DNA from: a bacterium
GTDB lineage: Bacteria; SZUA-182; DTGQ01
Assembly: GCA_023512255.1 (NCBI GenBank)
Contig: JAILZY010000002.1
Coordinates: 47,062-111,061, forward strand
Direction of reading: 5' to 3'
DNA length: 64,000 bases
Shown here: positions 1 through 64,000 of the stretch, in pieces
How positions within the stretch are numbered: the first letter of the stretch is position 1
Layout: the number at the start of each line of letters is the position of its first letter
Notes under the pieces: model-generated
Databases searched by the model: none
Told to the model about the DNA's origin: nothing
Seen by the model: only the letters and a program-made list of their open reading frames with translations
Position numbers and translations under genes: made by a program

Positions 1-18
1 ATCCGTCGAAAGCCGGAA

Positions 19-1650
19 ATGGAGATAAAACTGGAGAAAACTATGGGATTAAGAAAAGTAAAATACAGTAGCAATCTTTTTCTGACTATCCTTATTCTGC
101 TGGGGATTTTAGGAACAATTAACTTTATCTCACACCGCCACTTCATACGCTTCGATCTCACTTCCGAAAAGATGTACAGCATCTCAAAATCCACCCAGAA
201 TGCCCTGGCTAAACTGAACGACGTAGTTAACATCAAGGTGTATTTTTCCAAAGAATTGCCTCCGCAACTGGCTACCCTGAATAGCCAAGTGCGGGACATA
301 CTGGATGAATACAAGGCTTACAGCCACGGTAAGCTTTTGATCGAATTCATTGATCCTGCCTCAGACCAAAGTCTTGAGCAGCGAATGAATTTCATCGGTA
401 TCCCGAAGGTCCAACTGAATGTTTTTCAGAAGGATCAGGCTCAACTGACCAATGTTTATCTTGGAATGATGATTCTCTACCAGGATAAAAAGGAAATCAT
501 TCCCGTAATTCAGGACACCAGAAACCTTGAGTACGATCTGACCAGTGCTATTATTCGGGTTACCCAGAAAGAGCCCAAAACCGTGGGTTTCTTAACCAGC
601 ATCCCAGAGCAAGATTTCAAGGACATGACCACGCGGGTCAGGGAGGATCTTGGCAAGCAGTATACGGTGAATATTCTGGATCTAAAGAAAGAGGAAAAAA
701 TCCCCAGCTCAGTCAATACCCTAATTGTCATGGCGCCAGAGGAAACTAGCGAGCGAGCTCAATACGAAATCGACCAATTTATTATGCGCGGGGGCAAAGC
801 CATTTTCCTCCTGGATACGATAAAAATCGACAAAAAGAACATGCTTCAGACCCAGCAGGTCAAGCACAACCTGGATGATATGCTGACCCACTACGGTGTT
901 AAGGTCAACAACGATCTGGCCCTGGATCGCTACAGTGCTACAGTAGGATTTAATCGTGGATTTTTCAGCTTCCGCATCCCCTATCCCTTCTGGCCAAAAG
1001 CAATCGCTCAGAACCTGGATCAGAAAAGCCCGATCGTCAATAAGCTTGGCTCGATCACCTTCCCCTGGACCAGCTCCCTGGAGCTTCTGACTGGCAGGCT
1101 CAAAACCCTAGGGGCCGAAGGAACCGTTTTGGCCAAAACCTCAACTCATGGTTGGACCACCAGTGGAAGCTATAACCTTGATCCTGGCCAAAGATTTGAG
1201 ATGCCCTCTGAAATGAAAAGCATTCCCCTGGCAGTCCTGGTAAGCGGAAAATTTAAAAGCTTCTTTGAAAATAAGCCGGCTCCACCAAAGACAGCCGCGG
1301 CCACACCTGAGGAGATTCAGTCCCAGGCCCAGGAGTCTCCGATCAAGGAAAGCCCCCTGACCCATATTCTGGTCGTAGGCAACTCCCGTATGATTACCGA
1401 TGGTTTTTATCAGCCGGGCGAGAATGCGAGCTTCTTTCTAAACAGCGTTGACTGGCTGACCATGGGCGATGCTCTCATTGGGATTCGCTCCCGTGAAAAT
1501 ACCGAGCATCCCTTGAAACCCACCGAGCCCCATCAGCGGACCACCATCAGGTATATCAACATCTTCGGGGTTTCGATAATGCTCATTATCTTTGGATTAG
1601 CCAGAGCCTGGCTGAACAATAAACGAAAAACCGCATGGCTCGATAACTAA
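19..1650 (+). CDS. GldG-like ABC-type transport auxiliary membrane protein
   Basis: N-terminal TM; 'RFDLTSEKMYSISKSTQNALAKL', typical of the GldG/IFT52-like family; C-terminal TM; start may be the internal Met at about 43. Confidence 0.8.
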   Translation: MEIKLEKTMGLRKVKYSSNLFLTILILLGILGTINFISHRHFIRFDLTSEKMYSISKSTQNALAKLNDVVNIKVYFSKELPPQLATLNSQVRDILDEYKAYSHGKLLIEFIDPASDQSLEQRMNFIGIPKVQLNVFQKDQAQLTNVYLGMMILYQDKKEIIPVIQDTRNLEYDLTSAIIRVTQKEPKTVGFLTSIPEQDFKDMTTRVREDLGKQYTVNILDLKKEEKIPSSVNTLIVMAPEETSERAQYEIDQFIMRGGKAIFLLDTIKIDKKNMLQTQQVKHNLDDMLTHYGVKVNNDLALDRYSATVGFNRGFFSFRIPYPFWPKAIAQNLDQKSPIVNKLGSITFPWTSSLELLTGRLKTLGAEGTVLAKTSTHGWTTSGSYNLDPGQRFEMPSEMKSIPLAVLVSGKFKSFFENKPAPPKTAAATPEEIQSQAQESPIKESPLTHILVVGNSRMITDGFYQPGENASFFLNSVDWLTMGDALIGIRSRENTEHPLKPTEPHQRTTIRYINIFGVSIMLIIFGLARAWLNNKRKTAWLDN

Positions 1651-1669
1651 GTTTGAAGGAGATGAGAGC

Positions 1670-2854
1670 ATGAAATTCAAAAAAACCCTGATTCTTTTTG
1701 TCGTTTTGGTTTTTTTACTTCTCATTGCCTATCTGCTGGAACGCCCCCGAGGAACAATCCAGCCATTGAGCCTGTTCCCCGATTTTACCATTGATGCGGC
1801 CAGTCTGATCCATATCCACAATCGAGGCAACAAGGATGAGGCCCCGGTTACTCTGGTCAAGAGCGGCCAGGATTGGAAGATCGAGAATGAGCAGGGATTT
1901 CCGGCTGATTCTGAACTGGTTAAAAAAGCCTTAGAATCCATATCAGAGCTAAAGAAAGCGAATAATGTAGTCTCCAAAAACCCTGAAAATCAAAAACTCT
2001 ATGAGGTCGATCCCAATCAGGGTATCGAGGTCAAGGTTAGCGACGCAAAAAAGAAGAATTTGGCTAATTTTTTCGTCGGCAAGACAGGCCCGGACTTTAT
2101 GAGCACCTACATCCGCAAGGCTGACTCCAATGAGGTCCTGCTGTGTGAAGGGTATCATCTACGGTCGGCTTTCAGTCGCACGGCGAAAAACTGGTACGAT
2201 CTGAATATCTGTAAATTTACTCCAGAGGAAATCACCAAGATCGAAATCGCCGAGGCGGGAAGAAAACTGACCCTGAAAAAGGATAAGGAAAATTGGCAAC
2301 TTACCGACCCCAATCAGCAGCAGGCACAGGCTAAAAAGAATCTGGCCGACGATATGGCCAATACCCTGTCTCGGCTTCGGGCCATTGATCTTCTCCGGGC
2401 AGAGCCGGATAAATTTGCCGAATATCAACTGAATCCGCCAGCCCGCCAGCTTACTGTCTTTCTGACCGATGGGACAGACAAAAAGATCAGCATCGGCAAG
2501 AAGAACGACCAGAACCAGTACTATGTAAAAGCGGAAAAAGATGTTATTTACCTGGTTGCCCAATACCATGTCGATCGGCTAAATAAAAGTTTCGAAGAGC
2601 TGAAAGAGCCACCCCCTCAGGCAGATCCGAACAGTGCCAAACAGCCGACAGCGGAAAATCCTGCGGCGACAGGAGAAGGGGAAACTTCAGACGCTGAAGG
2701 GAAACCGCAAGATGGATCCGCCGCAAGCACTACAGCGGCCAGCACAGGATCAGTCGCTGGGCAGGCCTCCTTCGGCGCTGGGCAGCCTACCGCGGCTAAG
2801 ACACCACCTGCTGTAGCTGCACCACAGGCTCCGGAGAAGGAGAAGGCCAAATAG
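1670..2854 (+). CDS. DUF4340 domain-containing protein
   Basis: TM at N-terminus, 'VKVSDAKKKNLANFFVGKTGPDF...STYIRKADSNEVLL' repeated fold; adjacent to GldG-like gene; Ala/Pro-rich tail. Confidence 0.75.
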   Translation: MKFKKTLILFVVLVFLLLIAYLLERPRGTIQPLSLFPDFTIDAASLIHIHNRGNKDEAPVTLVKSGQDWKIENEQGFPADSELVKKALESISELKKANNVVSKNPENQKLYEVDPNQGIEVKVSDAKKKNLANFFVGKTGPDFMSTYIRKADSNEVLLCEGYHLRSAFSRTAKNWYDLNICKFTPEEITKIEIAEAGRKLTLKKDKENWQLTDPNQQQAQAKKNLADDMANTLSRLRAIDLLRAEPDKFAEYQLNPPARQLTVFLTDGTDKKISIGKKNDQNQYYVKAEKDVIYLVAQYHVDRLNKSFEELKEPPPQADPNSAKQPTAENPAATGEGETSDAEGKPQDGSAASTTAASTGSVAGQASFGAGQPTAAKTPPAVAAPQAPEKEKAK

Positions 2855-2902
2855 CTAAAACCTCAAGCCGCGAGCAGAAATTTTTCGGCCAAAACCGCAT
2901 AA

Positions 2903-2931
2903 CCCAAGGGGGCGGAAACTTCCCCCTTGGG
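2903..2931. terminator. Hairpin CCCAAGGGGG-N9-CCCCCTTGGG after DUF4340 gene (possible terminator, no clean U-tract)
   Basis: 10-bp perfect inverted repeat; second short hairpin CCCCTTAAGGGG + AAAAATTT follows. Confidence 0.45.
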
Positions 2932-3400
2932 CCCACCCCTTAAGGGGAAAAATTTATGCTAAAGTTGTGCAGGTGTATGCGCCTCCCCCAGCCCTACCCG
3001 CACAGGAAAAGAGCCATCAGGGAGAAAACCCTGGGCCCGGACCACTCCTGCGGCCCTACCTCCTGAGGAAAAGCGCCGCGTGGTGCACGCCCCGCATGGT
3101 GATACGCCCTGCATGGTGATACGGCGATGATGATCCCTAATGGCCTTGTTACCCCCTGAAAGGGAAAGCCCCTCAAAGGACAGGAGATGAGGTTATAGTG
3201 AAGAAGGCAATAAGCCTGATGATGATAAGGAGGCCGAAGATATTGCACCAAGTTGCATAAATATGCAAAGTTTTTCATATCCTCTTATTACTAAAAGTGA
3301 ATAAATGAGTGAATAAATGTTTTTAAGACCTTAGGGTAAAGTAAGATTTTAAGATAAAGGTATATAATCCCCGGTTAGAAAAAGATATATATACCCAGCT

Positions 3401-3417
3401 TTGGCACTGAAATTGCA
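3401..3417 (+). promoter_or_regulatory. sigma-54 promoter (-24/-12): TTGGCAC-TGAAA-TTGCA
   Basis: Exact match to consensus TGGCAC-N5-TTGCA in non-coding DNA, 93 nt upstream of ORF 3510. Confidence 0.8.
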
Positions 3418-3509
3418 AAGTTAATAGTATGTTGATTTTTATCATGATGTTGGCTAGGAAAGCGTTCATAAATAACAGAGTAGAATCTTAAGAAGAGGTT
3501 AGAAATAGC

Positions 3510-4868
3510 ATGAGGTTAGGGGAGAAGTTATTCGGTATTTTTGTAGCTATTGTCGGGATTATTTTAGCGGGGTTTAGGATGACAGAGGTTGTAGATTTAG
3601 CGTATGCCAGCAGTGGGGCGAGGGAAATCGTGTCTATGACTAAAACGGTCAGTGTGGCTAACTCTCCCCGGGTATATGATTCCATCGCTCTCAAGGTAAA
3701 AACTACGCAGCCATTCAAGGTTTGTGTGCAGGTCTATACCTCGGAAGGCGAATATTGGATTACCTATTCGTCGACCTACAGTGGATCACCAAAATACGAT
3801 CAGGAAACAGGTATGATTGAGGCCAGGCTGGGACAGTCTGTAGAGAATGGACAATGGAATACCATCGAATTGAATGTAAGCTTGACCCTGCAAGAGGAGG
3901 CCTTAATCAGTGGCCATGCTCCCTTTAGCCTGCGCAATATCATGAAGATCAGCCTGCTCGGCAGCGACTTTGGGGTCCGCTACGTTAGCGTATTCTATAC
4001 GGACAGCGATGGATCAAAGAAATACCAGCCTCTTGATAAGGATAGGTATGGAAGCGACAATTTCAGTCTACCAGATATTACCCCACCAAGCTACAAAAAA
4101 ACCTGGCAAGGGTGGGAGTTAACCGATCCTGAGTATTTCACCATCCAATATGATGAAAATCTAGTCAGTTATCTCCAGGCTCAAGGCCCTCTGAGTGAAA
4201 GCCACTCAGAAGGCTCTTCCAGTCAAAATCGGACCGGGGATGCCGTTGTCTACTCTCCTACTGATCTGGGCAGCTCTTACTACTCTCCCTACTCAGCCCT
4301 GGGAGGATACTATGACAACTATTATGGGGCCTGGTACGGCGGCCTAGGGTATTATAACTATCTTGGTTATGGATTTCCATTCTTGTACGGCCCGTTTGGG
4401 CTTGGCTACGGCGGTCTCTTCGGCCTCGGCTACGGTCTTCTTGGCCTTGGAGGCTTATTTGGCTATGGGCTGGGTGGCTATTTCTATCCACCGCCACTAT
4501 ATGGGCTTGGCTACGGTCTTGGAGGGTTTGGTCTTCCCTACTCAAGCTACGGCTATCCTTATTCCCTCTATGGCGGCTTCCTCAACTCTCCACTTGGGTT
4601 AGGCTTTTCTTCTCTGCTGGGAACAGAGCTTAGCAGCTCAGATCTATTGAGCAGCCTGTCGAGTCTGCCGACCAATACCATCTCGCTGCCGACTCTTGTC
4701 CCCTCGACCAGTCAGGTGAGTTTATCCTCAATCCTGGGGTTGAGCAATCTGGGAATATCGGGGCTATCCGATATTACCGTACCGATAACTACCTATACAC
4801 CCGGATCGACCACGATCACCTTGCCAGATTTGTCAAGCCTCCTCTCTTCAACCACAAGTACAATTTAA
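3510..4868 (+). CDS. Secreted protein: signal peptide, beta-rich N-domain, Tyr/Gly/Leu-rich low-complexity tail
   Basis: Hydrophobic N-terminus; long GLGYGxxGLGG-type region; paralogous in layout to ORF 4918. Confidence 0.85.
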   Translation: MRLGEKLFGIFVAIVGIILAGFRMTEVVDLAYASSGAREIVSMTKTVSVANSPRVYDSIALKVKTTQPFKVCVQVYTSEGEYWITYSSTYSGSPKYDQETGMIEARLGQSVENGQWNTIELNVSLTLQEEALISGHAPFSLRNIMKISLLGSDFGVRYVSVFYTDSDGSKKYQPLDKDRYGSDNFSLPDITPPSYKKTWQGWELTDPEYFTIQYDENLVSYLQAQGPLSESHSEGSSSQNRTGDAVVYSPTDLGSSYYSPYSALGGYYDNYYGAWYGGLGYYNYLGYGFPFLYGPFGLGYGGLFGLGYGLLGLGGLFGYGLGGYFYPPPLYGLGYGLGGFGLPYSSYGYPYSLYGGFLNSPLGLGFSSLLGTELSSSDLLSSLSSLPTNTISLPTLVPSTSQVSLSSILGLSNLGISGLSDITVPITTYTPGSTTITLPDLSSLLSSTTSTI

Positions 4869-4917
4869 AAGGTACGAGAAAAGATAAGAGACCAGAGAAG
4901 GGGCGGGAGAGAAGGAG

Positions 4918-6138
4918 ATGAAAGAGAAAAACGGGCGGTGGTTAGTAGGGTTATTGGGCCAGTTATGGCGGTGGTTATTGCTCGCCCTAATAGTAGTGGC
5001 CATAGGGTGGGGGACCACCAGGGCAGCGGGAGCAGCCGAGTCTTCCCCAAAGTCAGTCTATATCTTCAAGGAGCTAGAAGGCAGAGCCTATCGACAAGAG
5101 AATATTCGGCTTTCGATCAAGAGCCAGGATTCGCTGATCATTTCCCTGCGCCTTGGGACAAGCAAAGGAACAAGCCGCTGGGTAAATTTTACTACCAGCG
5201 CGGGCTCACCCTCATATCAGGCCGATTTGATCGAAATTCCTCTTGGCCGCTCTATTACCGATGGAGCCTGGCATGAGGTTGAGCTTCTCGACCTTGGGGG
5301 AATCCTTGCCCGAGGTGGAGATACCTATAACCATATCGAGAAGATCGGTATCCGAGGAACAGCTTTCCAGCTGGGGAAGATAGAGTTCTTTTCAGGGGAT
5401 GCCAATGCTCCTATCAGCGTTCAGGTTATGAGCTTTGACCATCCTGAGATCTCGAACATGAATCAGTATGGCTGGTACTCGAATGACAGCAGTATAGAGG
5501 CTACCCTCCATTATCCGCCGGAAGGTGGCTATCTTGAGGTTAAGGGGAAAACATCGGCCCTGTCTCAGCAAACAACTCAAAAGCAGCAGGGTGGACAAAA
5601 GGAGGCGACAGCCTCTTCTTTCAGCCAGCTCTCTGCCAGCCAAAGCTGGTATTTCCCCTTCTCAGCCCCATCGAGCTATCCCTTTTTCTCTGATTGGACC
5701 GCAGGACCTGTCTATCCGCCCTATATACCTCCACTGCGGCCTTTTCCGCCGCTCTTTGGGCTTGGCTATCCACCAGGGACAGCGCCCTATGGCTTTGGTC
5801 CTCAGCCTGTACTCTCTTTACTGACTCTGGCTGGACTGCCGGCATACTTCAGCGATCCCAATCCGGGTTATCCCTACTCGGCAGGGGGGTATAACTTTGC
5901 CACTCTTTTTGCTACCGGCAGCAGCCCTTATCCCTTTGCCAGCCCCTTCCCTGCCCAGACTTACAGCTACCTAGCTCCTCCTCTTGCTCCGTTTGATCCG
6001 ACATATAATATCTATACCTCAACCGTCACTTCTACCCTTGCTCCCACAGCTACCCTCTCCGGGCTCCTGACCGCCATCAGCATTGGTGGCGGTGGAGGAG
6101 GTGGCGGCCCAGGCTTTGCCGGCGGAGCTTTAATCTAG
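4918..6138 (+). CDS. Secreted protein paralogous to ORF 3510; Pro/Tyr/Gly-rich tail ending in poly-Gly
   Basis: Signal peptide; shared N-domain pattern (TSAGSPSYQADLIEIPLGRSITDGAWHEVEL vs SGSPKYDQETGMIEARLGQSVENGQWNTIEL); tail with GLGYPPG and GGGGGGGG. Confidence 0.85.
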   Translation: MKEKNGRWLVGLLGQLWRWLLLALIVVAIGWGTTRAAGAAESSPKSVYIFKELEGRAYRQENIRLSIKSQDSLIISLRLGTSKGTSRWVNFTTSAGSPSYQADLIEIPLGRSITDGAWHEVELLDLGGILARGGDTYNHIEKIGIRGTAFQLGKIEFFSGDANAPISVQVMSFDHPEISNMNQYGWYSNDSSIEATLHYPPEGGYLEVKGKTSALSQQTTQKQQGGQKEATASSFSQLSASQSWYFPFSAPSSYPFFSDWTAGPVYPPYIPPLRPFPPLFGLGYPPGTAPYGFGPQPVLSLLTLAGLPAYFSDPNPGYPYSAGGYNFATLFATGSSPYPFASPFPAQTYSYLAPPLAPFDPTYNIYTSTVTSTLAPTATLSGLLTAISIGGGGGGGGPGFAGGALI

Positions 6139-6288
6139 GGGGCAGCCTAGGAGCACAAGCCTTGAGCCACTGGGGGGGAACATGAGCCACCGGGGCGGGT
6201 TTGTTTGCAGGCAGCAAAAATCTCTACTATACCTTGAACTTATTGAAAGTTATCTTTCATACCAAACCCACTAAAAATCGAGGGTTCT

Positions 6289-7644
6289 TTATAGAATAGG
6301 CAAATAGCGCTCAATCTCGTAATTTGTCACCCAGGTCCGATACTGCTCCCATTCGATCTTCTTATTTTCAATAAATTTCTCAAAGATATGATCCCCAAGC
6401 GTCTTCCTTACCAATTCGCTTTTTTCCGTCAAGCAGATAGCCTCATAAAGGTCGCCGGGCAGAGACTTTATTCCTCTCCTTTTCCGCTCCTCAGCACTCA
6501 TTTCAAAGATATCCTCTTCGATCGGCTCAGGGATTTCATACCCTTTTTCTATACCCTCAAGACCTGCGGCCAACATAACCGAAAAAGCCAAATAAGGATT
6601 GCAAGCCGGATCAGGACAGCGAAGCTCAACGCGGGTAGCTTTCTCTTTGCCCGGTTTATACATCGGAACTCTAACCAGGGTGGATCTATTTCTCATCGCC
6701 CAGGAGATGTAAACCGGAGCCTCATACCCCGGCACCAGTCTTTTGTACGAATTGACCCATTGGCAGATAATAGAGGTAAACTCAGGGGCATGCTTCAGGA
6801 TGCCGGCAATATAGGCTTTCCCCTCGCGGGAGAGATGATATTTGTCGTTCGGATCAAAGAAAATATTCTTATCGCCCTTGAACAGGGATTGATGGGTATG
6901 CATGCCGCTGCCATTTTGACCCATCAGGGGCTTGGGCATAAAAGTTGCGTAAACGCCATGTTTCATAGCTATCTCTTTGACTATCAGCCGGTAGGTCATA
7001 GCATGATCAGCCATAGTCAGAGCATCGGTATAGCGCAGATCGATTTCATGCTGCGATGGGGCCACTTCGTGGTGAGAGTACTCTACGGCTATTCCCATCC
7101 GCTCAAGGGCTAAAACGGTCTCTTTTCGCAGGTCAGAGGCTAAGTCAAGGGGAGTTTGATCAAAATATCCGCCTTGATCTAGAACTTCCGGCCTTCCATT
7201 GCTGGATTTAAAGTAAAAGTATTCAAGCTCAGGTCCCACATAAAAGGTGTATCCTAGATCGGTCGCTCGCTTCAGATTCCTCTTGAGTACGCCCCGTGGA
7301 TCACCCTTATAAGGAGTGCCGTCAGGCTCGAAAATATCACAAAACATCTGAGCGACCGTAACCTCGCCCGGTTTTTCAGGCAGAATCCGAAAAGTAGTAA
7401 TATCGGGCATGGCGATCATGTCGCTTTCATCAATCCGTGCATAGCCCTGAATGGAAGATCCATCAAAGCCCATGCCGCTTTCCAGGGCGCCTTCAAGCTC
7501 ATCAATATTGATCGAAAAACTCTTTAGAAATCCTAATACATCGGTAAACCACAGATGAATAAACCTGACATGGTTATCAGCAGCCAGCTTCAGAATATAC
7601 TCTTTACTTACTTCCTCATTTTTTGACAATCTATGGTCAGACAT
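6289..7644 (-). CDS. glnA: Type I glutamine synthetase (short, alpha-like)
   Basis: 'GMGFDGSSIQGYARIDESDM', 'GPELEYFYF', 'NGSGMHTHQSL', 'RVELRCPDPACNPYLAFSVMLAAGL'. Confidence 0.96.
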   Translation of the reverse strand: MSDHRLSKNEEVSKEYILKLAADNHVRFIHLWFTDVLGFLKSFSINIDELEGALESGMGFDGSSIQGYARIDESDMIAMPDITTFRILPEKPGEVTVAQMFCDIFEPDGTPYKGDPRGVLKRNLKRATDLGYTFYVGPELEYFYFKSSNGRPEVLDQGGYFDQTPLDLASDLRKETVLALERMGIAVEYSHHEVAPSQHEIDLRYTDALTMADHAMTYRLIVKEIAMKHGVYATFMPKPLMGQNGSGMHTHQSLFKGDKNIFFDPNDKYHLSREGKAYIAGILKHAPEFTSIICQWVNSYKRLVPGYEAPVYISWAMRNRSTLVRVPMYKPGKEKATRVELRCPDPACNPYLAFSVMLAAGLEGIEKGYEIPEPIEEDIFEMSAEERKRRGIKSLPGDLYEAICLTEKSELVRKTLGDHIFEKFIENKKIEWEQYRTWVTNYEIERYLPIL

Positions 7645-7780
7645 GGATCAAATTCCTCCCAACTATTGCACGGTCAGATGTTTCCCATCTTTTGTATAGG
7701 AGTCCTTTATAGGAGTCCCCATACTGGAGCCTCCCGTACTCACCCCGCTTGATGGGAGAGGCTAGGTAAGGATGGTGTAA

Positions 7781-7817
7781 TAAAAAGAAGGGGCTGACCA
7801 CAAAGGCCAACCCCTTC
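7781..7817 (-). terminator. Rho-independent terminator of glutamate synthase-like gene
   Basis: Minus strand GAAGGGGTTGGCC-TTTGT-GGTCAGCCCCTTC followed by TTTTTA. Confidence 0.85.
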
Positions 7818-7892
7818 AATCCGATCAGGACAAAAAGTTATCGAAACTGAAACTAGTCCAGAATTGGTCATTCTCTTCACGGCAGCAGCAGA

Positions 7893-9482
7893 TCATACGC
7901 CTAATATCTGCTCGGCTTCCTGCCTATAGGCATCCATAACGTAGGGAATACCAGAGATTTTAGCTGCCTCTTCGGTGAGAGCCATAAGATCATTTCTGGA
8001 GATAGTGCTGAGACTAAAGTTTCTGCTACCGGCCATAAGCTGCTGCAATCCTACCTTAATCTTCTGAGCGAAGCTGTAGATGCCGATAGCTCCAAGAGGC
8101 ATATTCTTTATTTCATTCCCATATTTTTCAGCTAGCTCTGCATAGCAGACAAAAATTTCCTCAGGCGTAGTACCAAATTCAGAAACAGTCTTAGGCAGGT
8201 CATTGTTCTTGATCCACTCGCCAATGTTTTTCCCAACCATGCCGGGAATCATTAGTGCTCTTCCCATGCAGACCGCCTTGACATAGGGAGCGCCCATAGC
8301 CAAAACCTTAAAGACATGATCCTCGGTTGAGAATCCGCCAGCGATGGCTATACTGGGTATCTGCATCCCCTTTTGAGCCAGCTTCTGACAGAATTCATAG
8401 GTCAGGGACTGGAGGTAGAAGGTTGGGATGCCCCACTCCTGCATCATTCGCCAGGGGCTCATGCCTGTTCCGCCAGGGGCGCCATCAATAGTCAGTAGGT
8501 CGATCTTGGCCATTGAGGAATATTTGATAGCCATAGCCAGCTCGCGCATCGAGTAAGCGCCAGTCTTCAGGGTAATACGCTTGAAGCCAATTTTTCTGAG
8601 CCGCTCGACCTCAGCCAAAAAGCCCTCTTCAGAGACAAATCCCAGACGAGAGTGTCGCTCGAATTCTTTAATCGCTCCTGCCTTGAAGGCCTGTTGAATA
8701 GCTTTGTTCGAAGGATCCGGAGTAACGATGTATCCTCGCTTTTGCAGCTCAAGGGCTCTTTCCAGGGACTTAACCTTGATCTCGCCGCCAATACATTTTG
8801 CTCCCTGTCCCCATTTTAATTCTATGGTCTCAAGATTATGCTTTTTCTGAACATACTCGGCCACTCCAAGCCGCGTATCTTCCACATTCATCTGGACCAG
8901 AATTTCGCCAAACCCTTCATGGTATCTCTTATAGATCTCGATTCGCCGATCCATATCAGGGGCCTTGACGACCTTGCGGTTAGCATCCAGTTCCAGTTGA
9001 GGATCGATCCCACAGACATTTTCTCCGCACACTAGGGTAATCCCGGAAATAGCTGCTCCAACGGCAAAATGCTCCCAGTTCTTGCGGGCAATCTCTGTGG
9101 AACCCAAAGCGCCGGTAAAGATTGGTACCTTCATCCGTACCTTGATGTCCCAACCATATTCCGTCTCTGTGTTAACCGCTGGGAAGATGGCCGTATCAGG
9201 ATTTGCCTCCGTACCCTCAGGCAGCCCTTTGGCACCCATAGCATATCCCTGGATGTTTAGGTGGGAGTAGTCAACAGGGTAATTCTTGTCAGCACCTGCT
9301 GAAATCTCACCAAAGGGGCCAGGATAGATGACTTCCCGACTGCGGAAAGAGGCCTTGAAAACCTCGCAGTTCCCTCGGCATCCATCAATACAGCGAGAAC
9401 AGAGCCCTGAGCAGGGCACAACACTTTTCGAGCGATTAAAGGTTCTGGTGGCGTCGTTTGAATTTGGTTGTTGTAAGTTCAT
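7893..9482 (-). CDS. FMN-binding glutamate synthase family protein (GltB central/FMN domain)
   Basis: 'LLTIDGAPGGTGMSPWRMMQEWGIPT', 'SIAIAGGFSTEDHVFKVLAMGAPYVKAVCMGRALM'; N-terminal Cys-rich segment CSGLCSRCIDGCRGNC. Confidence 0.9.
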   Translation of the reverse strand: MNLQQPNSNDATRTFNRSKSVVPCSGLCSRCIDGCRGNCEVFKASFRSREVIYPGPFGEISAGADKNYPVDYSHLNIQGYAMGAKGLPEGTEANPDTAIFPAVNTETEYGWDIKVRMKVPIFTGALGSTEIARKNWEHFAVGAAISGITLVCGENVCGIDPQLELDANRKVVKAPDMDRRIEIYKRYHEGFGEILVQMNVEDTRLGVAEYVQKKHNLETIELKWGQGAKCIGGEIKVKSLERALELQKRGYIVTPDPSNKAIQQAFKAGAIKEFERHSRLGFVSEEGFLAEVERLRKIGFKRITLKTGAYSMRELAMAIKYSSMAKIDLLTIDGAPGGTGMSPWRMMQEWGIPTFYLQSLTYEFCQKLAQKGMQIPSIAIAGGFSTEDHVFKVLAMGAPYVKAVCMGRALMIPGMVGKNIGEWIKNNDLPKTVSEFGTTPEEIFVCYAELAEKYGNEIKNMPLGAIGIYSFAQKIKVGLQQLMAGSRNFSLSTISRNDLMALTEEAAKISGIPYVMDAYRQEAEQILGV

Positions 9483-9595
9483 ATCTCCCTCTCCTTAAAA
9501 AGACTGGCGATACTGCCTATCGGGCTTTGCCGGTACACAAACTATACCGTAGTTTTCCCTTTGTATACCTTAGCTCCACCCCCTGTTTGCTCGCT

Positions 9596-9635
9596 GGCAA
9601 TGTCATGCCTAATTTTTTATCGGCAATGCTATGCC
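9596..9635. promoter_or_regulatory. Two tandem GGCA-N6-TGCC palindromes (candidate NrpR operators)
   Basis: GGCA-ATGTCA-TGCC (9596-9609) and GGCA-ATGCTA-TGCC (9622-9635), 26 bp apart, in a divergent intergenic region. Confidence 0.55.
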
Positions 9636-9810
9636 TAATTTTTTGGCCTTAAAAATATCATGCCTATCATCAGAATGTCAATACCTTTCAGCAACCCATG
9701 CTTATTTTTTCAGCATAAGAGTATCAATTAGCCGGGAGCATAGTATGAATAAAATAACTAGCCAGGGGGATAAATAGCAAGCTATTTGGATTATTTATTT
9801 TGCCTATAAA

Positions 9811-9828
9811 TTCGGCAAGATTGCCGAA
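9811..9828. promoter_or_regulatory. Perfect palindrome TTCGGCAA-GA-TTGCCGAA (candidate regulator-binding site)
   Basis: 8-bp perfect arms, 2-bp spacer, 129 bp upstream of the nrpR-like start. Confidence 0.55.
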
Positions 9829-9956
9829 ATTTTAGTTGCTAATTTTTGTTCAGTGTGTTAGAGTAAATTCTCTTCCCAGGGATGTCCCTTTAATAAGAAT
9901 TCTGGGTTGATCAAAGGCTCATAAGATTTGCGGAATGTTCAGGGTGAGGATTTTTC

Positions 9957-10985
9957 ATGGAAATAAAAACTGATAAAAATATCATTGCCATCCTGCGGGC
10001 ATTGCGGGAAGCCCCAAGACCTTTGGGCGGAACCAGAGTGGCCAGGCAGATTCAATCGTATGGTATAAACCTCTCTCCCAGGGCGGTTAGATATTATCTT
10101 GCCCTGACTGATAAGGCTGGATTTACTAAGAACTTGGGCAACAAGCGCGGCCGGATCATCACCCCTGAGGGCAGAAAAGAATTGAACAGCGCTTTTGTAA
10201 TGAGTAAAATCGGTCTGATCGCTTCCATGATCGATGAGCTGTCCTATAAGATGGACTTCTCCCTGGCCAAACTAAAGGGGAATATCGTATTAAACATTTC
10301 AACCATCCAGGCGGAAAACTTCCCGAAAGCCCTGGCTTATATTCTCCCAGTATTTCACAAAGGGTTCGGCATGGGGCAATTTGCGGTGATCAGAGAGGGA
10401 GGCAGCCAACTTGGAAATTTTTCCATTCCTCATGGCTCAATAGCCATCGGTACCCTGTGTAGTGTTACTATCAATGGCGTATTTCTCAAGGCTGGGATTC
10501 CGGTTTTTTCCCGATTCGGAGGATTGCTGGAAATCAAAAATGGCCAGCCAGTCAGATTTACCGATATTATCGCCTATAATGGATCTACCCTCGATCCCTT
10601 GGAAATCTTCATCAAGGGACAGATGACCAGTGTGTATCAGGCGGCGAGGCTTGGATGCGGTCTGATCGGAGCCAGCTTTCGCGAGATTCCCGCGGCCGCT
10701 ATCCCGCAAGCCGAGAGGATTAAAAAGAAGCTGATTAAGACCGGGCTTGGCGGGATCCTGATGATTGGAAGGCCTGGCCAGGCCCTGCTCGACATACCTG
10801 TCCCAGAAGGAAAGGCAGCCATGATCGTGGTCGGAGGACTAAATCCGCTTGCCGCCTGTGAGGAAAACGGGATTAAAACCCATAACCTGGCCATGGGAAC
10901 ACTTTTTGATTTCAAAGAGCTATTACCCACAAGCCACCTTGAGCAGCTCCTCGGCAAAGAACAGCAGAGCGAGAGAGAAAATTAA
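9957..10985 (+). CDS. nrpR: NrpR-type transcriptional regulator (winged helix + NrpR regulatory domain/DUF128)
   Basis: N-terminal HTH 'PLGGTRVARQIQSYGINLSPRAVRYYLALTDKAGF'; regulatory domain 'IAIGTLCSVTINGVFLKAGIPVFSRFGGLLEI'. Confidence 0.88.
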   Translation: MEIKTDKNIIAILRALREAPRPLGGTRVARQIQSYGINLSPRAVRYYLALTDKAGFTKNLGNKRGRIITPEGRKELNSAFVMSKIGLIASMIDELSYKMDFSLAKLKGNIVLNISTIQAENFPKALAYILPVFHKGFGMGQFAVIREGGSQLGNFSIPHGSIAIGTLCSVTINGVFLKAGIPVFSRFGGLLEIKNGQPVRFTDIIAYNGSTLDPLEIFIKGQMTSVYQAARLGCGLIGASFREIPAAAIPQAERIKKKLIKTGLGGILMIGRPGQALLDIPVPEGKAAMIVVGGLNPLAACEENGIKTHNLAMGTLFDFKELLPTSHLEQLLGKEQQSEREN

Positions 10986-11030
10986 CCGAGCGAAAAGAGC
11001 GAGCAAGAAGATAAGGAGGCCAAAAGACTG

Positions 11031-12143
11031 ATGGATGAGATAAAGATAACAATCATTGGGGCAGGTATTATTGGTTTATCAATCGCTGCCGAGCTGTCAA
11101 AAAGCCATCAGGATATTGTGGTGCTTGAAAAGAACACCAGCTTCGGTCAGGAAACCAGCAGCCGAAACAGTGAGGTCATCCATGCTGGGCTCTACTATCC
11201 GCCTGATTCGCTCAAATTAAAGCTCTGCCTGGAGGGGGCAGATCAGCTTTATGCCTTGTGTCAGGAAGCATCCATCCCCTTCAGGCAGCTTGGGAAAATC
11301 ATTGTTGCCCAGGAAGCCTCTGAACTTTTTGCCCTGGAAGAGCTATTCAAAAAAGCGCAATCTTACGGAGCCAAGGACTTAACTATTCTCGATCAAAAAG
11401 AGATAGCCAGGCTTGAGCCTCAAGTTCTAGGCCTGGCTGGAATTTATTCACCCCGCACCGGCATTATCGATACCCATGCCCTGATGAAGCACCTGGCTAG
11501 ATCAGCCCAATCGAGAGGAGTCGATCTTGTCTATTGCAGCCAGGTTAATCTGTTGCAGAAAGAAAGCTCAGGATTTATTGTCGGCATTCAGCAAGATGAC
11601 TACCGCGTCAGGTCGCGGCTAGTGATTAACTGTGCAGGCTTATATGCCGATCAGATCGCTTCCCTGGTCGGAATCGATATCGACCAGCAGGGCTATCGGC
11701 TGCATCTTTGCAAAGGAGACTATTTTTCCTACGCCAAACCCTCTCCCGTCAGCAGGCTTATCTATCCCCTACCCCATACTCATTATCTCGGTGTCCATGC
11801 CACCCTGGACCTTGGCTCCCGTCTTCGTTTTGGCCCGGATGCAGAATATACTAGCCAAATCGACTATCGGGTAGCACCTGATAAGGCTGACAAATTCTAC
11901 CAAGCGGCGCGAAAGCTCATCAACCATCTGGAAAGAGAGGCCCTGGTTCCCGACATGGCAGGAATCAGACCCAAACTCCAAGGCCCGGGCGACTCTTTCC
12001 GAGATTTTATCATCAGAGAGGAATCTGCCCTTGGGCTTGATGGCCTCATTAACCTGATCGGCATCGAGTCACCGGGGCTAACCTGCTGTCTGGCTATTGC
12101 CAGGATGGTAGCCGGGCTGGTAGCTGAAATCCTCAAAGATTGA
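11031..12143 (+). CDS. FAD-dependent oxidoreductase, L-2-hydroxyglutarate oxidase (LhgO)-like
   Basis: 'IIGAGIIGLSIAAELSK', 'SSRNSEVIHAGLYYPPDSLKLKLCLEG', C-terminal 'GIESPGLTCCLAIARMVAGLV'. Confidence 0.88.
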   Translation: MDEIKITIIGAGIIGLSIAAELSKSHQDIVVLEKNTSFGQETSSRNSEVIHAGLYYPPDSLKLKLCLEGADQLYALCQEASIPFRQLGKIIVAQEASELFALEELFKKAQSYGAKDLTILDQKEIARLEPQVLGLAGIYSPRTGIIDTHALMKHLARSAQSRGVDLVYCSQVNLLQKESSGFIVGIQQDDYRVRSRLVINCAGLYADQIASLVGIDIDQQGYRLHLCKGDYFSYAKPSPVSRLIYPLPHTHYLGVHATLDLGSRLRFGPDAEYTSQIDYRVAPDKADKFYQAARKLINHLEREALVPDMAGIRPKLQGPGDSFRDFIIREESALGLDGLINLIGIESPGLTCCLAIARMVAGLVAEILKD

Positions 12144-12154
12144 GTTTACCCCTC

Positions 12155-12184
12155 AATCTCCACACACCAGGGGGGAGATTTTTT
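12155..12184 (+). terminator. Rho-independent terminator after LhgO-like gene
   Basis: AATCTCC...GGAGATT stem followed by T-run. Confidence 0.7.
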
Positions 12185-12333
12185 GATTCACTCGGAGCCT
12201 ACCCTTAAAACTCATCCTTTTTTGAAATTTGCCCGAAATATCAACAAGGACAAGAAAGTAAAGCCAAAATTCGAGCCGAGGATAAAAATTTACCAGGCCA
12301 AATAAAAGAATAGAGCATGAAGGGGGGTAGGCC

Positions 12334-14304
12334 ATGAAAGCGGAAAATAACCGATGGAATGATGATCCTGAAGATAATGGAGGAGAAGATAGGGGCTCAT
12401 CTCCAGGGGGAAGAATCTGGAAGCATCTTTTGGTGATCTTCATTTTGACTATCATCTTCTATGAGCTTTTTCTCTATGGAAGCCAGAAAAAAGAGTACCT
12501 TGAAATCCCCTACAGCGCCTTTAAGGCGGAGCTAGCCCAAAAAAATATCAAAGAGGTTATAGCTCGCAGCGAAATGATCAGCGGGGAATTTTTTCAGGCT
12601 ATCTCAGCCGACAATTCTTTGCCCTCGGCCCAGGAAAGATCGTACCGCTATTTCTCAACTCGAATTCCAAAATTCGGCGATCAGGACCTGATGCGAGAGC
12701 TGATCAAGGCCGGTGCAACAGTCAGAACAGACAGCGGGAATGAGTGGATTTTAAGCCTGATGATTTTTGTTCTGCCTTGGCTTCTGATCCTTGGCTTCTT
12801 CTGGTATACCAGCAGGAAATTGAACAGCAGCCAAACTGCACTGTTTACTCGATTCAACAAGTCGGGTGCCAGCCTCTATAAGAAGACCAAGAGCAATATT
12901 ACCTTCGATGATGTAGCCGGTCTCACTAACGCCAAACAGGAGTTGATGGACATTGTCTCATATCTGAAAGAGCCGAAAAAGTATGAGCGGCTTGGGGGAA
13001 AAATCCCACGTGGAGTGCTCTTGATGGGCCCTCCGGGCACTGGAAAAACCCTGATTGCTCGCGCTGTGGCTGGAGAGGCTAATGTGCCCTTCTACTCCAT
13101 CTCCGGCTCGCAGTTCATCGAGATGTTTGTTGGGGTCGGAGCCTCACGGGTGAGGGATCTATTTGGCAAGGCCAAGAAAAATGCTCCGAGTATTATCTTC
13201 ATTGATGAAATTGATTCTGTAGGACGATATCGGGGTGCAGGGCTTGGCGGAGGGCAAGATGAGCGAGAGCAGACGCTGAATCAAATCCTAGCCGAGATGG
13301 ATGGATTTGGTGAACACCACTCGGTCGTGGTTATCGCAGCCACCAATCGCCCCGATGTCCTTGACCCTGCCCTGATCAGGCCAGGCAGGTTTGATCGGCA
13401 GGTGGTGATAGAGCGGCCTCATCGGGAAGGCAGGTTGCAGATTTTGAAGGTCCACACCCGAAAGGTCAGACTAGCTCCTGATGTGAATCTGGAGCTTCTA
13501 GCGCAAGGGACGCCTGGTTTTTCTGGCGCTGATCTGGAAAATCTGGTCAATGAGGCAGCCATCGACGCAGCCCGTCAAAATAAGGACCAGGTCTATATGG
13601 AAGATTTAGAAAAAGCCAAGGACAAGATTATCCTAGGGGGCTTGAGGGAGGATCTGCTCAGTGAAGAGGAAAAAAGAATCGTCGCCTACCATGAAGCCGG
13701 ACACACCTTGGTGGCTAAATCTTTTCCCGATTCTGATCCCATTCATAAAGTAACCATTATTCCCCGAGGTCGTTCACTGGGAGCAACTGAACAGTTGCCT
13801 AAGGAGGAGCAGCATAACTATTTCCAGTCCTATCTGATGCACCGGCTGGCGATCAATCTAGGGGGCCGGGCAGCAGAACAGCTGGTGTTCAATGATATCA
13901 CCTCCGGTGCAGAAAATGATCTCAAGCAGGCAACACAACTAGCCAGACGCATGGTCTGCCATTGGGGTATGAGCAGCCGGCTTGGGCCAGTAGCCTTTCG
14001 ACACGGCGAAGGGCATGTGTTTCTCGGCAAGGAAATCGCTCAAGAAAAAGACTATAGCGAGCGAACGGCAGTAATCATTGATCAGGAAGTTCAATCCCTG
14101 CTTCGAGCTGCCTTGCAGCAGGCAGAGGAAATTCTGAAGGAAAATCGAAAGATACTAGATAGGCTAGCCAAGGCACTAATCGAAAAGGAAGTACTCACCG
14201 AGGCGGAAATAACCGCTTTAATCGCTGAAGAAAAAAAGCAGACAGAGGTTCAAAAAGAGGAAAGCAAGCTGCTAGTGTCTCAAGATGCTCCTGGCAGCGT
14301 TTAA
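12334..14304 (+). CDS. ftsH: ATP-dependent zinc metalloprotease FtsH
   Basis: Two TM segments, Walker [12 protein letters not shown] region '[20 protein letters not shown]', zinc site HEAGH. Confidence 0.97.
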
Positions 14305-14495
14305 GTGCGTGCCCGCTTCTTGCGAATATTCGCTTAAACCCAGACTGTTCAATTTCTGAGCCGAGGAATCTGCCGCTCAAAAGAAAGATGAGCAGCCGAA
14401 AGACAACAAGATAAAAAGAGAGGGCCTATCAAGAGCCATGTTTTTCAGGCAAAATACTAAACGCCCTTTGAAGAGGTTCAAAAGCTTGTGCCGGC

Positions 14496-14511
14496 TGGTA
14501 CTAATTTTGCA
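14496..14511 (+). promoter_or_regulatory. sigma-54-like promoter TGGTAC-TAATT-TTGCA
   Basis: One mismatch to TGGCAC-N5-TTGCA; 157 bp upstream of ORF 14668. Confidence 0.5.
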
Positions 14512-14667
14512 TTTTACTTAGCCAGAATACTCAAAAAGAGAAAAAATTTTTCCAGATAGTGAAAATATTAACCAAATTTCCGAAAAGGGTATATAAATAA
14601 TAAGAGATGAAATTGATAAAATATTAAAAATATCAATAATATTGAAATATTATCAGAGAGGCATACT

Positions 14668-15048
14668 ATGGAGCTCATCACTGCTGGGACCATGCTGTAC
14701 GGGATAATTGGCATCAACTGTATTATAGTCGAGCTAGGTCAATTTTATCGTAACCACTCGCTGGATGTAGCCGGTATGCTTATCTGGCTGACACTCTGGC
14801 CGCTGCTTTTGATCATGGAAAGGCGAGGCCTTTCGATCAGACTAACCCTATGCGACCTGGCAGAGGAAAGGACCTGCCAAAAACAGAATACTTGCCAGGA
14901 ACAGAAGGGAGGAGAGGAAGCCTTGCGGTCTCATAAAACCCCATCAGAAAGCTCATCAGAGGGGATGAGCCAAAATCGTGTCTCCCAGGCCAGATGTCGA
15001 TTCTGTCAGGTCGAAAAAATCCTGGCCAAAATATCCTCAACTGGATAG
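14668..15048 (+). CDS. Small hypothetical membrane protein
   Basis: Two hydrophobic segments, AGAGAGG-like RBS upstream; 3' end overlaps convergent ORF 15006-17411 by 43 bp. Confidence 0.5.
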   Translation: MELITAGTMLYGIIGINCIIVELGQFYRNHSLDVAGMLIWLTLWPLLLIMERRGLSIRLTLCDLAEERTCQKQNTCQEQKGGEEALRSHKTPSESSSEGMSQNRVSQARCRFCQVEKILAKISSTG

Positions 15049-17411
15049 TATTGCTGAACTGTCTGCCGAATCTTTCCCTTATAATTAGGATTAATCTGAT
15101 ACGCTGTCTTAAGGTAGCGGATAAATTGTCCAAAAGCCTCAAGGTAGGCTTTCTCGTCCTCAACCACTTTTGATTTCCACAGCCAATAGCTGCCTACAGA
15201 GAAATTGATCTCCGCCGACTGAGGCATAAAATAGATTGCCCGGGCAAATTCCTCTTCAGCCTCGGCCAGGATACGAAGAAGATCAGCCTGGCTCTCATCA
15301 GCCAATTTTTCAGGCCTGATCTTATGCCAGGCCATATCCAAGTGGTAGTAGGGGTTTGCCGGATTCAAGAGAATGGCTCTCTGGAGAGCAAGATAAGCCA
15401 GATCATTTTCCGCCACTTTAGCTTGTCGCGCTCTGTCTTCTACATCTGGCGGCGGCAAAAGCCTCATCCCATCCAGCAGCCGCTTGGCCACAAGCACCCA
15501 GCTTTTGCTGCCCTCAACCTGAGCCTGGCAATCAGCAAGGTGAGGGCGGCTTTCTCCATGCGGCCAGGCCTTTTGAGTTTCCGTTTCTTTCTGCTCTTTC
15601 TGCTGCTTGGGTTCTTTCTGCTGCTTGGGCTGCTTTTGCTGCTCGCTTCTTTCTTCTTTCTCCAAAAGAAAAGCTAGCTGAAAGAAATATTCTGCATTAT
15701 TCGGCTCTAAAGAGATAGCCTTGCAAACTTCTTCTAAAGAAGGCTCTTTCCTCTCTCCCAAAGTACTGTCAGGCAAAGTAGGCAAAATTCTCTCAGCCAA
15801 ATAGGCTTTTGAGACCAGCACTACGACCAAACCGAATCCAGCCGTGGCCAGGAGAGTCAGTGGCCAGCGAAGTGATCTAGGCAGACAGATGCTTATTGTA
15901 TCTTCCTGGCTCTCATTGCTATTTGGCCGCACTTGGTGATGAGCATCTTCCTCTTCTCCTTTTCCCTGCTCTTTTCTCCGGCGGTGATGATAGTGTAGAG
16001 CCATTAGGGTAGTTGCCGCCACTAGGCTAAAAAGCAGGGCATTGGCTGGAATATGCATATTGAAATCGGTAAAACTATGAAGAGCAAGAGAAATTATTGC
16101 TCCCATACCACCTAGTCCAATTCCAATGCTGAGGCTATTTTCCCTCTTTCTCCAGAGGGAGAAAAAGTAACCCAGACCAAACAACAGGGAAAAAACCGCT
16201 ATCCCAAGCCCTATGAGACCTGTCTCGGCGCCCAATTCCACCCAGTCATGGTGGGCATGATCTATTACCAGGCCGCTGTCTTCAGCACTCTGGTATCGGC
16301 GATAAGCATCCTGAAAGGTCCCCCAGCCAGTGCCAAGCAAGGGGAAATCCCGAATGATCCCCAAAGATGTCCTGGCAAAGCGAAGCCTAGTTTTGGCATC
16401 AGCGCTCATCTGCTCAAAACGCCTTAAGGTGGTATCAAAGCCGGTCATAAGGCCATATCCCAGCGCAATGAGCACAATAGCGAGCCCAACCAGGGCATAT
16501 TTCCTCTTCCTTGACCGAAATAGCAGCAGGATGCTCATCAGGGTAAAGGCCGTAGCCAGAGAAAGAATCCCCCCTCGAGATCCAGAAAGAATTAGGGCCA
16601 AGCTCATGATAGCCATAAGAAAGATCAGCAGCACTCTCCTGGCCTGCTCATGATCATCGACCTTCAAAGCTAAAAGAGCTCCTCTAATTCCAGCTGGCCT
16701 GGCGCTTTTTCTCCTCTTGTCTCCCCGAGCAGAGGATGTGGCCACCAGTAGCCCAAAGGCTATCGGTATGGCCATCTCCAGTAGCCCTGCCAGGTGATTG
16801 CGGTTAATGTAGGTACCAGTAACACTATCTCGATACCAGATCTTTTCATACCAGAAGATGCGGTGATATTTTCCAAGAAAGATCAGAAGGCCATATACTG
16901 CCTCAATGGAGCCGATCAGTACTAAAGAGGTGGCCAGCGTCCTGATTCTTTCCCTCGTCCGCGCCCAGTTAATAATGAGGAAAAAAACCCCAGCATAGGC
17001 AAGGAGCTGAAAAAGAGCGATCTTTGAGCTATAAGGATTAATAGACAGGATTATAAACTTGGGCACTTTTCCCCAAGCCATCTGGTAAAGCCTAAATGTT
17101 GCTGGAGAAATCACCTTTACCCACGAAGCGGGCCAAGGCAGACATTGAATAATGACCAGGCCGATAAATGACAGGATAGGCCAGATCAGCGGGCTTTGTC
17201 TGAGCGAAAGCTGCGGCCTGAAAATCGCCTCTCCAGACTCAACACTCACCAGTCTGCTGGGCGACCAAAGTTGCTGGATCAGCCAGGTGAGGCAAAGGCC
17301 AAAGACCGCGATCTCCATCAGGGTAAATGAAAAAATGTGCACCGATCCAAAGGCCAGCGGACAGTAGATAATCAGAAATATCAAACCGAATTTTATCACC
17401 CTGTCTGACAA
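15006..17411 (-). CDS. O-antigen ligase family membrane protein with C-terminal TPR-like extension
   Basis: Multi-TM; 'GTYINRNHLAGLLEMAIPIAFGLL', 'SGSRGGILSLA', 'LGTGWGTFQDAYRRYQ...IDHAHHDWVELGAETGLIG'. Confidence 0.9.
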   Translation of the reverse strand: MSDRVIKFGLIFLIIYCPLAFGSVHIFSFTLMEIAVFGLCLTWLIQQLWSPSRLVSVESGEAIFRPQLSLRQSPLIWPILSFIGLVIIQCLPWPASWVKVISPATFRLYQMAWGKVPKFIILSINPYSSKIALFQLLAYAGVFFLIINWARTRERIRTLATSLVLIGSIEAVYGLLIFLGKYHRIFWYEKIWYRDSVTGTYINRNHLAGLLEMAIPIAFGLLVATSSARGDKRRKSARPAGIRGALLALKVDDHEQARRVLLIFLMAIMSLALILSGSRGGILSLATAFTLMSILLLFRSRKRKYALVGLAIVLIALGYGLMTGFDTTLRRFEQMSADAKTRLRFARTSLGIIRDFPLLGTGWGTFQDAYRRYQSAEDSGLVIDHAHHDWVELGAETGLIGLGIAVFSLLFGLGYFFSLWRKRENSLSIGIGLGGMGAIISLALHSFTDFNMHIPANALLFSLVAATTLMALHYHHRRRKEQGKGEEEDAHHQVRPNSNESQEDTISICLPRSLRWPLTLLATAGFGLVVVLVSKAYLAERILPTLPDSTLGERKEPSLEEVCKAISLEPNNAEYFFQLAFLLEKEERSEQQKQPKQQKEPKQQKEQKETETQKAWPHGESRPHLADCQAQVEGSKSWVLVAKRLLDGMRLLPPPDVEDRARQAKVAENDLAYLALQRAILLNPANPYYHLDMAWHKIRPEKLADESQADLLRILAEAEEEFARAIYFMPQSAEINFSVGSYWLWKSKVVEDEKAYLEAFGQFIRYLKTAYQINPNYKGKIRQTVQQYYPVEDILARIFST

Positions 17412-17582
17412 GCTGATGGTTACCCCCTTAACTTTAACCTTATGCCAGAGCGAATGCTTGATCGTATTATTTTAAAATCAATCAGTTAACTTTTAACTTT
17501 CACAAAATGTGTGAGTTAACATTCTAGAATATAAAGCTTTTCAGGTGCTTGCTCTGGATTCAGGTTTAAATGAAGCAACCGA

Positions 17583-17624
17583 CCATAAATATTTATAACT
17601 CATCCATAAATATTTATAACTCAT
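17583..17624. repeat. Two tandem copies of 21-bp CCATAAATATTTATAACTCAT
   Basis: Exact tandem duplication; partial third echo 'GTTATAACTCAT' near 17680. Confidence 0.85.
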
Positions 17625-17736
17625 CATTAATGGCCGGGCTATGGACAATGATGATGATTATCTCACCCAGGATGTTATAACTCATTATGGTCGGGCACTG
17701 ATCATACATGCCTTAAAGATTGAAAAGCAAGGAGGT

Positions 17737-20700
17737 CTAATCACTGATCCTGAGCCAGTCAACATATAGATACCTCTCGCCGTATGGATCATCTGCATTC
17801 AGCAGGCTCAGCGACACCTCATGCTCTCCCTCCTCCACCCAAGCGGTAAACCTGAAGCTCTCCCACAAGATCAATGAGACGATCTGCATACCAGCAGTCA
17901 GACCATCGACCGTCAAAACCATGAGCGGCGGCAGATCGGGCCGACGGCACTTAGCTCTGGCCGTAAAAGTGTACTCCCCTGAGTGGCCAAAATGTACCCT
18001 TTCGCTGATAAAATTATTACTACACAAGGTCCAGTAATCATGGCTGCGGCATCTGATTAAAGGCTGGCCCGGCGTACGGCAGCTCATATTCTCTGCCTGA
18101 ATAAGGATCTCTTCCCCTAAGGGGGAAACCTCATCCTGAATGGTTAAGCCAAGATAGTGCAAAATTGAGGAGGCATACCTTCTTCCCCGCGCGGCGTTAA
18201 ATCCCCCACAAGCTAATTCTCTCGGCCATTTTACCTGATCGATCAAAAAAAATCCACAACCATAATTGACCTTAAGCAAAACATGGGGTCTGGTCCATGA
18301 GAGCAAACGAACATCGGTCCGATGATCAATCTTTTGACTATCCTCAACCTCAATGGCATAATCTGCAATTCCCCGATCAAAGCCGGCCCGCTCGTAGCGA
18401 AATTCCGAGTGGGGCTCAACCCAGTACAGATCCCGGCTGTAGAGCGCTATGGAATCATCCTCTCTTGCCTCATCCAGATTTTCCCCCGCACTTATTGCTC
18501 CTGCTACTGGCAATTTTTCCGGCTCTCTCACTGCCGCCGCGCTCATCCCTGGTAATTTTATCTCTTCAGCTACTACCTCTATCGGCATCTCATCCGGCCA
18601 GCTTATCTTTCTCACCTTAAGAGGTAGAATCTTTTGCACCCAAGGGATGCTCTGCTCATCAATTTCCCGAAGGAGCACCCTTCCTCCTCCCTTGACAAAA
18701 TCCAAGATATCGGCCTGGCTCTGGCCAAGCCACTCCCAATTAGCAGCCTGTCCGTCAAACACCATGATCTTCTCCCCCGGCTTGACCCTCCCTTTTAGTC
18801 CTCCGATCATGATTGTGGAATTTGCTGTCTTAGGCTGTAATCTGCTCTTCTGCCCTGCTTTTTCCGCTGCATAAGAGAGGAGATTCTTAAAAAGCATCCT
18901 AGCCGCAGGCTCTTTGTCCCATTTTTCTACGGCCAGCATCTGGCAAAAAATCATCCTCCCATCCTGCCATCTCACCTCAAGGAGGGGTGAGTAGATCAGC
19001 CCGCCACTTCCGCCGCTATCAACAAGGCTTCGCCAGTCCCCGCGCTCTGGCAGGTTGAGGTCATAGCGTGAGACAACATGATCATTTCCCCAAAACCGAA
19101 GCTCCTCAGCGCTTATTCCCTCAAGCACGGAGTGGCTGCCGCGGCCAGGGAAGGCCATTGTGGCCTGATGCAAGGTATTAACCGTAATCTGACTAGGCAG
19201 CCAGGTGGGTAGAAATTCCTGCTCGAAGGCAACCACTACTCCACCTTGGCTTACAAACCGATCAATGAGCTCCTGCCAGGGAGAGGGAAGGGCAACGGTT
19301 ATCTTTCTTCCCTCAAAAGACAGGAAGGCGTTTTTCCCCAAGATCAGCAGACCAAGCTTGGGGCTAGCTGCGCTCTCTGGCCGGTGGCTGAGTAGGGTGG
19401 GGGGCTCTGGCTGGCTAGTTGATTTCTCGCCCTGGCCGCTGAGCTGATTACCGATATCCTGGCCCTGGCTGCTGAGCAGACTATCAAGATCAGCAGGGCG
19501 GGCTATTGGTCGATATTTGACCCCAGCTCTGGTCAGGACCTTAGCTGTCTGACCATCAGGATCGTAGAGGAAAATCAGCACCCTTTGAGGGAGAGAATCT
19601 GTGATTCTTCCCACATCCTGCCGATATGCCCAGATCTGCCATGCTCTCTCATCCCGTATCCGCCCCTGCTTGATTAACCTGACCCGAAGCTGCCACTCCT
19701 GTTTTTTCAAACCGCTTTGGGTAATCGGGGGGATTTTAAATCTTATGGTTACGGTCTTAGTGTGCCCACAGGGAAGAGAAATTACCTCTCTGCCGCAGGC
19801 TGCCAAAGATGCCCGACCGCTACTTCGGGCCAAAGTGTTTTCGCCTTTTGCCCTGAGAGATAGATCATCAGGCACTTCCTTGTCAGCAGTTGGTTTAGCA
19901 AGCCACCAATCAAGGATAAAGGTATCTTCAGGCTGCCGCGACCTTATTCCCTCAGGAGCAAGATCATCCAGGCTAAGCCCCTGACTTTTATCCCTTCGCT
20001 CATCATTGCAGATGGTCAGAGTCCTCCACACCTCTTCCCCCTCCCAGAAGCGGCTGTTGCGCTCCTTCAGCAAGACCACAATCGGCTTAAAACTCTCCTG
20101 ACAGGCCCGATAGAGAGGGTTATCCTCCTTCTCTTCTCCAGTTATCACCCAGGGGCAGACCCCGCTTACTTCGGCCTGACGATAAGCCTCAAGGTAATAT
20201 CGCCAGACCTCTCCTTTGCCTTTATCTTTGCCCATCTTCCACTGCCGGTAGGCCTCATCGCCTGAGAGAATAGTATACGGATCAGGCGTTGGGGAGGGCA
20301 GGTAGAGTTCTTCTCCAAGATAGAGGGGTTTATCCTTTTTCCAGCAAAAGCGAAAGTTTGGCTGCCACCGCCACAGAGAATCAAGCAAGATCCCCTCACC
20401 ATCCTGCCAAGTGCGCTTTGGCCACTCTTCCTTGCGGCAGCCGCTGTTTTGGTCTCTCAGACTCTGCCTATTTGGCTCGGCGAAAGTCGCCAAAGCAGCC
20501 AAGGCCGCCTTTTCTCCCTCAGTGAAGGGTAAGGCCGCCTGCGGATCGCCGCGGCCTGGCTTTGCCTGCTCAAGCCACCAGGCGTCATTGGGCAGGCAGT
20601 TCCAGAAAGGGAATTCATGAGGATAGTGCAGGTTAATGATATCCCCTGCGCCAAAACAATCCATCCCTCCCTCATACATAATCGGCCTCTGAGGATCAAG

Positions 20701-22407
20701 CCGCTTGACCCCAAGGCCAAGCTCCATGAACCGAACCTCTCCACCCCGGCCAGCATCATATTCTACGGTTTCATTCTCGATGCACCAGATGATGACACAA
20801 GGGTGGTTTATATCTCTTTTAACCAGCCCCAGCCAGTGTTCTTTAGCTTGCGGCCAAAAAGCACTATCAAACGAAGTGTCATATCTACCTACATACGAGC
20901 CGTAGATGGCTGACTCAACAGTAGCCAGCATTCCCTCCTCATCGCACACATCCAGGGTCCAGGAGGGCGGCGGCTCGCTATGAAACCGAAGGTGATTGAT
21001 ATTGGCCTGCTTGAGGCGGCAAATCCGCTGCCTCAGCTCATCCTCAGTCAGCCTGTGGTCATAGATGATGGAGGCTGCCCTGAGATTGATTCTCTCACCA
21101 TTTAGGATAAAATACGGGCCATCAATTTTCCAATCCCGCAGCCCGTAGCGAACCTCCACCTCATCCATAACCTTTATAACCTTCTTGTTGCGACCCCGAT
21201 CATCTCCACTACCTTGGCCAAGGGTAACTTTCATCTGGTAGAGAAAGGGATGATCAGGATCCCAGAGTTTGGCTTTTTTAACCCTGGTCTCAAATACGGC
21301 CAGAAGATGCCCTGTGCCTACCCCCCCCTGCTCCTGCCCCCCCTGCTGCTCGACAGCAGCTTGGCCTATCTTGCGGTATGGGGCGGCAAGAGTCTCCTCT
21401 TTGGCTTTGGCTTGGGCTTGGGCTTTATTCAAAAGGCCAAGCTCCCTTACCCAAAAGGTCAAAATCAGGGGAGGCTTTACCCTAGTCGGATCATCGGCGG
21501 CCTTGTCCTTGGTCGAGCGCAGCTCACCCTCTGGCCAAGTTGTCTTTTTCTGCTCAGCGGCGATTTCGACTTCAACCCTGATCTTTCGCTGATCAAGCTC
21601 TGGCTTGATGCTCACCGCGGCAATATGGGTGTCAGCAATAGCCTCAAGATACACCTGGCCGCAGATCCCAGCCCGGCGGTGGCTGCCGCCAATCGGGGCA
21701 ATGATTGTGCCTGGCTCGGGGAATCCCGGATACTCCGGCACTGCATAATCACCTGCCGGAATGCCTTGTGTATCCTTCCTAAGATTAGCTCTGCTGTCGC
21801 CGCGGCCAGACGGTCCATCTTCTCCTTCTTGCTGCCCCTGATAGCTATGCAGCCTCGGCTCCTTCGGGCTGATAGCCGAGGTCCAATCCTGCACACCGAT
21901 CACTAGCTCGTTTTCTCCCGCTTGCAGAAGATGACCGCAGTGGAGGGAAAAGGGAAGATATCCGCCAAAATGCTCACCGGCCAGCCTGCCGTTCACATAA
22001 ACCCTGGCCAGATAGCGAACATCGGTGAAGGTCAGCCAAAGGGACATCCCCCTTCCTATGGCTGACAGGAGGGAACTCGACAGATGGAATTTTCTCCTGT
22101 ACCAGAGGCAGTGGTTTGGCTCACTAAGGGGCTGAATCATTGGCAGATTGACCTTTCTCCAGCCAAGTTTTGAGCATAGCAAGCCATAGTCTGAATAGTC
22201 AAGGCTTTTAGCTTCAGCCACTTCCCAATCCTGATTCAGCAGGATCCTTGAGCGGGCGGCGGCAGCGGCTAAGCCTTCCGATGAAGGCAGAAGAAGGGCA
22301 AGTGCCACCGCCAGGTAGAGGGTCGATAATAAAAAAGCCAAAGCCCCGTGCAGGCTTTGGCCTTTTGACAAATCAGACATTAGAGAATGTCTAGTAAACT
22401 CCTTCAC
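17737..22407 (-). CDS. Large secreted glycoside hydrolase family 2-like protein with C-terminal carbohydrate-binding-like domain
   Basis: Signal peptide; N-terminal GH2 sugar-binding fold ('YVNGRLAGEHFGGYLPFSLHCGHLLQAGENELVI'); 'NHPCVIIWCIENE' acid/base motif; C-terminal 'ILIQAENMSCRTPGQPLI...YLYVDWLRISD'. Confidence 0.85.
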   Translation of the reverse strand: MKEFTRHSLMSDLSKGQSLHGALAFLLSTLYLAVALALLLPSSEGLAAAAARSRILLNQDWEVAEAKSLDYSDYGLLCSKLGWRKVNLPMIQPLSEPNHCLWYRRKFHLSSSLLSAIGRGMSLWLTFTDVRYLARVYVNGRLAGEHFGGYLPFSLHCGHLLQAGENELVIGVQDWTSAISPKEPRLHSYQGQQEGEDGPSGRGDSRANLRKDTQGIPAGDYAVPEYPGFPEPGTIIAPIGGSHRRAGICGQVYLEAIADTHIAAVSIKPELDQRKIRVEVEIAAEQKKTTWPEGELRSTKDKAADDPTRVKPPLILTFWVRELGLLNKAQAQAKAKEETLAAPYRKIGQAAVEQQGGQEQGGVGTGHLLAVFETRVKKAKLWDPDHPFLYQMKVTLGQGSGDDRGRNKKVIKVMDEVEVRYGLRDWKIDGPYFILNGERINLRAASIIYDHRLTEDELRQRICRLKQANINHLRFHSEPPPSWTLDVCDEEGMLATVESAIYGSYVGRYDTSFDSAFWPQAKEHWLGLVKRDINHPCVIIWCIENETVEYDAGRGGEVRFMELGLGVKRLDPQRPIMYEGGMDCFGAGDIINLHYPHEFPFWNCLPNDAWWLEQAKPGRGDPQAALPFTEGEKAALAALATFAEPNRQSLRDQNSGCRKEEWPKRTWQDGEGILLDSLWRWQPNFRFCWKKDKPLYLGEELYLPSPTPDPYTILSGDEAYRQWKMGKDKGKGEVWRYYLEAYRQAEVSGVCPWVITGEEKEDNPLYRACQESFKPIVVLLKERNSRFWEGEEVWRTLTICNDERRDKSQGLSLDDLAPEGIRSRQPEDTFILDWWLAKPTADKEVPDDLSLRAKGENTLARSSGRASLAACGREVISLPCGHTKTVTIRFKIPPITQSGLKKQEWQLRVRLIKQGRIRDERAWQIWAYRQDVGRITDSLPQRVLIFLYDPDGQTAKVLTRAGVKYRPIARPADLDSLLSSQGQDIGNQLSGQGEKSTSQPEPPTLLSHRPESAASPKLGLLILGKNAFLSFEGRKITVALPSPWQELIDRFVSQGGVVVAFEQEFLPTWLPSQITVNTLHQATMAFPGRGSHSVLEGISAEELRFWGNDHVVSRYDLNLPERGDWRSLVDSGGSGGLIYSPLLEVRWQDGRMIFCQMLAVEKWDKEPAARMLFKNLLSYAAEKAGQKSRLQPKTANSTIMIGGLKGRVKPGEKIMVFDGQAANWEWLGQSQADILDFVKGGGRVLLREIDEQSIPWVQKILPLKVRKISWPDEMPIEVVAEEIKLPGMSAAAVREPEKLPVAGAISAGENLDEAREDDSIALYSRDLYWVEPHSEFRYERAGFDRGIADYAIEVEDSQKIDHRTDVRLLSWTRPHVLLKVNYGCGFFLIDQVKWPRELACGGFNAARGRRYASSILHYLGLTIQDEVSPLGEEILIQAENMSCRTPGQPLIRCRSHDYWTLCSNNFISERVHFGHSGEYTFTARAKCRRPDLPPLMVLTVDGLTAGMQIVSLILWESFRFTAWVEEGEHEVSLSLLNADDPYGERYLYVDWLRISD

Positions 22408-23818
22408 GTTTTAAGGTAACGAGCAGGGTTTTTAGGAGGATGTAGAGGTCGTACCAAACCGACCAGTTATCGATATATTTTAGGTCCAGCTTGACGATGT
22501 CATCAAAATTGGTGATCGTGTTTCGGCCGCTGATCTGCCACAGTCCGGTCAGCCCAGGCTTCATAGACAAGCGGCGCTTGTGCCAAAGGTCGTATTTTTC
22601 AACCTCATCCAGGGTAGGAGGCCGGGTGCCGATCAGCGACATCTCCCGCTTTAAGACATTGATAAACTGAGGCCACTCATCCAGGCTAAACTTTCTCAAA
22701 AACTTTCCCACTCGAGTGATGCGGGGGTCCTCGGCTATCTTAAACACTGCTCCCTGAAGCTGATTGCGGGCCAAAAGCTCTGCCTTGCGCTGCTCGGCAT
22801 CCTGATACATAGAGCGAAACTTGTATAGGGTGAAGATGCGGCCATTTTCCCCCATCCGCTTCTGTTTGAACAGCACTGGCCCGGGAGAGTCAAGCTTAAT
22901 GGCTATCCCGATGATCGGATAGAGAATAAGGAAAATCGCCCCCCCAATCACTCCTCCAACCAGATCGATCAGGTTCTTGATCATGAGATCAAAGGGGCTT
23001 AGCTTAATCGGCGAGTAGGTAATCAGCGGAATGCCATCAATAATGCCCAGGAAGGTGCTGGAAATCCTGATGGCTGGATTGGCTATGGCTACATGGGAAG
23101 CTATGCCCATAGCCTCAATATCTAGGATAATCTCTTTTAGATCAGTGAAGCTTTTGCGGCTGGTGCAGAAGATGACATTGTCTACCACCTCCCGCATCAG
23201 GATATCCCGCAAATCCACCAGACTGCCCAAAATCGGATACTTTCCGGCCAGGGGAAAGCGGCCCTCATCATCCTCATCATCCTCTCTGATCAGCCCATCC
23301 ACTCGAAGCCCCCAGTGGACATTCTGCTCAATACTTGAGATGATCCTGCAAGCCACATCGGACAGGCCAACAATCAGGGTTCGGCGGTAGTTGTAGCCCC
23401 GATCCCGCAGCTCGCTCAGCCTTTGTTTGATGACCAACCTAAACAGGGACTGCAAGCTGACCGAGATCAGGATAAAGCCCACCATGATCAGCCGGCTAAA
23501 GTGCGAAATCCGAAAAAGGTAGGCTATCAGGGTGATGAGCATGAAATTAATAACATGAGAAAAAAAGATCTTATTGGCACATTGCCAGAATGTCTTATAG
23601 CGAAAATCATAAATTCCCCAGACCGAAAAGATGTAGGGCACAGCCAAAGATGAAACCAGCAGTATCCAGATCAGATTTTGAAATTCAGGGCTATGCATCC
23701 CCTCTATCCCAAACAAGGCAGAGCGCAAACTGATCGACACACAATAGGCAAACACTAAGATCATGACATCAACCAGCATGATCGCCCGCTTGATCCCATA
23801 CGAATAGTGCTTGAGCAT
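22391..23818 (-). CDS. Undecaprenyl-phosphate sugar phosphotransferase (polyprenyl glycosylphosphotransferase, WbaP/WcaJ-like)
   Basis: TM N-terminus; 'KLDSPGPVLFKQKRMGENGRIFTLYKFRSMYQDAE', 'SLDEWPQFINVLKREMSLIGTRPPTLDEVEKY', 'KPGLTGLWQISGRN'. Confidence 0.96.
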   Translation of the reverse strand: MLKHYSYGIKRAIMLVDVMILVFAYCVSISLRSALFGIEGMHSPEFQNLIWILLVSSLAVPYIFSVWGIYDFRYKTFWQCANKIFFSHVINFMLITLIAYLFRISHFSRLIMVGFILISVSLQSLFRLVIKQRLSELRDRGYNYRRTLIVGLSDVACRIISSIEQNVHWGLRVDGLIREDDEDDEGRFPLAGKYPILGSLVDLRDILMREVVDNVIFCTSRKSFTDLKEIILDIEAMGIASHVAIANPAIRISSTFLGIIDGIPLITYSPIKLSPFDLMIKNLIDLVGGVIGGAIFLILYPIIGIAIKLDSPGPVLFKQKRMGENGRIFTLYKFRSMYQDAEQRKAELLARNQLQGAVFKIAEDPRITRVGKFLRKFSLDEWPQFINVLKREMSLIGTRPPTLDEVEKYDLWHKRRLSMKPGLTGLWQISGRNTITNFDDIVKLDLKYIDNWSVWYDLYILLKTLLVTLKREGVY

Positions 23819-24198
23819 TCCTACTTATACCCCCCTAAACCTTTTTGCCCTCGCGCTGATGGCGGATAAGGATTTTATCCTGATTTTCAGGATTTTGATC
23901 TCCTTGGTTCAGATACCTGGCCATGATGGAGTGGACTTTGAGATGAAAAACCAGAAAAGCCACATCTTAGCAGAAGATTTAAAATACCCTCTTATCTTTT
24001 TTTCGGTACACAGGGACGTTTTCTTCAAAGTTTCTTACGCGGATAGATTACAAATCGCTCTTAGCTAATTGCAATTAGTCTTAGCTAGAAGGTCCTTCAT
24101 CCCCTTAGCCTTAACTATCTCGCCTACCTTATCTTATATCTTTATCCTACCCTACCTTATTTATCCTACTCTAACTTATCCGCCCCCGGCGCCACAGT

Positions 24199-25365
24199 CT
24201 AGTCATTCCTTGGGCCTAGCCATTCCTTGATAATCTCAGCAATCCGCTCACTTGCCCGGCCATCCCACAGCGGAGGAATTGACCCCTTTTTCCCTGCTCC
24301 GGCGAGAATCCGCTCCACTTCCTCCCGAAGCCGCATCATGTCCTGGCCTACCAGGACATTAGTGCCCAGGGTAACCGTAACTGGCCGCTCGGTATTTTCC
24401 CGCACCGTCAGGCAAGGAATGCCCAAAAAAGTAGTCTCCTCCTGGATTCCTCCTGAGTCGGTAATCACAAGCCTTGCCCGACGCTGCAAGGCAAGAAACT
24501 GCAAGTATCCGACCGGATCAATCAGCTTGAGCCGAGCGCCATCAAAATCAAGATCGAGCCTCAAGCCCGAAAGCCGCTGCCGAGTGCGAGGATGAATGGG
24601 CAGAATAACCGGCAGCATCGCGCTAATCTCATTAAGAGTGGTGATAATTTCCCTCAGCATCTCAGGATCGTCCACATTTGAGGGCCGGTGCAAGGTAACC
24701 AGCGCATAGGGGCCGCTGACAAGCTCGAAGGGCAGCCTCCCCCCGACAGAAAAAGATGGCTGGCTTTGGGCTTGTCCATCTCCTTCGATCAACTCTCTCA
24801 AGGTCTCATCGCCTGCCTTGGGCAAAAGGCGCACCAGGGTATCGATCATCACATTACCCACCAGGTAAACCTTATTCTTATCAATACCTTCGCGCTCCAG
24901 GTTTTGATTCCCGTCAATTGAGGGGGTAAAGAGCAGATCAGCCACCTGGTCGGTGAGCAGCCGGTTGATCTCCTCCGGCATAGTGCGGTCAAACGAGCGA
25001 AGCCCAGCCTCAACATGCCCTACGGGAATGCCGATCTTGGTGCAGACTAAGGCCGCGGCCACTGTAGAGTTGACATCCCCATAAACCAGAACAAGATCAG
25101 GCTTTTGCTCAAGCACTACCGGCTCAAGGCGACTCAAGATCTGGGCTGTCTGCTGGGCATGAGAGCCTGAGCCAACCTCCAGATTGAAATCAGGCTCTGG
25201 TATCCCAAGCTGCTGGAAGAAAATCTCTGACATATTGGCATCATAGTGCTGGCCGGTATGAACCAGCGTCTGCCGAAACCCCTGCTGCCGCTCTAGGGCC
25301 GCTAGTACCGGCGCCGCTTTCATGAAATTTGGCCGTGCACCCACCACATGAAGAATATGATTCAT
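24199..25365 (-). CDS. wecB: UDP-N-acetylglucosamine 2-epimerase (non-hydrolysing)
   Basis: 'VVGARPNFMKAAPVLAAL', 'TGQHYDANMSEIFF', 'HVEAGLRSFDRTMPEEINRLLTDQVADLLFTPS', 'TDSGGIQEETTFLGIPCLTVRENTERP'. Confidence 0.95.
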   Translation of the reverse strand: MNHILHVVGARPNFMKAAPVLAALERQQGFRQTLVHTGQHYDANMSEIFFQQLGIPEPDFNLEVGSGSHAQQTAQILSRLEPVVLEQKPDLVLVYGDVNSTVAAALVCTKIGIPVGHVEAGLRSFDRTMPEEINRLLTDQVADLLFTPSIDGNQNLEREGIDKNKVYLVGNVMIDTLVRLLPKAGDETLRELIEGDGQAQSQPSFSVGGRLPFELVSGPYALVTLHRPSNVDDPEMLREIITTLNEISAMLPVILPIHPRTRQRLSGLRLDLDFDGARLKLIDPVGYLQFLALQRRARLVITDSGGIQEETTFLGIPCLTVRENTERPVTVTLGTNVLVGQDMMRLREEVERILAGAGKKGSIPPLWDGRASERIAEIIKEWLGPRND

Positions 25366-25566
25366 TGCTCAATCTCTCTCGGTTTGCTGTTTTCGGGGAT
25401 TTTGTGGGATTGAGTGAACTTATTAGCTGACCTTTCACCGAAAATGAGCATGGGCGATCGCTAATAATACATGAGCGATAACTAATAATAACTGAAATGA
25501 ACTGCTAAAAAACTGAACCTGACTGTTAAAAAGCCAAAATGAAGTGAAATTACCTCACAAAATGAA

Positions 25567-25671
25567 CTATGCTTTTGCACTTTTTCTCCAAGGCCTTGAT
25601 TTTAATGGATTGGCTATTAGAGATAATTTTCAAGGATTTCAAGGCGTTAAGAAATTTCTGCAAAAGTGTAG
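25567..25671. repeat. 105-bp dispersed element, copy A, imperfect inverted ends
   Basis: 102/105 identical to 26822-26926; ends CTATGCTTTTGCA / TGCAAAAGTGTAG. Confidence 0.93.
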
Positions 25672-25685
25672 AAAATGAATTGAAA

Positions 25686-26798
25686 TTACCTCGAGTTCCT
25701 ATTAACCACTCGCTGGTAAACCTCTATGGTTTGCTCAGCTATTTTATCCCAGTTGTATTTTTCCTCTATTTGTCGCCTCATTTTTTGTTTTTCCTCATCC
25801 GGCAATTCCTTATCCAGAAAAAACTCCATCTTTGCCCGCAAATCATCAATATCTCCACATCTAAAATATCTGCGGCTATCGAGCCCTATTTCCCTATGAG
25901 CCGCAATATCCGATACCAGGACAGAAAGACCGTAGCTCATAGCCTCAAGCAGAGCAAGGGGCAGCCCCTCATTATGGGAAGGAAGGACAAATAAGCGAGC
26001 GTGGGAATAAACCTGATCTAAAGGATCACCAGTGATATAGCCGGTCAAAATTATCCGCTTATCAGTTTGGGCCATCTGGCGTAAGTTTTTGCTGTAATTG
26101 GTTTCATGATCAGCATCTCCTGCAATTAATAACTTATAGTTACAGCTCATAGCCTTAAAAGCTTTTATTAAATCATCTAACCCTTTTTCAGGCACAAACC
26201 GGGCTACGGCCAGAATATACTGATTAGGCTTAACTCCTATCTTAAGGAGATAATCTATATTAGTAGTAAGTTTTGGTGCATGTACGCCATTGGGAATATA
26301 AACTTTATTCCTCTTATTAATTCGTTCTGCCTGAACTTTTGAAACAAAAATTATCTGATCAGCCCATCGAATTACAAAAAGTTCACCAATCTTTAAAATT
26401 TTACAAGCAATCCATCCCCATTTACTGTGTTCATAATTAGGGCTATGATAAGTAACCACTGTTGGAAGCCGACCGAGTTTCAGAAGCGGCAGCACCAAAC
26501 TTGGACCTATATTATGAATATGGACAATATCAGGCCGATCTATTAAACAAATTATAGCCGCCAAAAAACTATGAATTATGGCTTCAAAATTTTTATTCCG
26601 CAAGGTCCATAGGTCATGGAACTTGACTTTGTGAAAAAATTTAATTCTTCGCTGTTCTCTATTAAGGTAGGCAAGGCGGCGGAAAACCTTTACTTGTAGA
26701 CCTCTAGCAGCTATCAAAGGATAAAGTGATTCGCAATGTTTCTCAACTCCTCCCTGAATATTTGGGAAACCCCTTGTTCCAATTACGTTAACTACCAT
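25686..26798 (-). CDS. Glycosyltransferase family 4
   Basis: 'GTRGFPNIQGGVEKHCESLYPL', 'VARFVPEKGLDDLIKAF', 'LPSHNEGLPLALLEAMSYGLSVLVSDI'. Confidence 0.93.
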   Translation of the reverse strand: MVVNVIGTRGFPNIQGGVEKHCESLYPLIAARGLQVKVFRRLAYLNREQRRIKFFHKVKFHDLWTLRNKNFEAIIHSFLAAIICLIDRPDIVHIHNIGPSLVLPLLKLGRLPTVVTYHSPNYEHSKWGWIACKILKIGELFVIRWADQIIFVSKVQAERINKRNKVYIPNGVHAPKLTTNIDYLLKIGVKPNQYILAVARFVPEKGLDDLIKAFKAMSCNYKLLIAGDADHETNYSKNLRQMAQTDKRIILTGYITGDPLDQVYSHARLFVLPSHNEGLPLALLEAMSYGLSVLVSDIAAHREIGLDSRRYFRCGDIDDLRAKMEFFLDKELPDEEKQKMRRQIEEKYNWDKIAEQTIEVYQRVVNRNSR

Positions 26799-26821
26799 AA
26801 TTATCTCAAATTATCTTACTG

Positions 26822-26926
26822 CTATGCTTTTGCACTTTTTCTCCGAATCCTTGATTTTAATGGATTGGCTATTAGAGATAATTTTCAAGGATTTCAAGGC
26901 GTTAAGAAATTTCTGCAAAAGTGTAG
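26822..26926. repeat. 105-bp dispersed element, copy B
   Basis: 102/105 identical to copy A, same orientation. Confidence 0.93.
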
Positions 26927-26937
26927 TTACTGTTATC

Positions 26938-27972
26938 TCAATTAAAATCAGTAGGCAGGTTAAAAGCTAATTTTAGTTTATTCTTAACTACCCACATAAT
27001 AGGCTTCCAGGGTCTGCGGACCATATCGTGGCGATCAGTTACAATAAAACAGCAATTCTTTTGACAAGATTCGACCTTTTTCATTACCTCCTTAGCAACC
27101 TTAGAATTCATTATTTCTTCAAAAGAAGCTTCCTTCAGATTCCCTATAATCCATTCCTCATCTGAACCATTGCACGGAGTAACATTTCCCCACGGATCAA
27201 CAAAAAAGAAATCCTTCCCTGCCCCACAGGGTGGGCGGTAGCCATAAGTTTCGCCAGCTAATCTTTTCAGAATGCTTCTATTAAAGTAGGCACGGCCGTA
27301 GTCTTTCATTTTATTTTTTATTCCCCGCCGTGGAGACATAAGTAGTGATCTAATAAACTCTTTTTCCTTCTGGACAGCATTTTCCTTATTCTCATCTTTG
27401 TTGTCAAACTTATGAAAATACCACGAATTATGCATCACTGAGTTCCCTAGCTCTACTCCAAGGTAGGAACATAATTCATGAAGTTTGACTAAATCATCAA
27501 CATTCTTATCACATATAACTATAGAAAATCCAATATTCTTGCACTTGGTTTTTTTGAGCTCTAAAATGGTTCTTAAGGCGTGATCAAAACCATTTTCAAT
27601 TCCCCTCAGCTTGTCATTTAGTTTTGGCAACCCTTCGATACTTACCCTAATTAAAATATTTGGATATTTTTCAGCTAAAGATACAATTTTATCTGTAAAA
27701 TAACCATTCGTACTCAATTCCAATAGATATGATTTTGGATACAAGATCGCGAAAATATCATCGATATCTTCCCGAATAGTAGGCTCACCACCTGTAATAT
27801 TAATGCGCAATCCTGCTGGTAATTTCTCCAGATACTTTGGTTCTAATTCTTCACTAGCTTTTGTAGGGGACTTCCAAATATTACACATATGACATTTAGC
27901 ATTACATCTAAAAGTCGTAATAATGCTTCCCTGCACTATATTTTTCATTGTACTGCCCCTTATTAGTTTCAT
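26938..27972 (-). CDS. Radical SAM protein with SPASM/twitch-like C-terminal Cys region
   Basis: 'TTFRCNAKCHMCNIW' (CxxxCxxC), 'NITGGEPTIREDI', C-terminal 'CGAGKDFFFVDPWGNVTPCNG' and 'CQKNCC'; start probably internal MKNIVQGS. Confidence 0.9.
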   Translation of the reverse strand: MKLIRGSTMKNIVQGSIITTFRCNAKCHMCNIWKSPTKASEELEPKYLEKLPAGLRINITGGEPTIREDIDDIFAILYPKSYLLELSTNGYFTDKIVSLAEKYPNILIRVSIEGLPKLNDKLRGIENGFDHALRTILELKKTKCKNIGFSIVICDKNVDDLVKLHELCSYLGVELGNSVMHNSWYFHKFDNKDENKENAVQKEKEFIRSLLMSPRRGIKNKMKDYGRAYFNRSILKRLAGETYGYRPPCGAGKDFFFVDPWGNVTPCNGSDEEWIIGNLKEASFEEIMNSKVAKEVMKKVESCQKNCCFIVTDRHDMVRRPWKPIMWVVKNKLKLAFNLPTDFN

Positions 27973-28246
27973 TAGCTCGTGGTACTGATTTTCACTGCTA
28001 CCCTCAGGCTTCTATCAAATGAAGCGCATTAAAACCATATCCATTTTTTAACTCACGCTCATCCAGGTTGATCATCCTTTAAAATGTTTCTCTAAGCTCA
28101 ATAATGCAGGCTTCCATGGTATGTACTAGTACTCCTTTTGATAAGATCGCAAAAGATGGATCTGGCCAGCGGACAAATTGCGACAAATTCGTATATACCA
28201 GAATCCGTACAATAGACGACTACAGACAGCCCCCGGTAATTTATCG

Positions 28247-28456
28247 TCAGGAAATAGCTACCTCTCTCTCTTCTACCACGCTTGTAAAGGAATTAATCAC
28301 AAATTCTTTGGCATCTAAAATTTCTAAAAGCACTGGCTCACCATCCTTAGCAAAATGAAGAATAAACCGTCCCGATTCCTCGGCGTGATCAATCGGTTTA
28401 TCTGATAATTCTATCAGGAGAGCATCTATGTCCTTGCTATATCTTATCTTACTCAT
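28247..28456 (-). CDS. DUF2283-like small protein
   Basis: 'RYSKDIDALLIELSDKPIDHAEESGRFILHFAKDGEPVLLEILDAKEF'; overlaps upstream ORF by 8 bp. Confidence 0.8.
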   Translation of the reverse strand: MSKIRYSKDIDALLIELSDKPIDHAEESGRFILHFAKDGEPVLLEILDAKEFVINSFTSVVEEREVAIS

Positions 28457-28715
28457 ATCGTTCCTTCCTGCCAGGATACATAGTTACTACTAAAATTCGA
28501 TCCGGCTTATTCTCATAAACAACTCTCAAAACATGATCTTTATCTAATTCCTTTTGAACTACTAATCTTTCTTTATATCCTATATCGATTTTATCCGGCG
28601 AAGTTATCACCTTATTAATAAAATCCTCATCAATGGTAATACCATGTCTTCTCAATACTTCTATCTTTAATACTGCATGATTACTAAGCTCTATTTTCTT
28701 TTCGTTCATCATCAC
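28449..28715 (-). CDS. DUF4258-like small protein
   Basis: 'LSNHAVLKIEVLRRHGITIDEDFINKVITSPDKIDIG...LRVVYENKPDRILVVTMYPGRKERYE'. Confidence 0.8.
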   Translation of the reverse strand: MMMNEKKIELSNHAVLKIEVLRRHGITIDEDFINKVITSPDKIDIGYKERLVVQKELDKDHVLRVVYENKPDRILVVTMYPGRKERYE

Positions 28716-28767
28716 AAAAAAATGCCTTCATTCCCCAAAAAATTCCCAAAAATCAAGCCGCCAAAAA

Positions 28768-30069
28768 TCAGCGAGCAAAATCAGCCCTCTTGTTTGCCGT
28801 GCTTTTCTTCTCGTCCTGTCGTCTGGTGGTGATTAAATTCCCCTCAAGAACCTCATCATAAATTTTCAACAGCGCCAAGCAATGCCGCTCAAGAGAGTAT
28901 TCCCGCTCAGCCTTCTCTCTGGCCTTCTGTCCCATCTGCCGCCGGAGGAACGGCCGCCTCATCAACTCCTCCATTTTGGCCGCCAGATCCTCAGCATTTC
29001 CCATTTCAAACAAGTGGCCCGTTTCTCCATCCTCTATCTGCTCAGGCAGCCCTCCTATCCTCGAAGCAATGATCGGCTTTCCCATAGCCATAGATTCTAG
29101 AACCACCATCGAGCAGTTCTCATTCCATTCAGAAGGAACAACTACCAAAGAAGCTGCATCAATATATTTTCTTAACTCTTCACCGAACTTATACCCACAG
29201 AACTCGACATTCTGCCCTGTATTCTGATATTTTGCTCTCAGCACATTTTCCAGAGGGCCAGTTCCAATGATCCTGAGCGGGAAGGATGAGGTTGAAAGAT
29301 ATTGCGTGTAGGCCTTGAGCAAAGTTTCAATTCCCTTCTCCTTTGAAAGCCGGCCAAAGTAGAGGATATACCCTTCATCTTTTCCGCTCGGCAAATAGCG
29401 TTGAAGATCAATCCCATTGGGTAAGATGAAAACCCTTTTCCCCTTAAGTCGACTTTGGCTGACCATATCGGCTAAAAATCGGCTGGGAGAAATAAATACG
29501 TCTACTGCCTCATAGCTCTTTGCCCAAAGATGCCAGTAAGCCTCACAGCTCAATAGCAAGCTCTTGAAAAGAGAGCCATCGAGGCACCTATTCTTGGCCG
29601 CCTTCCAAAAGTGCCTTCCCTGACATTGGCTACAAATAGCCCCATTATTTAGCATCGCATAGGATGGGCAGATAAGCTTATAGTCATGGAGGGTCAGAAT
29701 CACCTTGACCCCACGATCTCGCAAGATCGGGATGATCGAAGGCGTAAGTTGATGGTAGATGTTATGCAGATGGGCCAGCACCGGGCGCTCTTGGGTGATG
29801 AGGGCTTGTATTTTCCGTACCGCTTCAGGATTAGAGATAAAATCCTTAGCCATCTTTATCCGCTGACCAAAGCCTTTATGGGCCGCGGAGTAGTCCACAT
29901 TGGCCACGAAAAATTCAGCATAATCAGAGTCAAAATTATTGGGATGCTGCATCGAAAAATCAATGACTTTTAACCCTTGCCCTTTGAGGAATTCCCGTTC
30001 CTGAAAGAACACGGTTTCCGAGCCACCGTTCAGATAAAAAAATTTATTGGCCAGAAGTACGGAAGACAT
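28768..30069 (-). CDS. Glycosyltransferase family 4
   Basis: 'YFGRLSKEKGIETLLKAY', 'VVPSEWNENCSMVVLESMAMGKPIIASRIGGLPEQIEDG'. Confidence 0.95.
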   Translation of the reverse strand: MSSVLLANKFFYLNGGSETVFFQEREFLKGQGLKVIDFSMQHPNNFDSDYAEFFVANVDYSAAHKGFGQRIKMAKDFISNPEAVRKIQALITQERPVLAHLHNIYHQLTPSIIPILRDRGVKVILTLHDYKLICPSYAMLNNGAICSQCQGRHFWKAAKNRCLDGSLFKSLLLSCEAYWHLWAKSYEAVDVFISPSRFLADMVSQSRLKGKRVFILPNGIDLQRYLPSGKDEGYILYFGRLSKEKGIETLLKAYTQYLSTSSFPLRIIGTGPLENVLRAKYQNTGQNVEFCGYKFGEELRKYIDAASLVVVPSEWNENCSMVVLESMAMGKPIIASRIGGLPEQIEDGETGHLFEMGNAEDLAAKMEELMRRPFLRRQMGQKAREKAEREYSLERHCLALLKIYDEVLEGNLITTRRQDEKKSTANKRADFAR

Positions 30070-30199
30070 GGGGATTACTCTTATACGCTATGCCGGTTAG
30101 AAAAAAGGACTGCTACAGAATTAATCTGTGGACATGAGAATAAAATCAAATCTTGACTTCCTGTGATTATATAAGATTATGATTAATTTTCTAACATTG

Positions 30200-31444
30200 T
30201 CAAGATAACATAGGTTTATTTCTAAGGGCAGCATTTGTACATATTTTATCTATCGTAAAAATAATAAGATAAAATATAAAAATAAGTAAAATTCTACCAA
30301 TCAATAAGGAAGGCTCGATCAGATAAGTTAATATATATATATATAATATACTCTTAATCAAATCCTTTTCTGTCAAAAAATTACCATAAATAAGTCCATA
30401 TAAATATCCAATTAGACACATTCCTATTATTACACCCCACCATCCAAAATTTATATATAAACTCCCAATTGGCGTTGGGGGAGCACCTCCACCTAAAAAA
30501 TTTAAATTTAATTGTTCCTTAATAAAATAATCAAAGCATAAGGGCTTTGTAGGGAGTAAAAATCTAGGAATGAGAATCATAGCATTTTGTATATATTCTC
30601 TACCCCATTGAAAATCAAGATATCTATTATTAATCAATTTGATCAAAGGCGTATAGTTAACAAAATAGACAGCAGTAAACCGATTGATCCCTCTGTGAAT
30701 AGCTATAAAATCTATTGGTTCTCCTTGTCTGAAAGCATCTAATAAGCCAATAGCTACAAGCAATATAAAACCGACAATAGCAATCTTCACTGCTGATACT
30801 TTCCTATACTTATTATAAATACCTATAAATAAAATAACGATGAATAGGGCTGAAGCCTTATGACCAGATACAATAAAAATAAGCATTATAGTAAAAGGTA
30901 GCAATAAAAAATACGCGTATTTTTTTATTGGATATCTAATATTAAAAACCCATAACCAAATTGCAGAGACAGTCGTAAAAAATGTCCCTGGCTCTTTTAT
31001 TATACCTTTACCAATCTCAGCAACTCTACGAAGGCCCTCTATATTTTGACCAGATAATAAATTAACTGGCACCTTTGACCATATACCATAACCTATTAAT
31101 AATACAACTCCACTTAGAAATATCATTTTCATCATAATAGGCTGCTGTGATAAGCATATAACTTCTGGAACCCTAATAATTATTTTTCGATTTCTTAATT
31201 TGTATAATCCAAATCCTGTCAAATAAGACAAAATTCCAATACACGCAAGGCAAATAGGATCTCTTGTTATTCTTTCTTTAAAAAGATAAGTTCCTGAAAT
31301 AGGAGGTAAGCCATAATAAAGAAACCAATATACCATAGGGAAAAACATAGGATGAAGTAAATTAAAATTATCTTTACGCCATGAAACATAGGTATAAATT
31401 ATAAGCGGAATGGTCGATAATACTAACGAATACCATATTTCCAT
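30200..31444 (-). CDS. O-antigen/oligosaccharide repeat-unit polymerase (Wzy-like)
   Basis: Multi-TM, AT-rich ORF in polysaccharide locus; 'GGGAPPTPIGSLYINFGWWGVIIGMCLIGYLYG'. Confidence 0.82.
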   Translation of the reverse strand: MEIWYSLVLSTIPLIIYTYVSWRKDNFNLLHPMFFPMVYWFLYYGLPPISGTYLFKERITRDPICLACIGILSYLTGFGLYKLRNRKIIIRVPEVICLSQQPIMMKMIFLSGVVLLIGYGIWSKVPVNLLSGQNIEGLRRVAEIGKGIIKEPGTFFTTVSAIWLWVFNIRYPIKKYAYFLLLPFTIMLIFIVSGHKASALFIVILFIGIYNKYRKVSAVKIAIVGFILLVAIGLLDAFRQGEPIDFIAIHRGINRFTAVYFVNYTPLIKLINNRYLDFQWGREYIQNAMILIPRFLLPTKPLCFDYFIKEQLNLNFLGGGAPPTPIGSLYINFGWWGVIIGMCLIGYLYGLIYGNFLTEKDLIKSILYIYILTYLIEPSLLIGRILLIFIFYLIIFTIDKICTNAALRNKPMLS

Positions 31445-31445
31445 T

Positions 31446-32825
31446 TTATGCTCTAAAATTATATCCTCTTATTATATTCTCGCACTGATTCAGAGTATAA
31501 TTTAATCCATATTGAATCAGCTGAATAAAACGATTTTCGACCTTTTCTTTCATATAAGTTACTTTTCTTAATATTGCTTCTCTCATTTCTCTTTGTCGAG
31601 TATAGAGAGATTGTACCCTTTCCCATAAAATTTCTTCATTAATGCTAGCAATATCAATAATATAATATTTATCTTCAATCATTTTAACAATCCCTAAACC
31701 TTTTGGAATTTCATAAGCAATAGCTATTACCGGGGTACCAGATGAGAGAGCAAATATAGCGGAATGAATTCGAGTCCCAATAAAAATATCCATCGCTCCA
31801 TATAATTTTCTCAATATAAAGGTTGAATAATCCCCTTTTAAAAGAAACGGACGAGCATAAGAAGTTCTTTGAATTATTTTTTCTCCAATCGACAGATCAG
31901 ATAACGCATGAGGCATAATAAAAATATTGGCTCCATACTTATAAGCAAGCTTATCCAGTACCTTGGCTATAGAATCAAGATAACGGTCAAAAAGTTTTTT
32001 TGAATTTTCTGACTGCATTGGGAAATGCCAATCTCTTACAGTTAACCCTATTTTAGGTTTATTTAAATTATTAATAGTTATTCCTTCAGATTTTAAAATA
32101 TACTCAAATTCTTTCCCTTTTATGATATTATTTTCTTTATATTCTTTATACCAAAAGGCTATATCAGGCAATAGCTCTACTTTATTCTTATCAATTTTAA
32201 GCTCTTCAATGAGAAATTGATAAGAAATCTCTTCTCTTACGACGATCCTTATATATCGATTAAGGCAAAATCTTACGAGAAATTTCGGAAACCATCCAAC
32301 AACTGGACCAACTGAATGCCCAAGAGCTATAATTTTCTTGTTAAGGATAATTGCAACAAAAGAAGAGAGCAGTAATCGATATAAAAACACAAGCTGCTTT
32401 ATTCCGCCGTAACAATAGATATAGCTTCCGCCCTTAAGAATGATTAAATCAGCAGATCTAATTGCATTAAAACTAGTTTTAAATTTTTTTGGTAATAATA
32501 TTGAGGAATAATCTTTTAAAAAAAGAACAACAAGAAGCAGCCAAAAAGAAAGTATACTATTTAATATTCCAGAAATAATTCCCCGAAAACGGTTTTCTTT
32601 TTCAATAAATATTGCTGGGAAAAATGAACCAAAATGTTTAATGGGTAGAAATGCTAAGTGCTTAAATTTCTCTTTTTCTCTAATTTCCTGATCGCTATAG
32701 TCAACATTTATTAAATTTATGGAGGGATTTTGAACATATTTCAAGATAAGCTGAACTGTTGCCTCCAAGATAGCTAGGTCCCCCTTGTTTCTATCGTCAC
32801 TCATGTTAAGGATGGTAAATATCAT
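31446..32825 (-). CDS. Polysaccharide pyruvyl transferase family protein
   Basis: 'DDRNKGDLAILEATVQLI', 'IIALGHSVGPV', 'IFIGTRIHSAIFALSSGTPVIAIAYEIPKGLGIV'. Confidence 0.87.
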   Translation of the reverse strand: MIFTILNMSDDRNKGDLAILEATVQLILKYVQNPSINLINVDYSDQEIREKEKFKHLAFLPIKHFGSFFPAIFIEKENRFRGIISGILNSILSFWLLLVVLFLKDYSSILLPKKFKTSFNAIRSADLIILKGGSYIYCYGGIKQLVFLYRLLLSSFVAIILNKKIIALGHSVGPVVGWFPKFLVRFCLNRYIRIVVREEISYQFLIEELKIDKNKVELLPDIAFWYKEYKENNIIKGKEFEYILKSEGITINNLNKPKIGLTVRDWHFPMQSENSKKLFDRYLDSIAKVLDKLAYKYGANIFIMPHALSDLSIGEKIIQRTSYARPFLLKGDYSTFILRKLYGAMDIFIGTRIHSAIFALSSGTPVIAIAYEIPKGLGIVKMIEDKYYIIDIASINEEILWERVQSLYTRQREMREAILRKVTYMKEKVENRFIQLIQYGLNYTLNQCENIIRGYNFRA

Positions 32826-32891
32826 GTTTTTTTGCTCCAGAATAACAACATAAAGATTTTTATTAAAATTGATCTTTTTTTGTTTATATAT

Positions 32892-34262
32892 CTAATCTGA
32901 AAACTTTTGATTAAGTTGTAGTGCTGAATCCAGTCTCATGATATTAAAAGTTCTCCATAAGTAAAAAAGATAAAATAAAGAGCAGAGAGAAGTAGACAAA
33001 GCAATACCAGGGAGTTTAAAAAATCTCATTAAAATATAATTAAGCAAAATATTAAGAAAAATTGAATAAAATCCATAACGCATTATGACCTTTGTATTTT
33101 TCATGGTAAGATGTGCTCGCGAGTAAACTCGGCCTAACATAGCTGTTGTAAAACCGATCAGATAACATATCCATACCCATCCCACCTCAGTAACCCTTGT
33201 CTGATCAAAAACTCCCCGCTTCAAAGCAAGTTTTAAGACTGGGTGATGAAAAAGAATTAAAAGTGTAGTAACAAGTAATGCTACAGGTATCACTATCTTT
33301 GTTGTTTCCCTTAAATCCTTTCTTAACCTTTGCCCGCCTTCCTCATAATACCTGCTGCTCCAATGGGAAAGGAGGGCAACCATAAAACCCGCGGACATAA
33401 AGGTCGATGGAATTGCATAGAGCCTATCTGCATAGTGAAGGATAGATACGCTTCCCTCACCTAGCCAGGAAGCCATAGTTTTATCTATAACCGGATTAAT
33501 GTCTATGGCTACCATCCCAATTATTTGATAAGAGGCGATTTTTAAAAATTCCCGAATCTTAGAATCAAGGTGAAACGACAGGCCAAGTCGAAACACATTT
33601 AATCTTCTGATGACCCCTATCAAAATTCCTAAGCGGACTATTTCTCCAGCCACGTAGCCAAAGGCGATAGTATGTACTCCAAATTTATCTTTCAAAAGGA
33701 AGATAATGACCAAGTTAACCAATGCTCGAAATGCGGGCGACATAGCTGGAATAGAAAATTGCTTATAAGCATTTAGACTTCCCACAAGGACACTGGTCCA
33801 GACTAAAAGTATGACCAGGGGAGATATCTCCATCAAGAGAAGATAAACCAGATTTAAGGTCTTGGCATCGAATCGGGTTACAAGAGAAAGAAACGGTTTG
33901 ATGATAAAAAGAAATCCTATGACTAAAGTCAAAAGGCCAAGACCACTTATGCCTAAAATATTGCTAATAAATTCACCTACATTTCCATTTTGAGCTCTTA
34001 TTTCGGCAATATATGGAACTATTATCGTTTCTATCACCGTAGCAAAGATATCAGAAAGAAAGAAAATAAGCCCATAGGTGAAAAAAAAAGCATCTGTCTC
34101 GCCAGACACTCCAAACCAGGCAGCGATAAAAAAAGGGATAAGAAGGCCTATACCTCTCCCTAGCGTATTCCAGCAAGTGGTAACCATACTGTCCCACAGT
34201 AGCCTACGGCGACGAAGCTTAGCCCATAAGTTATTAATGGTATGGTAAATTTTATGTTTCAT
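32892..34262 (-). CDS. MurJ/Wzx-like lipid-linked oligosaccharide flippase
   Basis: Multi-TM; 'WFGVSGETDAFFFTYGLIFFLSDIF', 'INPVIDKTMASWLGEGSVSILHYADRLYAIPSTF'. Confidence 0.9.
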   Translation of the reverse strand: MKHKIYHTINNLWAKLRRRRLLWDSMVTTCWNTLGRGIGLLIPFFIAAWFGVSGETDAFFFTYGLIFFLSDIFATVIETIIVPYIAEIRAQNGNVGEFISNILGISGLGLLTLVIGFLFIIKPFLSLVTRFDAKTLNLVYLLLMEISPLVILLVWTSVLVGSLNAYKQFSIPAMSPAFRALVNLVIIFLLKDKFGVHTIAFGYVAGEIVRLGILIGVIRRLNVFRLGLSFHLDSKIREFLKIASYQIIGMVAIDINPVIDKTMASWLGEGSVSILHYADRLYAIPSTFMSAGFMVALLSHWSSRYYEEGGQRLRKDLRETTKIVIPVALLVTTLLILFHHPVLKLALKRGVFDQTRVTEVGWVWICYLIGFTTAMLGRVYSRAHLTMKNTKVIMRYGFYSIFLNILLNYILMRFFKLPGIALSTSLCSLFYLFYLWRTFNIMRLDSALQLNQKFSD

Positions 34263-34430
34263 GATTATTATGTTTCATGATTATCGTCCTATCCAATGAT
34301 GAATAATAAAATTATTGGTTGGAGATAGAATTGACAAGAAAAGTAAGAAATTAAGTATTAGACCTAACCCTGTGCCAGCCCCAAAAACCCAGAGCCGGGC
34401 GCTTCTCCCAATTATAGCATATATATGCAG

Positions 34431-34982
34431 CTATATATGCGGCAGAGCCTCTTCCTCCAGCTCTGACAGCCAAGGCAGCCGGGCGTCTTTGGCCGACAAA
34501 ATCGGCTCCTGCACCGGCCACCTGATGGCAAGCTTTGGGTCATCCCAGCGCAGGCCGTATTCATCGTCGGGGGCATAAAGCGCTGTGCATTTGTAGATTA
34601 CATCTGCCTGCTCACTCAAGACACAAAAGCCATGAGCAAATCCCTCGGGGATAAATATCTGACGATGGTTCTCGCTGGTCAGGTGGATACCCAGCCATTG
34701 GCCAAAGGTGGGCGACCCTCGGCGAATATCCACGGCCACATCAAAGATCGCGCCTTGAGATACCCAGATCAGCTTCCCTTGCGGATGCTGAAGCTGATAG
34801 TGCAGCCCCCGCAACACACCCCGCACAGAATGAGAGTGATTGTCCTGGACAAAGGGCTGGCTGATCCCAGCCTCCTGATATTTTCTCTGATGGTAGGTTT
34901 CCAGAAAAAACCCTCGCTGGTCCTCAAAAACGCTTGGCTCTATCAGCAGCACTCCCTCAAGTGAGGTATGAAAGATGTTCAT
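34431..34982 (-). CDS. rfbC: dTDP-4-dehydrorhamnose 3,5-epimerase
   Basis: 'LIEPSVFEDQRGFFLETYHQRKY', 'VRGVLRGLHYQ', 'IPEGFAHGFCVLSE'. Confidence 0.96.
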   Translation of the reverse strand: MNIFHTSLEGVLLIEPSVFEDQRGFFLETYHQRKYQEAGISQPFVQDNHSHSVRGVLRGLHYQLQHPQGKLIWVSQGAIFDVAVDIRRGSPTFGQWLGIHLTSENHRQIFIPEGFAHGFCVLSEQADVIYKCTALYAPDDEYGLRWDDPKLAIRWPVQEPILSAKDARLPWLSELEEEALPHI

Positions 34983-35011
34983 AGCCCAACATCCTGCCTT
35001 TCTTCAACATC

Positions 35012-35911
35012 CTACCCCTGCTCAAGGGCCTGATAATCCTGCTCAGCACTTTGGAGCATATGCAGCAGGTATTGACCATAGCTATTTTGGGCTAGCCCCC
35101 TAGCCAAGCTCTCAACCTGAGAGGCGCTGATATAGCCCAGCCGATAGGCAATTTCCTCGATGCAGGCCACTTTCAGCCCCTGCCGCTGCTCGACCACTTC
35201 GATGAAGTTTGCAGCCTGAAGCAGGGATTCATGGGTTCCAGTATCCAGCCAGGCGATGCCGCGGCCAAGTTTTTCTACCCGAAGAGACCGAAGCTCAAGA
35301 TAGGCCCGATTGACATCGGTGATTTCAAGCTCGCCCCGGGCCGAAGGCTTAAGAGCTGCGGCAATATCCAGCACCCGATTATCATAAAAATATAGCCCAG
35401 TTACGGCATAATGAGACTTTGGCTGAGCGGGTTTTTCCTCGATACTCACTGCCTGCCCGCTCTGATCAAAGGAGACTACACCATAGCGGTGCGGATCCCT
35501 CACCCAGTAGCCGAAAATGGTCGCTCCCTCTTTCTGGGCCGCTGCCCGACGAAGGATTTTAACTAAGTCATGACCATAGAAGATATTATCGCCTAGAATT
35601 AGCGAGACCTGATCTTGGCCGACAAAGTCACGGCCAATGATAAAGGCCTGGGCTAGCCCCTCGGGCCGAGGCTGCTCAGCATATGAGAAGGTCAGCCCCC
35701 ACTGGCTCCCATCTCCGAGTAGCTCCCGAAACAGGGGTAAATCGTGCGGAGTGGAAATAACCAAAATCTCTCTTATTCCAGCCAACATGAGCACAGACAA
35801 GGGATAGTAAATCATCGGCTTGTCGTACACCGGCATAAGTTGCTTGCTCACCACCTGGGTGATGGGATAGAGCCGTGTTCCCGATCCCCCAGCAAGAATA
35901 ATACCCTTCAT
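35012..35911 (-). CDS. rfbA: Glucose-1-phosphate thymidylyltransferase
   Basis: '[46 protein letters not shown]'. Confidence 0.97.
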
Positions 35912-35977
35912 GATGCCCCTTCCTTGAAACCTTTCTTCTCCTAACCAAAATAAAGTGGCAGACCAGGCGAAGTCTAC

Positions 35978-37117
35978 CTAACCTGGCGCCTCTCCACCTC
36001 TGCACCACTCATCTCGCTTTTGGTAATTGAGGCTTATCCATCGGCGATATTCGCCGCTTCGGACCGCCTCAACCCAATCAAGATGCTGCAAGTACCAATC
36101 AACCGTGGCAGCAAGGGCATGCTCGAAATCATGCTCTGGCCGCCAGCCAAGCTCTCGCTGAATCTTTGAAGAATCAATAGCATAGCGCCGATCGTGGCCA
36201 GGGCGGTCAGGAACAAAGCGGATGAGATGGTAGCTTGAATCCGCACCTGACCTCCCCAAGCGGCTGTCAAGGAGATCGCACAATTTGTGGACGATATTAA
36301 TGTTGCTACGCTCTGCCCCACCTCCGATATTATAAGTCTCACCCGGCGTGCCGGCCTCAAGCACACTGAGCAGCGCCTGGCAGTGGTCAAGCACATAGAG
36401 CCAATCGCGGATGTTTTGCCCATCGCCATAGACCGGCAGGGGCTTTTTTTCGATGATATTCATAATCATCAGCGGAATGAGCTTTTCTGGAAATTGATAA
36501 GGGCCATAGTTATTCGAGCAGTTAGTGATAATGGTTGGCAGACCATAGGTGCGAAAATAAGCCCTGACAAAGTGATCCGAAGAAGCCTTTGAGGCTGAAT
36601 AAGGGCTTGAGGGATCATATGGGCTATCTTCACAGAAGCGACCTTGGGGGCCAAGACTTCCATAGACCTCATCAGTAGATACGTGCAGAAAACGGAAAGC
36701 CGCCGGCCTGCCCTTGCCTTCCCAATAGGCTCTGGCCGCCTCAAGCAGTCGAAAGGTCCCCAGGACGTTTGTGTCCACGAAAGCTTCGGGGCCAAGAATA
36801 GAGCGATCAACATGGGATTCGGCGGCAAAATGGATAACCGCACTGATCTCATCCTGCTCAAAAAGGCGCCTCAGACAGGCCAAATCCCTGATATCCCCAT
36901 GAATAAACCGATGCCGCTCCCTGTCCTGGGCTGAGAGATCATCAAAATTGGCTAGGTTTCCAGCGTAGGTCAGGGCATCGAGGTTTAGAATCCGCCACAA
37001 GGGCCTTCTGGCCAGCGTGTAGCGAATAAAATTCGATCCGATAAAGCCAGCCCCGCCAGTAACTAGAAGAAGCGGAGAGGATGAGAGAAGCTTCGGCCAG
37101 CAAGATGACTTTTTCAT
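35978..37117 (-). CDS. rfbB: dTDP-glucose 4,6-dehydratase
   Basis: 'LLVTGGAGFIGSNFIRY', 'HVSTDEVYGSL', 'YSASKASSDHFVRAYFRTYGLPTIITNCSNNYGPYQFPEKLIPLM'. Confidence 0.97.
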   Translation of the reverse strand: MKKSSCWPKLLSSSPLLLVTGGAGFIGSNFIRYTLARRPLWRILNLDALTYAGNLANFDDLSAQDRERHRFIHGDIRDLACLRRLFEQDEISAVIHFAAESHVDRSILGPEAFVDTNVLGTFRLLEAARAYWEGKGRPAAFRFLHVSTDEVYGSLGPQGRFCEDSPYDPSSPYSASKASSDHFVRAYFRTYGLPTIITNCSNNYGPYQFPEKLIPLMIMNIIEKKPLPVYGDGQNIRDWLYVLDHCQALLSVLEAGTPGETYNIGGGAERSNINIVHKLCDLLDSRLGRSGADSSYHLIRFVPDRPGHDRRYAIDSSKIQRELGWRPEHDFEHALAATVDWYLQHLDWVEAVRSGEYRRWISLNYQKRDEWCRGGEAPG

Positions 37118-37166
37118 AAACTTGACTTCATAAATTTGACTTCATAAAGCTTGATAAAACTTGAGT

Positions 37167-38078
37167 TCATAAGCTAGACAATACCTGGCTGAGTGAAATT
37201 TCCCATGCCGGAAGCCGAATCCCAAAGGCGGCAAAAGCAGCCTCAGAGGATAGCAGCGAATAGGCAGGCCGCCGGGCAGAAGTTGGATACTCAGCCGATG
37301 GGATAGGGATAAGCCGCTGCAGCTTGTGCGCCTTCCGCTGCGGGGCTGCTTCCAAAATGGCCTTGGCAAAGCCAAACCAGCTCGTCGCTCCTTCGGCCGT
37401 AAGGTGATAGAGCCCGCCCCGCTCACGGAGAAATCCCGCTATATCCCTCACCCCTTGAGCCAAAATCTGAGCCGTAGCCTCGGCAATCATCCGACACCAA
37501 GTGGGTGCACCGATCTGATCATCCACCACCCGGATTTCTTCCCTCTCCTGAGCCGCCTTCAACATGGTGAGCATGAAATTCTTCCCTCGGCTCCCATATA
37601 CCCAGCTTACCCGCAAAATGAGGTGCGGCACATCCGCCGCCTGAATAGCCCGATCACCCTCTAATTTGCTTCGGCCATAAGTATTTAGCGGATTGGGGAT
37701 ATCCTGCTCTGTATAGGGGGTGCTCCCGCGGCCATCAAATACATAATCAGTAGAGTAGTGCACAATAGCAGCTCCGATTCTGCGGGCCTCATCAGCCAGG
37801 ATGCCCACGGCAGTGGCGTTGATGGCAAAAGCAGCCTCAGGCTCATCCTCTGCCTTGTCCACAGCCGTATAGGCTGCGGCATTGACAATAAGATTAGGGT
37901 TAGTCTGCCGCACCCTCTCCCGAATCTGGAGAGGTTGGGCAAGATCAATGGCTGGATAATCCAGGGCAATTACCTCACCCAAGGTTCGCAAGGTGCGATC
38001 AAGCTCCCATCCAACCTGACCACCGGCTCCAATCAGCAGAATCTTCAAGGGGAAATCTTCCTCAAGCTTTTGCCTCAA
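37167..38078 (-). CDS. rfbD: dTDP-4-dehydrorhamnose reductase
   Basis: 'ILLIGAGGQVGWEL', 'VNAAAYTAVDKAEDEPEAAFAINA', 'STDYVFDG...YGRSKLEGD'. Confidence 0.96.
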   Translation of the reverse strand: MRQKLEEDFPLKILLIGAGGQVGWELDRTLRTLGEVIALDYPAIDLAQPLQIRERVRQTNPNLIVNAAAYTAVDKAEDEPEAAFAINATAVGILADEARRIGAAIVHYSTDYVFDGRGSTPYTEQDIPNPLNTYGRSKLEGDRAIQAADVPHLILRVSWVYGSRGKNFMLTMLKAAQEREEIRVVDDQIGAPTWCRMIAEATAQILAQGVRDIAGFLRERGGLYHLTAEGATSWFGFAKAILEAAPQRKAHKLQRLIPIPSAEYPTSARRPAYSLLSSEAAFAAFGIRLPAWEISLSQVLSSL

Positions 38079-38164
38079 GCTCTTTGCCGCCTCTTTTTAT
38101 CTCTTTGCGGCGACCTTATAATTTATCATAATTTATTACTTATTTATGCCATATATTATTTAGT

Positions 38165-38303
38165 GGTTCTTTGGCTAAGTGCATAACACGAGTTGCGCAG
38201 CGGATCAATTACGCTATTAATTTAATTGTAGCGTGCGGATAAGCTAATTGTAGGGGCGGACCTTGTGTCCGCCCAGCTTGCGCACTTTGTTAGCGAAAAG
38301 ACC
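38165..38303. mobile_element. MITE-like element (diverged copy), imperfect TIRs GGTTCTTTGGCTAA / TTAGCGAAAAGACC
   Basis: Related to 46293-46402; 11/14 TIR match; internal GGGCGGAC-CTTGT-GTCCGCCC hairpin. Confidence 0.75.
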
Positions 38304-38349
38304 GCTTATTTATGCCATATATTTATTTATGCATATTTTATGTATATTT

Positions 38350-40695
38350 TTACCGACGGACAAGCTGTTGCTGGCTTTCAACTTCCTCCTCCTGGCTCTC
38401 ATCTACTCCGATCTTAGCCACCGCATCCTCGTGCACCCTTCTCTTTCGCCTGCGCCGCCGTCTTTCCACTTTCTGCTCGCCATCTCCATAGTACTGGTAG
38501 TAGTAATACTGATAGTAATAGTAATAGCTTCGCTTGCCAAGATCAATATTATTTATGATCGCTCCAAGGAGTGGAGCCTTAACATTCTTCAGAAGATCAC
38601 AGCCCCGCTTGATGACCTCTCTGCTAGTTACGCCACCGTGAATCACCAAAATTACCCCATCAACTATACGGCTGATAATTACCGAATCCGTTACCGCCAC
38701 CAGGGGAGGAGAGTCGATAATGATGTGATCAAACTCTTCCTTCAACTCAGCCAAGATTTGGCCCAACCTATCCGAAACTAGAAGCTCAGAAGGGTTAGGA
38801 GGCCGATGGCCACAAGTTATCACCTTGAGATTTGCTACCGGGCCATCCTGGATAACATCCTTGATCTGACACTGGCCTACGAGCAGATTTGAGATTCCCC
38901 GCTCATTCTTCATGCTAAACAGGCGATGAAGCCGCGGCTTTCGCATATCGCAGTCGAGCATGACTACCCGCGAGCCTCCTTGGGCCATAGTGATGGCCAA
39001 ATTGGCCGAAGTGATCGTCTTCCCTTCAGAGGGAGATGCACTGGTAATCAGGAGCGCCTTGGGACCATGATCGGGAAAGGAAAAAAGAACAGAGGTCCGA
39101 AGGCCCTTGTAGGCTTCGCTGATATGGCTTTTGGGCTTATGCAAGGCGATCATTTCCGGACAAGGCAGCCCGGCTGTCTCAGCCAGATCAAGGTGCGGAA
39201 CTGGACCGAGAAAGGGCAGATCAAGGTAGCGCTTTAGGTCTTCGGGAGTCTTAATGGTATTATCCAGGTATTCAAAGAAGAAGGCTAGCCCAACACCAGC
39301 AAATAGCCCAACCAGCGCTCCCAGTAAGAGATTGAGCTTCTTATTGGGCTTTACCGGATGCTCAGGCACCTCGGCCCGATCAATAATTCGAACATTACTG
39401 GTCTTTAAGCCGCGGGTCAGATCGGTCTCTTTCAGCCGGTTCAAGACCACTTCAAACATCTGCTGATTACTCTCAGCATCGCGCTTTAGAACGTTATATT
39501 GAATCGCTTTCTTATTTAACTCCAGAGCCTCTTCTTTTTGTTCGTTCAGGGCATCGATCAGCACCTTTTCCTGAGCAACAGCGATTTCATATTCGGTCTT
39601 GATGCTGTCGACGATCTTTTGAACCTCGGACTGAATTCTATTGCGAAGAGCCGTTAACTCAGAGTTAATCTTGATAATGTGAGGATGCTTTTCGCCATAT
39701 TGCTTGGACTCTCTAGTATACTCAGCCAGAAGAGTGATATAATTTTTTTTCAGCTCCTGGATGAGCGGGTTATTCATGACCGAGGGGAGGGATTCTAGCA
39801 TCTCCCAACTGTTTTTAAACTTCATGGCCTGGTTATAGAGGGTCTCAAGGCGAATCCGCTTGGTTTTGGCATCTGTAACCGCAGTATTGAGCTCGGAAAG
39901 CTTCTGGACGATAATGTCCTGCTTTTCCTCAAGAGAGACAATCTTATTTTCCTCCTTGTAGGAGTGTAGGGCCTCTTCAGAGCTTTCGACCTTCTTTTTC
40001 AGCTCTCCCACGTTCTTATTTAGCCACTCAGAGGCATCAATCGAGGCCTCATACTTGAGCCTCAGATTGTGCTGAATGTACTGATCAGCCAGGGCATTGA
40101 CAACACGGGCCGACAGGGTGGGGTCATGGGCCAGAAAGCTGATATTGACCAAGTGACTGTTTCGAATCGGCTCAACCTGAAGTCTGTCGAGAAATTCATC
40201 GATCAGCTTCCCTTCTTCCCGCTCCTGAATCTCGGCAGGCGTAAGATCAGCAGATGGCTGAGAACCTTTATGGGGAGGGAAGAGAGAGTGGAGCAGAGAA
40301 CTCAAAGATTCCTTAATTGAGTTGATTAAAGCTACCAGCCCCTTCTCCTGCCCCATATCGGCAAACTCCTTATGGTGAGCCAGGTCCATAGACTTAATGA
40401 CTGCTCGAGCCAAGGAGCGGCTCTGGAGAATCTTGTACTGGGTCTGATAGTAATCAACGTCTCGGGCATCCAGTGACATAACCTCTTGAATAGAGAGGAT
40501 ATTGGGGTTTTCCTTGTCAATGAGAATCTGAGCCGTAGCCTTATAGACCGGATCCATGCTGAAGGTAGCTATGGCCACGGTTACCAGGACAATAATGAAC
40601 ATGGTGACCACGGTCCACCGATACTTCATGATGACCCGCCAATAGTCCCTAAGATGTATCTCTTCCTCTTGAAAGCTCGATAGTTGATGCTCCAT
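38350..40695 (-). CDS. Wzc-like polysaccharide co-polymerase / BY-type tyrosine autokinase
   Basis: Wzz domain; Walker A 'SASPSEGKT', A' 'VVMLDCDMRKP', 'DHIIIDSPPLVAVTDS'; C-terminal Tyr cluster. Confidence 0.95.
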   Translation of the reverse strand: MEHQLSSFQEEEIHLRDYWRVIMKYRWTVVTMFIIVLVTVAIATFSMDPVYKATAQILIDKENPNILSIQEVMSLDARDVDYYQTQYKILQSRSLARAVIKSMDLAHHKEFADMGQEKGLVALINSIKESLSSLLHSLFPPHKGSQPSADLTPAEIQEREEGKLIDEFLDRLQVEPIRNSHLVNISFLAHDPTLSARVVNALADQYIQHNLRLKYEASIDASEWLNKNVGELKKKVESSEEALHSYKEENKIVSLEEKQDIIVQKLSELNTAVTDAKTKRIRLETLYNQAMKFKNSWEMLESLPSVMNNPLIQELKKNYITLLAEYTRESKQYGEKHPHIIKINSELTALRNRIQSEVQKIVDSIKTEYEIAVAQEKVLIDALNEQKEEALELNKKAIQYNVLKRDAESNQQMFEVVLNRLKETDLTRGLKTSNVRIIDRAEVPEHPVKPNKKLNLLLGALVGLFAGVGLAFFFEYLDNTIKTPEDLKRYLDLPFLGPVPHLDLAETAGLPCPEMIALHKPKSHISEAYKGLRTSVLFSFPDHGPKALLITSASPSEGKTITSANLAITMAQGGSRVVMLDCDMRKPRLHRLFSMKNERGISNLLVGQCQIKDVIQDGPVANLKVITCGHRPPNPSELLVSDRLGQILAELKEEFDHIIIDSPPLVAVTDSVIISRIVDGVILVIHGGVTSREVIKRGCDLLKNVKAPLLGAIINNIDLGKRSYYYYYQYYYYQYYGDGEQKVERRRRRRKRRVHEDAVAKIGVDESQEEEVESQQQLVRR

Positions 40696-40972
40696 AGAAA
40701 AATATTCCCTCTTTTGTTGTTGTACTAACCCTACACCTTGACTATACTATACCTCACACTTTGACTGCGATTTTCAAAGCTCATAGCTTCGCCCCGTGAG
40801 TTACCATGAATAATCATGCTAGCTCAATAAGAGAAAACTTCCAGCCGCCCGGCCATACAATAACACCGCGGCCTTGAAGCTCTAAGGAGAAAATATAAGC
40901 TCTGAAAAACATGCTTTGAGGAGATAAGCTCAGATGGATAAACCAGGATGTAAAATTAAAAAGAAAGTCTCG

Positions 40973-42010
40973 TTAAAAGAAACTCTCTGGAACCTTGATA
41001 ATGTCATCCGGCATAACCGGATCGGTCATTTTGGCTTTTATCTCATGCTCCTGACCATTGATCGTCCTGATAATTTTAATCTTTCTTTCATTAGCCTTTG
41101 GAGTAAGCCCGCCAGCCATTGAGATGGTTTGGAGCACATTGATTTCTTTTTCCAGCTTAAATCGACCAGGAGATTTTACCTCGCCGATCACATAGAAAAA
41201 CTTCGCCTTAGGGATATAAAGGGTGTCATTATTCTGAAGCTCAAAATGGAGATTGATCCCCTGATTAAAATCATTAAGGCTAAGGGTAATAACCTGATTT
41301 TTCAGCTCACCACCAGAAGCTCCTCTGCCGGAGCCTGAGGCAGTCTGAGTGGCTGAGCCGTTAATTACGGTTTCAGAGGGAAGATCACGTCCCCCACCCT
41401 GCTGGATGAGCTGTTTGATCTCCTTAGGATCGATTTTCTCGGCAGAGCGAATAATATATGCTTCCTGTCCAGCGTCAGGAGTAAGCCCGCCAGCCATTGA
41501 GATAATCTCAACCATAGTGGTTACTTTAGAGAAAGGATAATAGCCCGGCTTATTGACCTCTCCGAGCACATACACCTTCTTGCTGTTGTATTCCTTGACC
41601 GTTACCGTAACCTGGGGATTGACCAGATAACCATCAGCCAAACGGGAGCGTATCTTTTGCTGAAGGTCCTCGGCGGTATACCCTTCAACATTCATTTCTC
41701 CGATCAGGGGAAAGGAAATGGTATTTTTCAAAGAGACCGTAACTTCCCTCGATAGATCAGGATTATCCCAGACTTCGATCTTTAATACATCCTGAGGCCC
41801 GATCGTGTAATCTCTCAACTCTATAGCCAGGGAAGCTGATGAGATCAGGAGGCTGATAAGCAAGAAAAAGAAAAGTACCCCACCACGTCTCGGATAACCA
41901 AGGCCCAAAAGGCGCTTTCCCTGAGAGGAAAGAAAAAAAGCCTCAGTACCCAAAACTACTGCGGCTTTCTGGAGCAAGAGTACAGACATAAGTATAATTG
42001 ATCTTCTCAT
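40973..42010 (-). CDS. Polysaccharide export outer-membrane protein (Wza-like), two SLBB domains
   Basis: 'YTIGPQDVLKIEVWDNPDLSREVTVS', 'KKVYVLGEVNKPGYYPF', 'KFFYVIGEVKSPGRFKLEKEI'; true start uncertain. Confidence 0.93.
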   Translation of the reverse strand: MRRSIILMSVLLLQKAAVVLGTEAFFLSSQGKRLLGLGYPRRGGVLFFFLLISLLISSASLAIELRDYTIGPQDVLKIEVWDNPDLSREVTVSLKNTISFPLIGEMNVEGYTAEDLQQKIRSRLADGYLVNPQVTVTVKEYNSKKVYVLGEVNKPGYYPFSKVTTMVEIISMAGGLTPDAGQEAYIIRSAEKIDPKEIKQLIQQGGGRDLPSETVINGSATQTASGSGRGASGGELKNQVITLSLNDFNQGINLHFELQNNDTLYIPKAKFFYVIGEVKSPGRFKLEKEINVLQTISMAGGLTPKANERKIKIIRTINGQEHEIKAKMTDPVMPDDIIKVPESFF

Positions 42011-42713
42011 CCCCTTCCTCTTTTGTATTATCTATTCCCACAAGACAAATAACGACTGAATTAAATTTCCTTCCCCCAGACTTCTTAAATTAAATATTAG
42101 TGAAGCTCTCTTTGATGAGAAATAATGAGGGTATCTTTTAATAAAGGTATATTAAACTATATGAGGTATATTAAACTATGCCTTCTCCTTTGTCAACTAA
42201 TTTTTCGAACCTTTCATTAAGAAAGCTATTGTAAAATTTAGTAAATTAAAAGTCAAAAGCTAAGAGTCAAGGGAGAGTGTAGTCAAAAATTAGTGCATCA
42301 AGAAGGCATGAAGAACATGAAAGAATAAAAAGCCCAGATCAGAGAGCAAACTTCCCATACTTAGCTTGAGCAGTCACATTCGCCTGAGCAGCCAAAATCG
42401 CACGCACTTTCCATATGCAATCGAGTATCCGCAGCAAACACATTTCGCAAGTCACTGGAGAAAAAATTTCCGCTCGTACACGATCATCAGAATCCGATTT
42501 TCCGCTTCAAGTTCCGCGTGGCCGGAAGGGCTCCAATATGTTTTCGAACATCCCCCGCTTTCTATACCGTCATGTTGAAGCTCTCCGGTCTGGGCATTTT
42601 TCTATAAATCTATTATCTATTAAATCTTAATTTTATCTATTAAATCTTAATTTATTTATCTATAATCTTAATCTTATTCTGTTCTTATCTATGTTCTATA
42701 TCTTAGTCTATAA

Positions 42714-42730
42714 TGCAAATGGTGTGCCAA
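42714..42730 (-). promoter_or_regulatory. sigma-54 promoter, minus strand: TTGGCAC-ACCAT-TTGCA
   Basis: Exact TGGCAC-N5-TTGCA on minus strand in non-coding DNA, directed at wza (start 42010) across a ~700-nt leader. Confidence 0.75.
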
Positions 42731-42737
42731 AACCAAA

Positions 42738-44684
42738 TTAACAAGCTACCAGCGCTGGCTCCGCATCTTCCTTGGCACAGCCGCTGGCCCTGGACATATG
42801 CTGATGATACCATCTGCACAAAAATAGGACAGCCCATATCTGTCGTGACTGATCATATTTCCCCCTCTGCTGTCGCTGCCAAAGAGAATTAAGCTCATCA
42901 AAATTTAAGATTTCAGAGAGTGGAGAACGCCAAACATCCTGAAACCACTCCTCTTCCATAAGGCTCGATTCAGCCAAAAGCAGGTTCCGCAAAGGGCTCT
43001 CTATTTTCTCCTCCTTGCGCCATACAATGGCCGAAGGCAGAATCCCCTCCATGGTTTTCCTCAAAAGATACCTTTCCTCAGTGCCTTTCAGCCTTACCCG
43101 GATCGGTACCTGAGCCCAAAATTCAACCAACTTTGAATTAAGCAGGGGAAGCCGCACTCTAAGCGAATTAGCCATAGCCGCCCGATCTACTCTGGCCAGT
43201 ACATTATCCGGCAAATAGGTTTTCATCTCCACATATTGCAGCCGCGAGCACGGCTCAAGACTGTTCGGCTTGCGGTAAAGATCACGAAATAAGATGAACG
43301 GATCATATCCGCCAAGTTCATGGAAGAAATCCTCAGTCAGAATCCGCTCGATTTCCTCTATGGGAAAACAGACCATTGAGTTAAAGCAGATTCGAGCCAG
43401 AGAGTCTTCGGCCAAATCAGGCCGACTCTGAAACAGCCGACTAAACCAGCCCGCCGCACTTCCTCTCCTCACTCCTCCTGCCTGAGGGCAAAAATCAACC
43501 ACCGCGGCAGATCCATGCTGCTTGAGGCGGCTTCCCTCAAGGGGCAATCCATATCGACAGCAAGGGGTAAAAATCTCCCTGCCCCCATCGCCGGAGATAG
43601 CTGTCTGGATTTGCCGCTGCGCCGCAGCCTGGGAGGCTATTTCATAGGTCAAAATAGCCGCGGCCTCACCCAGAGGCTCATCGTAAAACTGGATCATCTG
43701 ATCCAATCGCCTCATCATCAGCCTCAGATCCCCGATCCCCTCCTGATAAGGGATGTTGAAATAATAAGCCAAAAGCCGGGCAGGGGAGCGCTCATCCAGC
43801 TCAGCCTCTTTAAACCCAAGGGTATAGCCGCGAAGTGCTGCTCCCAGCCGCTGTCCCAAAGCGAGCAGTATGGCCGAATCGAGCCCTCCGCTCAAGAGAA
43901 GGTTTATCGGCATACCATTATCATTAGACAGCGATAGGCGAACGGACTCAAGCAGCAAATTAAGCAGAGTCTGCTGATACTTTTTCTCAGCCTCTTCCTC
44001 TGCCTGGGGTGATGGTTCAATATCCCAATACCTTCGTACTACATACCCTTCCGGCGAACAAAGCAAATAATAGCCTGGGGGAAGTTTATAAATCCCAAGA
44101 AAAATACTTCTCGGTGCCGGCACATAAAGGTAAGCCAGGTAGTCGGCTACACTCCTGGGGTTAAGCTCTCTGGCCACGCTCTGATCCTGGAAGAGAGCCT
44201 TAATCTCAGAGGCGAAAAGTAGCCGATAGCCATCAGCCCAGTAATACAGCGGCTTAATGCCAAGCTGATCACGAGCCAGTATAAGGCGTCTGGCCCTCTT
44301 GTCCCACAGAGCCAGAGAGAACATCCCCTCTAGGTCGCCGAGAAAATCAACTCCCTTTTCCTCATAGAGGTGTAGGACAACTTCTGCATCAGAGTCGGTC
44401 TGAAAATAATGTCCCTTTCCCCTCAGATATCGGTACAGCTCTCGATAATTATAAATCTCTCCATCGAGAACCAGCACCTTAGAATGATCCTCATTGAATT
44501 GCGGCTGCTCTTCCTCCTTAGCCGGAATACCCAGTCGCCGATAACCTAGGGCCAGCTCCTGGTCATAATATTCACCAGCCTCTGCCGGACCTCGATGCTT
44601 GATGGCTTGAATCATTTTCCGAATCAACATCTCCTGAGCTGGCTGCTGATTGTAGTACCCATAGACTCCGACGATTCCGCCCAT
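42738..44684 (-). CDS. Asparagine synthetase B-like protein lacking the N-terminal catalytic Cys
   Basis: 'MGGIVGVYGYYNQQ' (C2G), 'LLLSGGLDSAILLALGQRLG', 'KYLLRK'-like region 'TEERYLLRKTMEGILP'. Confidence 0.92.
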   Translation of the reverse strand: MGGIVGVYGYYNQQPAQEMLIRKMIQAIKHRGPAEAGEYYDQELALGYRRLGIPAKEEEQPQFNEDHSKVLVLDGEIYNYRELYRYLRGKGHYFQTDSDAEVVLHLYEEKGVDFLGDLEGMFSLALWDKRARRLILARDQLGIKPLYYWADGYRLLFASEIKALFQDQSVARELNPRSVADYLAYLYVPAPRSIFLGIYKLPPGYYLLCSPEGYVVRRYWDIEPSPQAEEEAEKKYQQTLLNLLLESVRLSLSNDNGMPINLLLSGGLDSAILLALGQRLGAALRGYTLGFKEAELDERSPARLLAYYFNIPYQEGIGDLRLMMRRLDQMIQFYDEPLGEAAAILTYEIASQAAAQRQIQTAISGDGGREIFTPCCRYGLPLEGSRLKQHGSAAVVDFCPQAGGVRRGSAAGWFSRLFQSRPDLAEDSLARICFNSMVCFPIEEIERILTEDFFHELGGYDPFILFRDLYRKPNSLEPCSRLQYVEMKTYLPDNVLARVDRAAMANSLRVRLPLLNSKLVEFWAQVPIRVRLKGTEERYLLRKTMEGILPSAIVWRKEEKIESPLRNLLLAESSLMEEEWFQDVWRSPLSEILNFDELNSLWQRQQRGKYDQSRQIWAVLFLCRWYHQHMSRASGCAKEDAEPALVAC

Positions 44685-44860
44685 ATGATTCTTAGCTCCA
44701 CTTGATCAAGGTATGGGGAAAGTACAACCAAAACGTGGTTATCACTAGGTTCGTTCACTCAATGTCTACCAAAAGCCATCAGTGTTCTTATCGGAACTTT
44801 CCACTCAGGAAACCAGGAACTTGCCTCCTTAAAGATAAAGTGTAGAAAGAGGATAAAATC

Positions 44861-46135
44861 TCAGGCAGAGAGTAGCCTGGTATAGATTTTGAAGTAGCGC
44901 TCCATCCTCTTTAGTAGGGAAAGGGGCGGTTTTGACTGCTGGCATGTTCTTTCCCGACACAGGTGTCTGATTTGTCTGTTTATAATGAACTTAAGACACT
45001 TGCCGGTCAAATCGGAAATATTATCTAGTCCCAAACTGCCTCTGCTCTCCTCTAGCTCATGTTCATATAAATTTCCATTTGCCTTGCCACCTGAGCGATC
45101 CTCCTGATGATCAATCATCAGGGCCTCAATCGGATCTAAAGAAAAAGCCTCTCTGCTCGATCCAGCCCCTACCCACGGATAAACCAAGATCTCGACTATC
45201 GGCTGACGGCGATGAAAATTCCTAGGGCCAACCTGCCCGATGTAGATAATATGTCCTGAAGTATTAAAACATTGATGTCGACGAGCTTCAGGCCCATCCT
45301 CTTCATTTTCCCCGCTGATCTTGCCACAAACCTGAAGCAGCGAGCTAGCTCCCTGCCGATGGTAAAGGGAGCGGATGAAACGGACTATCTGATCATCCTC
45401 CTGCAAATGGCCTTCCTGCGAAAATGTGCTGTCCGATTGGGCCGATGGTATCTTATGACAGTCGCTCTCTTCTCCAGAAACTACAAAAACATTCCCCTCA
45501 GGGACCCCAAGCTCTATGAGCTCCTGTCGCCACGACTCTTCTCTGACCACCACAGCCTCGGCCTGCCGCCACAGGAAAGCTTCCAGTAGATCTTGCCTCA
45601 AAACAAGGCTCGGTGAAATCATCTCCTCCTTGGCGGCACTGCCACTTGAATCCTCGAAAGCTTGACCTAGGCTGTATTGCCTATTATTCAGCTGCCAGAC
45701 ATTATTACTCATATCATAAAGCATCGGAATTTTCTCGCGGCGGCAAACCTCCAGGGCAGCCAGCCCACTCGTGCATGGTAGGTGGGCATGGATCAGGTGA
45801 ATTCTCTGCCGGCTGACAAGCTCTGAGATAGCCTGCTGCAAGATGGAGATTGAAAGTTTTTCCTCCTGAGGAAGACAATGCCTTTTAAAATCATCTCCTC
45901 TCCTCATCGGGGGAAAGGTCCGATAATGATAAATCCCATCGATCAACTCAAGAGAATTAGAGACAATTTCATGCCGAGGAGAGGTGATTACCAGGGGAGT
46001 TAGCCCAAGATCCCTTTGCAGCTTTATCAGGCGGTAAGTTTTCAGGCTATATCCGGTAACATACGGCAAGGAATGATCCAGAATGTGCAAAATCTTCACA
46101 GATGGTTCCACACAAACACCGATGCTGTCTTTCAT
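44861..46135 (-). CDS. Divergent glycosyltransferase (GT4-like N-domain; atypical C-terminal half)
   Basis: 'ILHILDHSLPYVTGYSLKTYRLIKLQRDLGLTPLVITSPRHE', 'HLIHAHLPCTSGLAALEVCRREKIPMLYDM'; truncated 'DPIEALM' motif. Confidence 0.75.
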   Translation of the reverse strand: MKDSIGVCVEPSVKILHILDHSLPYVTGYSLKTYRLIKLQRDLGLTPLVITSPRHEIVSNSLELIDGIYHYRTFPPMRRGDDFKRHCLPQEEKLSISILQQAISELVSRQRIHLIHAHLPCTSGLAALEVCRREKIPMLYDMSNNVWQLNNRQYSLGQAFEDSSGSAAKEEMISPSLVLRQDLLEAFLWRQAEAVVVREESWRQELIELGVPEGNVFVVSGEESDCHKIPSAQSDSTFSQEGHLQEDDQIVRFIRSLYHRQGASSLLQVCGKISGENEEDGPEARRHQCFNTSGHIIYIGQVGPRNFHRRQPIVEILVYPWVGAGSSREAFSLDPIEALMIDHQEDRSGGKANGNLYEHELEESRGSLGLDNISDLTGKCLKFIINRQIRHLCRERTCQQSKPPLSLLKRMERYFKIYTRLLSA

Positions 46136-46267
46136 GCCAGCCCCCTGGCTTCTAGGTTGAGATCATAGACATGAATTACCTCAGAGAATTTCTCACCGTA
46201 CTTATCGGAAGAAATCTTCGCGGCTATCATCTTTTTGACTCCGGGCAAGAGAAGCTGATTGTATGAC
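46132..46267 (-). pseudogene. Possible gene remnant (MSYNQLLLPGVKKMIAAK...) next to a MITE insertion
   Basis: The longer ORF 46132-46404 takes its N-terminus from the MITE; the remaining ~45 codons overlap the GT start by 4 bp. Confidence 0.3.
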
Positions 46268-46292
46268 ATTGATTGTCTTGATGATTTAAGAG

Positions 46293-46402
46293 GTTCTTTC
46301 GCTAAATGCGTAACACAAGTGCGCGGCGTATCAATTACGCCATCAATTGTAGGTGCGGACTTTGTGCCGCCGCAGCTTGCGCACTTTATTAGCGAAAGGA
46401 CC
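46293..46402. mobile_element. MITE with 14-bp TIRs and perfect 8-bp target-site duplication
   Basis: GGTTCTTTCGCTAA...TTAGCGAAAGGACC (13/14); flanks ATTTAAGA at 46285-46292 and 46403-46410. Confidence 0.9.
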
Positions 46403-46455
46403 ATTTAAGAAAAGGGGAATGCAGGGGAATATCTCTTTTTGAGGAAATTTTTCGC

Positions 46456-48120
46456 CTAAATCTGCTCCCTGATCCTTGCAACCTGCCGAGCTACGGTCTC
46501 TACCGCTTCAATACCGGTCCAAGGGCTCATGATAAACGACTTAATGGCAGCTATTGGTAGCCGCTCATCGTAGCCTGCATGCCGATAAGCATCTGTCCAG
46601 GACAAGAGGACTCCCTCACCAGCCATAGCCTGCTGGTGGATGCGCTCAAAGATGCGGCGATTGTAAGCATTGTGCTCCTGTAGCTGCTTGCAATAGTCAG
46701 GATCGGTCTGCTCCCGCTGAAAAGCAAGAGCAGGATCCACCCCGTCAGGGTAAACCCGAAAGAGAGTTACCGGGCCATAGTTATAATCATTGAGCACCTC
46801 AACAAAAGGGTAGCTCTCAAGCCTCTCGCGCAGCATCTCGGACATTTCAACTACGTGCCCGATTATGGCCCGATACCCTTGCTTGCCGAGAAGTCGCATA
46901 TTAGCCAAGGCGGCCAGGGCGCTTGCCCCAGAGCGCGAGCACTCCAGGGTATAGATTCCGGGATTATAGTGCCCAAACCGATACAAATAGGGCATCTGGG
47001 CCGGGTCTCGGCTCAGGAGATTTAGATCGCTTCGGTTCTTGACCATAAAGACACTGGAAATATAGGGTGCATAGCCTGTCTTATGAAAGTCAATGCCCAG
47101 GCTGTCAGCCATTGACAGGGCGCTGATCCGCTGAACAGAGTCTTGCAGCGAGCGAATCGTTCGGGCATGAAGACCCAGGGGATTGATTTGGAAGTCATAG
47201 TCGCGAAATGTCAGCCAGGCCCAGCCAATGACCGAATCAGCATGAACATGAGGCGGATGCTCCAGGCCGTACTCTTTAGCCAGTTGATCTCTCAAATGGA
47301 CAATAGCCGCAAGATCATCAATCCCAAAGGCATCGGTTGTGCCAAGGGTAGCGATGATAGCGGCGATCCTCTCTTTACGCTCAAAAGCGCGGCGAAGATA
47401 ATTTTCAAGATCTATCAATGACATTTCATTATTTGCAGTCGATGGTATGGTTACCACATTCTTGGTGCCGATCCCAAGCCAGCCAGCCACATTGAGTCGG
47501 CTGTAGTGCGAAGCCTCAGAGGTAACAATTTTGACCCCCTCGCCGCGCACTCCGCAAGACATAACCTGGCCACCAAAGAGCTTCTCAAGGCCCAGCTTGC
47601 AGCCATAGAGGATCGTCCCTGTGCCGCCAAAGGTAAAGATCCCCCCGGCCTGCTTCGGGTCATAGCCAACCAAATCGCAGAGCATGGCTATTGCCTGGAC
47701 CTCAGCTTCGGCGAATCGGCCTGAGTATTCATCGGATAGGATATTCGGATTGTAGATGGCGCCGGCCATAAAAGCCATAATACTTGGAATAGTAGGTGGG
47801 GCAATGACCTGAGCCTGGCAGTTCGGATGAGCCCAGATGATCATGCCCTGGCAGTAGTCGGCTAAAAGCTTGGTCATTTCCTCTACTGAGCTTATCTTTT
47901 CTGGAAAACCCTGCTGAAAGCTATTCTCGTATCGCCTCTCCTGTTCTATGCCTAGAATCGGAGCTGCGGATTTCAAGCTGTCTACCCGATCGAGAAAATT
48001 GGATATGGTGTGAACAAAGTAGCCGTCCATAATAGGATTTGAGGTCGGCACAGGGAAAAAGGTCTTTAGCTGCTCAAGAATATCGGTGTAGTTTTGCCAC
48101 TGTCTCGGTCCATTGGACAT
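46456..48120 (-). CDS. PLP-dependent group II amino-acid decarboxylase family protein
   Basis: 'GIFTFGGTGTILYGCKLGLEK', 'HVHADSVIGWAW', 'SLGIDFHKTGYAPYISSVFMVKN' (PLP Lys). Confidence 0.88.
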   Translation of the reverse strand: MSNGPRQWQNYTDILEQLKTFFPVPTSNPIMDGYFVHTISNFLDRVDSLKSAAPILGIEQERRYENSFQQGFPEKISSVEEMTKLLADYCQGMIIWAHPNCQAQVIAPPTIPSIMAFMAGAIYNPNILSDEYSGRFAEAEVQAIAMLCDLVGYDPKQAGGIFTFGGTGTILYGCKLGLEKLFGGQVMSCGVRGEGVKIVTSEASHYSRLNVAGWLGIGTKNVVTIPSTANNEMSLIDLENYLRRAFERKERIAAIIATLGTTDAFGIDDLAAIVHLRDQLAKEYGLEHPPHVHADSVIGWAWLTFRDYDFQINPLGLHARTIRSLQDSVQRISALSMADSLGIDFHKTGYAPYISSVFMVKNRSDLNLLSRDPAQMPYLYRFGHYNPGIYTLECSRSGASALAALANMRLLGKQGYRAIIGHVVEMSEMLRERLESYPFVEVLNDYNYGPVTLFRVYPDGVDPALAFQREQTDPDYCKQLQEHNAYNRRIFERIHQQAMAGEGVLLSWTDAYRHAGYDERLPIAAIKSFIMSPWTGIEAVETVARQVARIREQI

Positions 48121-48149
48121 AATAATCTCTCTTTCTTATATCTTTTTCT

Positions 48150-48303
48150 TACTACCGGACACATTTTATCTTCCGGTTTTGTATGTGCCTTCTTGAGTGC
48201 AGGCATTTCATGTCATTCCCACGTAGGCAGAAATCCAGAGGGTTGCGGCAACCATACATGGATTACCACTTTCGCGGGAGTGATGATAAAAGTGTCCGGT
48301 AGT
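48150..48303. mobile_element. 154-bp palindrome-ended element (MITE/REP-like)
   Basis: Ends ACTACCGGACACATTTTATC / GATAAAAGTGTCCGGTAGT; internal 'TCATTCCCACGTAGGCAGAAATCCA...TGGATTACCACTTTCGCGGGAGTGA' inverted motif. Confidence 0.75.
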
Positions 48304-48314
48304 GAAATCTTTTT

Positions 48315-49040
48315 TCATTCCTCACTGCCCTTTAGGCTTTTTTCAGATACCATGCCACCGAGATGGCGCTGAAACCACTGGGCGGCCAGCCGCGCCACTT
48401 CATCCAGCTTGCCAGGCTCTTCAAAGAGATGGGATGCGCCTGGAACAATCACCAGCTCCCGCTCTCCCCCCAATTGGGCATAAGCCTGCTGATTTAAGGG
48501 TATGACCGGATAATCCCTCCCGCCGACAATGAGCAGGGTAGGGACCTTCACCTTTGGCAGGATAGACAAAACCATATCAGGCCGCCCACCCCTTGATACC
48601 ACTGCCCCGATAACCTCCGGCCCTAGAATAGCCGCCGCGCAGAGTGCGGCCGCGGCTCCAGTACTAGCCCCAAAATAGCCAATTCTACTTCCTTGAATTT
48701 CTGGCCTCTTTTGTATCCAGCGGGTTGAAGCTATCAGCCTCTTAGTTAATAGATCAATATCGAACCGCCTCTCATACCTAATATCTTCCTGCTCGGTCAA
48801 AAGATCAAATAACAAGGTAGCCATCCCTGCTCGGCGAAGCAGCAAAGCCACATAGGTATTTCGAGGACTAAGGCGGCTGCTCCCACTGCCATGAGCAAAT
48901 ATGACTACTCCGGCCGCGGCCGCAAGTGGCAAGCTAAGCGTCCCTTTAAGATTCACTCCCTCATCAGTAGGGATCGTAACCTCCTCATCCTGCCGCGGCG
49001 GCTGCTGCTGGTTACTTCCACCTGCCTGATTATCCTCCAT
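48315..49040 (-). CDS. Alpha/beta hydrolase (dienelactone hydrolase-like)
   Basis: 'VVIFAHGSGSSRLSPRN', nucleophile elbow 'GYFGASTGAAAAL', 'PTLLIVGGRDYPV', 'PGASHLFEE'. Confidence 0.88.
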   Translation of the reverse strand: MEDNQAGGSNQQQPPRQDEEVTIPTDEGVNLKGTLSLPLAAAAGVVIFAHGSGSSRLSPRNTYVALLLRRAGMATLLFDLLTEQEDIRYERRFDIDLLTKRLIASTRWIQKRPEIQGSRIGYFGASTGAAAALCAAAILGPEVIGAVVSRGGRPDMVLSILPKVKVPTLLIVGGRDYPVIPLNQQAYAQLGGERELVIVPGASHLFEEPGKLDEVARLAAQWFQRHLGGMVSEKSLKGSEE

Positions 49041-49077
49041 CTAATCGCTCTCCTTCCTTGCTGAATATTGAGCGGCC

Positions 49078-51243
49078 TCATTTTATGACCATAACCTCAA
49101 CCGCACCCTCCCGACGAAGCACAACCACACCCACATCCTGAGCATGTCGCCTAAGAGAAAGATCTATTGATGCCCCCGCAACCTTAAGATTTTTAATCTC
49201 AACCTCATCAAGAAACTCCGGCAAAAGAGGATAATGGAAGCAAACCTGCCCTGCCGGAGCATTGATCGAAAGCCCCAAACAAGATTGAAGGAGTAAAAAT
49301 ACCGCTCCAATGGCCCAAGATTGTGGTGCACAGGCAACAGGGTATAGAGTAGGCCCCACCCCAGGGCGGCGAACAAATCCACAGAACAATTCCGGCAGAC
49401 GATGAAGATCCATGGACAGGGTAGCGTCAAGAAGACCAGACATAATCTTGGGAATAAACCCCTTTAGCTTGTAGCGAGAAAGCCCCCAGGCAATAAGGGA
49501 ATTGTCATGAGGCCAGACAGACCCATTATGGTAGGACATGGGATTATACCGTGCTTCTGACTCAGCTACGGTCCGAATTCCCCATCCAGAGAAAAACCCG
49601 CGGCCAAGGAGAAGCTCGGCCACCTGCCGGGCATGCTCCTCAGTGGCGATTCCAGAAAAGAGGCAGTGGCCAGCATTAGAGGTGCGTACTCGACAAGGGT
49701 TCTTCTTACCATCGAGAGCAAAAGCATAGGTTGAAAGCTCTTCACACCAGAAGGCCTCCTCAAACCTCCCCTTGAGTTTCTGAGCTGCCACAAGAAGCCT
49801 CTCGGCCACCTGCGGGTATCCCAAAACAGAGGCTAAATAAGCGGCCCGACACTTGGCATCATATACATACCCTTGAACCTCACACAGGGCAATCGGCCCC
49901 TCAGCCAGCGTCCCATCAGCATGGAAAACCGCATCATGGGAATCCTTCCAGCCCTGATTAATTAGCCCCTCGGTCGTATGTCGCTTATATTCCACAAATC
50001 CATCTCCATCCTGATCACCATATTGGTCGATCCACTCAATAGCCAGCATGATATTTGGCCAGATTGATTGAATAAACTCCCGATCCGCGGTTCTCTCATA
50101 ATAGGCTCCAGCCAAAATAATAAACAGCGGAGTGGAATCTACACTGCCATAGTAGCGACCAAAAGGGATTTCTCCAAGAGCAGCCATCTCTCCAAGGCGA
50201 ATTTCATGGAGAATCTTGCCTGGTTCAGCATCCCGCCGAGCATCACTCTCTCTGGCTTGCATTGAAGCCAGATAGGCTAAAACTCCCCGAGCAATATCGG
50301 GAGCAACCCACAGCATCTGAAAAGCAGTGATAATTCCATCCCGACCAAAGGCTGTACTGAACCAAGGGACTCCGGCATAAGGATATAGCCCGTGGGCCGT
50401 AGCCGTGAGCATCATGCAAAGATCGGCTTGCGAGCGACTCAGCCACTCGTTGAATTGCTCATTAGAGGTAGAAACCTCACAAAATCGAGCTCTTATGTCC
50501 TTCAGAGAATCTGCGGCCTCAACCCAGGCACTCTGATAAGAATGAGACAAGAGTTTTCCTCGCCCACAGGTGCAGCAGACAGTCATAAAAAATGTGGCCG
50601 TCTGCTTGGGTTTAAGACTCACCTGAAAGCTCGCCTCAGATGGAGAGAGGCGATCTGGCCATGGAGAGAATTCAATATGCGTCTGCCGCACCTTCCCATC
50701 GAGCCCCTCATAGGAGAGAACAACTCGCCCCCCCTCAACCAAAGGCTCCAGCAGCCTGCCCCTTCGCTCTCTGACCATACCCCGAACCTCAAAAATATCA
50801 ACAAAATCAGCGTCAAAACATAGGGAAAAATCAATATTGATCTCATCAAGACCATAATTTAAAAGCCGCAGGCGCTCATAGCTCGCTCCCTGCCAGAGAA
50901 ACTTAGAGCGGAAAATATGCAAACTCCCTCTTGGGACCACCACCTCATCACCAACCAGAATGTCGAGATTGGTCAGGTCTACGGCCAAAACCTCATTGGT
51001 TTCTCTGATGGTTGAGCTGAGAAGAAGAGGTCGGTTTTTGCCAAGGCGAAGCTCAAGCCGTGAGAGAAACCGTGTCCCTTCATGATAAATACCCTGCTCG
51101 CAGCTTCCCAGACAAAGAATGTCCCCATAGTGATCAAAGACGGCAAAGGTTTCACCATGCTTCAAAACCCGCCTGTTTTTTTCAGCCAGAGAAAATGTGG
51201 CTAGAATATAAAATTCATCTTCGACCCGAATCTTCTCTTCCAA
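49078..51243 (-). CDS. Amylo-alpha-1,6-glucosidase / glycogen debranching-like protein
   Basis: 'GVPWFSTAFGRDGIITAFQML', 'DSTPLFIILAGAYYERTADREFI', 'NQGWKDSHDAVFHADG', 'YHNGSVWPHDNSLIAWG'. Confidence 0.94.
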   Translation of the reverse strand: MEEKIRVEDEFYILATFSLAEKNRRVLKHGETFAVFDHYGDILCLGSCEQGIYHEGTRFLSRLELRLGKNRPLLLSSTIRETNEVLAVDLTNLDILVGDEVVVPRGSLHIFRSKFLWQGASYERLRLLNYGLDEINIDFSLCFDADFVDIFEVRGMVRERRGRLLEPLVEGGRVVLSYEGLDGKVRQTHIEFSPWPDRLSPSEASFQVSLKPKQTATFFMTVCCTCGRGKLLSHSYQSAWVEAADSLKDIRARFCEVSTSNEQFNEWLSRSQADLCMMLTATAHGLYPYAGVPWFSTAFGRDGIITAFQMLWVAPDIARGVLAYLASMQARESDARRDAEPGKILHEIRLGEMAALGEIPFGRYYGSVDSTPLFIILAGAYYERTADREFIQSIWPNIMLAIEWIDQYGDQDGDGFVEYKRHTTEGLINQGWKDSHDAVFHADGTLAEGPIALCEVQGYVYDAKCRAAYLASVLGYPQVAERLLVAAQKLKGRFEEAFWCEELSTYAFALDGKKNPCRVRTSNAGHCLFSGIATEEHARQVAELLLGRGFFSGWGIRTVAESEARYNPMSYHNGSVWPHDNSLIAWGLSRYKLKGFIPKIMSGLLDATLSMDLHRLPELFCGFVRRPGVGPTLYPVACAPQSWAIGAVFLLLQSCLGLSINAPAGQVCFHYPLLPEFLDEVEIKNLKVAGASIDLSLRRHAQDVGVVVLRREGAVEVMVIK

Positions 51244-52408
51244 AGCCTCTCCTTAGCACCTTGACTCGCTCAGCCCGATCAGCCCCATGACTATCAGCAG
51301 ACCAATCGCCATCACTATTGTCTAGCCCAAAGGCCGATCCGGCTTGCTCAATCTTTATCTTTTCTTTCTGCTCAGAAATTTTCCGCTCACTGATCATCCT
51401 CTGGTAAAGCTTCAGATAGTCTTTGGCCAGCCGCCTAGCTGAAAAGCGCTCTTCAAAAATCTGACGGCACCTCCGGCGGCTTAAGGTTGTAACTTGCTTG
51501 ACCGCTTCTGCCGCCTCCCCTATCCCATTCACCAAAAAGCCGGTCAGGCCATGATCAATGATCTCCGGCACAGAACCTAACCGATAGGCAATAACCGGAG
51601 TCCCACAAGCCATAGACTCAATCATTACCAGGCCGAACGGCTCCGGCCAATCAATCGGGAAAAGAAGCGCATAGGCATTCCCAAGAAAATCATTCTTTTC
51701 TCTCTCGCCAATCTCACCGATATACTCAACCAGAGGCTCCTTGAGGAGCGGCTTGATAATGTTATTGAAATAATCCAAATTGACCGGATCAAGCTTGGCC
51801 GCAACCTTAAGTTCCATCCCGACCCGCTTGGCAATCTGAATAGCCCGATCGAGCCGCTTTTCAGGTGAGATACGACCAAGAAAGGCCAAATACTTGCCAT
51901 GCTCCTCCCGCAAAGTATAAAGATCTTCAGGCAGACCATGATAGACCGTGCCCTGCCAGTTTACCCAGGGGAGCGGCTTGCGCTGATTATCAGAGATCGA
52001 CACCACAGGCATGTCGCTAAATTCCCGATACAGCCCTTGCAGGTCCGCTATATCCAGCCTCCCGTGAAGAGTGCTAATATGAGCAACCTTAAGCCGCCTT
52101 AGAGTAGGAAAATGAATATAGTCAATATGGAAATGCACAATGTCAAACTGATCCACATTTTTGAATACCTGCTCTAGCATCAGCACATGATGAGCCATGC
52201 AGTCCTGACATTGTCTGCTTAACCTCAAAGACTGCTCGCAAGGGGAGATCAGACGAGCGCTGGTAATCGAATCCCCACTGGCGAAAAGAGTTACCTCATG
52301 GCCCTGTCGAACCAGCTCCTCGGTAAGATAAGAGACCACTCGCTCCGTTCCACCATAGTATTTCGGAGGAACACTCTCATATAACGGAGCAACTTGGGCT
52401 ATATACAT
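51215..52408 (-). CDS. Glycosyltransferase family 4
   Basis: 'APLYESVPPKYYGGTERVVSYLTEELVRQGHEVTLFASGDS', 'FLGRISPEKRLDRAIQIA', 'EPFGLVMIESMACGTPVIAYRLGSVPEII'. Confidence 0.95.
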   Translation of the reverse strand: MYIAQVAPLYESVPPKYYGGTERVVSYLTEELVRQGHEVTLFASGDSITSARLISPCEQSLRLSRQCQDCMAHHVLMLEQVFKNVDQFDIVHFHIDYIHFPTLRRLKVAHISTLHGRLDIADLQGLYREFSDMPVVSISDNQRKPLPWVNWQGTVYHGLPEDLYTLREEHGKYLAFLGRISPEKRLDRAIQIAKRVGMELKVAAKLDPVNLDYFNNIIKPLLKEPLVEYIGEIGEREKNDFLGNAYALLFPIDWPEPFGLVMIESMACGTPVIAYRLGSVPEIIDHGLTGFLVNGIGEAAEAVKQVTTLSRRRCRQIFEERFSARRLAKDYLKLYQRMISERKISEQKEKIKIEQAGSAFGLDNSDGDWSADSHGADRAERVKVLRRGFGREDSGRR

Positions 52409-52550
52409 AGAAGTAAACCTTTCCCTTGAACAATAATTTCCGATTGATCACCTCTTCCCGTTGTTGTTACCCCATGAATCGGTATTATCAGCCAATTTCA
52501 ATGACTCTTTGGATAGAATCACATTAAGTTTAAGGGGAAAAACATTAATA

Positions 52551-52610
52551 GGGGAAAACCCTTTTGAAAAAGGGTTTTCCCCTTAAAACCCCTTTCCTAA
52601 AACTTTTAAT
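52551..52610 (-). repeat. Dispersed hairpin repeat, copy 1
   Basis: Reverse complement ATTAAAAGTTTTAGGAAAGGGGTTTTAAGGGGAAAACCCTTTTTCAAAAGGGTTTTCCCC; nearly identical to copy at 63847. Confidence 0.85.
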
Positions 52611-52738
52611 AACCTTCGGGATTATGAAGAGAAGATTGTTGAATAAAAGATTGTTTTGAATAACAGATTGTTAGATTTGAATAAAAGGTTGTTAAAGAAA
52701 ATTATTATGGAGAAAAGATCATTGAGAAATAAGAAAAG

Positions 52739-54109
52739 TTATGGAGAAAATTCTCTAGCCAAGGCGTTGACCCGCACCTCTTCCTCTTTTGGATACTGGC
52801 CGACAACAACAATGTTCAATCCTGAATTAACAAAATGCTCCCGACACAAACGAAAGATCTGCTCTCTGGTTACCTGCTCGATCTTTTTCCGCTCAGCCTC
52901 CAGCGACTCTCCCTGACGATAAAGTTCATTCCAGCCGAAGCGGTCAGCCATTTTAGCCACATTGTCCAGCGAAAAATCAAACTCAAGAATACAGCGACGC
53001 CTAGCCCGCGAAAACTCCTCCTGAGAAACCAGCTCAGTGGTCAGATTCTTAATCTGCCGAAGCACCTCCTGCACCACGCGGGAAATTTTCCCTGGAGCTA
53101 CTGAAAAATCAATATCAAAGGTGCCAGTGTCATGAAAAGAGGAAACCGAGGCGGAAATGTCGTAAACTAGCCCCTGCCGCTCGCGAATATTCCACTGAAG
53201 ACGGGAAGAGTTGCCATAGTCCATTATTCTCTGAAGCAGCAAGATGGCGTAGTAATCGGGTGAATTGTATGATACGGCCCGAAAGCAAACCTGCACATTG
53301 GCCTGACTGCCGGAGTTTTTCTTAAACAGGACCCTGGCAGCTTGCTGGCAGGATTTTTGAGGGGTAATCTGGATCTCTTGCCCTCTCGGAAGGGCAGAAA
53401 AGTATCTGCTGGCAAGACTAAGAGCCTGCTCGTGCTCGATCTTGCCAGCAATGCACAAGACCATATTTGAGGCGGTATAATGAGTTTCAAAAAATGATCT
53501 AACCTCCTGCTCGGTGAAGCGAAGTACATTCTCTCTGGTGCCAAGTGTTGGAAACCCTAAGCTACTGTCCGGCCAAAGCATTTTAGAAGAAAGATTGTCA
53601 ATGTCGATATCCTCTCCCCGCTCATTGGTTTCATTAAGGATTTCTTCCAGAATGATTTGCTTTTCCGTGTCCATGTCCGCAAATCTGGGTGAGAGAAACA
53701 GTTCGGAAAAAAGGGCCACCCCCCTAGCGAAGTAGCGAGGATGCAGGCTTAGCCAGTAGCAGGTATCCTCAACTCCAGTTACGGCATTGATATCCCCTCC
53801 TAGAGATTCAAAGCGCTTATGCAACTGATAGGAATTGGGCATATTTTTAGTGCCCCGAAATAGCATATGCTCAAGGAAGTGAGAGATACCGTTATTGGCC
53901 TCAGTCTCAAACCGTGTGCCTGCCTTGACATACAGACTGATTTCCACCGAATGAAGATGGGGCATCTCTACGGTAATAACCCGCAGCCCATTATCTAGCA
54001 CTGACTTGCGGTAGGTAAGGGAATGATTTTCCATCACAGGAGATCGACCTTCAACCCACTCTTTTGGTGAACTACAGCTTATGCGAAACGATCCTGGGCT
54101 CCTGGTCAT
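52739..54109 (-). CDS. M16 family zinc metallopeptidase
   Basis: '[14 protein letters not shown]' (HxxEH), '[17 protein letters not shown]'; likely start [10 protein letters not shown] near 54035. Confidence 0.95.
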
Positions 54110-54434
54110 CCCCCTGGTACTGGCGGTAAAAACAGGTCCGATATCCGGTGTGGCAAGCTGGCCCTTTTTGCCTGACCTTAATCAGCAGGGTGTCTGCATC
54201 ACAGTCATAGAGTATCTCCTGCACTTCCTGGATATGTCCTGAGGTTTCTCCCTTTTTCCAAAGACAATTCCTCGATCGGCTCCAAAAATGAGTAATGCCT
54301 GTTTCAATCGTCAGCCTTAACGATTCGGCATTCATATAAGCAAGCATCAAAATTTCTTTATCAGTGGCATCCTGAATAATTGCCGGAATCAATCCACCTG
54401 GACCAAACTTTAATTCCTTAAGTAAATTCATCAT
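54072..54434 (-). CDS. hisI: Phosphoribosyl-AMP cyclohydrolase
   Basis: '[57 protein letters not shown]', '[26 protein letters not shown]'. Confidence 0.96.
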
Positions 54435-55833
54435 ATCCTTTCCTCTGGTTAGCTGGATAATCGCTTTTGCCGCTTAGATATTCATTCTTGGGCTCAAGCC
54501 CATACATTTTCAATTTCTGATACAGAAGACCGCGATCGATTTTCAAAACCTTGGCACTCTTTGAGATATTACCTCGATTGGCCTGCAAAGTCTGAGCTAT
54601 TAAACACTTTTCAAACTCCTGCTTTGCCTCCTTCAAAGAGGGTGGGCTTTTCTCCCTAAAGGAGAGCGGAATATCCTGCGCCGTAATTATATTGCCGGGG
54701 ACCATAATAACCAGTCTCTCGATCAAATTTTTCAATTCCCGCACATTACCAGGCCAATCGTATAGACTTAATAGGTCCATAGCTTCAGAGGTGATTTTTT
54801 TCAACTTCCGTCCGTTTTCGGCACAAAATTCCCTCAAAAAATGATCAACCAGAGCCGGAATATCCTCTTTCCGCTCCCTCAGACTTGGAACCGTGATCGG
54901 GATAACACTCAGCCGATAATACAGGTCCTCGCGAAAATTTCCACGCTCGATCTCCTCTTTCAGATTCTTATTCGAGGCGGCAATCACTCGGACATCAATC
55001 TTGATCGACTCTGTACCCCCGACGCGCTGTACGGCTTCCTCCTCCAGAACCCGCAGTAGCTTGGCCTGGGTTTTAAGACTCATATCACCGACTTCATCCA
55101 AAAACAGGGTCCCGCCATCAGCCAGCTCGAATTTTCCCCGCCTCAGGCTGCTGGCTCCGGTAAAAGCCCCCTTCTCATGACCAAATAATTCACTCTCAAT
55201 CAGGTCTTCAGGAATAGCTGCACAGTTTACTCCGATAAATGGCTTATCCCTTCTTTTGCTTTTTTCGTGAATTTCATGGGCGATTAATTCCTTTCCCGTA
55301 CCGTTTTCGCCATAGATCAAGACTCGTCCATTGGTCGGCGCGGCGATTTGAACCTGTTTTCTCAGTTCATTTAAAGCCTTACTTTGACCAATAATTTCAT
55401 ATTTTTTATTGATCCTCATCCTTAAAGTCTTATTTTCCGCCTCAAGCCTGCGCTGATCCAGGGCATGTTTCACAGTCAATACGGTCTTCTCTAGGGAAAG
55501 CGGCTTTTCAATAAAATCAAAGGCCCCCATCTTGATAGCCCGAACTGCGGTTTCAATCGTCCCATGCCCTGAAATCATAATCACCGGAATATCAGGATTC
55601 GACTCCCGGACCTTTTGCAAAAGTTCAAGGCCATCGATTCCAGGCATCCAGATATCGGACAGAATCAGGTCAGGGGGAGGATCGGTTTGAATTTTGGCCA
55701 AGGCAGCCTCGCCATCTTCAGCCAGCGAGACTTTATATCCCTCATCAGTCAGAATCCCGGCCAGTGAGGAGCGAATTCGAGCTTCATCATCAATAACCAG
55801 GATATGGGCAGAGGGCATGAACTTTACCACCAC
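54418..55833 (-). CDS. Sigma-54-dependent response regulator (NtrC/AtoC class)
   Basis: Receiver '[18 protein letters not shown]', '[16 protein letters not shown]', GAFTGA, '[20 protein letters not shown]', Fis-type HTH at C-terminus. Confidence 0.97.
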
Positions 55834-56551
55834 CTCCCAACATCATCTCGATCAATATACCTCCTAATTCCAAACCTCCGGCGCCGTCTCTTGAACCAAG
55901 AGACAAGTACTACTCCAGCTATAAAACCTCCAATATGGGCAAACCAGGCAACTCCCCCAGAAATCGAGTGAGCGGTCAGGCTAAATGCTCCGCTGAGAAA
56001 TTGAACAACGATCCAGAACGTAAGAAAAAACACGGCAGGAAGCCGTACGGTTTCGATCAGGAAGCCAAAAAAAATCAAAGTTATTACCTTAGCCTGGGGA
56101 AACAAGAGCAGATAAGCCCCCAAAACCCCAGAAATAGCTCCGCTGGCCCCAATCATGGGTATAGTCGAATTCGGTGCAATCATGATCTGAGTAATCGCCG
56201 CCGCCACCCCACACAAAAGATAGAAGACAGCAAACCGGATATGGCCCATCGAGTCTTCCACATTATCCCCAAAAATCCACAGATAGAGCATATTTCCCCC
56301 TACATGAGCTAGCCCGCCGTGGAGAAACATAGAGGTCAACACCGTAAACGGCAAGGGGATAGGGGCCCAGGGAGGAATATCTCTCAAGTGACTAAATTCA
56401 TAAGGGATGATACCAAGCGTTAAAATCAGCCGCTCGCTATTTGCTCCCAAAAGGAGCTGGTAAAAAAAAAAACCGCACAATTCAAACCAATAATGATCAG
56501 GGTAACTATCGGAAAACTCTCACTCGGGATATCATCCTTTAGGGGAATCAA
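55824..56551 (-). CDS. Rhomboid family intramembrane serine protease, apparent frameshift at poly-T tract
   Basis: 'GASGAISGVLGAYLLLFP', 'LTSMFLHGGLAHVGGNMLYLWIFGDNVED', 'HIGGFIAG'; listed ORF 55824-56480 lacks N-terminus, which continues in another frame as (M)IPLKDDIPSESFPIVTLIIIGLNCAVF. Confidence 0.88.
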
Positions 56552-56641
56552 ACAGCTCGCTCCTTGCTCTCTCTAACGCTTTACTTTATACTATACTTTA
56601 TCTATCTAGATTTACTTTACTACCTATGCCTTATTTTCTAC

Positions 56642-57223
56642 TTACTTTCTTTCGCTCGGCTCGCCGCCGCGGCCTCTCATCTCTTTTTCCAAAAAAGCCT
56701 TCAGGGTATTGTAGATAAATTCTCCCTGCTTTAGAGCATCGCTGGCCTCTTCCGGGCCATAGACTTTGGATGGGACCCACAGGGGGAGGTCCCCACGCTG
56801 ATAGAGTGGAAATCTAGTTCTTGCCCCGTGCTTTTCCAAAATCAAGGCGGCTTTTTGGATTTCATCAATATTTTCGATTTCGCCCCGGAATACAGCTACA
56901 AACAGAGTCGAAGTCTTATGATCACGGGTAAATATCTCACGGAGGGCTAAACAGGCTTTGGTAATTTTCTCAACACACTCCTGGGAGAAATGAATGGTGC
57001 GGCTGTAGAGCCCGTTAATATTGGTTAGCCGTGCGGTTTCAATATCAACGGTACTTTCAGTTAAATATGCCTCAGCTATATCCTTAGGATCGTGCACGTA
57101 TTCTCTCCTTTCTTCTATACCCCACACACCCAATTTATTTGTTTCCTTACCCTCTGGCCTTAAAAAACTCATTATAAGCCCCCTTGCCAAGACAATAATA
57201 CAAAATAAAATAAAAAAAGTCAA
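56642..57223 (-). CDS. Hypothetical protein with N-terminal TM
   Basis: 193-aa ORF, same strand as neighbours, soluble domain of mixed composition. Confidence 0.65.
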   Translation of the reverse strand: MTFFILFCIIVLARGLIMSFLRPEGKETNKLGVWGIEERREYVHDPKDIAEAYLTESTVDIETARLTNINGLYSRTIHFSQECVEKITKACLALREIFTRDHKTSTLFVAVFRGEIENIDEIQKAALILEKHGARTRFPLYQRGDLPLWVPSKVYGPEEASDALKQGEFIYNTLKAFLEKEMRGRGGEPSERK

Positions 57224-57334
57224 CAGGTTAGGTGATATCGCACATGCTCCTCCTATTCCCCACTCATCTCAATATTCAGGGGCAAGAGGTGTGCTCTCTT
57301 TTATTCACCCCCACTAAAGCCTCCCCCATAACGC

Positions 57335-58147
57335 TTAATTCACCTTTTTCAGCTCTTTTTTTTCCATAAATAATCTTTGCGTAAATCGTGAGCTTGGGTA
57401 TTGACTAATCAGCGTCTGAACAGCCTCCTTTTCTAGTTGCCTCTTTCCACTCTTTCCAGCAGCTTTAGCCAGATAATAAAATACCTCATCCTTTCGGCTG
57501 AATTGAGGATAATGGCTGAGAATTTCCTGAAGCCTGGCAATAGCCACCTCATAGTATTTACTCTTGAGGTAAAATTTGGCTATAGAGAGCTCATGGCTGC
57601 CGAGGCGATCTTTGCAGATTTGATACTTCTCTCTGGCCTCGTTCACCAGCGGACTTTTAGGGTATTGAGCTAAAAATGTTTCAAAGGCTGAGCAGGCTTC
57701 CTGTGTCTCCTCTTGGTCCCGATCCTCTGACAACATCTGCTTAAAATGGCACATTCCAAGCCGATACTGCGCCCAGTCAGAGAGTTTTCCCAAAGGGTAA
57801 AACTCTAGCACTTTCCGATATTCCACAGCAGCCTCATAATAAGCGCCTTCTTCATAATAGGTGTTAGCAATTCCCACCCTGGCCAGAGGAAGATAGCGGC
57901 TCTCTGGATATAAGACTTCAATATCCTGAAACTGCTTGCGGGCATCTAGGTACTTTTTCTTTTCGAATAAATTCATGCCGCCCTGATACAGTTCAAAATC
58001 AGAACGCACACGCTCCTGCTTGGTGCATCCCCAATGCCACGCAAAAGCCAAGATCAGCACCATCAAGGCTAGGCATCTGTTCGGGTTCAATCCAAATCGA
58101 TTCATCCGTCTCCAATACCACATTCGCTCCTTTATATCAGACACCAT
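57335..58147 (-). CDS. bamD: Outer-membrane assembly lipoprotein BamD-like
   Basis: Signal/lipobox-like 'LAFAWHWGCTK'; TPRs 'LYQGGMNLFEKKKYLDARKQFQDIEVLYPESRYLPLARVGIANTYYEEG'. Confidence 0.9.
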   Translation of the reverse strand: MVSDIKERMWYWRRMNRFGLNPNRCLALMVLILAFAWHWGCTKQERVRSDFELYQGGMNLFEKKKYLDARKQFQDIEVLYPESRYLPLARVGIANTYYEEGAYYEAAVEYRKVLEFYPLGKLSDWAQYRLGMCHFKQMLSEDRDQEETQEACSAFETFLAQYPKSPLVNEAREKYQICKDRLGSHELSIAKFYLKSKYYEVAIARLQEILSHYPQFSRKDEVFYYLAKAAGKSGKRQLEKEAVQTLISQYPSSRFTQRLFMEKKELKKVN

Positions 58148-58271
58148 AAACCCTATATCAGAACAACCATAAACCCTCGAAGGAGCTTAGCTCTTATTAG
58201 GGTTATGTCTCTCAATGGTAGCTAATAAATAAGAGCGAGCACATTAAAAATTTTGAGAAAAAAGATTAGAG

Positions 58272-58315
58272 AAAAAAAGAGGGAATGACCACCCCTTTTT
58301 TGCGCCAATCCCTCT
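58272..58315 (-). terminator. Probable rho-independent terminator downstream of trpB-like gene
   Basis: Minus strand AGAGGGA...TCCCTCT followed by T-run. Confidence 0.55.
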
Positions 58316-58586
58316 CCTTATGAATCTACTTAACCCCCTCTTCCTGCTATTATCCCTTATCCCTAAATCCTTAGATTAAAGGCATGGAATGCAGGGAATA
58401 TTCGGCCTCAAACCGCAGCTAGTTATTGGCAAAAATAAAAGCATCAGAAGAGCGGCCAAAAAAAGAAGATAGTAATACTTTAGCCTCATTTTCCCCTCAC
58501 CCCCTTGAAGATCAATGCTCTCTCATTTTGATGATCTAACCATCTGCTTTCCCTTAAGCAAGCTATTAATCATAATCAATCACCGG

Positions 58587-59969
58587 CTAATCAATCACCG
58601 GCAATTCACTGAGGGCCTCTTTAATTTTCTCCTCAGGATACTCATAATCCTGGAGCTGATTAGCCAAGAAGCTGTCATATGAGGCTAAATCAAAATGTCC
58701 ATGGCCGCTTAAGGAAAATACGATCACCTTTTCCTCTCCTGCCTCTCGGCACTTTTCTGCCTCCTCGATTACACAGTGGATAGCATGGGCTGATTCCGGA
58801 GCAGGGATGATCCCCTCGGTCCGGGCAAAGAGCAGAGCGCTTTCAAAAACAGCCGTCTGCTTGCAGCCTACAGCCTCGATGATCCCATTATGGAGTAGGT
58901 TACTGACAATGGGTGAGGCCCCGTGATAGCGAAGCCCACCAGCATGGATTCCCGGAGGGACAAAGTCATGGCCGAGGGTAAACATCTTGAGCAGGGGAGT
59001 AAGATGAGCGGTGTCCCCAAAATCATAGCGAAATTCCCCACGAGTGAGGGATGGGCAGGCAGTTGGCTCAACAGCAATAATCCGCAGATTACGGCCATTG
59101 ATTTTTTCCCTGACATAGGGGAGAGCAAGGCCAGCGAAATTGGATCCTCCGCCGCAGCAGCCGACCAAAATATCGGGCTGAAGGCCGATCTTTTTGAACT
59201 GCTGCTGGGTCTCAAGACCGATAATGGTCTGATGGAGAAGCACATGGTTTAGCACAGATCCCAGGGCATACTTGGTGTCAGCATGCTGAACAGCATCCTC
59301 TATCGCCTCGCTGATGGCAATCCCCAGGCTCCCCAAAGAGTCCGGATCCTTGGCCAGGATATCTTGCCCCGCTTTGGTTTTCGGGCTAGGACTTGGGATC
59401 ACTTCCGCACCCCAAACGTGCATCATTGACTTACGATAAGGCTTTTGCTGGTAGCTAACCTTGACCATATAGACCGTGCACTCAAGGCCAAAATGATTAC
59501 AGGCAAAAGCAAGGGCACTTCCCCACTGGCCGGCGCCAGTTTCCGTAGCTAGCCTCTTTACCCCAGCTTGTCGATTATAGTACGCCTGCGCTACAGCGGT
59601 ATTTGGTTTATGGCTACCCGGAGGGCTAACCCCTTCATTTTTATAGAAAATTTTAGCGGGAGTATTCAGCTTCTTCTCAAGACCCAAAGCCCTGACCAAA
59701 GGTGTTGGCCGCCATAGGCGATAAACATCGAGAACCTCCTCAGGGATAGAAATAGTCGACTGACTGCTTACCTCCTGCTCAATCAGTGCTTCGGGAAATA
59801 TCGGCTGCAAGGCCTCAGGACCAATCGGCTGATGAGTGGCCGGATGCAGCGGCGGACTCAGCGGAGTGGGCAAATCAGGGAGAATATTATACCAGCTTAA
59901 GGGCATCTCCCGCTCAGAAAGCATTATTTTTCGATCTTGCATCTTACTTCTCTCCTTATCTACGGACAA
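58587..59969 (-). CDS. TrpB2-type tryptophan synthase beta-like PLP enzyme
   Basis: '[46 protein letters not shown]', '[17 protein letters not shown]', '[12 protein letters not shown]'. Confidence 0.95.
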
Positions 59970-60034
59970 TTATTACAGATGTGCATGACCTCATCAATCA
60001 TAATCTTGTGACTCGATCTCATCAATCATAATCT

Positions 60035-60358
60035 TTATGAATCGAATCTGAGGCCAAGTGAATTGAGAAATTCTAAATCTGTTCGATTGATTTTAAACTC
60101 AAATTTCTGCTCATCATCTTCTTCCTCAGACCGATAGGAGGATTCTTCCTCAGCCAGGTAGTAGGATGCCGACAGGCTATCTTCTTCCTCCTGTCGATAC
60201 AGACAAACTCCTACAGCCAAAGAGAGGTCTACCTGATACCCCTGCTCCTTAATCCGCTGCAACACATCCTGTACCATATTCGATTGGATCAGGTTTTCAC
60301 TAATGGCATCGCCCAGCTCACGGATCATGGCCTTCAACTTTTCCTTGTTTTTACCCAT
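60035..60358 (-). CDS. Small acidic hypothetical protein
   Basis: 107-aa ORF with Glu/Ser/Tyr-rich stretch, same strand as neighbours, ATG start. Confidence 0.6.
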   Translation of the reverse strand: MGKNKEKLKAMIRELGDAISENLIQSNMVQDVLQRIKEQGYQVDLSLAVGVCLYRQEEEDSLSASYYLAEEESSYRSEEEDDEQKFEFKINRTDLEFLNSLGLRFDS

Positions 60359-60478
60359 GCCTCCTTACCCCCCTCTTTTTCGGAAAACCATCTTTTTCGA
60401 GATGGATTAGCCTATTCATCAAGGTTGATGATTGATAACTCGGGTTAGATATTATCTATATTATTTAGCTATTATCTA

Positions 60479-62212
60479 TTATGATGATGCCTCCAGCATT
60501 TCACTGACCATCTGCTGAACCTTCTGCCGACACTGATCTTTTAAAACCTGAATGACTTGGCCCGTTTTCCGAATACGAATCTCTACTGAATTTTGCTTCA
60601 ACGACTTGCTGCCTATGGTGATTCGAACAGGGATCCCTAGTAAATCAGAATCCTTGAATTTGACCCCCGGCCTCTCCTCCCGATCATCAATGATGACTTC
60701 AAGGCCAGCAGATAGCAATTCCTGATAAATCGCCTCAGCAGCCTCCCTGATATCCTTATCGGTGGTATCCGTCGGAAGCACCATAACCTGATAGGGAGCA
60801 ATAGGCATCGGCCAGATAATGCCATCCCGATCATGGTTCTGTTCGATCGAAGCGGCCATGGTCCTGCCAACCCCTATTCCGTAGCAGCCCATAACGATCG
60901 TCTTCTCTTCACCATTCTGGTCAAGATAGGTAGCCTGCAATGCCTTACTATATTTGGTCCCTAACTTGAAAATATGGCCTACCTCAATCCCACGGCTGAT
61001 TTTAAGCGGCCCCTGACATCGTGGGCAGGGATCGTCCTCTTGCACTACCCGCAAATCGAAAAATTCCGGCCTAGGGCAGTCTCTTCCCCAATTTACATTG
61101 ATAAAATGAGTATCCTTCCGATTGGCCCCAACCACGAAATTTTCAATATCCCTAACCGAATAATCAGCCACAACCCGCACGCCAGAAAGCCCCACAGGTC
61201 CGGAGAACCCGACACTTTCAGGGCCGGTTATCGACTCGACTACCTGTGGGCTGGCCATACTTATTTTAGTCGCCGCGGTCAGATTTTTTAATTTTACCTC
61301 ATTCAATTCCTGATCCCCGCGGATCAATACGGCCAAAATCTGCTCATCAGCCAAAACAAGCAGGGTCTTGACAACCTGAGACGGACTCACTCCCAGGAAG
61401 GAGGCTACCTCCTGGACCGTGGAAAGCTCAGGAGTTGACACCGGCTGCATGGCTAGCCAGCTTGTAGAGTTCTCCACAGGCTCTTTATCCGCAATAGCGT
61501 AGGTGGCCTTTTCAACATTCGAGGCATACTCACAGCGGCTACAGCTTGCAATCCTATCCTCGCCTGACTCCGCCAGGACCATAAACTCATGGGAGAAGCT
61601 GCCGCCGATAGCTCCAGTGTCAGCCTCAACCGCTTTGCATATCAATCCACAGCGGCGAAAGATCCTCTCGTAGGTCTCTTTCATCTTCTGATAGCTGATC
61701 TCGGCTCCGGCATCGTCGCGATCAAAACTGTAGGCATCCTTCATGATAAATTCCCGGCCTCGCATCAGTCCAAAGCGAGGGCGAATTTCATCACGGAATT
61801 TGGTCTGGATTTGGTATAAATTCAGGGGCAGTTGCCGATAAGAGCGCACCTCGCGGCGGACCAGATCCGTGATCACTTCCTCATGGGTTGGCCCTAAGCA
61901 AAATTGGCGGCTATGCCGATCTTGCAGCCGCATAAGCTCCGGCCCGTACAGGGACCAGCGCCCGCTCTCCTGCCAAAGCTCTGCCGGACAAAGCACCGGC
62001 AGATGCACCTCAAGCGCTCCAGCCCGATTCATCTCCTCACGGATGATCCCTTCAATCTTCTGAATAACCCGATACCCCAGCGGCAGGTAGGTATATACGC
62101 CAGCCGCTAACTTTCTGATCATCCCGGCCCGCAGCATCAACTGATGGCTGATAACCTCAGCCTCTGCCGGCACCTCCTTGACCGTATTAATGAATGCCTC
62201 AGAAAATCGCAC
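60479..62212 (-). CDS. proS: Prolyl-tRNA synthetase
   Basis: 'GPTHEEVITDLVRREVRSYRQLPLNLYQIQTKFRDEIRPRFGLMRGREFIMKDAYSF', YbaK-like insertion, C-terminal anticodon domain. Confidence 0.98.
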   Translation of the reverse strand: MRFSEAFINTVKEVPAEAEVISHQLMLRAGMIRKLAAGVYTYLPLGYRVIQKIEGIIREEMNRAGALEVHLPVLCPAELWQESGRWSLYGPELMRLQDRHSRQFCLGPTHEEVITDLVRREVRSYRQLPLNLYQIQTKFRDEIRPRFGLMRGREFIMKDAYSFDRDDAGAEISYQKMKETYERIFRRCGLICKAVEADTGAIGGSFSHEFMVLAESGEDRIASCSRCEYASNVEKATYAIADKEPVENSTSWLAMQPVSTPELSTVQEVASFLGVSPSQVVKTLLVLADEQILAVLIRGDQELNEVKLKNLTAATKISMASPQVVESITGPESVGFSGPVGLSGVRVVADYSVRDIENFVVGANRKDTHFINVNWGRDCPRPEFFDLRVVQEDDPCPRCQGPLKISRGIEVGHIFKLGTKYSKALQATYLDQNGEEKTIVMGCYGIGVGRTMAASIEQNHDRDGIIWPMPIAPYQVMVLPTDTTDKDIREAAEAIYQELLSAGLEVIIDDREERPGVKFKDSDLLGIPVRITIGSKSLKQNSVEIRIRKTGQVIQVLKDQCRQKVQQMVSEMLEASS

Positions 62213-62360
62213 CTCTTGCTCTCCTTAACAAGAATCTCATTACAAGAATCTCACCCAAATTTTACCCAAAATATCTTTTTCACTCCGCTCATGGTAGCAA
62301 AGAGCCCCTACTTTTGCAAGCCCTAATACCGATTTGACACTCCAAGAAAGAATAATTAAA

Positions 62361-63683
62361 TTAACCCCGATCGCTTATTCTCCCCAAGGTCCTGCCTTCG
62401 AGAACCTCGGTTATTTCCACCATGACCTGCTGGTTGATTAGCCCATCGCCCCCCTCAACCACCACCTTGATATAGTTTCCGGTCAGGGCAATAAGGCCGC
62501 CGGTCTGCTCATCCCTTTGCCCTAGAACAAGGGCTGGAAGGGGAAGATTCAAAAATTGCCGCCTGAAGTGATAGAATTTCCTCCTGCTCAAAGCCCGCAA
62601 GGCGCGACATCGCTCCTTCTTTATGCTGCCGTCAATCTGAGGCGACATCCTGGCTGCCTCTGTTCCGGGCCGCGGGGAGAAGCTGAAAACATGGAGGTAA
62701 GCCAAGGGGAGAGATTCAATAAACCGGAAGGTCCTCTGAAAGCTCTCCTCACTCTCACCAGGAAAGCCAACTATGACATCCGCTCCTGTGGCCAGATAAG
62801 GCCTCTGGGAGACTAACTCTTCAATTAGCTGGCGGTAGTAAGCGCTTGTGTAGGGCCTTCGCATGGCCTGAAGAATCTGATCATCCCCACTCTGCAGGGG
62901 AATGTGCAGATGAGGGCAAACTCGGTGACAGTGGGTAACCACTCTTTTCAGGGCCGGGGTAAACTCCGTAGGCTCGATGGAGCTTAAGCGTATTCGGATC
63001 TGGCTCAATCTTTGATCGGTGAGCAGGGCTTCAAGAAGGGCGGCCAGATCGATCCTCTCCTCTAAGTCCTGACCATAGGTGCCAAGGTGAATGCCGGTTA
63101 GAACCAGCTCTTGATAGCCATTTTCGATCAGCCGCCTGGCCTGGGCCAGAACGTCATCCGGCCGGGCGCTGCGATTTCTCCCCCGGGCTGTGGGCACAAT
63201 GCAATAGCTACACCGCTGGTCGCACCCTTCCTGGATTTTTAAAAAAGCTCTGGTGTAGCCGGGAAAATGGTTGATAAGCTGAGGATCAAACTGCGTCTTT
63301 TGGCTAAGCTCACTCACTATAATCTTCGGATAACCTCGCTTGCTGAGCGTGGCAAGATAATGTACCAGATGGCCTTTCTCGGTATTGCCAACCACTAGGT
63401 CCACCCCGGGCATAGAGGCTAGCCGCTGCGGATTGACCTGGGCCGAGCAGCCCGTAGCCACAATCAACGCCTGGGGGTTAGTCTGCTGGGCCTGTCTTAT
63501 CTTCATCCTGGAGTGGTAATCCCCTTTGTTAGTAACCGTGCAGGTGTTTATAATATAGACGTCAGCCACGCTCTCGAAGGGAACGATTGAATAGCCGCAC
63601 TGCTCAAGTTGCTCCTGCAAGAACATGGTCTCATATTGATTCAGCTTACAGCCAAGAGTAAATAATGCTGCTTTTTGAGACAT
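62361..63683 (-). CDS. mtaB: tRNA t6A37 methylthiotransferase MtaB
   Basis: 'TLGCKLNQYETMFLQEQL', 'INTCTVTNKGDYHSR', 'KIQEGCDQRCSYCIVPTARGRNRS' radical SAM motif. Confidence 0.96.
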   Translation of the reverse strand: MSQKAALFTLGCKLNQYETMFLQEQLEQCGYSIVPFESVADVYIINTCTVTNKGDYHSRMKIRQAQQTNPQALIVATGCSAQVNPQRLASMPGVDLVVGNTEKGHLVHYLATLSKRGYPKIIVSELSQKTQFDPQLINHFPGYTRAFLKIQEGCDQRCSYCIVPTARGRNRSARPDDVLAQARRLIENGYQELVLTGIHLGTYGQDLEERIDLAALLEALLTDQRLSQIRIRLSSIEPTEFTPALKRVVTHCHRVCPHLHIPLQSGDDQILQAMRRPYTSAYYRQLIEELVSQRPYLATGADVIVGFPGESEESFQRTFRFIESLPLAYLHVFSFSPRPGTEAARMSPQIDGSIKKERCRALRALSRRKFYHFRRQFLNLPLPALVLGQRDEQTGGLIALTGNYIKVVVEGGDGLINQQVMVEITEVLEGRTLGRISDRG

Positions 63684-63846
63684 TTTTTGAGATATTATTG
63701 AGAGATTATAGTTTTATTATATAAAACTAATCTGTGTAATTAGATATAATCTATAACATAATTTATGTATTTACTATGATATGTATTCACTATAACATGT
63801 GCTAATTATAACAAATAATTTCAATTAGTTCAATGAGCGGATTGAA

Positions 63847-63924
63847 ATTAAAGTTTTAGGAAAGGGGTATAAGGGGAAAACCCTTTTTCAAAAGGGTTTT
63901 CCCTTTTCAAAAGGGTTTTCCCCC
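63847..63924 (+). repeat. Dispersed hairpin repeat, copy 2, with duplicated right arm
   Basis: ATTAAAGTTTTAGGAAAGGGGTATAAGGGGAAAACCCTTTTTCAAAAGGGTTTTCCC then TTTTCAAAAGGGTTTTCCCCC. Confidence 0.85.
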
Positions 63925-64000
63925 AGATGTTCCCCATGTTTAAATTAGGAGGAGGAGATAAGCCGCAGGGGAAGGGTATTGAGGTAAAAGATAATAGTAT

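Follow-up and report, generated by a model that had tools for sequence, protein, structure and literature searches.

Genes A and B, which lie side by side on a 64,000-nucleotide stretch of bacterial DNA (the window), form a predicted sigma-54-dependent operon whose promoter assignment is well supported, and the pair belongs to a wider group of similar genes, linked to sigma-54 and spread over the genome. On balance we consider it somewhat probable that this group constitutes a sigma-54 regulon whose products form a coat or matrix, in which the jelly-roll domain docks, probably on a glycan, and the tail self-associates. New here are the A/B family and a related family (FEYW), in their number and their architecture; both are absent from the libraries searched. 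The features discussed are listed in Table 1.

Table 1 Features of the A/B operon and of the window.
Feature	Position	Strand	Basis or comment
Inverted repeat TTGCATAAATATGCAA, candidate enhancer-binding protein site	3253-3268	.	Kept in G001
Sigma-54 -24/-12 promoter element TGGCACTGAAATTGCA	3402-3417	+	Exact; conserved in G001 and G002
Conserved leader with ribosome-binding region AAGAAGAGGTTAG	3490-3509	+	Near-identical in three genomes
ORF A, 452 aa: signal-like N-terminus, jelly-roll domain, Gly/Leu/Ser/Tyr-rich tail	3510-4868	+	
A jelly-roll domain, aa 35-230	3612-4199	+	AlphaFold2 model, Foldseek, profile comparison
A low-complexity tail, aa 233-452	4206-4865	+	Composition, dN/dS 0.095
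ORF B, 406 aa: signal-like N-terminus, jelly-roll domain, Pro/Gly/Tyr-rich tail	4918-6138	+	
B jelly-roll domain, aa 45-212	5050-5553	+	Homology to A and family members
B conserved tail unit, aa 253-406	5674-6135	+	56% identity to G002 orthologue, alignment
Second exact sigma-54 element of the window, 704 nt ahead of wza-like gene 40973-42010	42714-42729	-	

Promoter and upstream region

The first-pass annotation had reported an exact TGGCAC-N5-TTGCA promoter 93 nt ahead of the pair. The element (TGGCACTGAAATTGCA) is indeed located at 3402-3417, with the GG and GC dinucleotides at the sigma-54 spacing and a distance of 93 nt to the ATG of A (3510); B follows on the same strand after a further 49 nt. 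Ahead of A in G001 the element is exact and in G002 it carries a single change (TGGCATTATGATTGCA), while most of the surrounding bases differ in both genomes, and the leader AAGAGGTTAG is likewise kept. In G004, A is present with no such element ahead of it. The exact pattern occurs seven times in the 3.83-Mb genome, compared with approximately 1.9 copies expected under a dinucleotide model, and the reversed pattern has no copies there. The gene for the sigma factor, rpoN, was identified by a PF04552 match (E = 3e-60) and is present once per genome in all ten genomes of the class that were examined. Two other candidates were rejected: counts of sigma-70 promoters in the region were near the shuffled rate, and a promoter shared with the DUF4340 gene is unneeded, as the pair in G001 keeps its own promoter where no DUF4340 neighbour is seen.

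The inverted repeat TTGCATAAATATGCAA (TTGCACATATATGCAA in G001) sits 134-149 nt upstream of the -24/-12 element and may be an activator site. Among the 61 sigma-54 sites of the genome described below, TTGCA-N4-8-TGCAA precedes two (0.04 expected), so that the repeat of A recurs once; no activator site common to all 61 was found.

Architecture and constraint of A and B

Both proteins begin with a hydrophobic, signal-like segment, as judged by inspection, in line with the signal peptides first proposed, and their N-domains are distant paralogues (24% identity, E = 2e-10), which bears out the description of the genes as an adjacent paralogous pair. The tails are Tyr/Gly-rich and essentially uncharged: Tyr and Gly together peak at 62% over 60 residues in the tail of A, charged residues account for 9/220 positions in A and 7/193 in B, and Cys is absent from both. 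The earlier label of low-complexity tails is apt except at the end of B, where a conserved unit makes up the last ~150 residues; in the same-family genome G002 it is found alone, without the N-domain. Profile searches of Pfam, NCBIfam and PDB sequences matched A and B to no named family, as the first reading had it, and to no named carbohydrate-binding module (CBM) family.

In comparisons with same-genus orthologues, dN/dS is 0.05 for the domain and 0.095 for the tail of A, and 0.14 and 0.159, respectively, for those of B. Based on these values (0.05-0.16 over domains and tails), A and B are real genes, and their tails are under purifying selection. It is very improbable that an ordinary sugar-binding domain has gained, by selfish or drifting expansion, low-complexity tails that have no structural role; their low complexity and the varying length of the A tail between orthologues (20 gap columns) would fit such an origin, but the tail ratios are close to those of the domains and the tail of B persists alone in G002 at 56% identity.

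Fold of the N-domain and the FEYW relatives

The AlphaFold2 model of the A domain, built from three sequences (the models drew on 3-4), has a pLDDT of 73 and a pTM of 0.75 and agrees with the ~170-residue beta-rich N-domain first described; the full-length model of B was uninformative (pLDDT 42, near 30 in the tail). The structure search that had been suggested for this domain, run with Foldseek on the A model, returned jelly rolls as best matches, namely CFAP20-type jelly rolls and the D-glucuronyl C5-epimerase sandwich (E = 4e-5 and 4e-4, TM approximately 0.36-0.47). The N-domain is thus modelled, with moderate confidence, as a jelly-roll beta-sandwich. The CFAP20 (FAP20) fold has been described as similar to carbohydrate-binding modules (PMC6994238).

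The order has two related groups of these domains. One is the A/B type, comprising A, B and the paralogues G000 C69, G001 C78, G002 C40, G003 C109 and G004 C80; the other is the larger, likewise secreted FEYW type, which has Ig/PKD-like repeats. One FEYW member matches the glucuronyl-epimerase sandwich PF21174 in Pfam (7e-5), in agreement with the epimerase-sandwich result of Foldseek for A. A and B resemble the CFAP20/CBM-like jelly rolls and the PF21174 sandwich in fold, by Foldseek and by the Pfam match of a FEYW relative, but differ from them in sequence (11-17% identity), in a probable circular permutation and in the low-complexity tail.

As judged from the block that the two groups share (profile probability 98%, pairwise E = 4e-14), the A/B N-domain is homologous to the FEYW domain. 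Both contain the second block IxVxLG..DGxWH..DL..IxIxGxxYxL. The FEYW type opens with a D-F-E-Y-W...G-W block, whereas the A/B type is without this N-terminal first strand block (F...GW...) and has a similar F...GW...Y-L block C-terminal to the shared part instead. The best local match of the FEYW first block lands on the A/B GW motif and, although weak alone (P = 0.014), falls at the position predicted by circular permutation. The A/B N-domain is thus probably circularly permuted relative to FEYW, with the C-terminal GW block as the displaced first strand block; if so, the two would make a clean natural test case for circular permutation in secreted jelly rolls. The unnamed FEYW proteins, some of which also lie behind sigma-54 sites, differ further from A/B in carrying Ig/PKD repeats rather than low-complexity tails. 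Nearly all of them have an invariant PWW motif (PWWSY or a close variant; for example L017:9109-10722 and L035:4095-6266) at the very C-terminus, which may be a sorting signal or may close the last repeat.

Distribution and gene order

A/B-type and FEYW proteins are present in G000-G004, which represent two families of one order, and absent from five other genomes of the class. Among 50 further genomes there was no A/B-type match and one FEYW match, confined to the C-terminal repeat part; the restriction of both domains to this order (5/60 genomes) is well supported. The first-pass annotation had proposed a genomic search for the tandem pair, which was found in G000, G001 and G002 (where B is tail-only). 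It is probably kept in G004 too, since two contigs overlap by 49 nt at their ends inside the tail of A and a B-like gene follows.

The order ABC-GldG-DUF4340-A is kept in G000, G002 and G004, across the two families, as would be expected if A and B were periplasmic or envelope parts of the adjoining ABC transporter/GldG-like/DUF4340 system and their tails were linkers near the membrane or peptidoglycan. A, however, has its own promoter and a gap of more than 600 nt after DUF4340, G001 keeps the pair and this promoter although the visible upstream neighbour differs, and elsewhere a paralogue (C69/C78), as well as many Tyr/Gly proteins of a similar kind, occurs without the ABC/GldG/DUF4340 system. 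We regard such an envelope role as unlikely.

A predicted sigma-54 regulon

The pattern TGGCAYN5TTGCW has 61 copies in the genome, compared with 12 expected under a Markov-1 model and 6 from the product of half-site counts, and its density is approximately 10-16 per Mb in five genomes of the order and 3-8 in five others of the class. Genes behind the sites include glnK-amtB, wza, AAA+ activators, FEYW proteins and secreted Tyr/Gly- or Tyr/Pro-rich proteins (for example YYGLYGGLYGYGLYGG, SSYGSYGYSPYGASYG and QYPPPYYTPYYFPPAAPYY); the sites ahead of wza-like and glnK-amtB genes include exact ones. Composition was compared on stretches of the genome, with thresholds set after looking, paralogues with copied promoters counted although not independent, and a background of 298 genes in 396 kb from regions picked away from known sites. 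On this basis Tyr+Pro-rich proteins make up 9/43 genes behind sites and 4/298 of the background (P = 1.8e-6), Tyr+Gly-rich proteins 6/43 and 6/298 (P = 0.0015), and proteins with a signal-like N-terminus 31/43 and 107/298 (P = 7e-6).

Conversely, 6 of the 17 Tyr/Gly genes and 10 of 274 others have, within 500 nt, a site that is exact or off by a single base (P = 9e-5), the 17 having come from a homology search whose query was itself found behind a sigma-54 site. The remaining 11 have no near-consensus site within 500 nt, which suggests that only some of these genes are under sigma-54 control. In the portion of the genome that was read, Tyr/Gly-rich genes number at least 28.

The exact site at glnK-amtB, together with the glutamine synthetase gene that adjoins B in G000 and G001, could mean that A and B serve storage or scavenging and not architecture, and that they are produced under nitrogen stress by NtrC-type regulation. 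This is quite improbable: the glutamine synthetase gene is convergent and without a strict site ahead, the inverted repeat of A recurs ahead of only one other site, and Gly/Leu/Ser/Tyr tails would be an odd nitrogen store.

Secreted proteins of the GLYGGLYGLYGG type form a large family, whose members are often arranged in tandem and in some cases have a conserved beta-rich C-terminal part; the family is found in 5/5 genomes of the order and 0/5 other genomes of the class (loci L114 (G000:C146), L140 (C118:35001-55000), L146 (C32:75001-95000) and L017:17659-18480). Secreted Pro/Trp/Tyr-rich proteins (NWVALPPYNTLWPLWSP...) form a separate family, at least one of which is behind a sigma-54 site (L015:1867-2409, L012:3066-3692, L097 and L044:3-416). 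In L059 (G002:C207) an exact site precedes a secreted protein of SYSPYGQQ repeats, similar in composition to prion-like domains. The AAA+ enhancer-binding-protein genes L122 (G000:C58) and L108 (G000:C114), both candidate activators, have their own sigma-54 sites directly upstream, and one of the two clusters with a Tyr/Gly-rich gene.

Proposed function

We propose that sigma-54 RNA polymerase would transcribe the A-B operon from 3402-3417, probably with an enhancer-binding protein as activator at the putative upstream site, and that signal peptides would take both proteins out of the cytoplasm; up to this export, the steps have sequence evidence. The N-domains would be CBM-like jelly rolls, apparently permuted relative to their FEYW sister family, that most likely dock on glycan of the cell itself or on sister proteins, and the uncharged Tyr/Gly/Pro/Leu tails would be sticky, coat- or fibre-forming segments. 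Docked jelly rolls and self-associating tails would together give a protein-polysaccharide matrix or coat, and the predicted regulon holding A/B would include many Tyr/Gly- or Tyr/Pro-rich secreted proteins as well as exopolysaccharide export. Glycan binding, docking, self-assembly and an outer-surface location are what we infer for A/B; a putative matrix, coat or adhesin role fits all observations, including the computed promoter conservation, rpoN, regulon enrichment, homology, tail constraint and lineage restriction.

Curli, Fap and TasA are functional amyloids or matrix proteins that are exported, low-complexity or repetitive, and thought to assemble outside the cell. A and B resemble them in their predicted export and in low-complexity or repetitive sequence, and would likewise assemble outside the cell, but have no family match, have a Gly/Leu/Tyr/Pro composition and are accompanied by no convincing CsgG in G000, where the search gave two weak, short matches just over the cut-off. 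No outer-membrane export route for A/B was identified.

A limited literature search found nothing relevant on bacterial Tyr/Gly-rich secreted proteins of this sort; the composition of the low-complexity set recalls silk and prion-like domains. More tentatively, and with some doubt, the uncultured order might make a coat or matrix that resembles silk, a Tyr/Gly/Pro-rich composite of dozens of secreted proteins specific to the lineage. These would be largely under a sigma-54 regulon that also covers exopolysaccharide export, with permuted jelly rolls as the protein-to-glycan glue. If true, this would add a new class to the extracellular protein materials of bacteria, and one with a clear regulatory handle.

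Possible link to exopolysaccharide export

Co-regulation of the pair with the exopolysaccharide locus, raised in the first-pass annotation, is plausible: exact sites lie ahead of wza in the window (Table 1) and, in a same-genus genome, 183 nt from a wza-like gene. The association of sigma-54 with the bacterial exterior is already known (Francke et al. 2011, PMC3162934), and the sites ahead of exopolysaccharide export and other cell-exterior genes agree with it. Here, unlike in that account, sites also precede many lineage-specific low-complexity secreted proteins, a class that the portion of the paper drawn on here does not mention. Sigma-54, known for envelope and exopolysaccharide genes, is thus apparently coupled to a large lineage-specific set of this kind.

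The exopolysaccharide locus itself (38350-44684 of the window) contains wza, a wzc-type kinase and an asparagine-synthase-like protein, and the second element falls between the asparagine-synthase-like gene and wza.
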